Made by a program: the position numbers and the translations under genes
Shown: positions 1 through 38,189 of the stretch, in pieces
How the letters are laid out: each line of letters opens with the position of its first letter
Position numbering within the stretch: position 1 is the first letter of the stretch
Assembly: GCA_019429045.1 (NCBI GenBank)
Contig: JAHYJL010000009.1
Span: 1-38,189 of the forward strand
DNA length: 38,189 bases
Source: Bacteroidales bacterium
GTDB lineage: Bacteria > Bacteroidota > Bacteroidia > Bacteroidales > JAGOPY01
Direction: 5' to 3'
The notes under the pieces: generated by a model
Databases searched by the model: none
Seen by the model: the letters and a program-made list of their open reading frames with translations, nothing else
What the model was told of the DNA's origin: nothing

Positions 1-1678
1 GGCCTTTTCCATTGAATATGACGGAATAATTACCCGGGGATTGATTTGATGTATGCCATTCTTTTATTATGTTTCCTTTAATATCCATTATTGTAATGGT
101 AACATCACAGGTTTCAGCCAGCGAATAAATAATCTGAGTCTTATCCCTGAATGGGTTGGGGAAATTGAAGAATAATCCCGACGTATCGTAAGGTGGGAAT
201 ATGACGCTTGATTCAAACACTGGTTTGTCATCAAGCAAAATCTGTGAAAAATTTAAGTTATCGTAAGTAGAATCAGGGGAGGGCATTTGATCGGAGTCAT
301 TATCCAGTCCTATTTTCAATAAGAAAAAATCCTCATTCCCCACAGAAGTAAGTTCAATGTTATTGAATGAAACGGTTCCGGAAAAGCTACCCGTGTAATA
401 AATCTGATTTATATCGGGCATCACTGCGGAAAGCACTTTCGGGTTATAATCATCTCCCAGCAGGAAAACTTCCGACATGTTTCCGGAGATCTCATAACTG
501 GCCAGTTTGGTATTTTGATGAGCGTTGACGGTTTTTAAATCAGTAGCCATCAATATTTTCTGTCCGACAGGCAACCATGCATCGAAAACAAAATCATTCA
601 TTTCCTGACCGTGCTTTTTATGGTTTTGTAATTTACCATGTTTATTAAAAGTCAGATGAAAGATGTCATCTCCTCCCTCGGCGGTCAATATCACATTGCC
701 TTTATGAACAAGTTCCCCTTTAAATTCACCGGCAACGATCATTTTATTATCACCGCCAAGCGTTATACGTTTAACATTGTCATCATGAACACCACCAAAT
801 GATTCAGACCAGATTATTTCGCCTGAATTGCTCATTTTCATGATGAAGCCGTCTGTTTTGCCTTCACTTATTATGAATGTTTGGTTATCAATATAAACCG
901 TATCCGTAAAATTGCCGGCGATATAATATCCGTTTTGCTGGTCGACAATAATGTCCTTGATAACTATTTCCCCGTTGTTATTCAATGTTTTTAACCAGAT
1001 CAAATCACCTTCGGATGACCATAGAGCAACGAATCCGTCGTAATTGTTTTGAGAAAAGTTGACCGTTGAATTTTCACCGGGGAAAACAATGGAATGGGAG
1101 TAAAAGCCGCATGACAGGAGATTTCCCATCATGTCGGTGAACATCGACAGGCACTGTTGGGTTCCTCTCCCGGAGATTTGGTTAATCCACATTAAATTGC
1201 CCAACGAATCAAATTTAGCAATGAAGCTGTCAATAAAATCCTCTGCAATCAGGGTGTCACAGGTGGAAAAAAACAGTGAATCCTGGAATAATCCTGAAAG
1301 AAAAACATCTCCCGTACTGTTAATCATAATGTCTGTCGGGGCATCAGAACCCTTCCCGCCGATATGTTTTGTCCATACCACCTGCCCATTCCGGTTTAGT
1401 TTAGAAAAGAATATATCTTCATATCCATAACCTGCCAGCGAGTCAAATCCACCGTTCGAATGGATGACGATTTCTTTTTCAAACACACCGGCAAAGTAAA
1501 CATTGCCAACCGGATCGGCCATTACTTTTAATCCCCTGTCATCACCGGCGCCGCCAATTTGCAAAGCCCACTGGGGGGAGAGGGGTTGGCTGATAGAGGA
1601 TGTAACCTGAGTAAGAAGCAAAAATAGAGTGAAGCAGAATAGATGAAATCTATTAACCATAATCAAAGATTTTTTCAT
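1..1678 (-). CDS. Secreted beta-propeller/SBBP-like protein with T9SS-type C-terminal sorting domain (3' end runs off window)
   Basis: Reverse-strand reading from ATG at 1678: MKKSLIMVNRFHLFCFTLFLLLTQVTSSISQPLSPQWALQIGGAGDDRGLKVMADPVGNVYFAGVF..., signal peptide plus repeated 'GNVYFAG' style; near the window edge ...AETCDVTITIMDIKGNIIKEWHTSNQSPGNYSVIFNGKG, typical of Por secretion tails. Both readings are in the same frame. Missing from the ORF track because it is truncated. Confidence 0.8.
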   Translation of the reverse strand, partial: MKKSLIMVNRFHLFCFTLFLLLTQVTSSISQPLSPQWALQIGGAGDDRGLKVMADPVGNVYFAGVFEKEIVIHSNGGFDSLAGYGYEDIFFSKLNRNGQVVWTKHIGGKGSDAPTDIMINSTGDVFLSGLFQDSLFFSTCDTLIAEDFIDSFIAKFDSLGNLMWINQISGRGTQQCLSMFTDMMGNLLSCGFYSHSIVFPGENSTVNFSQNNYDGFVALWSSEGDLIWLKTLNNNGEIVIKDIIVDQQNGYYIAGNFTDTVYIDNQTFIISEGKTDGFIMKMSNSGEIIWSESFGGVHDDNVKRITLGGDNKMIVAGEFKGELVHKGNVILTAEGGDDIFHLTFNKHGKLQNHKKHGQEMNDFVFDAWLPVGQKILMATDLKTVNAHQNTKLASYEISGNMSEVFLLGDDYNPKVLSAVMPDINQIYYTGSFSGTVSFNNIELTSVGNEDFFLLKIGLDNDSDQMPSPDSTYDNLNFSQILLDDKPVFESSVIFPPYDTSGLFFNFPNPFRDKTQIIYSLAETCDVTITIMDIKGNIIKEWHTSNQSPGNYSVIFNGKG

Positions 1679-2028
1679 GGTGAATTATTCAAGATTTTAA
1701 TTAGTGTTAATTTTGCCATAATTATACATATATCTATTCAAGATATATTTACTATTGTCAAAAATAGTTTGCAATCGACCAAAATCGTCATATTCGTAAA
1801 ATACAGTTATGCCATTGGATTTGGTCACACTAGTGATGCCTATGAAAGGATCATAAGTATATGACGTAATTAAGGAGTATGGCAGATGTGAGCGTAAGTC
1901 GTTAAAAATCCCGATCAAGTCATTTTCGGATTTTATTTGTAGATCATCAACGCTTAGGTTAATGGTTGCCAATGCTGTTTCAACTTCATCATATGAGGAA
2001 TTTTCTATTACGGCAATTGGCATAGTAT

Positions 2029-2034
2029 AATTAT
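2029..2034. repeat. Target site duplication AATTAT (left copy; right copy 3698-3703)
   Basis: Identical hexamers immediately flanking the CCG...CGG termini of the IS. Confidence 0.9.
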
Positions 2035-3697
2035 CCGTAACTTTTCAAGTTTTAGGCACAGCATTAAATGTTTCCAGTAGTTCCCTTTGTTTTTTAGTCA
2101 TTTCGGTATAGAATACCTGCCCGGTATCGGTTACCACAGCTTTCATTTTTTCCAGTTGCAGGATCATCATTTCAAAGCTGTATTCCTTGAGCAGGCCGGC
2201 ATTTTTGAGGATATTCACCATTTTCATCCGCAACAGCAGGGCCAGCAGACTGATAAACATCAATCCTTTCAGGGTGTCTTCCTTATGTGCATGTGGGGTG
2301 GAAAATTCCAGGTCATTCTTCAGAATATTAAAGCTGCGTTCGATCATTTCTTTCTCCTTATATGCCGCCAGGCAGCTGTCCCAGGATTGTTCACCCTGAC
2401 AAGCAATGATAAACAGGCCTTTTTTATTCAGTCTTCTGGCCACTGCCTTTTCCTTGATCTCTGCGGTGATGCCTTCGGTGGAGATCTTCAGGGTGAAGTA
2501 CCCTTTCAGGTTGCCGATGATGTCCAGGGCACGGGCTTTGGTGTCCTTACCTGGCCGTAACTGGCCAATTTGTTGCTGGATACTGAAAAGACGTTTGTAA
2601 AAGCTGTCTTTCTCCTGCTGCGCCCTGGCAGGATTAAAATAACAATACCCTGCGAGCCGCTGGCTTCCAAGGGTTATATCCACAGGCGTAACAAACAGCA
2701 CCTGGTCATTGAACTTTTGCATGTTCCTGGGTCGTTCAATGGTTCGGGCCAGCCGGCTGATCAAGGCCTGGACGCTGGCATAGCGTTCGGGCACAGCCAG
2801 GATAAACTCGGCCTGGTGCTCCAGGAGCAGTTCAATGTTTTCAATGCTGAAAAACCCCCGGTCAAGGACCAGGGTAAAATCTTTTACCCCCAGCACTTTT
2901 AGCTTTTTCACCGTGTTGCGCAGGGTCTTCACATCGCTGATGCTTCCCGGATAAATCTCATACCCCAACGGAATACCTTCCTGTTTGTCTATGATCATGG
3001 AAAGATTTACCTGGGGCAGATCAAGGTGATCCCGGTTGTACCCCCATTCCAGAAGCTTGATCAGCTCACTGTAGGATGACACCGAGGTAATATCATACAG
3101 CAAGGTTCGTTTGCTCTTGAGCTGACGGATCAGGTATTCGGCCAGTCGATCCTGTAACCTGCCTTGTCCAATGGCAGTGAGCAGCCTGCTGATACTTGCC
3201 GGGCTCAGGGGAAGGTCTCGGGAAAGATAATACATCCATGAGCCCTCATACCAGTTGGAAACATGCTGCAGGGACAATCCCCTGAACAGCCGGGCCATGC
3301 ACAGGGTCATCACCACCTGGGCCTGCACCTTGCCCAATTCCCCGGATAAAAATTTATCGAGCCGGTAGTGTTTGATGATTTGTTGCACGGGAAGGAACTC
3401 ACCATAGGAAAATACGTCTTTTAATTTCCGGTCACGCACCCTGACTACCTTATCTTCCTGTTTCTTACCGAGATAGCGACTCTTCTGCCTGACTTTCTTG
3501 GTTTCGGGATCATAATAGGGGGTGATTTCATACACATACTCAATTCCGTTAATGATTTTGATACGTCGAAAGGATTTCATGGAATGCCTATTTAGGCACA
3601 AATATACTCATCCAATTACCTCTTTACAACCAATAACTATCAGATGTTTTCAACAATTTATTGTGAATAGCTGTGCCTAAATGATGAAAAGTTTCGG
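2035..3697 (-). mobile_element. IS1634-like insertion sequence, 1663 bp, 28-bp imperfect terminal inverted repeats, 6-bp TSD
   Basis: IRL CCGTAACTTTTCAAGTTTTAGGCACAGC (2035-2062) against reverse complement of IRR (3670-3697) CCGAAACTTTTCATCATTTAGGCACAGC, 24/28 identical; flanked by AATTAT at 2029-2034 and 3698-3703; encodes one DDE transposase. Confidence 0.93.
2045..3580 (-). CDS. IS1634-family (IS4-like DDE) transposase
   Basis: ORF with ...LLYDITSVSSYSE..., ...FTLVLDRGFFSIENI..., ...YKEKEMIERSFNILKNDLEF... DDE motifs. The tracked ORF start at 3601 is a TTG; the ATG at 3580 (MKSFRRIKIINGIEYVYEITPYYDPETKKVRQKSRYLG) is more likely because a TATATTTG box lies at 3599-3606. Confidence 0.88.
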   Translation of the reverse strand: MKSFRRIKIINGIEYVYEITPYYDPETKKVRQKSRYLGKKQEDKVVRVRDRKLKDVFSYGEFLPVQQIIKHYRLDKFLSGELGKVQAQVVMTLCMARLFRGLSLQHVSNWYEGSWMYYLSRDLPLSPASISRLLTAIGQGRLQDRLAEYLIRQLKSKRTLLYDITSVSSYSELIKLLEWGYNRDHLDLPQVNLSMIIDKQEGIPLGYEIYPGSISDVKTLRNTVKKLKVLGVKDFTLVLDRGFFSIENIELLLEHQAEFILAVPERYASVQALISRLARTIERPRNMQKFNDQVLFVTPVDITLGSQRLAGYCYFNPARAQQEKDSFYKRLFSIQQQIGQLRPGKDTKARALDIIGNLKGYFTLKISTEGITAEIKEKAVARRLNKKGLFIIACQGEQSWDSCLAAYKEKEMIERSFNILKNDLEFSTPHAHKEDTLKGLMFISLLALLLRMKMVNILKNAGLLKEYSFEMMILQLEKMKAVVTDTGQVFYTEMTKKQRELLETFNAVPKT

Positions 3698-6600
3698 AAT
3701 TATATCCCCAGAGGTAAGATATAGGAGTCCCAATGCCTTTGGGCGTTATCTGAATTATATTCAAATGATCATCATAATAATCATATTGAATTTCTTTATT
3801 AAATGTATTATGCTCGAAATCAAAATTTTCAGCTGTTGAAACAACAGGAACATTGACGGTAATCAAGGTATCCCCATCTAATATTTCTATTTCTTTTACC
3901 TGTAATGAATATTTCAGGTGTTCAACTTTTACAGTGTCATTCCCTATAAGATAAGATTCCTTATCCAGATAAGTACTTAAATTATGCATTAATGCCAGTA
4001 TAACATTGCCCCGTTGATTATCATCAATTGCATTATCAAGTTGATTCCATAAACAACTATCATAATCAAACAGGCATGATAAATAACTATTTTTTGCATC
4101 AGAAATGCAAAGAAGGTTAAAGCAGGAATTTGTATCCAGACACTCATAATATCCGCTGTCAGATAGACATTCTTGATATTCAATGATATAATCTTGAATA
4201 CAATAATTTATAAATCTTTTTTTCCAGCATAGAACCTGTAATTTATTACAACAAACATCACGAGCATTTGCCAGTTTGGTAATCAGTTCACTGAGACAAG
4301 AACTGTAAATATTTTGACATCCAGTGTATCCCATGCTACATCCGCCAAAATATGATAGCTCACAATCTTCTACATCTGAAATGAAATCCTTAAGACAATG
4401 ATTCTTGCAATCAATATGGTCCAACGGATATTTATATTTTATCATTGACATTTTGCCATCAGATCGATTGCTGATAACTCTATTAGGACCAAAATGGTAG
4501 AGGCTGTCATAATATAATGTATCTGTAGTGACAATCTTTTCCCCATCAAAGTACTCTGTTGTTTTATTGATTTTTTTTCTCAAAACTATGGGGCTGATCC
4601 AGTAATTTCTAAAAATAAAATCATCTTTATGAAAGGGAGGACTAACAGTTGGCCCCCGGGTTTGCTTTCTGAACGCCTGAAACCCGGCAACTGTTTCTCG
4701 ACGATTCATATCTATCTCGTATTTGAATTCTATTGATTTTATTGTATCATCTTTAGATGAATAGAAATACTCCTTGATTAAATTTGACCTGAGATATTGA
4801 TTACTTACTTTTGGTGGATAAGGAGGTCCGCTTTTAGGGGGGTCTGATATTTCGTAGAAGTAACTTTCAACTTTTCCGTTATTCTCCAATTGTGTCCCAA
4901 AATACTCTACGACTTTTGAGTAAGATACTATATTTGATGACAATCCCAATCCTGCGTAAGGATAAGAGAATGCTAAAACCTGAGGGTATTCCAGAATTGG
5001 CGACTCCGGGTTATTAGGATCTGAGCGCCTAATTGATTTAGCATGTTGTGTGAAATAAGATAGGTCCTCATTAAAAGTTAAAGTGCCACCTGTTGCATAA
5101 TCATATGATCTGGTACTCAATAAACCGGTAATTGAATCGAAATTTTCAGTTCTTTTTATTCGTAGCCCCCCTGTTAAAAACTCTCTCTTAATTGTTAATT
5201 TTTCTGGATCATAATATCTAAAAGATATACTTACAGCTAATTTTGTTGAGTCTTTTGATGTTTCCAATATTCTTAAAGATAATTCCAATGGTGGTTTGAA
5301 AGATTCGATATTCGAATTTATTGAATATGTGCAAGGTGAAATCGTAGGTAAGGCAGATCCATAAGATATTTCGTTAGCATCGGTTATTTCATAATCACCA
5401 TCGCACATGTCGTTTTGCGCATTACAATCACAATGACTATGACCAAATATAGATGCCGATATATTAATGTCGTAATACTCATATTCCGGATTTAGGTTTA
5501 TGTTGATCAATGTATCTTTGAATTTTCCTGAAATTTGATATGTTAACAAACTATCTGTTGAAACTTCATAAATGGTTGGGTGTCTTTGACAAGTGTTGTT
5601 TTCAAAATAAAATTTTGTCCATCCACCAGTTGGATAAGTTATTCGATCCAATATGCCTGCTTTTGTGTAAGCAGAGTCGGGTTCCCGGTTGGCGCCACTA
5701 CCAAGTAATTGATTGCCAATTTTGAAATAAGGAATTAAACTGAAGTTTGGTTTGTTATTAAAATATCCCCAATGATCTATCGCAAAAGAGTTACAGGGTG
5801 GTAGTTGTGTTTCATTGTATGAAAATGTATGGATTTTACAGTTGCCTTCTCCACGGCCTTTCTCTTTTAAAGCCAATAATTTAAGACGTTTGCAGTTTGT
5901 TTCCTCCGGATTATACCATCCATATTCGAATTCAAACACCTTGTTTTTGAAAACGATAGAATCAATTTTTGGAAGAAACTCCTGAGAAATGGATGAAAAA
6001 AAATGAACAGTATCATTTTCAAATTCAATTTTGGAGATGGTCTTCAAATTTATATTCATTGATGTCCCATGAGAATTATTGCTTACATGGTAAAAGTTAA
6101 TGTTGTTTGGATGACTTTCATATAATATGTTATATGTATCAATATTGTCTTTATCGTAAGCATGGTCAGTATACTTAAATGATATATGCGAATTACTAAA
6201 AGGATTATAAATTTTTGAAAGGTAAAAACTTGAAGTGTATTTGGAGGGATTATCACTTGTTGACCAGTAGATTGTTCTTTCCGTAAAACCACCTTCGCCA
6301 ATATTCCCGAAATAATATTGAACTCCTTGTTGATCAGTGATTAGAAAACCTGTAATCCCATTTAAGGTGTTGAAAATTGTATCATAAACAGGTAGTATTG
6401 ATAGATCAGAATATGGGATTAACACCGGGTAACCATGATTCCCAAAAATAAAGCTTCCGCTGTTATGTCCTGCATTATAATAGAACAAATCAGGTTCATA
6501 ATCTATTTTTCCATTTGACAATTCATTTAATTTCATATATATATATTCAGCATATGAAGGTACATTAAAATCCTGTTCAACCCATGTTTCTCTTGGAATA

Positions 6601-7154
6601 TTCAAAGCGTTTGCTAAAAATCCGACACTACTTCCATCATCAGGCATTCCGCGCATAACTCTTGTGATTACACCACCAGCATGAAGCGACCATCCCAACC
6701 CCACAAATGAAGATTCATCTGAGACTTTGATTCCACCAGCATGATATGATAGTGCAATCTGAATATCCATTCCGCTTTCCGTCAAATTTAAAAGTGGAAT
6801 CGAAATTTTTGGAATTCCTGTCGATTTATCTACCATAACTTCACCATACTTACCCAAAGAAGCGGCATTCGGAGATGGTGGGACTGAAACGGTATTATAC
6901 CAAATTTTTTGGTCTTCTTCCTGTGCTATGATGTAAAGGCTTGATAAGACAGAAATTGTTAAAGTAATACAGCAAATTATTAACTTTCTCATAATATGAC
7001 ATATTAACTATATTATACAAATAACTTTACAGCAATTACTTTTAAGCATCGCTTTGGCTCTGCTTACATCACTGATTATACTATTAGTGGTTTAATCTTC
7101 ATCAGCCGGGTTTTTTTCCGGCGATAAAAATGCAACCCGGTTAAATCAAATCCA

Positions 7155-7196
7155 TAGCAGAAAACCACTAGAAAAAAAATTATTGGTTTTCTGCTA
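7155..7196. repeat. Perfect 13-bp inverted repeat (tagcagaaaacca / tggttttctgcta) with 16-nt loop
   Basis: Direct reading of 7155-7167 and 7184-7196. Confidence 0.85.
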
Positions 7197-7233
7197 CTTA
7201 GATTCAGGGTAAGAATTATCACAGGAGTTCGCC

Positions 7234-7242
7234 TACCTTTGC
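7234..7242 (+). promoter_or_regulatory. Bacteroidota -7 box (TACCTTTGC) for hemW
   Basis: TAnnTTTG consensus 13 bp before ATG 7255. Confidence 0.6.
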
Positions 7243-7254
7243 AGTTACATTACC

Positions 7255-8391
7255 ATGGCTGGCATTTACGTCCATATCCCCTTTTGCCGGCAGAAATGCC
7301 ATTACTGCAATTTTTTCTCCGTTGCGACCAAACGCGGACGGGATACTTTTACCGATGCCCTGCTGAGAGAGGCGGAAATGCAGCGCGATTACCTGGCGGG
7401 AGAAAAGATAGAGACGATTTATTTCGGCGGAGGGACTCCATCCCTGTTGAAAACGGAGGATCTGACCAGGATTTTCGATGTCATCTACAGCCTTTTTCCG
7501 GTCGATAATGAAGCGGAGATCACGCTGGAGACCAACCCGGACGACCTCACCGAAGAAAAAGCACGGGAATGGAAAGATACCCCCGTCAACCGCCTGAGCA
7601 TTGGCATACAATCCTTCTTCGACGACGATCTGGCTTATCTGAACAGGGTGCATAACGCCGCCCAGGCGCGGCAATCCGTTGAAAATGCTCGCGAGGCCGG
7701 GTTCAGGAACCTGACCATCGACCTGATCTACGGCATTCCCACCCTGACGAAAAAGAAATGGCGGCAAAACCTGGAATTGTTCTTTTCCCTGGACATTCCC
7801 CACCTGTCGGCCTATGCGCTGACTGTCGAAGAAAAAACCCCTCTTTGGGCGCTGATCAGAAAAGGGCGTTATACCCCGGTGGATGAGCGGCAATCGGTTG
7901 CCCACTTCCGGACGCTCCTCGAAATAGCCGCAAAGAACGGCTTTATCCATTACGAGATCTCCAATTTCAGCCGCCCCGGCTTTTATTCCCGGCACAACAG
8001 CCTGTACTGGCTGGGGGGGCATTACCTGGGCCTGGGCCCCTCGGCCCATTCTTATAACGGCGTGTCACGCCAGTGGAACGTTTCCCGGCTCGACGGTTAC
8101 CTGCAGCTTTCCGGGCACCAGACGGTAGTGGAAGAGAAAGAGATACTGACGCCGGAGCAACGCTACAACGAGTATGTGATGACCTCCCTGCGGACGGTCT
8201 GGGGATGCGATACGGAACACATCGCCAATGTTTTCGGGGAGGCCCGGCGCGACTTTTTCCTGGAAAACGCCCGTCCATTTACCGAAAAAAATCACCTTTA
8301 CCAGGAGGGAACGCGGTTTTTCCTGACGGACGAGGGTAAGCTGTTTGCCGACGGGATCGCGGCGGCGTTGTTTACTGAAGTTGAACCGTGA
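7255..8391 (+). CDS. hemW: HemW-like radical SAM protein (heme chaperone / coproporphyrinogen III oxidase-like)
   Basis: MAGIYVHIPFCRQKCHYCNFFS with CxxxCxxC motif; IYFGGGTPSLL; NRLSIGIQSF; full length 378 aa. Confidence 0.93.
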   Translation: MAGIYVHIPFCRQKCHYCNFFSVATKRGRDTFTDALLREAEMQRDYLAGEKIETIYFGGGTPSLLKTEDLTRIFDVIYSLFPVDNEAEITLETNPDDLTEEKAREWKDTPVNRLSIGIQSFFDDDLAYLNRVHNAAQARQSVENAREAGFRNLTIDLIYGIPTLTKKKWRQNLELFFSLDIPHLSAYALTVEEKTPLWALIRKGRYTPVDERQSVAHFRTLLEIAAKNGFIHYEISNFSRPGFYSRHNSLYWLGGHYLGLGPSAHSYNGVSRQWNVSRLDGYLQLSGHQTVVEEKEILTPEQRYNEYVMTSLRTVWGCDTEHIANVFGEARRDFFLENARPFTEKNHLYQEGTRFFLTDEGKLFADGIAAALFTEVEP

Positions 8392-8765
8392 GTTTCACCG
8401 GCTGGTGGTCAGCCCATTCGAAAGCCAGGTCGGTGGTTTTGACTTCCAGCACTTCCATCTGCTGCCGCCGCTGGCGCCCGTCGTCGAACGGCTCGTTGTG
8501 CGTGTTGATCAGTACCGGGCCTGGTCATCTTTCCGCCATCGTAGAAAAAATCGCTCTCCGCTCCAAGGCCGAAATAACCGATGTTCCAGCTGACAAAAGA
8601 AAAAACACTGTCATCCCGGACGGGTCCCGTGGTTTTTCCCGACATGACGGCATTTTCAATCTTATCAGGCCGGTATGCAATGGACGTGGCCAGCAGCAGC
8701 AGCGCCAGTATCAGGCCAATAATGCCAAAAAAAATCCCTGAAAAAATTTTGAAAGCTTTTCTCAT
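8372..8765 (-). pseudogene. Endonuclease/exonuclease/phosphatase (EEP) family protein remnant with internal deletions
   Basis: N-terminus MRKAFKIFSGIFFGIIGLILALLLLATSIAYRPDKIENAV...DSVFSFVSWNIGYFGLGAESDFFYDGGKMTRP, then a frame shift into LINTHNEPFDDGRQRRQMEVL joined directly to EVKTTDLAFEWADHQPVKLTVQLQ*. These are N-terminal, mid and C-terminal EEP segments with the central domain absent. Confidence 0.75.
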
Positions 8766-8787
8766 GACAGCAGGGGCGGTTTTTAGA

Positions 8788-8805
8788 ATTGATAAAATTA
8801 TCAAT
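8788..8805. promoter_or_regulatory. Palindrome ATTGATAA-AA-TTATCAAT, possible operator upstream of the GH3-like gene
   Basis: Perfect 8-bp arms, 8 bp upstream of the TACTTTTG box. Confidence 0.45.
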
Positions 8806-8812
8806 ATTTTTT

Positions 8813-8820
8813 TACTTTTG
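8813..8820 (+). promoter_or_regulatory. -7 box TACTTTTG for the GH3-like gene
   Basis: TAnnTTTG consensus 25 bp before ATG 8845. Confidence 0.55.
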
Positions 8821-8844
8821 TTTGACCATTTTACCATTCATCAA

Positions 8845-10389
8845 ATGCCGATATTAGGACCGCTGGTTAAAAAAGCGTATGAATTGGGCCGGTTGCCTGA
8901 TAAGGCCAAGCCAAAGGTTGATCCGTACACGGCCCAGAAACGGGTGCTGAAAAAGCTCATCCGCAGGGCGCAGTTCACTGCATTCGGCGAATATTACGGT
9001 TTTTCAGAGATTTTAAAGAGCAAGGATTTCGTCCGTTCCTTTCAAACCAGGGTACCCACTTTCACTTACAATACCATGTTCAGGAAGTGGTGGTACAGGA
9101 TCCTCAACGGGGAAGCTTTTGTCACCTGGCCGGGCCGCGTGAAGTATTTCGCCCTGACATCCGGGACATCGGAAGCTTCCAGCAAACACATTCCTGTCAC
9201 ACAGGAGATGATCCGGGCTATCCGGAAGGTGAGCATCCGCCAACTGGTAGCTTCGCTCTCGTATGGCCTGCCGGATAATTTTTATGAAAAGGGGATGCTG
9301 ATGATCGGCGGGAGCACGCACCTGCACTACAACGGCACTTATTACGAGGGTGATCTGTCGGGCATTTCCGCCAGTACGATCCCCTTCTGGTTCCAGCATT
9401 TTTATAAACCGGGAAAAAGAATCTCCCGTGAGCGGGAATGGTCGGTGAAGCTGGACGAGATCGTCAAATCGGCCGTAAACTGGGACATCGGGGTGATTGT
9501 CGGCGTGCCGGCCTGGATACAGATCATCCTGGAACGGATCATTGCCCATTACAACCTGCACAACATCCATGAGATCTGGCCCAATCTTTCGATCTATGTG
9601 CACAGCGGGGTTTCTTTCGAACCCTATGCAAAATCGTTCGAAAAACTGTTCGGCAAGCATATGATCTACCATGAAGCTTACCTGGCATCGGAGGGATATA
9701 TTGCATATCAGAAAAATATGCAGCGGAAGTCGCTGGGTTTTGTATACGACAACAGCCTTTTCTTTGAATTCGTTCCGTTCGACGATCAGAATTTCGACGA
9801 AGAGGGGAACCTGGTGGACAACCCGGTAGCCCTGACCATTGACGAAGTGGAGGAGAACAAGGAATACGCATTGCTGCTTTCGACATGCGCGGGGGCCTGG
9901 CGTTACCTGATCGGGGACACGGTCAAATTCACCTCCAAAGCCGATTCGGAGATCGTCATTACGGGGCGCACCAAGCATTTCCTGAGCATATGCGGCGAGC
10001 ACCTGTCGGTGGAAAACATGAGCGGCGCCATCAAGATGCTATGCGATGAGCTGAACGTGGAGATCCGGGAGTTCACGGTGACAGGCATCAAGCACGACAG
10101 CCTGTGGGCGCACAAATGGTACCTGGGCACCGATGATGTGCTGGATCCGGCTGTGGCAAAGGAAAAGATCGATGAATATCTCAAAGTGCTGAATGACGAT
10201 TACCGGGTGGAGCGAATTGCAGCGATAAAGGAGGTTTTCGTGGAAGTTTTACCTTCACGGGCTTTTTCTACCTGGATGAAAATTCATAAAAAGGAGGGAG
10301 GAGCCAATAAATTTCCACGGGTAATCAAGAAGGACCAGCATACTGCCTGGGAAAAATATCTTGTTGAATATAATTTCAAGACTGCCTGA
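8845..10389 (+). CDS. GH3 auxin-responsive-promoter family (acyl-adenylate/amido-synthetase-like) protein
   Basis: MPILGPLVKKAYELGRLPDKAKPKVDPYTAQKRVLKKLIRRAQFTAFGEYYGF...YFALTSGTSEASSKHIPVT...; the upstream extension of the 602-aa ORF to 8581 overlaps the promoter and the EEP remnant, so ATG 8845 (514 aa) is preferred. Confidence 0.85.
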   Translation: MPILGPLVKKAYELGRLPDKAKPKVDPYTAQKRVLKKLIRRAQFTAFGEYYGFSEILKSKDFVRSFQTRVPTFTYNTMFRKWWYRILNGEAFVTWPGRVKYFALTSGTSEASSKHIPVTQEMIRAIRKVSIRQLVASLSYGLPDNFYEKGMLMIGGSTHLHYNGTYYEGDLSGISASTIPFWFQHFYKPGKRISREREWSVKLDEIVKSAVNWDIGVIVGVPAWIQIILERIIAHYNLHNIHEIWPNLSIYVHSGVSFEPYAKSFEKLFGKHMIYHEAYLASEGYIAYQKNMQRKSLGFVYDNSLFFEFVPFDDQNFDEEGNLVDNPVALTIDEVEENKEYALLLSTCAGAWRYLIGDTVKFTSKADSEIVITGRTKHFLSICGEHLSVENMSGAIKMLCDELNVEIREFTVTGIKHDSLWAHKWYLGTDDVLDPAVAKEKIDEYLKVLNDDYRVERIAAIKEVFVEVLPSRAFSTWMKIHKKEGGANKFPRVIKKDQHTAWEKYLVEYNFKTA

Positions 10390-11024
10390 TGCACATTATT
10401 CTGGAGGGGTTTATACTGGGGCTTACCCTGTCGATTTTTTTCGGGTTTGGCCCGGCGCTGGTGGCATTGATACAAACCAGCATTCACAGGGGTTTCTGGC
10501 CGGCCGTTTTTCTTGCCTTTGGCATTTTCCTGAGCGATGCCGTCCTGGTGGCTCTCGGATTTTTCGGGGCTGTGCAAATCTTTGAAACCCATAAAGCAGC
10601 CCTCGGCTTTATCGGCGGTTCTGTGCTGGTTGTGTTCGGCATTGTCACTTTTAAAAGAAAAGCAGGCATCCGGGTCGATCTGAATAACAACCTGGTGAAA
10701 GCTGATTCCCCGCGCTTTTACACTTATATCCTGAAAGGCTTCCTGATCAACTTCACCAACCCTTTCATCTGGATCTTCTGGATGGGAGTGGTGGTCGGTT
10801 TTACAACCAATTACCAGGGAGATGTATTCCTGTTGCTGTCATTTTTTACTTCAGCACTTTTAACCATTTTCCTGATGGATGTGTTAAAAACCTTTTCCGC
10901 TTATAAAATCAAGGGTTACCTGCAATCCGGTATTATCATCTGGATCAATCGCGTCGCCGGGATAGGCCTTGTTTTGTTCGGCCTTTACCTGCTGATCAGA
11001 ACCTATTTAGAAATTGGTATATAG
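10389..11024 (+). CDS. LysE/RhtB family transporter
   Basis: MHIILEGFILGLTLSIFFGFGPALVALIQTSIHRGFWPAVFLAFGIFLSDAVLV..., LysE fold signature; start overlaps the GH3-like stop (TGATG). Confidence 0.88.
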   Translation: MHIILEGFILGLTLSIFFGFGPALVALIQTSIHRGFWPAVFLAFGIFLSDAVLVALGFFGAVQIFETHKAALGFIGGSVLVVFGIVTFKRKAGIRVDLNNNLVKADSPRFYTYILKGFLINFTNPFIWIFWMGVVVGFTTNYQGDVFLLLSFFTSALLTIFLMDVLKTFSAYKIKGYLQSGIIIWINRVAGIGLVLFGLYLLIRTYLEIGI

Positions 11025-11057
11025 TCGGTGTGCTTGCGTTGAGGGGCGTGGGGCGTC

Positions 11058-12821
11058 TCAAAATTTAACCTGTTTTATATCCTTAATATTCAGCTGGAAG
11101 GATTTTTTGCCGTTCCATTCGTTTTCTTCGATGTGGTAGCAAATGTTGAACGGGTTGCCGTCGCGGATGTATTCATAGTGTTCGAGGCCCTGCTGGAAAG
11201 CAATGGATGAGATGGGTTCGCTCCTGACATCGAGTTGCACCACTTCCATTTTAAGGTGGTTATTCCCTACGATTTTGGCTTTGCCGGCATCGATCAGGTT
11301 ATCCGTCTGAAAGACAGGTGACATATTTCCGGGGCCGAAAGGGGCAAACTGGTTCAGCACATCGAAAAATTTTCTTTTGATATCCTGCAGGTCGAGTGTA
11401 GCATCGATTTCTATTTCTGGCAATGCAATGTCATCTGTCAGGTGTTCCCGGACATAGTTTTCAAAACGGTCCTTGAAGGACTCGAGATTCTCTGGTCTCA
11501 GGGAGAGGCCGGCGGCATAGGTATGCCCTCCGAAGTGCTCCAGCAGGTCGCCGCAGGCATCCACCGCATCGTAGATATCAAATCCTTTGATCGAGCGGGC
11601 GCTGCCGGTGACCATTCCTTCCGATTGCGTCAGAACGATCGTTGGGCGGTAATAGTTTTCGATCAACCGGGAGGCGACTATGCCGATGACCCCTTTGTGC
11701 CATTCGGGATGATACAACACGGTGCCTTTTCGCTCAGCTATTTTCGGATCGTTATGCATCATTTCCAGTGCGATGGCTGTTGCACTGGTATCCAGGGTTT
11801 TGCGCTCGGTGTTGAGTTCATTGATCTGGTTCCCAAGGTGAAAAGCTTTTTCCGGATCATCGGTGATCAGCAATTCTACCGAGTTCCTGGCGCTTTCGAT
11901 TCGGCCGGCGGCATTGATGCGGGGTCCGACTATGAAAACCAGGTCGTTGATCGTCAGCTCGCGGGTATACCGATGATTGGCGCCTGCCAGGCCATTGGAT
12001 TTACTGTATTTGTTGCTGACATTGAGGATTGCCTCCAGACCGGCACGGGGATTCGAATTGATGCGTTTCAGTCCGTAGTAAGCCAGTACCCGGTTCTCCC
12101 CGGTGATCGGGACAATATCGGACGCGATGCTTACAACCACAAGGTCGAGATATCTCTCCAGGTGCGAAAAGGGAATGTTGGTCTTCCAGGCAAACGCCTG
12201 AATCAGTTTGAAACCAATCCCGCAGCCGGATAGTTCTTTGTAGGGATAATTACAGTCATCACGCTTGGGGTCAAGTATGGCACAGGCAGCAGGTAGTGAA
12301 TCTCCCGGACGGTGGTGATCGCAAATGATGAATTCCACACCGTGTTTTTTAGCATAATCTACCTTCTCCACCGCTTTGATCCCGCAATCGAGGGCAATGA
12401 TCAGGCTGAAACCGTTTTGTGCGGCAAAATCAATTCCCTTGATTGAGACACCATATCCTTCGCTATAGCGGTCGGGTACATAAAAATCGACTTTATCATG
12501 AATGGTTTTCAGGAAAGTATATACCAGTGCAACGGCCGTGGTGCCATCGACATCATAATCGCCGTAAACCATTATTTTTTCTCCGTTGGAAAGCGCCTTT
12601 TCGATACGTGCCACAGCCTGGTGCATGTCCTTCATCAGGAAAGGATCGTGCAAATGTTCAAGTTGCGGCCTGAAGTAAGCTTTCGCCGTATCATAGCTCG
12701 TTACGCCCCGTTGTGCCAGCAAATTGGCAAGTTTCTCATTGATATTGAGAACCTTGCTCAAATGCCTCACCAAATCCTGATCCCCTTGGGGTTTTAATAC
12801 CCAGCGTTTATCCATAATCAA
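11058..12821 (-). CDS. recJ: Single-stranded-DNA-specific exonuclease RecJ
   Basis: DHH/DHHA1 motifs: VYGDYDVDGTTAVAL, ICDHHRPGD, GPRINAAGRI, GGHTYAAGLSL. Confidence 0.95.
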   Translation of the reverse strand: MIMDKRWVLKPQGDQDLVRHLSKVLNINEKLANLLAQRGVTSYDTAKAYFRPQLEHLHDPFLMKDMHQAVARIEKALSNGEKIMVYGDYDVDGTTAVALVYTFLKTIHDKVDFYVPDRYSEGYGVSIKGIDFAAQNGFSLIIALDCGIKAVEKVDYAKKHGVEFIICDHHRPGDSLPAACAILDPKRDDCNYPYKELSGCGIGFKLIQAFAWKTNIPFSHLERYLDLVVVSIASDIVPITGENRVLAYYGLKRINSNPRAGLEAILNVSNKYSKSNGLAGANHRYTRELTINDLVFIVGPRINAAGRIESARNSVELLITDDPEKAFHLGNQINELNTERKTLDTSATAIALEMMHNDPKIAERKGTVLYHPEWHKGVIGIVASRLIENYYRPTIVLTQSEGMVTGSARSIKGFDIYDAVDACGDLLEHFGGHTYAAGLSLRPENLESFKDRFENYVREHLTDDIALPEIEIDATLDLQDIKRKFFDVLNQFAPFGPGNMSPVFQTDNLIDAGKAKIVGNNHLKMEVVQLDVRSEPISSIAFQQGLEHYEYIRDGNPFNICYHIEENEWNGKKSFQLNIKDIKQVKF

Positions 12822-12899
12822 TTCAATGGCTAAAAGTAAATATAATCTGTTGTTTAATCCGGAAAACTGATGAAATATACCCGGTGAGGAGGAATTTTT

Positions 12900-14144
12900 T
12901 TAAAAATTCGATCGCATCGCCTCCACCGGATCTAACCTGGATGCGCTCCAGGCCGGGATCAGACCGGAAATAAATCCTATGAAAGCGGAGACGAAAATTC
13001 CCAGGAAAATATTTCCCCGGGTCAGGGTAAGGCTCATATCAAACATTTGCGAAACAGTGAATGACAGGATAAAGACGATGATCAGGCCGAAAATACCGCC
13101 TAAAAGCGACAGGAAAATCGCTTCAAACAGAAACTGCAGCAAAATGAAGTACTTCTTCGCGCCCATCGCTTTTTGAATACCAATGATCCTGGTCCTCTCC
13201 TTTACCGAAACGAACATGATATTGGCGATGCCAAATCCGCCCACCAGCAGTGAAAACCCCCCGATGATCCATCCTACGACAGCGATCACGCCAAAGAGCT
13301 GGTCAAAGCCTTTGGAAATGATATCGGTCTGATTAATGGCGAAGTTATCTTCCGCCCTCGGTTTTAATTTTCTAACAGCCCTCATGATGCCTGTCAGCTC
13401 GTCCCGCATCTCATCGATCGAAACACCGGTCCTGGCCTTGACAACGATCGCCCCGCCAATGTTTTTCAAATCTGTATGGCTCCGGGCAAAATTTACCGGG
13501 ATTATGATCTGGTCGTCTGACGTATTTCCGAAAATATTGCTTCCCTCCTTTTTCATCACACCGATTACCTCCACATTCATTCCGAACAGTTTCATCCGCA
13601 AGCCAATGGGGTCGGGTAACCCCATAAGATTGGTTACGATATCACTGCCCACCACAGCCACTGGCCGGCCACTGATAAATTCTGCCTGAGAAATGAACCG
13701 GCCGTCAGCAACATCAACGGTCATCACTTTGTCGTAATCTTCCGCGACAATGATGACATTGGCGTTGTCCAGCGAATTCTTCCCATATTTTGCGGTGGTA
13801 CTCACTCCTGCCAGGTAAGTGCTGGCCTGCGCCGTCTGGCTCCTTCTTTTGATCTCCCTCAAATCGGTCAGGCTGGCTTCGGGCCGGCTGATGTATTTCC
13901 ACCATGGATAATCGCCCCCCATGGCCCAGGGCCATTTCTGAACGAAAAGCACATCATTGCCTAGTGAATCTATGCTCTCGCGAATATTGCTTTCCATCGA
14001 ATCAAATATGGTGAAAACCGAAATGATGGAAAAAATACCGATCGTGATGCCCAGCAGGGAAAGGAGGGTGCGGACTTTATTCACCACAATTTCGTGCAGT
14101 GCAAACAGGTAACTTTCCCTAAGCAGCTTTAAAAAAATCCGCAT
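12900..14144 (-). CDS. MacB/FtsX-like ABC transporter permease
   Basis: N-terminal TM plus MacB periplasmic core, C-terminal FtsX domain (GFGIANIMFVSVKERTRIIGIQKAMGAKKYFILLQFLFEAIFLSLLGG). Confidence 0.9.
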   Translation of the reverse strand: MRIFLKLLRESYLFALHEIVVNKVRTLLSLLGITIGIFSIISVFTIFDSMESNIRESIDSLGNDVLFVQKWPWAMGGDYPWWKYISRPEASLTDLREIKRRSQTAQASTYLAGVSTTAKYGKNSLDNANVIIVAEDYDKVMTVDVADGRFISQAEFISGRPVAVVGSDIVTNLMGLPDPIGLRMKLFGMNVEVIGVMKKEGSNIFGNTSDDQIIIPVNFARSHTDLKNIGGAIVVKARTGVSIDEMRDELTGIMRAVRKLKPRAEDNFAINQTDIISKGFDQLFGVIAVVGWIIGGFSLLVGGFGIANIMFVSVKERTRIIGIQKAMGAKKYFILLQFLFEAIFLSLLGGIFGLIIVFILSFTVSQMFDMSLTLTRGNIFLGIFVSAFIGFISGLIPAWSASRLDPVEAMRSNF

Positions 14145-14202
14145 GATAGTCTTCGCTTAAAACGATCGTAAAATTAATATAATTGAAAACAGAATAATGA
14201 CT

Positions 14203-14210
14203 TATATTTG
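14203..14210 (+). promoter_or_regulatory. -7 box TATATTTG for purH
   Basis: TAnnTTTG; overlaps the tracked TTG start (14208) and supports ATG 14244 as the real start. Confidence 0.55.
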
Positions 14211-14243
14211 ATGATTCAACGCAAAAGGAGCAAAATAATTTCC

Positions 14244-15761
14244 ATGAACAGGAAAATACGCAGCGCGCTGGTTTCAGTTTATCATAAAGAAGAGCTGGAG
14301 GCGATTGTCCGCAAGCTTGCCTCACTGGATATAAGGATCTTTTCCACAGGAGGCACTTATGATTTTGTTACCGGCTTAGGTATAGCTGCCGTTGCGGTTG
14401 AAACGTTAACCGGTTACCCATCCATTTTAGGCGGACGGGTTAAAACTTTGCATCCGGCTGTTTTTGGCGGGATCTTATTTCGCCGTGATGACGATGACGA
14501 TAAGCAGCAGTCCAGCCAGTATAAGATACCTCCCATCGACCTGGTCATCGTCGATCTGTATCCTTTTGAAGACACGGTAGCCCAAACTGACGATGAGGCT
14601 GAAATCATTGAAAAAATCGACATCGGAGGGATTTCGCTGATCCGGGCGGCGGCCAAGAATTACCGGGACGTGCTCATCATATCATCCTCATCGCAGTATC
14701 CTGAATTTCTGGAGCTGCTCGGAGAAAAAGAGGGGATTACAAGCCTGGAAGAGCGGCGTAATTTTGCCGGACAGGCCTTTGATGTCACCTCGCATTATGA
14801 TACGGCCATTTACAAATACTTCAGCGGAAGTGAATCCGGTGCTTTCAAGGAGAGCATTCGTGGTATTTATCCACTGAGATATGGCGAAAATCCACATCAG
14901 AAAGGCTTATTTTACGGCGATCCGGATAAAGTATTCAGGCAACTTCACGGCAAAGAAATCTCTTACAACAACCTGGGTGACCTGGAGGCGGGGATCGGCC
15001 TGATCAGCGAGTTTAACGAAACCACCTTTGCTATTCTGAAGCACAACAATGCCTGCGGGTGCGCCAGCCGTCCCGTCCTCAGGGAAGCCTGGACAGATGC
15101 CCTGGCGGGCGACCCCGTCTCTGCCTTCGGCGGTGTGCTGGTGACCAATGCGATGGTGGATGAGGAAACTGCACAGGAGATCGATCGTTTGTTCTTTGAG
15201 ATCATCCTGGCGCCGGGCTATAAAAAAAGTGCGCTTGAAACCCTGCAAAGCAAGAAAAATCGAATACTTTTGCAATTGTTGACAACCGGATTTCCGGTCA
15301 GGCAATTCAGGTCGATGCTGAACGGAGTGATCGTGCAGGAGAAAGACCTGAAAACGGAGCGGGCGGAAGACCTGCGGCCGGTGACTGACAGAAAGCCTAC
15401 CGACAGGGAGACCGAAGATCTTCTGTTTGCCAACAGGATCGTGAAGCATACCCGGTCGAACGCCATTGTGCTGGCAAAGAACAAACAATTGCTTGCCAGC
15501 GGCGCCGGGCAAACTTCGAGGGTCGATGCATTAAAGCAAGCCATTGCCAAAGCCGGGGAAAATCATTTTGACCTGACAGGCGCAGTGCTCGCTTCTGACG
15601 CGTTCTTCCCCTTTGCCGATTCGGTGGAGATCGCTCACCGGGCAGGGATATCGGCCATTATCCAGCCCGGCGGATCGATCCGGGACCAGGATTCGATCGA
15701 TTATTGCCGGAAGCACGGGCTGGCCATGGTGTTTACAGGAATCCGGCATTTTAAACATTAA
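14244..15761 (+). CDS. purH: Bifunctional AICAR formyltransferase/IMP cyclohydrolase
   Basis: MNRKIRSALVSVYHKEELEAIVRKL...STGGTYDF...GGRVKTLHPAVFGGILFRRD...LRYGENPHQKGLFY...LKHNNACGCAS... Confidence 0.94.
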   Translation: MNRKIRSALVSVYHKEELEAIVRKLASLDIRIFSTGGTYDFVTGLGIAAVAVETLTGYPSILGGRVKTLHPAVFGGILFRRDDDDDKQQSSQYKIPPIDLVIVDLYPFEDTVAQTDDEAEIIEKIDIGGISLIRAAAKNYRDVLIISSSSQYPEFLELLGEKEGITSLEERRNFAGQAFDVTSHYDTAIYKYFSGSESGAFKESIRGIYPLRYGENPHQKGLFYGDPDKVFRQLHGKEISYNNLGDLEAGIGLISEFNETTFAILKHNNACGCASRPVLREAWTDALAGDPVSAFGGVLVTNAMVDEETAQEIDRLFFEIILAPGYKKSALETLQSKKNRILLQLLTTGFPVRQFRSMLNGVIVQEKDLKTERAEDLRPVTDRKPTDRETEDLLFANRIVKHTRSNAIVLAKNKQLLASGAGQTSRVDALKQAIAKAGENHFDLTGAVLASDAFFPFADSVEIAHRAGISAIIQPGGSIRDQDSIDYCRKHGLAMVFTGIRHFKH

Positions 15762-15793
15762 GCTGAAAACAGCGGTTAAACTGATAATATAGC

Positions 15794-16816
15794 ATGGGAC
15801 TCTTTTCATTTCTCACCAAAGAAATCGCCATAGACCTCGGAACGGCGAATACGATCATCATTTACAACGACAAGGTGGTGGTAGATGAACCTTCCATTGT
15901 TGCTATAGAGCGTAACACAGGTAAGGTGATCGCTGTCGGAAAAAAGGCCATGATGATGCATGGCAAAACGCACGAAAACATCAAGACGATCAGGCCTTTG
16001 CGCGACGGGGTCATTGCCGATTTCAAAGCGGCTGAGATCATGATCCGGGAAATGATCAAGATGATCGGTTTCAAGAATAACATTTTCCCTCCGGCGCTAA
16101 AAATGGTGATCTGTATCCCGTCGGGGATCACCGAGGTGGAGGAACGCGCGGTCAAGGATTCGGCCGAGCAGGCTGGCGCCAAGGAGGTCCGGCTGATCCA
16201 TGAGCCGATGGCTGCAGCTATAGGGATCGGTATCGATGTGCTGGAACCCACCGGCAACATGATCATCGACATCGGGGGCGGCACCAGCGAAATCGCCGTG
16301 ATCGCCCTGGGCGGTATTGTCAACAACAAATCGATCCGCATCGCCGGGGATGATTTCAATGCAGATATAGAAGAATACATGCGCAAGCAGCACAATATCA
16401 ACATCGGGGAACGGACCTCCGAAAGGATCAAGATCGAAGTTGGCGCCGCTATGACTGATATCGACAATCCCCCGGACGATTTTCCTGTACACGGGCGCGA
16501 CATGCTCACCGGCATCCCCAAGGAGATCACGGTAAATTACGCTGAAATAGCCCACTCGCTCGATAAATCCATTTCAAAGATCGAAGCGGCGGTGCTGAAC
16601 GCGCTGGAAATGACGCCTCCCGAGCTGTCGGCCGATATCTACCGCACCGGTATCTATCTCGCCGGCGGAGGATCGATGCTGCGCGGTCTCGATAAGAGAC
16701 TCCACCTCAAAACAAAACTCCCGGTGCACGTCGCCGAAGACCCGCTGCGCGCCGTGGCCAGGGGAACCGGTATCGCACTGAAAAACTTTGATAAATTCAC
16801 ATTCCTGATCAAATGA
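15794..16816 (+). CDS. mreB: Rod shape-determining protein MreB
   Basis: KEIAIDLGTANTIIIYNDKVVVDEPSIVAI, RPLRDGVIADF, IDIGGGTSEIAVIALGGIV, ARGTGIAL. Confidence 0.97.
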   Translation: MGLFSFLTKEIAIDLGTANTIIIYNDKVVVDEPSIVAIERNTGKVIAVGKKAMMMHGKTHENIKTIRPLRDGVIADFKAAEIMIREMIKMIGFKNNIFPPALKMVICIPSGITEVEERAVKDSAEQAGAKEVRLIHEPMAAAIGIGIDVLEPTGNMIIDIGGGTSEIAVIALGGIVNNKSIRIAGDDFNADIEEYMRKQHNINIGERTSERIKIEVGAAMTDIDNPPDDFPVHGRDMLTGIPKEITVNYAEIAHSLDKSISKIEAAVLNALEMTPPELSADIYRTGIYLAGGGSMLRGLDKRLHLKTKLPVHVAEDPLRAVARGTGIALKNFDKFTFLIK

Positions 16817-16817
16817 A

Positions 16818-17633
16818 ATGAGAAACCTGCTGGCATTTATCTCCAGGTATGAATTCTTCTTTCTTTTTTTGATCTTTCTGGTCATCTCTTTCATTCTTAT
16901 CTACAACAATAACTACTACCAGCGCTCACGCGTCATCGGAACCACCAACCGGGTTACCGGAAAACTGAACCTTATTTATGCGAATATCACCGGGTATTTA
17001 GATCTGAAAAATTCCAATGAGATGCTGGCGGCTGAAAATGCCCGGCTCCGGACCACGCTTGGCAATATGGAAACAGAAACAACCGATTCATTATATTTAC
17101 CGGAAGCATCTTCCCTGAATTACATGAGCGCAAGGGTCATCAGCAATTCCGTGCAGCAGCGAAACAATTATTTCATGCTTGACAAAGGGTGGCGCGACGG
17201 CGTCAGAAAAGACATGGGTGTGATCACCGCAGATGGTATTGTCGGAATCATTATCGATGTTTCTGGTAACTTCAGTTCGGGTATTTCCGTGTTGCACAAA
17301 GACGCGCGGATCAGCGGCAAGATTAAAAAGAACAACCAGCTGGTAAATATTTCCTGGGACGGCATGAATTACCGGCTGGGTACCATCGCTCATATTCCTG
17401 CACATGTCCACCTGCTGCAGGGAGATACGGTCATCACCAGCGGTAATTCCCAGATCTTCCCCGAAGGGATCCCCATCGGTACCATTGAATATATCGAAGA
17501 TGAAATGGAAACCCTCTTTAAGCAGGGTAAGATCAGGTATTCCCTTGATTATAACCGGCTGAATTACGTGTATATCGTCAATAACCCCCTTCTGAACGAA
17601 TTCAGGACCCTGACAACAGAAATACATGACTAA
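16818..17633 (+). CDS. mreC: Rod shape-determining protein MreC
   Basis: N-terminal TM, coiled coil, MreC beta-domain (ARVISNSVQQRNNYFMLDKGWRDGVRKDMGVITADGIVGII). Confidence 0.92.
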   Translation: MRNLLAFISRYEFFFLFLIFLVISFILIYNNNYYQRSRVIGTTNRVTGKLNLIYANITGYLDLKNSNEMLAAENARLRTTLGNMETETTDSLYLPEASSLNYMSARVISNSVQQRNNYFMLDKGWRDGVRKDMGVITADGIVGIIIDVSGNFSSGISVLHKDARISGKIKKNNQLVNISWDGMNYRLGTIAHIPAHVHLLQGDTVITSGNSQIFPEGIPIGTIEYIEDEMETLFKQGKIRYSLDYNRLNYVYIVNNPLLNEFRTLTTEIHD

Positions 17634-18141
17634 AGCGCTGGCTGGAAATACGATCCGTTTTATGCTGCTGGTGGTTGCCCAGGTGTTTATCTTCAATAAA
17701 ATCCAACCAACAGGGTATATCAACCCGCAGGTGTATGTCCTGTTCATCCTGATGCTGCCATTCCGCTTTCCCGGCTTCTGGCTTCTGTTTCTGTCTTTTT
17801 TGACTGGCCTTACCATTGACATTTTCATGCAAACACCGGGGCTGCACGCCGCGGCATCCGTTTTCCTTGCTTTCTTCAGGCCCGGTGTTATCCGGCTTGT
17901 CGGTAAAAAAGAAGACCTGGAACCCAATGATTATCCAAATGTCCGTGACTCGGGTTCTCTATGGTTTTTTTCCTACACTATCATCCTGGTAGCGTTGCAT
18001 CATTTATTTCTCTTTTACCTGGAGGTTTTCCGGTTTAGCGAATTTGGCCAGACATTGCTGAAAGCGGTCATTAATATTGCCCTTTCAACCTTGATCATCA
18101 TGCTGATCCAGTATTTATTCTATTTCCGTAAAAAAGAATAA
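17626..18141 (+). CDS. mreD: Rod shape-determining protein MreD
   Basis: Multi-TM protein directly after and overlapping mreC; 'TGLTIDIFMQTPGLHAAASVFLAFFRP' MreD-like. Confidence 0.85.
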   Translation: MTKALAGNTIRFMLLVVAQVFIFNKIQPTGYINPQVYVLFILMLPFRFPGFWLLFLSFLTGLTIDIFMQTPGLHAAASVFLAFFRPGVIRLVGKKEDLEPNDYPNVRDSGSLWFFSYTIILVALHHLFLFYLEVFRFSEFGQTLLKAVINIALSTLIIMLIQYLFYFRKKE

Positions 18142-18151
18142 AGATTTGTAT

Positions 18152-18159
18152 TAGTTTTG
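18152..18159 (+). promoter_or_regulatory. -7 box TAGTTTTG for the TlpA-like gene
   Basis: TAnnTTTG 20 bp before ATG 18180. Confidence 0.5.
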
Positions 18160-18179
18160 CTAATCAATAATTTAACCAT

Positions 18180-19292
18180 ATGTTTAAAAATCTGATCCTT
18201 ATCTCTCTGGCCGTTTTTATGATGGCCACCTGCACCACCCCGGTCAAAAATGAGTTCACAATTTCCGGAACCGTTGATTCCGTTTTCGATGGTACCATTT
18301 ACCTGCAAAGGCGCATAGATGCCCCAATGATTTCCATTGACTCCATGCAGCTTTCACAGGGAAAATTCAGCTTCACCGGTAACATTGATTATCCTGAGGT
18401 TTATTACATCAATATCCCCGAAACGAAATCCCTGATACCTTTTTTTGCAGAAGCTTCCAATATCACCATTAACATCAATACAAAAAATATTGACAAAACT
18501 GAAATTAAGGGCTCAAAAAACCAGGATGAATATGAGGGTTATCTTGATATGCTCGAGCAGTTCAATACGCAAATGCGGGATAATTACCAGATGTATCTGA
18601 AAGCCGTGGAGGTGGGTGACGAAGCAAATGCCAATCATTTTGACTCGCTTATGACAGATATTGATGAAAAACGCAATGCTTTTTCCAAAAACTTTGTCAC
18701 AAAAAATAACAAGTCATTCGTTTCACCCTACATTGCTTTCAGGAATGCCTGGAGCTATGAAATGGATGAACTGGACATGCTCCTGAATAGTTTTGACACC
18801 ATCCTGAATAATTCTATGTATACCGGCTTTCTGAAAGAACAACTACGCTCATTGAAGCGCAGCGCGGTTGGCATGAACTATGTGGCTTTCATGATGCAGG
18901 ATACAACCGGCTTGTTCCTGCCGATTGGCGACCTCATCGGTAAAAACTACCTGCTCGTTGATTTCTGGGCCTCCTGGTGCGGTCCCTGCCGCATTGAAAA
19001 CCCGAACCTGGTTGCCTCTTACCAGAAATATTATGCCCTTGGCTTCGATATTCTTGGAATATCGCTGGATACCAGTCGTGACCGCTGGATCAAGGCGATC
19101 CATGATGATAACCTGACGTGGCATCATGTATCAGATTTAAAGGGCTGGGAAAACAAAGCGGCCAGGCTTTACGGTGTCCGGTCGATCCCTGCCAACGTGT
19201 TGCTTGATCCCAAAGGATTTATCATTGCCAGAAATCTGAAAGGAGAGGATCTGCAGAAAAAACTGGAGGAATTGTTTTCACAGCATCTGTAG
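18180..19292 (+). CDS. TlpA-like thiol-disulfide oxidoreductase lipoprotein (DUF4369-like N-terminus plus thioredoxin domain)
   Basis: Lipoprotein-like signal (MFKNLILISLAVFMMATC); FTISGTVDSVFDGTIYLQRR; thioredoxin active site LLVDFWASWCGPCRIENPNL. Confidence 0.9.
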   Translation: MFKNLILISLAVFMMATCTTPVKNEFTISGTVDSVFDGTIYLQRRIDAPMISIDSMQLSQGKFSFTGNIDYPEVYYINIPETKSLIPFFAEASNITININTKNIDKTEIKGSKNQDEYEGYLDMLEQFNTQMRDNYQMYLKAVEVGDEANANHFDSLMTDIDEKRNAFSKNFVTKNNKSFVSPYIAFRNAWSYEMDELDMLLNSFDTILNNSMYTGFLKEQLRSLKRSAVGMNYVAFMMQDTTGLFLPIGDLIGKNYLLVDFWASWCGPCRIENPNLVASYQKYYALGFDILGISLDTSRDRWIKAIHDDNLTWHHVSDLKGWENKAARLYGVRSIPANVLLDPKGFIIARNLKGEDLQKKLEELFSQHL

Positions 19293-19302
19293 GAATTGTC
19301 TT

Positions 19303-20706
19303 TTACAGATCTTCTGTTTTGCCCTGTTTTCGTTTCTTAGTCTGCTGCTCTTTCCATAAGCTGTTGAAGGTTTTCGGTTGAAGGCGTGGTAATTCGCGCC
19401 TTGGGCCCCAGGAGGAGGTAAAGAAGTTTCTGAAGAGGGCATTCTTCAGCCCCCCGTTCATGTTCATCAGGTTACGGTGAAGTAAGATCCTGCGCAGGTT
19501 TTTCATGACAAATTTTTCGCCGCCGGTATACATCCCTTTGTCAACACTCATTTTACGGCTCACCAGCAGTAGTTCATGCAGGGGTATTTTAACCGGACAT
19601 ACATCCGTACAATGACCACACAACGATGATGCATAGCTCAGATGTTTGTAGTCGCGCATGCTTTCCATGAAAGGCATGATCACCGATCCGATGGGCCCGG
19701 AATACGTGGCATTGTAAGTATAACCGCCAATATTGCGGTACACCGGGCAGGCATTGAGGCACGCGCCACAGCGTATACATGACATGGCCCTCCGATGCCG
19801 GTCCTGCCGGATCACGTCCGTCCGGCGGTTGTCGAGCAAGATGACATACATCTCTTTCGGACCGTCAGTCTCGCCTTCCCTCCGCGGGCCAAAGATCAAA
19901 CTGTTATAGGCAGTTATCTTCTGGCCCGTGCCAAATGTGGCCAGCAGAGGCCAGAACAATTGCAGGTCATTCAATGAGGGAATCAGTTTTTCGATTCCGG
20001 CAATCACAATATGCACCTTTGGAAACGACATCGACATCAGCGCATTGCCTTCATTTTCAGTAACACAGATTGCACCGCTATCGGCTACCAGGAAATTGGC
20101 GCCCGTAATCCCCGCCTCAGCTTCTGCAAATTTCAACCGCAAATGTTTTCTTGTAAAAGCAGTGATTTGCTCCGGTGTGGAATCATCCGGCAGGTTGAAT
20201 TTCTTATGAAAAAGTTTGCTGACATCTCCGGCCGATTTATGCATGGCCGGTGTGACAATGTGATAGGGTTTTTCTCCTGAAAGCTGAACGATGAACTCAC
20301 CCAGATCCGTCTCAATGGCTTCAATTTTTTTCTTTTTCAGGATTTCATTAAAATCCAGCTCTTCGGTCATCATGGACTTTGATTTAACGACCGATGTTGC
20401 CTTGATACGTTTTAAAATAGCCAGGATCTCTTTCATGGCATCCCTGGCCGTAGGGGCCCAGATAACCTTCCCTCCGTTGTTTTCAAAATGGCCTTCGAAT
20501 TCTATCAGGTATTTATCAAGGTTGTTCAGTATTTTATGCTTGAGATTGGCTGCACGGCAACGGGCCGTTTCCAGGTCTGAGAATTGCTCTTTGCCCCTGG
20601 ACACAGCCATTTCATACTTGCCCATATTGTGATTGATCTTTTTCCGGTGATCCCGGTCAAAAGCGATCTTCTCAGATTCGTTCAGAAATTTTTTCTGAAG
20701 GTCCAT
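19303..20706 (-). CDS. lutB: LutB-like iron-sulfur protein (LUD domain plus ferredoxin motifs)
   Basis: Two CxxCxxCxxxCP-type motifs (CIRCGACLNACPVYR, CGHCTDVCPVKIPL) and LUD domain; LutB/YkgF layout. Confidence 0.87.
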   Translation of the reverse strand: MDLQKKFLNESEKIAFDRDHRKKINHNMGKYEMAVSRGKEQFSDLETARCRAANLKHKILNNLDKYLIEFEGHFENNGGKVIWAPTARDAMKEILAILKRIKATSVVKSKSMMTEELDFNEILKKKKIEAIETDLGEFIVQLSGEKPYHIVTPAMHKSAGDVSKLFHKKFNLPDDSTPEQITAFTRKHLRLKFAEAEAGITGANFLVADSGAICVTENEGNALMSMSFPKVHIVIAGIEKLIPSLNDLQLFWPLLATFGTGQKITAYNSLIFGPRREGETDGPKEMYVILLDNRRTDVIRQDRHRRAMSCIRCGACLNACPVYRNIGGYTYNATYSGPIGSVIMPFMESMRDYKHLSYASSLCGHCTDVCPVKIPLHELLLVSRKMSVDKGMYTGGEKFVMKNLRRILLHRNLMNMNGGLKNALFRNFFTSSWGPRRELPRLQPKTFNSLWKEQQTKKRKQGKTEDL

Positions 20707-20715
20707 ATAAATATC

Positions 20716-21165
20716 TTATCTGACCTGATTAATCTTATTTACCCGCTTTGTATGCCTTCCTCCTTCAAATTCCGTTTCTAAAAATATCTTTACCATTTTC
20801 AGGGCAAGGTTATGGGTAATGAACCTTCCCGGTAAGGAAAGAATATTGGCATCATTATGCCGGCGGGCCAGTTTTGTAATTTCTTCAGACCAGCATAAAG
20901 CGGCCCTGACATCCGGATATTTGTTGGCTACCATCTGCGCCCCGTTTCCGCTGCCACAGATAATAATTCCAAAAAGATACTTTCCTTCGTTGATCTCTTT
21001 AGCTAATGGATGGATCAAATCGGGATAATCCACACTTTCCGATGCAAAGGTTCCCATATTAACAGGCGTATATCCAATTTTTTTTAATTCCCCTATAATC
21101 GCTTCTTTCATTTCAAAACCACCATGATCGGCAGCAATAGGTATCATCAGTCTCTTATTATCCAT
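20716..21165 (-). CDS. rpiB: Ribose-5-phosphate isomerase B
   Basis: MIPIAADHGGFEMKEAIIGEL...GIIICGSGNGAQMVANKYPDVRAALCW...HNDANILSLPGRFI. Confidence 0.95.
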   Translation of the reverse strand: MDNKRLMIPIAADHGGFEMKEAIIGELKKIGYTPVNMGTFASESVDYPDLIHPLAKEINEGKYLFGIIICGSGNGAQMVANKYPDVRAALCWSEEITKLARRHNDANILSLPGRFITHNLALKMVKIFLETEFEGGRHTKRVNKINQVR

Positions 21166-21185
21166 TATTATAGAATTATATATGA

Positions 21186-21193
21186 CAAAGTTA
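21186..21193 (-). promoter_or_regulatory. -7 box (TAACTTTG on minus strand) for rpiB
   Basis: CAAAGTTA on plus strand, 20 bp upstream of ATG 21165. Confidence 0.5.
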
Positions 21194-21612
21194 ATCGGAT
21201 AATATCTTAATTTTGATACGAATGTTTTAATGTCGACTTTTTTTTTATAATTGTTAATAGATGCCTCATTACGGCATTTCTTTTGTTAATATTATGTATT
21301 AAATAGTGATGATTTAATTAATCACCATCATTTTACTTATATTTTTAATCCATAAATAGCATTGGAATCAACACTGATCTGAAGAAAAAATATTCACAAT
21401 TTGAAGTTGTTGTTTTATATTTTGCATTGTTAATAATTAGTAAACTTCATGCATTCAAATCATAACAAAACTAATTTTAAAAATTATTGTTAATAATTAT
21501 GAATAATTGAATATAGCAAATTTTTATGACTAAATTTATCAACGATACTAACAGTATAAATAACAATACAAATTTTTTTTTTAAATTTTAATAATAATAA
21601 CCGGTTGATAAG

Positions 21613-22530
21613 ATGAATTATAAGGAGGAATTTTTAAAACTCAAGAAAGAAAAAAATGCTGTTCTACTGGCCCATTACTACCAGGTAGACGAGATACAGG
21701 AAATAGCCGATTATACCGGGGATAGTCTTGGCCTTGCGCAGCAGGCATCGAAAACCAATGCCTCTGTGATTGTTTTTGCGGGGGTTCATTTTATGGCTGA
21801 AACAGCAAAGATTCTGAATCCAGGAACAAAGGTGCTCCTGCCTGATATGGAAGCGGGTTGTTCCCTGGCTGATTCATGTCCTCCGGATCGTTTTGAAGAA
21901 TTTAAAAGACAACATCCCGGTCATATTGTCATATCATACATCAATTGCAGCGCTGCCGTAAAAACATTGTCAGATATTATCTGTACGTCGGGTAATGCAG
22001 TTAAGATCGTAGAATCGTTTCCCAAAGATCAAAAAATAATCTTTGCACCCGATAAAAACCTGGGCGGATATATCAATCGTATAACAGGCAGGAACATGGT
22101 ATTGTGGGATGGAACCTGCGAGGTGCATGACATTTTACAGACTGAAGCTATCATAAAGCTGAAAATTAAACATTCGGATGCCAAATTGATCGCGCATCCT
22201 GAATGTAAGGCCCAGGTACTTGAAATTACCGATTTTATCGGATCAACGACGGCATTGCTTAATTTTACAATCAAGGATAGTGCGAAGAAATATATTGTGG
22301 CTACTGAAACAGGTATTCTTTACCAAATGAGAAAGGCTTCGCCGGATAAGGAATTTATCATTGTACCATCTGATGAAACATGTTCCTGTAACGATTGCCC
22401 TTACATGAAACTGAATACCATGCAGAAATTGTATCTATGCCTGAAAAATGAGCGCCCTGAAATTATTTTACCACAGGATGTAATGGACAGGGCCAGGAAA
22501 CCGATCAATAAAATGCTGGAATTATCCTGA
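21613..22530 (+). CDS. nadA: Quinolinate synthase A
   Basis: [65 protein letters not shown]. Confidence 0.96.
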
Positions 22531-22548
22531 AAGAAAAATACGCTTAAA

Positions 22549-24099
22549 ATGTTTAACAAATTATTATTCTGTCTGATCCTAATTTTCCTGATAGTCTTTC
22601 AGGCGAATATTGTTTCATCCCAGGAAGCAGTAACGATTGTTTCCGACGGGTACCAGGTTTTCTATTTCCCTGACGGGAAGATATCGAGTGAGGGGACTAT
22701 GCGTAGCGGAAAACCTGACGGATACTGGAAGACGTATAATCAACAGGGCATTCTTGTTTCAGAAGGGAACAGAAAAAATTTTGAGATTGACAGTACATGG
22801 CGGTTTTATGATGACGATGGAAAGATCACCATGGAAATCAATTACCTGAATGGAAAAAAAGATGGGATAAGAAAGATATACCGCGAAGATGAGATCATAG
22901 AGGAGAATTTTGAGAACGACCTGAAAGAAGGCATCACCCGCTATTTATATCCATCCGGAAAACTCAGGAGAGAAGTGAGTTTCAGCAAAGGTCTCGAAGA
23001 AGGCATTGCCAGGGAGTTTGATGAAGACGGGCGCATTATCACGCTGATAACATACAAAGGGGGATTTATCACCGAACGTGAGCTGATCAACAGGTTTGAC
23101 AATAATGGCAAAAAACATGGTCAATGGAAATATTTCCATGTTAATGGCATAGTCAGGCTGGAGGGGGCTTATAAGCATGGAATGGAAAATGGCTATTTCA
23201 AGGAATATGACACCGATGGAAACCTACTGACAACTTCCAAGTATGCTGATGGCACGAAGCTGGAAGACGTTGCCGAGCTGGTAAAGCTGGATGTAAGAAG
23301 GGACTATTATCCTGATGGGAAGATAAAGATTGCCGCGACTTATAACAAGGCCGGATTACCGGAGGGGGTCAGGCGTGAATATGCCGAAGACGGCAGTATT
23401 GATCGCTCTTTCATTTTCAGGAACGGAATATTGATCGGTGAAGGTATTGTGACTGAAAAAGGCGAGCGGGACGGATTCTGGAAGGAGTATTTTAATGACG
23501 GGCGGCTCAGGGCCGAGGGGAAATATGATCATGACCTGAAAGAGGGCCCCTGGAAGTTTTATCATATGAACGGGATGTTGGAACAGGAGGGCAATTATGA
23601 CAAAGGAAAACCGGAAGGGGAATGGCGCTGGTACTACGCTAATGGCTCTTTATTGAGGGAAGAAACGTATTTTAATGGCTTACCTGATGGCATTATGACG
23701 GAATATGATGAACCGGGAAATGTGATTACCAGCGGTGAATTCATTGAGGGCAAAAAGGAAGGGTTCTGGTTTTACCGTATTGGCGACAGCGAAGCGGAGG
23801 GAAGTTATGCTGCCGGGATGAGAAACGGGCTTTGGAAACATTATGATTTGCCTGCCGGAATGGGGCAGCAAAAAATTCTGCGTTTTGAAGGACGGTTTGT
23901 TGAAGACAATCCACATGGCAATCATGTTTATTACTGGGATAACGGCAAGAAGAAAGATGAAGGCAGTTACATCATGGGCCGCAAGCAGGGAGACTGGATC
24001 CATTATGATTATGAAGGCTTTCCATTCATTATTGTTTCATATGATAACGGAATCGAAACAAAATATGATGGTCTGAATATTACCGATACCGGGTCATAA
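22549..24099 (+). CDS. Secreted protein made of many YwqK/MORN-variant repeats
   Basis: Signal peptide followed by repeated 'DGKxxxEGxYxxGxxxGxWxxY' units across about 480 residues. Confidence 0.88.
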   Translation: MFNKLLFCLILIFLIVFQANIVSSQEAVTIVSDGYQVFYFPDGKISSEGTMRSGKPDGYWKTYNQQGILVSEGNRKNFEIDSTWRFYDDDGKITMEINYLNGKKDGIRKIYREDEIIEENFENDLKEGITRYLYPSGKLRREVSFSKGLEEGIAREFDEDGRIITLITYKGGFITERELINRFDNNGKKHGQWKYFHVNGIVRLEGAYKHGMENGYFKEYDTDGNLLTTSKYADGTKLEDVAELVKLDVRRDYYPDGKIKIAATYNKAGLPEGVRREYAEDGSIDRSFIFRNGILIGEGIVTEKGERDGFWKEYFNDGRLRAEGKYDHDLKEGPWKFYHMNGMLEQEGNYDKGKPEGEWRWYYANGSLLREETYFNGLPDGIMTEYDEPGNVITSGEFIEGKKEGFWFYRIGDSEAEGSYAAGMRNGLWKHYDLPAGMGQQKILRFEGRFVEDNPHGNHVYYWDNGKKKDEGSYIMGRKQGDWIHYDYEGFPFIIVSYDNGIETKYDGLNITDTGS

Positions 24100-24116
24100 T
24101 GATTAATTAAAATATA

Positions 24117-24124
24117 TACCTTTG
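24117..24124 (+). promoter_or_regulatory. -7 box TACCTTTG for the 24154 gene
   Basis: TAnnTTTG 29 bp before ATG 24154. Confidence 0.55.
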
Positions 24125-24153
24125 CGCCTCCAAACTTTAAAGAAAAGAACAAG

Positions 24154-24618
24154 ATGAAAAAATTGACAATCCTTTTGCTGATATCATTCTTCATGATCCC
24201 GGCATTGACACTGACAGCGCAGGAAATGAAAACGGCGGCAAGGGCCACAGCGGGTGCTGAGCTCAAAACCGCCACGTTCACACCCGAAACCTTTCAGGAA
24301 AATGCAGAAAATATGGTGGGGAAAGAAGTGGATGTCAAGGGAATGGTTATTCATGTTTGCAAGCATGGCGGTAAAAAAATGTTCCTCATTGGCGAAGACC
24401 CGGACATCCGGATTAAGATCACAACCAGCGATAAAGTCAGTTCATTCAATATGGACCTTGAAGGCAGTATTGTTTCGGTGAAAGGGATCGTTGAACCCAT
24501 GGATGAAGTAAATCAGGTGATGAAAGAGGCTGACCATGAGGATGATAACGATCACAAGAATTACTATCACAGGCCACAGTATTCTATTTCCTGCCTGGCT
24601 TACCGCACGATTGACTAA
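24154..24618 (+). CDS. Secreted small protein, OB-fold-like (tRNA_anti-like) domain, His/Asp-rich C-terminal segment
   Basis: Signal peptide MKKLTILLLISFFMIPALTLTAQ; 'MVGKEVDVKGMVIHVCKHGGKKMFLIGEDPDIRIKIT...GSIVSVKGIVEPM' OB-like pattern. Confidence 0.65.
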   Translation: MKKLTILLLISFFMIPALTLTAQEMKTAARATAGAELKTATFTPETFQENAENMVGKEVDVKGMVIHVCKHGGKKMFLIGEDPDIRIKITTSDKVSSFNMDLEGSIVSVKGIVEPMDEVNQVMKEADHEDDNDHKNYYHRPQYSISCLAYRTID

Positions 24619-24636
24619 TAAAAAATTCAGCTTTTT

Positions 24637-25200
24637 GTGAAACTGCAATGGCGGAAATGGTTCCGGGTCGTTCACCGCGACTTTGGCTATTTATTTTTTG
24701 GTCTGACGCTGATCTATTCCATATCCGGAATAGCCCTGAACCACATAAACGAATGGAATTCCAACTTTATCATTGTCAGGAAGGAGATCACCATAGAGAA
24801 CCCGGAAAAGATCCGCCGCGACATGACAAAAGATGACGCGCGGGAATTGCTGGAACCTTTCGAGGAACAGAAACGTTATAAAAACCATTATTTTCCTTCG
24901 GGCAACCAGATGAAGATTTTTCTCGAGGGAGGATCTGTCATTATCAACACCGAAACGGGCAATGGTTTACTGGAAAGGGTTTCGAGGCGCCCATTCTTCC
25001 GGGAGATGAACTACCTGCATTACAACCCTGAAAAATCATGGACCTGGATATCGGATGTTTTTGCAGGTGCACTGATCGTTCTGGCCATTACCGGGCTGTT
25101 CCTGGTCAGGGGGGCCAAAGGCATTACGAAGCGCGGCGCCTGGCTGACCATCCTGGGAATAATTCTACCCGTGATCTTTCTTCTGATATACTTCTACTAA
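24637..25200 (+). CDS. PepSY-associated TM helix family membrane protein
   Basis: GTG start; MKLQWRKWFRVVHRDFGYLFFGLTLIYSISGIALNH..., final 'WISDVFAGALIVLAITGLFLVRGAKG'. Confidence 0.8.
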   Translation: MKLQWRKWFRVVHRDFGYLFFGLTLIYSISGIALNHINEWNSNFIIVRKEITIENPEKIRRDMTKDDARELLEPFEEQKRYKNHYFPSGNQMKIFLEGGSVIINTETGNGLLERVSRRPFFREMNYLHYNPEKSWTWISDVFAGALIVLAITGLFLVRGAKGITKRGAWLTILGIILPVIFLLIYFY

Positions 25201-25213
25201 CCCGATCTTAGTT

Positions 25214-25402
25214 ATGAACGTCTATTGGTTTTCCGCGATTTTTGTCCTCTGGTATGCTTTTTCGCTTATCGTTTCAGAATATGTTGGGAAGAAGAGAAAG
25301 ATAGGCGAGGAATGGTCATTTTTTCTTTCTTTTATGTTAACGCCGGTTATCGGTTTGATTATCAGTTTAATGACTAAACCCAGGCCGGAAATGAACAGTT
25401 AA
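25214..25402 (+). CDS. Small two-TM hypothetical membrane protein (62 aa)
   Basis: Co-directional, 13 bp after the PepSY gene; two hydrophobic segments. Confidence 0.6.
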   Translation: MNVYWFSAIFVLWYAFSLIVSEYVGKKRKIGEEWSFFLSFMLTPVIGLIISLMTKPRPEMNS

Positions 25403-27600
25403 CGTTTTCTTCTCCGAGAACGAACGTGTATCTCGGTAACGATTTGAAAATCCATCTCTTTTCTTGATAGGTCAATCCGCTTAACCTTGATCCGGACCGG
25501 ATCGCCCAGTTTGTACTGTACGCCGTTCCGTTGCCCGATTACCCGGTAATTCTCTTCATCAAGATAGTAATAATCGTCGGCGAGATCGCGCAAACGCACC
25601 ATGCCTTCACATTTGCTTTCAATTAATTCGACAAAAATTCCCCATTTACTGACACCGGAGATCAACCCCGGGAACTCCTGCCCGATCTTATCCAGCAAAT
25701 ATTCCGCCTGCTTGTATTTTACCGATGCCCGTTCCGCGTCTACCGCTTTTCTTTCCATATCTGAGGAATGTTCGCATTTCTTTTCGTATTCCTCTTTGCT
25801 TACACTGGCGCCTGTATCGAAGTAACGTTCCAGCAGCCGGTGGACCATCAGGTCGGGATAACGGCGAATAGGAGAGGTAAAATGGGTGTAGAATTTAAAG
25901 CCAAGGCCATAGTGGCCAATGTTACCTGTCGAATAAACCGCCTTGGCCATGGTCCGTATGGCAATGGATTCGATCATGTTCTGCTCACCCTTTCCTTCTA
26001 TCTGTTTGAACAGCTTGTTGAACGAAGAGGCGAGCCCTTTCCGGTTGTCGATATTCAGCTTATAACCCAGGCGGGAAAGGAACTGGGCGAAATTGGTCAG
26101 TTTTTCGATATTGGGCGAATCGTGGATGCGGTAAACAAATGTTTTCGCTTTCTGGCCGGGTTTTGCCCTGCCGATTTGTTCCGCGATGATTCGGTTGGCC
26201 AGCAGCATAAAGTCTTCTATCAGCCGGTTCGATTCCTTTTGCTCTTTGATATAAACGCCGAGGGGTTTTCCATTTTCATCCAGTATGAACTTCACCTCCT
26301 GGCTTTCGAAGTTGATGGAGCCTTTCCTCAGCCGATCCTCACGCAGTATAAAAGCCAGCTTATGCAGGATCATGATCTCTTCCGAATACTCACCCTGGCC
26401 TGATTCTATGATCTCCTGGACCTCTTCATAGTTGAACCGCCGGTCGGAATTGATGATCGTGCGGCCGATCCAGTGTGAAAGGACATCCGCTTCGGGATTA
26501 AGCGTGAATACAGCGGCATAACAGAGTTTGTCCTCCTTTGGCTTGAGCGAACAAAGGTCATTTGAGAGTTTTTCGGGCAGCATGGGGATGGTCCGGTCGA
26601 CCAGATAGACGGAAGTGCCCCGGTCAAAAGCCTCTTTGTCGATCAGGGAGCCCTGCTTCACGTAAAACGATACGTCGGCAATGTGCACGCCCACTTCAAA
26701 ATTCCCGTCGGGCAGTTTTCGCAGGGAGAGCGCGTCGTCGTAATCCTTGGCATCCGGAGGGTCGATCGTGATCGTAAACACATCGCGAAAATCTTTTCTG
26801 TTCCGGATTTCCTGGGATGTGATGCCCCGGTCGATCTTTTCGGCCTCTTTCTCCACTTTGTCGGGAAATTTCCACGGAAAATCGAACTCCGCCAGGATCG
26901 ATTTCATTTCCACATCGTTGTTACCGGGTTCACCCAGGACATCTACCACGGTTCCGAAAGGGTTCTTTGAGTGTTCCGGCCAGTCGGTGATCCGGACGAT
27001 GACTTTCTGGCCGCTTTTCGCGCCGTGCAGTTCCTCTTTGGGAACAAAAATGTCGACAGGCATAGAGGTATTATCGGCGACCAGGAAGGCAATATGTTTG
27101 GAGATATCGATGATGCCGACATATTGCTCCTTTCCCCTTTCGAGGATCTCAACGATCTGGCCCTCGATCTTGTGATCTTTCCGGCGGGGAAACAGTAAAA
27201 CCTTCACCCGGTCGCGATGAAGGGCATGCTGGGTGTTGTTGGAGGCGATAAAAATGTCCTCACCGCCTTCATCATTGATGATATAGGCTTTGCCGGTCCC
27301 CTTCATATCCACTTTCCCGGTAATATATTTCTTCAAATGGGGCGCTTCGGTTGCATATTCGGGACTGATCCTGTATTTTCCGGATTTTATTTCAACGATG
27401 GAGCCCTCTTCCAGCAATTCTACCAGGATAATATTCACCAGGTCTTTACTGGCCTTATCTTTTACTCCAAGGCTTGCGGCGACCTGCTTATAATTATATG
27501 CCCGGTGCGGCAGTTTAGTAAAAATGCCCAATACACTATCGGCAAATGCATTTTTTCCTCTTGGGCGGCGCGATTTTTTTGATTTGCTCTTTTTTGACAT
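25399..27600 (-). CDS. rnr: Ribonuclease R
   Basis: TIDPPDAKDYDDALSLRKL, HIADVSFYVKQGSLID, FTSPIRRYPDLMVHRLL, C-terminal S1 domain. Confidence 0.96.
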   Translation of the reverse strand: MSKKSKSKKSRRPRGKNAFADSVLGIFTKLPHRAYNYKQVAASLGVKDKASKDLVNIILVELLEEGSIVEIKSGKYRISPEYATEAPHLKKYITGKVDMKGTGKAYIINDEGGEDIFIASNNTQHALHRDRVKVLLFPRRKDHKIEGQIVEILERGKEQYVGIIDISKHIAFLVADNTSMPVDIFVPKEELHGAKSGQKVIVRITDWPEHSKNPFGTVVDVLGEPGNNDVEMKSILAEFDFPWKFPDKVEKEAEKIDRGITSQEIRNRKDFRDVFTITIDPPDAKDYDDALSLRKLPDGNFEVGVHIADVSFYVKQGSLIDKEAFDRGTSVYLVDRTIPMLPEKLSNDLCSLKPKEDKLCYAAVFTLNPEADVLSHWIGRTIINSDRRFNYEEVQEIIESGQGEYSEEIMILHKLAFILREDRLRKGSINFESQEVKFILDENGKPLGVYIKEQKESNRLIEDFMLLANRIIAEQIGRAKPGQKAKTFVYRIHDSPNIEKLTNFAQFLSRLGYKLNIDNRKGLASSFNKLFKQIEGKGEQNMIESIAIRTMAKAVYSTGNIGHYGLGFKFYTHFTSPIRRYPDLMVHRLLERYFDTGASVSKEEYEKKCEHSSDMERKAVDAERASVKYKQAEYLLDKIGQEFPGLISGVSKWGIFVELIESKCEGMVRLRDLADDYYYLDEENYRVIGQRNGVQYKLGDPVRIKVKRIDLSRKEMDFQIVTEIHVRSRRRKR

Positions 27601-27634
27601 GATGGCGGGATTAAGATTATTCCCCAGGGACAGT

Positions 27635-27642
27635 CAAAGGTA
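27635..27642 (-). promoter_or_regulatory. -7 box (TACCTTTG on minus strand) for rnr
   Basis: CAAAGGTA on plus strand, 34 bp upstream of ATG 27600. Confidence 0.5.
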
Positions 27643-27726
27643 ATATTTTTCGAGGCAGGGCGGGTATATTTTGAGAAAATGCCGATTAATGGATGAATGA
27701 TTGAAGATGGAATAAAATGATTTTGT

Positions 27727-28440
27727 ATGAATAAATTTATCAGGAAAACGAAAGGGATACTGGAGGATGTGTTCGGGCTTTTCTTTCCCAATACCTGCAT
27801 GGGGTGCGGACGGCCATTGTACAGGGGCGAAGCCGTGATCTGTTCGCTTTGCCATTTTCATCTTCCGAAAACATATTTTCATAACGACCCCGATAACCCG
27901 TTGAACAAGGCCTTCTGGGGCAGGGTCAACCTGGAAATGGCCGCCGCCTATCTTTATTTTCAAAAGGGTGGCGTTGTGCAGCATTTGTTGCACCAGCTAA
28001 AATACCAGGATCATCCGGAAATCGGGATTACCATTGGAAAATGGTATGGAAAGGAACTGAACTGGGCATCGGAATTCCGGTATGCTGATCTGATCATTCC
28101 GGTTCCTTTACACAGGCGGAAACTCAGAAAGAGAGGATATAACCAAAGCCAGATGTTTGCGGAAGGATTGGCTGCTGTGATGAAAGCGGGAACAGATACC
28201 GGGTGCTTATACCGGAAAGTTCATTCCCAGACCCAAACCCGCAAAGCCCGCTACAATCGCTGGGAAAATGTGGAGAATATATTCGCGCTCAGAAATGGCC
28301 ACAAGCTTGAAGGAAAGCATATTCTCCTGGTTGACGATGTGGTGACCACGGGGGCCACCCTTGAATCCTGCGCCCAGGCCTTGCTGACGGTCCCCGGTGT
28401 GAAGATCAGCGTGGCCACGATCGCCTTTGCCAGTTCATAA
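27727..28440 (+). CDS. ComF family phosphoribosyltransferase-like protein
   Basis: N-terminal zinc-finger-like CMGCG...CSLC; C-terminal PRPP motif HILLVDDVVTTGATLESCA. Confidence 0.9.
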   Translation: MNKFIRKTKGILEDVFGLFFPNTCMGCGRPLYRGEAVICSLCHFHLPKTYFHNDPDNPLNKAFWGRVNLEMAAAYLYFQKGGVVQHLLHQLKYQDHPEIGITIGKWYGKELNWASEFRYADLIIPVPLHRRKLRKRGYNQSQMFAEGLAAVMKAGTDTGCLYRKVHSQTQTRKARYNRWENVENIFALRNGHKLEGKHILLVDDVVTTGATLESCAQALLTVPGVKISVATIAFASS

Positions 28441-28443
28441 AGC

Positions 28444-31053
28444 TTATCTTCGCCTTGCCAGCACGCAGGCTTTTTTAAAACGATCTGTTTTACCATCCAT
28501 GCCCAGGGCCTCCAGGTAAATAACATAGATGCCATTGGGTGCGGCGGTCCGGTCTTCCAGCCGCCCATCCCATGAACTCATCCCGGAAGTTCCGCATAAC
28601 TCATTGTTCAAAACGGTCCTGGCAAGGTAACCATCTGCGCTGAAAATCAATATATTGACCATTTTGCCCGGGGTATCGAAAGAATATGAAATGCCCAGTT
28701 GGTCATCCCGTCCGTCCCCGTCGGGTGAAAATACTTCCGGATAAACCGAAAAAGCGCTTTTGTTGTCCCAGCCGGCAAGGAATTGTGAATTCTGGTAACC
28801 GGGCGTCCCGAACCCGACCGCCTCGGCGGCAGAGTGCCAGTTGTCAGAATGGTCTCCCAGCCGGTCTGGTGAAATTCGCTCCAGGGCGACGCCTTTATAG
28901 GAATTGAGCAAAGGAAGGTGCATTTCTTCCCGATACGTCATGCCATCGATCACCTCACCCTCCTTGTTTAGTAAAAGGGCCAGCCCCTTGTCGTTATTAT
29001 AGGAAGGAAATGATGTCATTTTCCGGAAAGCCCTTGCATTTTCGGTATGATACTGGCTTTTCACTTTTTCGGGATCGGAAGTCAGTACCATATATTTTCC
29101 CGGCAGAAGGGTTAAGCAGTTGGCAGTCAATGCATACGACTGTGTATCCGGTGAATTGGGCGGGGTTTCCTTTACCGTTGCAAGCAATAGGTCGTCAAGG
29201 CTGATCGCATTGCCCGACCTGTTATAGATCTCTACATAGTCAACGCCATCTCCCAGCGGATTAAAAAGTATCTCGTTGATAATCAAGTCAAAAGCGCCGG
29301 CAGGGTGTGACATGGCAAACGTCCCTTCCATCGAAGCAGCAGCCTCTGTTCCGATACAATTTTGAAAACCGGTATTAATGGTAAGTGTATAAATTTGTCC
29401 GGGAATGATATCTTCATTGAAAATGAGCCTGACAGCTTTATTCAAAGGAGGCATGAATGTCACTTCTATTGGCTCAAACAAAAAAGGTTCAGCCAGGAAG
29501 TTGTTTTTTTCTCCTCCCATTGAAATACCGGCAGACTCGCTGAGGGTCACTTCTATTTCACGGTTATTCAAAACGCAGATATTTTCGATTGCAAAATCAG
29601 GCCATGGCACCGGCTGATAATAACGCTCTTTTCCAGGGGTTCCGCCCAGTGGATCACCGGAAGCCTTCCAGTTAATTTCTCCCAGGCATGGATTTTCAAC
29701 ATGGATCATCTCCATTGACCACCCTCCGTCTGACTTTGCTTTATCATTGTACCAGGAAATGTCGTATTGCAGGTAGCAGATTGTATTTTCATCCCGGTCG
29801 GTCAGATGGATCACCGCTCCGCTGTTGGGAAGATTGAACGAAGATAAACCCACGACCTGACAGAAGAAATTCAGTATATGCACTGCCGGCTGGCTGGAAA
29901 CCAGCATATATTCTCCTGATTTTAAAGTGATGGCAGGAAGTGTATGTTTTGTCGAGGAGATTTGCAGGCCCCATCCATCCAGCGAAATATCGTAAGGACT
30001 TCTGTTGAATAGTTCAAGGTATTCATATTCGGGCAGCATGACCGGTGGGGACGGATCGGCCATAATTTCGGTGATGATCACATCATAAGGTTGGGGCATA
30101 TAATACATGATGGGTTGCGTAATCAGTCCTGAAATATTCCCGGCCAGATCATGAATATTGTTGATTGTCAGTTCATAAAGTGACCCGTTTTGCATTTCCC
30201 GGTCAAAAAACAAATATACTTTTTCAGGATCCAGCATGCGGACGGCTTCATATGGATGGCCAATATCCGGGGATATTTCATAATGGATCACATTTTCAGC
30301 GCCTTCCTTGTCTACCGCCTCGCTGAATGTCAGCAGGATCTCCTCCGGATTGACGATAGTTGTTGCTGCCAACCAGGGCGGAATGGTATCAATGATCATA
30401 GGCCCTGCATAAAAATCATCGAAGTAGTATTTGGTGACATTCGATGACGTATACTGGCAAAATATCCCGAAATATTCACCCTCAGACCATGTCAGGTCGG
30501 TCACCTCACCCTGTTCTACCGGCAGGGATCCGCCTGATGGGTCAGCCAGAAAAGTCCAAAGGCCATCGGACTGCCTGGTAATTTTAAACCGGACCGCATT
30601 GGTCGAATTACCTGTATAGACAGTACTTAAGCGCATTAATTTTATTATGGTAGCTGAATCCTGGCGGCAGAACCAGGCGCTGTCGTCCGCTCCGCCCACC
30701 TGGATAAAATAACCGTTCAGCGGGCCCTTGAGGTCTGCGGTATCGCTCATAAGGCAGAGCCGGGCATAATTACCTGCGGAGGTATTAAAACTGAGCTTTA
30801 TCCAGCCGTGCCATTCCAGGGCTCCGGATAAATGGACGGACACCCCCAATGCCGATTGCCCTGCACCGGGCGCATCCAGCTGCAAAGCCGGCCGCATCGG
30901 TTCAGGAATGGCGGTGGAAGAACTGATCTTAAAATGGTCCCTGTCGCCCGTCCAGGAAGGATTATTTGTAAAATCCCCATCGGAAAAATCATCCGAAATT
31001 TGGGCCCCTACCCACAAAGGAAACAGGGCGATTAACAGCATTCGTTTTCTCAT
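28444..31053 (-). CDS. Secreted lamin-tail-domain (LTD) protein with Ig-like modules and a CHU_C/FlgD-like C-terminus
   Basis: Two LTD-like units (DVIITEIMADPSPP...EYLELFNRS; FDLIINEILFNPLGDGVDYVEIYNRS); C-terminus YPEVFSPDGDGRDDQLGISY...AAPNGIYVIYLEA. Confidence 0.85.
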   Translation of the reverse strand: MRKRMLLIALFPLWVGAQISDDFSDGDFTNNPSWTGDRDHFKISSSTAIPEPMRPALQLDAPGAGQSALGVSVHLSGALEWHGWIKLSFNTSAGNYARLCLMSDTADLKGPLNGYFIQVGGADDSAWFCRQDSATIIKLMRLSTVYTGNSTNAVRFKITRQSDGLWTFLADPSGGSLPVEQGEVTDLTWSEGEYFGIFCQYTSSNVTKYYFDDFYAGPMIIDTIPPWLAATTIVNPEEILLTFSEAVDKEGAENVIHYEISPDIGHPYEAVRMLDPEKVYLFFDREMQNGSLYELTINNIHDLAGNISGLITQPIMYYMPQPYDVIITEIMADPSPPVMLPEYEYLELFNRSPYDISLDGWGLQISSTKHTLPAITLKSGEYMLVSSQPAVHILNFFCQVVGLSSFNLPNSGAVIHLTDRDENTICYLQYDISWYNDKAKSDGGWSMEMIHVENPCLGEINWKASGDPLGGTPGKERYYQPVPWPDFAIENICVLNNREIEVTLSESAGISMGGEKNNFLAEPFLFEPIEVTFMPPLNKAVRLIFNEDIIPGQIYTLTINTGFQNCIGTEAAASMEGTFAMSHPAGAFDLIINEILFNPLGDGVDYVEIYNRSGNAISLDDLLLATVKETPPNSPDTQSYALTANCLTLLPGKYMVLTSDPEKVKSQYHTENARAFRKMTSFPSYNNDKGLALLLNKEGEVIDGMTYREEMHLPLLNSYKGVALERISPDRLGDHSDNWHSAAEAVGFGTPGYQNSQFLAGWDNKSAFSVYPEVFSPDGDGRDDQLGISYSFDTPGKMVNILIFSADGYLARTVLNNELCGTSGMSSWDGRLEDRTAAPNGIYVIYLEALGMDGKTDRFKKACVLARRR

Positions 31054-31099
31054 GGTCTTTTTTCTGTTAATCGGGATTTTTTGGAAATATACCCGGGGG

Positions 31100-31211
31100 G
31101 TTTCTTGTTTTTTGTTTCGAGTTTCGAGTTTCGAGTTTCGAGTTTCGAGTTTCGAGTTTCGAGTTTCGAGTTTCTTGTTTCGAGTTTCTTGTTTCGAGTT
31201 TCTTGTTTCTT
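31100..31211. repeat. Heptamer tandem array, 16 x GTTTCGA/GTTTCTT
   Basis: Counted directly: gtttctt, gtttttt, 8 x gtttcga, gtttctt, gtttcga, gtttctt, gtttcga, gtttctt, gtttctt. Confidence 0.95.
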
Positions 31212-31223
31212 GATTTTAATTAC

Positions 31224-31251
31224 ACGGAACACGAAACCAGAAACCCGAAAC
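31224..31251. repeat. Four degenerate heptamers in inverted orientation to the 31100-31211 array
   Basis: Reverse complement of 31224-31251 reads GTTTCGG GTTTCTG GTTTCGT GTTCCGT. Confidence 0.8.
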
Positions 31252-31266
31252 AATGCACGAATTGAC

Positions 31267-31274
31267 TATTTTTG
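31267..31274 (+). promoter_or_regulatory. -7 box TATTTTTG for asd
   Basis: TAnnTTTG 17 bp before ATG 31292, inside the N-terminal extension of the tracked ORF. Confidence 0.55.
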
Positions 31275-31291
31275 CAAAAAATTCAGCATTT

Positions 31292-32284
31292 ATGAAGATT
31301 GGCGTTGTTGGTGCAACCGGTTTGGTAGGCCGGGAAATGATACGGGTACTGGAGGAGATTGACCTGGGGGAAGAGACATTTATTCCTGTTGCGTCCGAAA
31401 GATCTGCGGGGCAGAAGGTCAGTTATAAAGGCAGGGAACACACAGTCATCACACTGGACGAGGCACTGGAGCAAGACCCGCAAATCGTTATTTTTTCTGC
31501 CGGGGCGTCGGTTTCGAGAGAATGGGCGCCCAAATTTGCCGACAGGGGCGCTTTTGTTATCGATAATTCATCGGCATGGCGGAAGGAACAGGGCATTCCC
31601 CTGGTCGTTCCCGAGATCAATGCTGCTGTGATACGGCCGGAAGACAGGATCATTTCCAATCCGAACTGCTCCACCATCCAGCTGGTAATGGTACTGGCGC
31701 CGCTGCACCGGAAATTCGGGATCAGGCGTGTGGTGGTGGCTACTTATCAGTCGGTGACGGGAAGCGGCGCCAAAGGCATGTTGCAACTGGAGAACGAACG
31801 GAAAGGGATTGCCGGACCGCTGTTTTATCCCCACACCGTCGACCTCAATCTTATCCCGCAGGCGGGAGATTTTACAGGCAATGGTTACACGACAGAAGAA
31901 GAAAAGCTTGCTTTTGAAACCTGTAAGATCATAGGCGATGACAATATAAGAGTGACAGCAACGGCGGTCAGGGTACCTGTGTACGGAGGGCATTCCGAAG
32001 CAGTAAATATAGAGTTGGAGCGCCCTTTTGAGGTCAGTGAGGTCAGGGAACTGCTTTCAGGGGAAAGGGGAATCGTAGTGCAGGACGATCCGGCAGCGGG
32101 AATCTACCCCATGCCAAAATTTACACGCGGCAGCAATGACGTCTTTGTCGGCCGGATCAGGCGGGACAATACCATTGCCAACGGGCTGAACCTGTGGATC
32201 GTGGCGGATAACCTGAGAAAAGGCGCCGCCACCAATGCGATTCAGATCGCGCAGTATTTGATTCAGAGTGGATTGATCAGATAA
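31292..32284 (+). CDS. asd: Aspartate-semialdehyde dehydrogenase
   Basis: MKIGVVGATGLVGREMIRVLEE; SNPNCSTIQLVMVLAPLH; RVPVYGGHSEAVNIEL. Confidence 0.95.
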   Translation: MKIGVVGATGLVGREMIRVLEEIDLGEETFIPVASERSAGQKVSYKGREHTVITLDEALEQDPQIVIFSAGASVSREWAPKFADRGAFVIDNSSAWRKEQGIPLVVPEINAAVIRPEDRIISNPNCSTIQLVMVLAPLHRKFGIRRVVVATYQSVTGSGAKGMLQLENERKGIAGPLFYPHTVDLNLIPQAGDFTGNGYTTEEEKLAFETCKIIGDDNIRVTATAVRVPVYGGHSEAVNIELERPFEVSEVRELLSGERGIVVQDDPAAGIYPMPKFTRGSNDVFVGRIRRDNTIANGLNLWIVADNLRKGAATNAIQIAQYLIQSGLIR

Positions 32285-32298
32285 AATACGGGCAGACA

Positions 32299-33225
32299 GT
32301 GAAGATATACCACAGCATAGATCTTTTTCAGCCGGTTCCCAACCCGGTGGTTAGCGTGGGGACGTTCGACGGGGTGCATCTGGGCCATCAGCAGATCTTT
32401 ACGACCATGGCGGAAGAAGCGCGGAAATGCGGAGGTGAAACGGTGGTTGTCACTTTTTACCCCCACCCCCGGCTGGTCATTCACCCCGACAGTAAAAACC
32501 TTCGTTTCATCAACACCCAGGAAAGAAAATATGAAATCCTCAGCCGCTGCAATATTGATCACCTGGTCATCATTCCATTTACGCGCGAATTTTCCAATCT
32601 TTCCGGTGCGGAGTTTGTCAAACGTTTTCTTGTTGATAAGATCCGGACGCACAAGTTGATCGTAGGCTACGACCATCACTTTGGCAAAGATCGCCTGGGA
32701 GGCTACAACGACCTGAAGGGCCTGGGCACCATTCATGGATTTGAAGTGCTGGAAGTGCCGGCGCGAATCATCGACGGCTTACCGGTCAGCTCCACCAAGA
32801 TCAGGAATGCGCTGAACGATGGCGATATTAGTCTGGCGAACAGCCTGTTAGGATACTATTATTCTATCAGCGGCAAGGTTGTTCACGGCAAGAGGATCGG
32901 TCGAACTATCGGATTTCCCACTGCTAATATTGAAATTGAAGACCATTACAAGCTGATCTCTGCCATTGGGGTTTACGCCTGCAAAGTCGATTATCATGGA
33001 ATTTCCTACAAAGGTATGGGGAACATTGGTTACCGTCCTACCATCGATGCCGGCGAGCTGACCATCGAGGTGAATATCTTTGATTTCGATGAAGAAATTT
33101 ACGGTGATCGGATCATTATCTATTTTATCGAACGCATCAGGGATGAGGTGCGTTTCGAAAACCTGGCGGCCCTGAGGGAACAGTTGATTATTGACAGGGG
33201 GAAGGTTATTGAGATACTTCGATGA
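32299..33225 (+). CDS. ribF: Bifunctional riboflavin kinase/FAD synthetase
   Basis: VSVGTFDGVHLGHQQIF; GYDHHFGKDRLGG; SSTKIRNAL; GRTIGFPTANI. Confidence 0.95.
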   Translation: MKIYHSIDLFQPVPNPVVSVGTFDGVHLGHQQIFTTMAEEARKCGGETVVVTFYPHPRLVIHPDSKNLRFINTQERKYEILSRCNIDHLVIIPFTREFSNLSGAEFVKRFLVDKIRTHKLIVGYDHHFGKDRLGGYNDLKGLGTIHGFEVLEVPARIIDGLPVSSTKIRNALNDGDISLANSLLGYYYSISGKVVHGKRIGRTIGFPTANIEIEDHYKLISAIGVYACKVDYHGISYKGMGNIGYRPTIDAGELTIEVNIFDFDEEIYGDRIIIYFIERIRDEVRFENLAALREQLIIDRGKVIEILR

Positions 33226-33670
33226 TAAGGCCCACTTGTAAGATGCCGCCGAGATCGACCTGGGGCATGGCGCTGGATATTTCAAAAATATTAATTCCCG
33301 GCTCGTTGAAAGTAAACCCCTCGAAAATCCTGTAATGCAGGTCCCAAAGATTTCCCAGCCCATCGCCAAGCAGTTTTCCTTCATTATCTTTCAACGGGAT
33401 CTGGTATTTGTTGGTCCGGACTTCACCGGAAGCGGTGTAAAGGGTGAAATATATCTCCAGCCTGCTATATGGGACATCAGTATGATGCCGGATGGCGACA
33501 TAAAAATCATAAGCTTTTGAAATGTCATCGATGTTAACCTCGAAAGATTTCACATCGAAGCGATTCCAGACCAGGCCGCTGGTATTCCGATGTTTTTCAT
33601 ACACTGTTCCGGGCCGGCAGGAAACAGCCAGGAATGCAGGCAACAGGGCGATAAAGAGGATGATTCTCAT
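33206..33670 (-). CDS. gldH: Gliding motility lipoprotein GldH-like
   Basis: MRIILFIALLPAFLAVSC lipobox; 'WNRFDVKSFEVNIDDISKAYDFYVAIRHHTDVPYSRLEIYFTLYTASGE' resembles GldH. Start moved to ATG 33670 because TACCTTTG overlaps the tracked start. Confidence 0.8.
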   Translation of the reverse strand: MRIILFIALLPAFLAVSCRPGTVYEKHRNTSGLVWNRFDVKSFEVNIDDISKAYDFYVAIRHHTDVPYSRLEIYFTLYTASGEVRTNKYQIPLKDNEGKLLGDGLGNLWDLHYRIFEGFTFNEPGINIFEISSAMPQVDLGGILQVGLIIEVSQ

Positions 33671-33685
33671 ACCGAATGCTTTCAA

Positions 33686-33693
33686 CAAAGGTA
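33686..33693 (-). promoter_or_regulatory. -7 box (TACCTTTG on minus strand) for gldH
   Basis: CAAAGGTA on plus strand, 15 bp upstream of ATG 33670. Confidence 0.55.
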
Positions 33694-33734
33694 GATGAAA
33701 ATATCACTAATTTCGTCACCTAAATAAACCATCC

Positions 33735-34163
33735 ATGCTGAACAAAAATGCCGGCAAACCTGAACTGAACAGCCTGAGTGTCGATGCTGCCTGCAGTGGC
33801 AATCCCGGTGTGTTGGAATACAGGGGTGTGGAAACCGCTACCGGCAGGCAACTATTCCACCAGGGGGCATTTCCTCTCGGAACTATAAATATCGGGGAAT
33901 TCCTGGCAATAGTCCATGCACTGGCCTACCTGAAAAAGCACAACAACACCATGCCGGTTTACTCCGATTCCAAAACAGCCATCAAATGGGTGAACGATAA
34001 GGCCATTAAGACGAAGCTGCCGCGGAACAATACAACCGACCCGTTATTCGATCTGGTTGACAGGGCGATTGACTGGCTGAAGGAAAATGATTATCCCAAC
34101 CGGATATTAAAGTGGGAAACGAAATTCTGGGGAGAGATTCCGGCTGATTTTGGGAGGAAGTAG
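33735..34163 (+). CDS. Ribonuclease HI family protein
   Basis: SVDAACSGNPG (D), INIGEFLAIVHAL (E), VYSDSKTAIKWV (D), ADFGRK (D) catalytic pattern. Confidence 0.85.
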   Translation: MLNKNAGKPELNSLSVDAACSGNPGVLEYRGVETATGRQLFHQGAFPLGTINIGEFLAIVHALAYLKKHNNTMPVYSDSKTAIKWVNDKAIKTKLPRNNTTDPLFDLVDRAIDWLKENDYPNRILKWETKFWGEIPADFGRK

Positions 34164-34166
34164 ATG

Positions 34167-35537
34167 TTAAACAGCCGGCGAAATCGAAATATTGATCTTA
34201 ATTATGAAATGCAGCCCGATGCCGAGCATGATCCTCAGGAAAGAAAGCAACAGCAGCATCATTAACAGATAACCTATGTGGATATGCCGTTTCTTTTTTA
34301 CCTTCACCAGGTTTAATTTGGGCTTGACTTTTTGGTTAAAAAATGGCGGAATGACCAGGAAAGCTATGGAGAAGAGCATCAGTGTTTCATAAGGATACTT
34401 GAACCCCATGGGATGCCGGACCAGCAGCATGATGATCGTTCCGATCAGCCAGGGGATAGCCATCTGGATCAGCATGAAAGTCATTCTGTTTTCTTTCTTG
34501 ATCCGGTGAACAGAATCGGATGTTTCCAGGATGTGTTCTGCAGAATAATAACCGATCAACCCCAGAGCAAAAAGCGAGATCAGGGAGAACAGGAATTTTA
34601 TTGCAGTGTTCATGTACATCCAGGCGGCCACATAGCCAAATCCCTCCGAAGTAACAATTCCCGAGGGTAAAGCGCCGAAGAAATGGTTAAACAGGTGAAA
34701 AGAGGTCCACAGGACAAACAACTTCTGCAATCCCACAAGGGAAGGGTTTTTGAAAACCACCCGAAAAAGGAATATGCCAAGGAAGAGGCAGAAAAAAGGC
34801 GGTATTCCCGTGACCATGAGGATGTTAAAGCGGGTCCAAAGGTTTGAGTGATCGTTGAATTTCAGATCATAATAATAGAGAATGGAATCCAGCCCGTACC
34901 ATGACGCGACCAGCATGCTGGTCAGCCAGTAAAACAGGTATACCAGCACATATGTAGCGATAAAGACTGTTATCGAATTGACGACAAAGGTCAGGTTGCG
35001 ATAAAAAGCGCTTCTTTGTGAGAAAAGCGATACACTTTTTGATTTTTCGGTTTGTTCCTCATCGTCAGAACCCCTGAAAAGTCTGTTTAGTACCGATTGT
35101 CCGGCTTCCAGTTTGCGGTATTCCTTCAGTTGTTTACGATGAATTTCCCTTCTGATCCGGCGTTTTATCCTCTCCTCTTTACGTATGGCCCGGTTCATTA
35201 AAAATTGTTTCCAGGCCATCCTGACTGATCTGCGGCGCCTTTCGGGCTCTTCCGGGGTAGAAAATTGTGCCGGCTGAAAGGTTTTTTCGGTTTTATCCGG
35301 AATAGATTCTTCGGTTATTTCATTTGTTACAGGCTCATCCGCTTCTTCTGCCGAACCAGCCTCATGTTTTTGTTTCATTCCGACCGAAGGATCATAATCC
35401 TTAGGGAGGTTAATTCCGGGAAAAGAGGAAACCCTGAGAGAACTGCTCTGGTTTCTTCCCAACAGCCGATCCAGCCAGCTTCTTTTATGGCGGCTGCTTC
35501 TGTGGGACCTTCTGTGGCTATTGGAGGAAGTGGGCAT
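34167..35537 (-). CDS. Hypothetical multi-TM membrane protein with long Ser/Arg/His-rich cytosolic-type N-terminus
   Basis: 456 aa; N-terminus MPTSSNSHRRSHRSSRHKRSWLDRLLGRNQSSS; several hydrophobic segments in the C-terminal two thirds. Confidence 0.75.
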   Translation of the reverse strand: MPTSSNSHRRSHRSSRHKRSWLDRLLGRNQSSSLRVSSFPGINLPKDYDPSVGMKQKHEAGSAEEADEPVTNEITEESIPDKTEKTFQPAQFSTPEEPERRRRSVRMAWKQFLMNRAIRKEERIKRRIRREIHRKQLKEYRKLEAGQSVLNRLFRGSDDEEQTEKSKSVSLFSQRSAFYRNLTFVVNSITVFIATYVLVYLFYWLTSMLVASWYGLDSILYYYDLKFNDHSNLWTRFNILMVTGIPPFFCLFLGIFLFRVVFKNPSLVGLQKLFVLWTSFHLFNHFFGALPSGIVTSEGFGYVAAWMYMNTAIKFLFSLISLFALGLIGYYSAEHILETSDSVHRIKKENRMTFMLIQMAIPWLIGTIIMLLVRHPMGFKYPYETLMLFSIAFLVIPPFFNQKVKPKLNLVKVKKKRHIHIGYLLMMLLLLSFLRIMLGIGLHFIIKINISISPAV

Positions 35538-35610
35538 TATATTCTAACAGGTTAAGGCAGATATAAATGTTTTAATTTAGCCGCAAAGTTATTCGTTATA
35601 CTGGCAGACA

Positions 35611-36186
35611 ATGAAAAAGTTGTACGAATCGGTTGACAAATGTATAAAAAAATACAAGCTATACGTATTGCGGGATGTGCTGATATTTGCCATCATTATC
35701 CTGTCGGTACACTTTTCTTATCGCTACTGGGCTAATAAGACCCGTTACTGGCCGATAACAGAACAGATGAACATGAGCCATGAGGTCATGTCTCAGCTTG
35801 TTTATGACCAGAGTATTTGGCTTATTATACATGTGCTTCATATTCCGGTCACTGCCGATGATGAATTACGCATCATATATTTTCAGAACACAGGTTTTCT
35901 GGGTATCAACCACAGTTGTTCCGGGCTGAAACCTATTCTTCAGTTTGTTCTGCTTATGCTGATTTTTCCCGGTCCATGGAAACATAAGGCCTGGTTCATT
36001 CCGATGGGGATTGTTATCGTGCATTTTACCAATCTTTTCCGCATCACAGGGCTGGCAGTCGTTACAATTACCATTCCGCAACACTGGGATTTCGCCCACG
36101 ATAACGTTTTCCGGCCGTTTTTCTACGTGGTGATCTTTTTTCTCTGGGTACTCTGGGTAGAGCGCTTTCGACCGAGGCTATCGTAA
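35611..36186 (+). CDS. Exosortase/archaeosortase family protein
   Basis: Multi-TM; 'INHSCSGLKPILQFVLLMLIF' (Cys), 'HFTNLFRITGLAVV' (Arg), 'WDFAHDNVFRPFFYVVIFFLWVLW' (His): Cys/Arg/His triad layout. Confidence 0.85.
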   Translation: MKKLYESVDKCIKKYKLYVLRDVLIFAIIILSVHFSYRYWANKTRYWPITEQMNMSHEVMSQLVYDQSIWLIIHVLHIPVTADDELRIIYFQNTGFLGINHSCSGLKPILQFVLLMLIFPGPWKHKAWFIPMGIVIVHFTNLFRITGLAVVTITIPQHWDFAHDNVFRPFFYVVIFFLWVLWVERFRPRLS

Positions 36187-37122
36187 TGTGAAAGTTGTAT
36201 GCCCGATGACGGCATCTTCGCAGAAAATATCCACATGATACAATCCCGGCCACATTTCCTGGGCCGAATACTCTTTATTCCAGTATGCGCAGAGATCTAT
36301 TGCTTCGTTCTGGTAATCAATGGTTTTCATGATGGAATACTGCAGCAATTCCCCCTGGTATTCAAAGGTGTTTTCCTGCAGGCGGCTTCTGACCAGGATT
36401 TCCTGGTCGGGACGCGCGATGCGGATATAGATATCTTTTTTGCCGGGAGCGGCAATCTTGTTTTCCCCGACGGTAAAACAGACCCTGACCTGATCGACCC
36501 GTTGTACTTTGTCGGTGGGGATTTCCCTGTCACCGCCACCGCGGACCCTCAAACCGGTTGCTTCCATATTGACAGCTCTCAGTATAGCAGCGATCTCAAC
36601 CTTGTCCGATAGCACCCGGCGGTCTTTTTCAATCGCCTCTTTTTCTTTCCTGAGATCTTTCAGATCTTTCTGCATGGCGATATTTTCCTCTTCCAGTGCA
36701 GCGTTCACCCTGTAGAGCGAATCCATCTGCCGGACATATCCCTGGGCAATTAATTGCAGCTGGGCCAGCTTTTTCCTCGCTTTGTAATATTCCCATTCGG
36801 TATCGAGCAGGCGGCGAATCTCTGTCGCATTGGCCTGGATAACACTGTCTTTCATCATCAGCGAATCGGCGATCTGGCCGTATTCTATTTTGACCTTTTC
36901 ATGTTCCACCAACAGTGAGTCGAGTTCATGCCGCAGCTCGGTACGTTGCAGTTCTTTTCCGGCCAGCAGGTTTTTCAGGCTCGACCTGGTCATAAGTAAT
37001 ACGATGATCAGTACGATCACGGCAACGCCAAAGATGATCGCGATCACCATCATCAACCGGGATTTTTTATTGTTCCCCTCGGGCACTTTTGCTTGTTCCA
37101 TAACAAACTCCTTCTGTATCAA
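36178..37122 (-). CDS. Coiled-coil membrane-anchored hypothetical protein
   Basis: Single N-terminal TM (MVIAIIFGVAVIVLIIVLLM), long coiled coil, beta-rich C-terminal domain; likely start MEQAKVPEGNNKKSR. Confidence 0.8.
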   Translation of the reverse strand: MIQKEFVMEQAKVPEGNNKKSRLMMVIAIIFGVAVIVLIIVLLMTRSSLKNLLAGKELQRTELRHELDSLLVEHEKVKIEYGQIADSLMMKDSVIQANATEIRRLLDTEWEYYKARKKLAQLQLIAQGYVRQMDSLYRVNAALEEENIAMQKDLKDLRKEKEAIEKDRRVLSDKVEIAAILRAVNMEATGLRVRGGGDREIPTDKVQRVDQVRVCFTVGENKIAAPGKKDIYIRIARPDQEILVRSRLQENTFEYQGELLQYSIMKTIDYQNEAIDLCAYWNKEYSAQEMWPGLYHVDIFCEDAVIGHTTFTLR

Positions 37123-37166
37123 TATTTATACAAAAATAACCAAAAAAAGCCAATATATTACAACCT

Positions 37167-37246
37167 CCTACCGTCTTACTGTCCTACCGTCTTACAGTCC
37201 TACCGTCTTACCGTCCTACCGTCATACCTTCGAACCGTCGTACCGC
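37167..37246. repeat. Tandem array, 10 x 8 bp (five 16-bp double units; consensus CCTACCGT CTTACNGT)
   Basis: cctaccgt cttactgt cctaccgt cttacagt cctaccgt cttaccgt cctaccgt catacctt cgaaccgt cgtaccgc. Confidence 0.92.
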
Positions 37247-37280
37247 CCAGTCGGCCGTGGACAAATTTGGAATTTTAAAG

Positions 37281-37320
37281 ATAAGTACTTATATTTGTAC
37301 TTATATAAATACTTAAACAG
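37281..37320. promoter_or_regulatory. Putative TA operator: palindrome ATAAGTACTTAT plus three 12-bp direct repeats, overlapping -7 box TATATTTG (37290-37297)
   Basis: gtacttatattt (37285) gtacttatataa (37297) atacttaaacag (37309); palindrome 37281-37292. Confidence 0.65.
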
Positions 37321-37329
37321 GCTTGAGAA

Positions 37330-37584
37330 ATGTTAGCGGCAAATTATACAGAATTCAGGAATGAGTTAAAGAATTATCTTGACAATGTCGAGTTTAACAA
37401 CGAGACTTTAATTATCAAGAGAGGATCGGGCAAAGGCACTGTTCTTATTTCACTTGAAGAATATAACTCAATTATGGAAACCCTTCATCTGTTAAGCTCC
37501 AAGAAGAATGCCAAAAGATTATTTGACTCAATCGACCAGATGAAGACCGGCAAAAAAGCTCAACATAAACTGATCGGAGAGTAA
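37330..37584 (+). CDS. YefM/Phd-type antitoxin
   Basis: MLAANYTEFRNELKNYLDNVEFNNETLIIKRGSGKGTVLISLEEYNSIMETLHLL; directly upstream of the YoeB-like toxin. Confidence 0.88.
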   Translation: MLAANYTEFRNELKNYLDNVEFNNETLIIKRGSGKGTVLISLEEYNSIMETLHLLSSKKNAKRLFDSIDQMKTGKKAQHKLIGE

Positions 37585-37847
37585 TGAGACTTATTTTCTC
37601 GGAAAATGCATGGGAGGATTATACCTCGTGGCAGACAGATGATAAAAAAATCCTTAAAAAAATTAACAAACTGATCCTTGAAATTCAGCGATCCCCCTAT
37701 GAAGGAACAGGCAAACCCGAGCCTCTGAAATTTGACCTTGCCGGTCTCTGGTCAAGACGAATCGACCGTGAACATAGAATTGTCTACAGTGTGGAAGGCG
37801 ATGATCTTCTGATTTATGCGTGCCGTTATCACTATGACAAAAGATAA
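37584..37847 (+). CDS. yoeB: YoeB-type mRNA interferase toxin
   Basis: MRLIFSENAWEDYTSWQTDDKKILKKINKLILEIQRSPYEGTGKPEPLKFDLAGLWSRRIDREHRIVYSVEGDDLLIYACRYHYDKR, closely YoeB-like along its length. Confidence 0.94.
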   Translation: MRLIFSENAWEDYTSWQTDDKKILKKINKLILEIQRSPYEGTGKPEPLKFDLAGLWSRRIDREHRIVYSVEGDDLLIYACRYHYDKR

Positions 37848-37878
37848 CAGAACCTGGTACAGAAACAATACAACGATA

Positions 37879-38189
37879 ATGCCTGATTTTACTTTAGATA
37901 CTTTTAGCCGGCTTCTTTCCACACTGAAAGAGCAACAATATGTTTTCCAGCCATTTGCCGGTTTCATGGACGATCCTGCCCCGAAATGTGTCATCCTCCG
38001 CCACGACGTCGACAGGCTGCCGGAGAATTCAGTTGTTACTGCGGGGTTAGAAAAGGAGATGGGAATAACCGGTACCTACTATTTCCGTGCAGGAAAGGAG
38101 GGGTTTGACGGTGAGGCAATAATAAAAATAGCCCGGATGGGCCATGAGACAGGGTATCACTACGAGGACCTCAGCCTTATGGAGATCGG
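37879..38189 (+). CDS. Polysaccharide deacetylase-like protein (3' truncated by window end)
   Basis: Reading from ATG 37879: MPDFTLDTFSRLLSTLKEQQYVFQPFAGFMDDPAPKCVILRHDVDRLPENSVVTAGLEKEMGITGTYYFRAGKEGFDGEAIIKIARMGHETGYHYEDLSLMEI; HDVD and GHE.GYH motifs. Confidence 0.8.
   Translation, partial: MPDFTLDTFSRLLSTLKEQQYVFQPFAGFMDDPAPKCVILRHDVDRLPENSVVTAGLEKEMGITGTYYFRAGKEGFDGEAIIKIARMGHETGYHYEDLSLMEI

Follow-up and report, generated by a model that had tools for sequence, protein, structure and literature searches.

Heptamer arrays of GTTTC and two free bases in Bacteroidales intergenic spacers: the array between asd and its divergent neighbour as a probable copy of a dispersed repeat family

Reports of intergenic heptamer repeats come from scattered bacteria, and no function has been agreed for them. 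Heterocystous cyanobacteria carry several families of intergenic tandem heptamers per genome, the STRR heptanucleotide repeats, which differ from the repeats described here in their words and in their phylum. Among repeat units of 5–11 nt heptanucleotides were found to be the commonest, with slippage proposed (Mrazek et al. 2007, as summarised in PMC4679880); these long simple sequence repeats are the general class, for which that summary gives neither polarity nor turnover between congeners. Rehm et al. 2015 (PMC4692102) described quadruplex-forming GGGNATC and GGGGA(C/T)T heptamers in Xanthomonas and Nostoc, for which the nearest open-reading frame lies on the 5′ side whatever its own orientation, and which, where they come within 50 bp of an open-reading frame, lie on its antisense strand if the edge is a start and on its sense strand if it is a stop. 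MacGregor 2015 (PMC4679880) described TAACTGA heptamers in Beggiatoaceae, Cyanobacteria and some Bacteroidetes.

The GTTTCNN arrays reported here belong to this already known class of bacterial intergenic heptamer repeats, and a literature search found no report of this word in arrays. Like the repeats of Rehm et al. they have a 7-bp unit with free positions, are dispersed, intergenic and either single or in inverted pairs, show the same polarity towards the 5′ neighbour and are flanked by genes of mixed function; unlike them, they have no G-tract at fixed positions and cannot form the same quadruplex (G runs occur only in a minority of arrays with GG spacers), and their arrays are longer. The TAACTGA repeats are likewise 7-mers of intergenic spacers close to starts, now and then in reverse orientation just past a stop, and in some Bacteroidetes form long arrays mixed with other heptamers, with relatives having shorter spacers free of repeats; their word, however, is different and non-degenerate, and in Beggiatoaceae is mostly present in 2–6 copies (PMC4679880).

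The array that led to this family lies in the window (the whole stretch of DNA analysed, 38,189 nucleotides of a Bacteroidales genome, G000) between two divergent genes: asd, encoding aspartate-semialdehyde dehydrogenase by Pfam (31292..32284, + strand), and a gene for a protein with LTD, Big_5 and CHU_C domains (28444..31053, − strand), CHU_C being a type IX secretion signal. Homology to relatives places the asd start at ATG 31292 (MKIGVVGATG), and an ATG at 31253 inside GAAACAATG is probably not the start. The window also holds a gene for an exosortase-like (EpsH) protein at 35611-36186.

The main array (31100..31211, + strand) consists of 16 in-phase heptamers over 112 bp, 15 GTTTCNN and one GTTTTTT, in the order GTTTCTT, GTTTTTT, eight GTTTCGA, GTTTCTT, GTTTCGA, GTTTCTT, GTTTCGA, GTTTCTT and GTTTCTT from 31100. 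The first-pass annotation had described sixteen GTTTCGA or GTTTCTT units: the number and length stand, the GTTTTTT unit is neither variant, and the mixture of GA and TT at the 3′ end and the centre of GA units alone are as it had described. The 12-bp gap it gave, GATTTTAATTAC, is present at 31212-31223. Beyond it, the opposed arm (31226..31253, − strand) opens with an imperfect unit, GGAACAC (31226), followed by GAAACCA (31233), GAAACCC (31240) and GAAACAA (31247), so that the four inverted heptamers annotated earlier are three perfect units and one imperfect; read on the GTTTC strand their spacer bases are GG, TG and GT, unlike those of the main array. The arm stops at 31252/31253 and the −7 box of asd, TATTTTTG (31267), starts 14 bp on: the arm does end upstream of the box, at this distance and not the 15 bp first given. 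The window holds 11 four-unit GTTTCNN matches vs 0 in 100 dinucleotide shuffles, and the 7-nt tandem units run beyond chance length, the chance expectation being zero.

The same divergent pair is kept in a congener (G001), in which asd is 69% identical and the spacer is conserved on both sides of an empty site. On the left, the LTD promoter side (31043..31096, containing CTGTTAATC and ending in TATACCCGG) corresponds to CATRGTCTTTTYTCTGTTAATC...TATACCCGG in the congener; on the right, AATTSACTATTTTTGCA (31260..31276, + strand) is conserved with the −7 box TATTTTTG (31267-31274) in it, whilst the array is absent. The array with its junctions (31097..31259) thus takes up 163 bp here vs 21 bp in the congener, as measured by separate alignments of the left and right flanks; the left alignment scores far above shuffles, whilst the right one is equalled or beaten by the best of its shuffles and relies on synteny and on its agreement with the −7 motif. 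Elsewhere the LTD–asd spacer holds other words: octamer-like NNAGTCYCT repeats in a genome of the same family (G002), an opposed GGAG.../CTCC... octamer-like pair in G146 and AACTCAA heptamers immediately before the −7 box in G077. The octamer-like repeats of other words in this spacer, the opposed pair of G146 among them, are at L229:2440-2720 and L227:2500-2720. The congener also carries a 44-copy GAACGGT/GAACAGT array (L226:161-478) downstream of asd and the gene that follows it, at a place where our genome has no spacer at all.

It was initially suggested that the array could change promoter spacing or topology through its copy number. It sits between two divergent promoters, outside the asd open-reading frame, and because it is also outside the conserved −7 box, copy number would alter the distance between the promoters but should not alter core promoter spacing; any effect on expression is probably mild and indirect. 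A phase-variable switch, in which slippage in the array would adjust transcription both of asd and of the divergent LTD surface protein, would suit an array placed between two promoters, one of them serving a protein with a type IX secretion signal, in a genome where related copies of one sequence differ in array length. We consider it improbable: the array is out of the coding frame and 14 bp upstream of the −7 box, asd is a housekeeping gene, the congener keeps both promoters without an array, and the same family lies beside dozens of other genes. The last two points also speak against any device specific to asd.

Base-pairing between the two parts of the array, which the first-pass annotation had predicted, is borne out by folding (z of −3.9 as RNA and −4.0 as DNA against dinucleotide shuffles), the predicted hairpin being built of 5–6 bp steps with single mismatches. 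Such a fold could act in RNA as a terminator, attenuator or transcript stabiliser. However, array and opposed arm are probably in neither the asd nor the LTD mRNA, because the pair has the −7 box downstream of it and the promoter side of LTD beyond its other end; most arrays in the genome have no partner arm, and a search of Rfam with the hairpin returned only sub-threshold matches to microRNA precursors, at chance level and far below gathering scores. An RNA role is thus the least credible of the explanations weighed here, and we regard it as very improbable.

Across the draft genome (2.89 Mb in 239 contigs) overlapping four-unit GTTTCNN matches number 165 + 111 = 276 vs 23 for the reversed word, and array-start patterns indicate about 50 arrays. 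Detailed reading of 590 kb gave 68 arrays of at least three units, 60 of them outside called open-reading frames; unit numbers are approximate, the genomes being partly drafts and several arrays ending contigs. The five-base core is constant, though the search word itself fixes it, whilst the last two bases vary from array to array (dominant spacer bases TT in 34 arrays, GT in 20, TG in 6, GA in 5 and GG in 3) and are homogenised within each: adjacent units share identical spacer bases in 330 of 456 cases, a fraction expected to be 0.33. Arrays tend to retain at their end the G of the following unit. Nor is this the only word, as many unrelated heptamer and octamer arrays occupy the intergenic space of this genome, including GTTCTGA, AACTCAG, GGTTCTT, TCYTACMG and more in an unselected sample, where strong period-7 stretches reach 133/Mb vs 6/Mb at 80 Bacteroidota asd loci. 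A second repeat family, the octamer array TCCTACCG/TCTTACCG, is found in the window at 37166-37245 and elsewhere adjoins GTTTC arrays (L072, L078). Some non-GTTTC arrays (L045, L051, L055, L078) enter the 3′ ends of genes, with a stop codon (TAG) inside the repeat (CTACGCC, TCCTACCG), and look as if C-termini had been eroded or extended.

GTTTCNN arrays extend beyond this genome. Among 149 genomes of relatives, ours counted, 20 carry them, nearly all of the same order, vs roughly 10 for the reversed word; across the phylum they occur in 13 of 198 genomes vs roughly 7 (control genomes were counted by eye). This recurrence in distant Bacteroidota, with consistent polarity, would suit an array of binding sites, in which a genome-wide regulator or a nucleoid- or RNA-binding protein reads GTTTC at 7-bp spacing, fixing the core and freeing two bases. 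So would the imperfect in-phase units, in which core positions 1–3 are almost invariant (the changed position was 5 in 34 units, 4 in 7, 1 in 2, 2 in 1 and 3 in none); these units are, however, clonally expanded and the counts not independent. Other spacers are occupied by related words (GTTTTGA, GTTCCTG, GTTCTGA) as well as unrelated ones, and turnover between congeners is near-total, both of which make a common binding protein an unlikely explanation.

Arrays are placed non-randomly relative to genes, the outcome of a check that the first-pass annotation had proposed. With the 5′ side defined on the GTTTC strand, the smaller gap to a gene is on that side in 43 of the 57 arrays here with both neighbours known (p = 1.5e-4), and in 52 of 63 arrays in other Bacteroidota genomes (p = 1.7e-7). 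At distances of up to 10 bp from a gene edge, 34 arrays in our genome approach by their 5′ end vs 3 by their 3′ end, starts and stops being about equal, and no start has the 3′ end of an array within 30 bp; in the other genomes the counts within 30 bp are 33 vs 2. Genes were called with a simple codon-usage caller whose starts are uncertain, yet the polarity holds at stops alone. We rejected background composition as the sole cause of the polarity, the A/T skew beside starts and stops being small. Other arrays, pooled by their pyrimidine-rich strand, gave no bias (44 of 80), whilst single word families were polar, GTTTTGA in 17 of 19 arrays here and CAATTGTT in 15 of 16 in the congener, some with the opposite sign (many families were tested).

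GTTTCNN arrays occur singly or as inverted pairs, and in all 15 pairs (10 here, 5 elsewhere) the order is GTTTC...GAAAC. The opposed arrangement at asd follows from this placement, because each edge of one spacer bears an outward-reading array. An alternative is a mobile hairpin of MITE or REP type, with arms that expanded later and with single arrays as half-elements. The constant order of the arms is in keeping with it, and some inverted pairs may indeed be copies of one element, because five of them, asd included, have in common a centre that resembles GATTGTAATAACAC; in four of the five the left arm is of GTTTCTT type and the right arm of GAAACAC type. At asd the spacer GATTTTAATTACAC (31212..31225) with the next GGAAC matches GATTGTAATAACACGAAAC, the centre that sits between opposed arms at four other loci, at 16 of 19 bases, GAAAC included, and so differs at three. 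But the centre is present in only 5 of the 10 pairs here and most arrays are single, so as an account of the family as a whole the mobile hairpin seems doubtful.

Slippage as the means of expansion, proposed initially from the homogeneous centre of the asd array, fits both such homogeneous blocks and three related in-genome copies of one sequence in which the in-phase units at one common point number 4, 5 and 9. In these copies (L074:3900-4400, L074:8230-8740 and L079:3600-4240) the GTTTC array is followed by AATGTCCACCTAATGTCGCGAGCGCAGCGAG-type 11-mers, and the sequence may be the end of a mobile element. Loss of mismatch repair was considered and set aside as uninformative: a contig end truncates the mutS1 match here, and a full-length mutS1 is present in other genomes rich in arrays.

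Between this genome and the congener G001, 81 gene pairs are syntenic and 15 of their spacers bear an array in one or both genomes: nine in ours only, five in the congener only and one in both, where the main words differ. Turnover thus affects 14 of the 15, and marks the arrays, as far as these gene pairs indicate, as recent, lineage-specific insertions; the repeats of Rehm et al., by comparison, are 83% kept between two Xanthomonas (PMC4692102).

We conclude, with a probability of roughly three in four, that the feature at asd is one copy of a dispersed family of intergenic simple sequence repeats, heptamers of GTTTC and two free bases. The family is multi-copy, absent from the orthologous site of the congener, homogenised within arrays and polar to gene edges. 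New arrays would be copied or seeded at intergenic positions from other arrays, would then grow and shrink by slippage, and would survive where the flanking genes are undamaged. The tolerated orientation would be GAAAC-sense just before starts and GUUUC-sense just after stops, and arrays at both gene edges of one spacer would give an inverted pair as at asd. Three points sit less easily with this dispersed-repeat reading: simple slippage leaves the words common to dozens of sites unexplained, tolerance accounts less readily for the polarity at stops than for that at starts, and composition alone, given the small background A/T skew, does not predict the polarity.

What is new here is the 5′ polarity of a word without G-tracts, together with the near-complete turnover of arrays between congeners. 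As several Bacteroidota families show the polarity with a word that forms no quadruplex, the placement rule is separated from G4 structure, and the origin and spread of arrays become testable through orthologous empty and filled sites. More tentatively, and with the balance somewhat against it, an unrecognised widespread process may set heptamer arrays 5′-end-first at starts and stops, acting on words with no relation to one another, GTTTCNN in Bacteroidota and GGGNATC in Xanthomonas and Nostoc, spreading a given word across a genome and replacing it between congeners; if such a word-independent process exists, quadruplex formation is excluded as the cause of the polarity.
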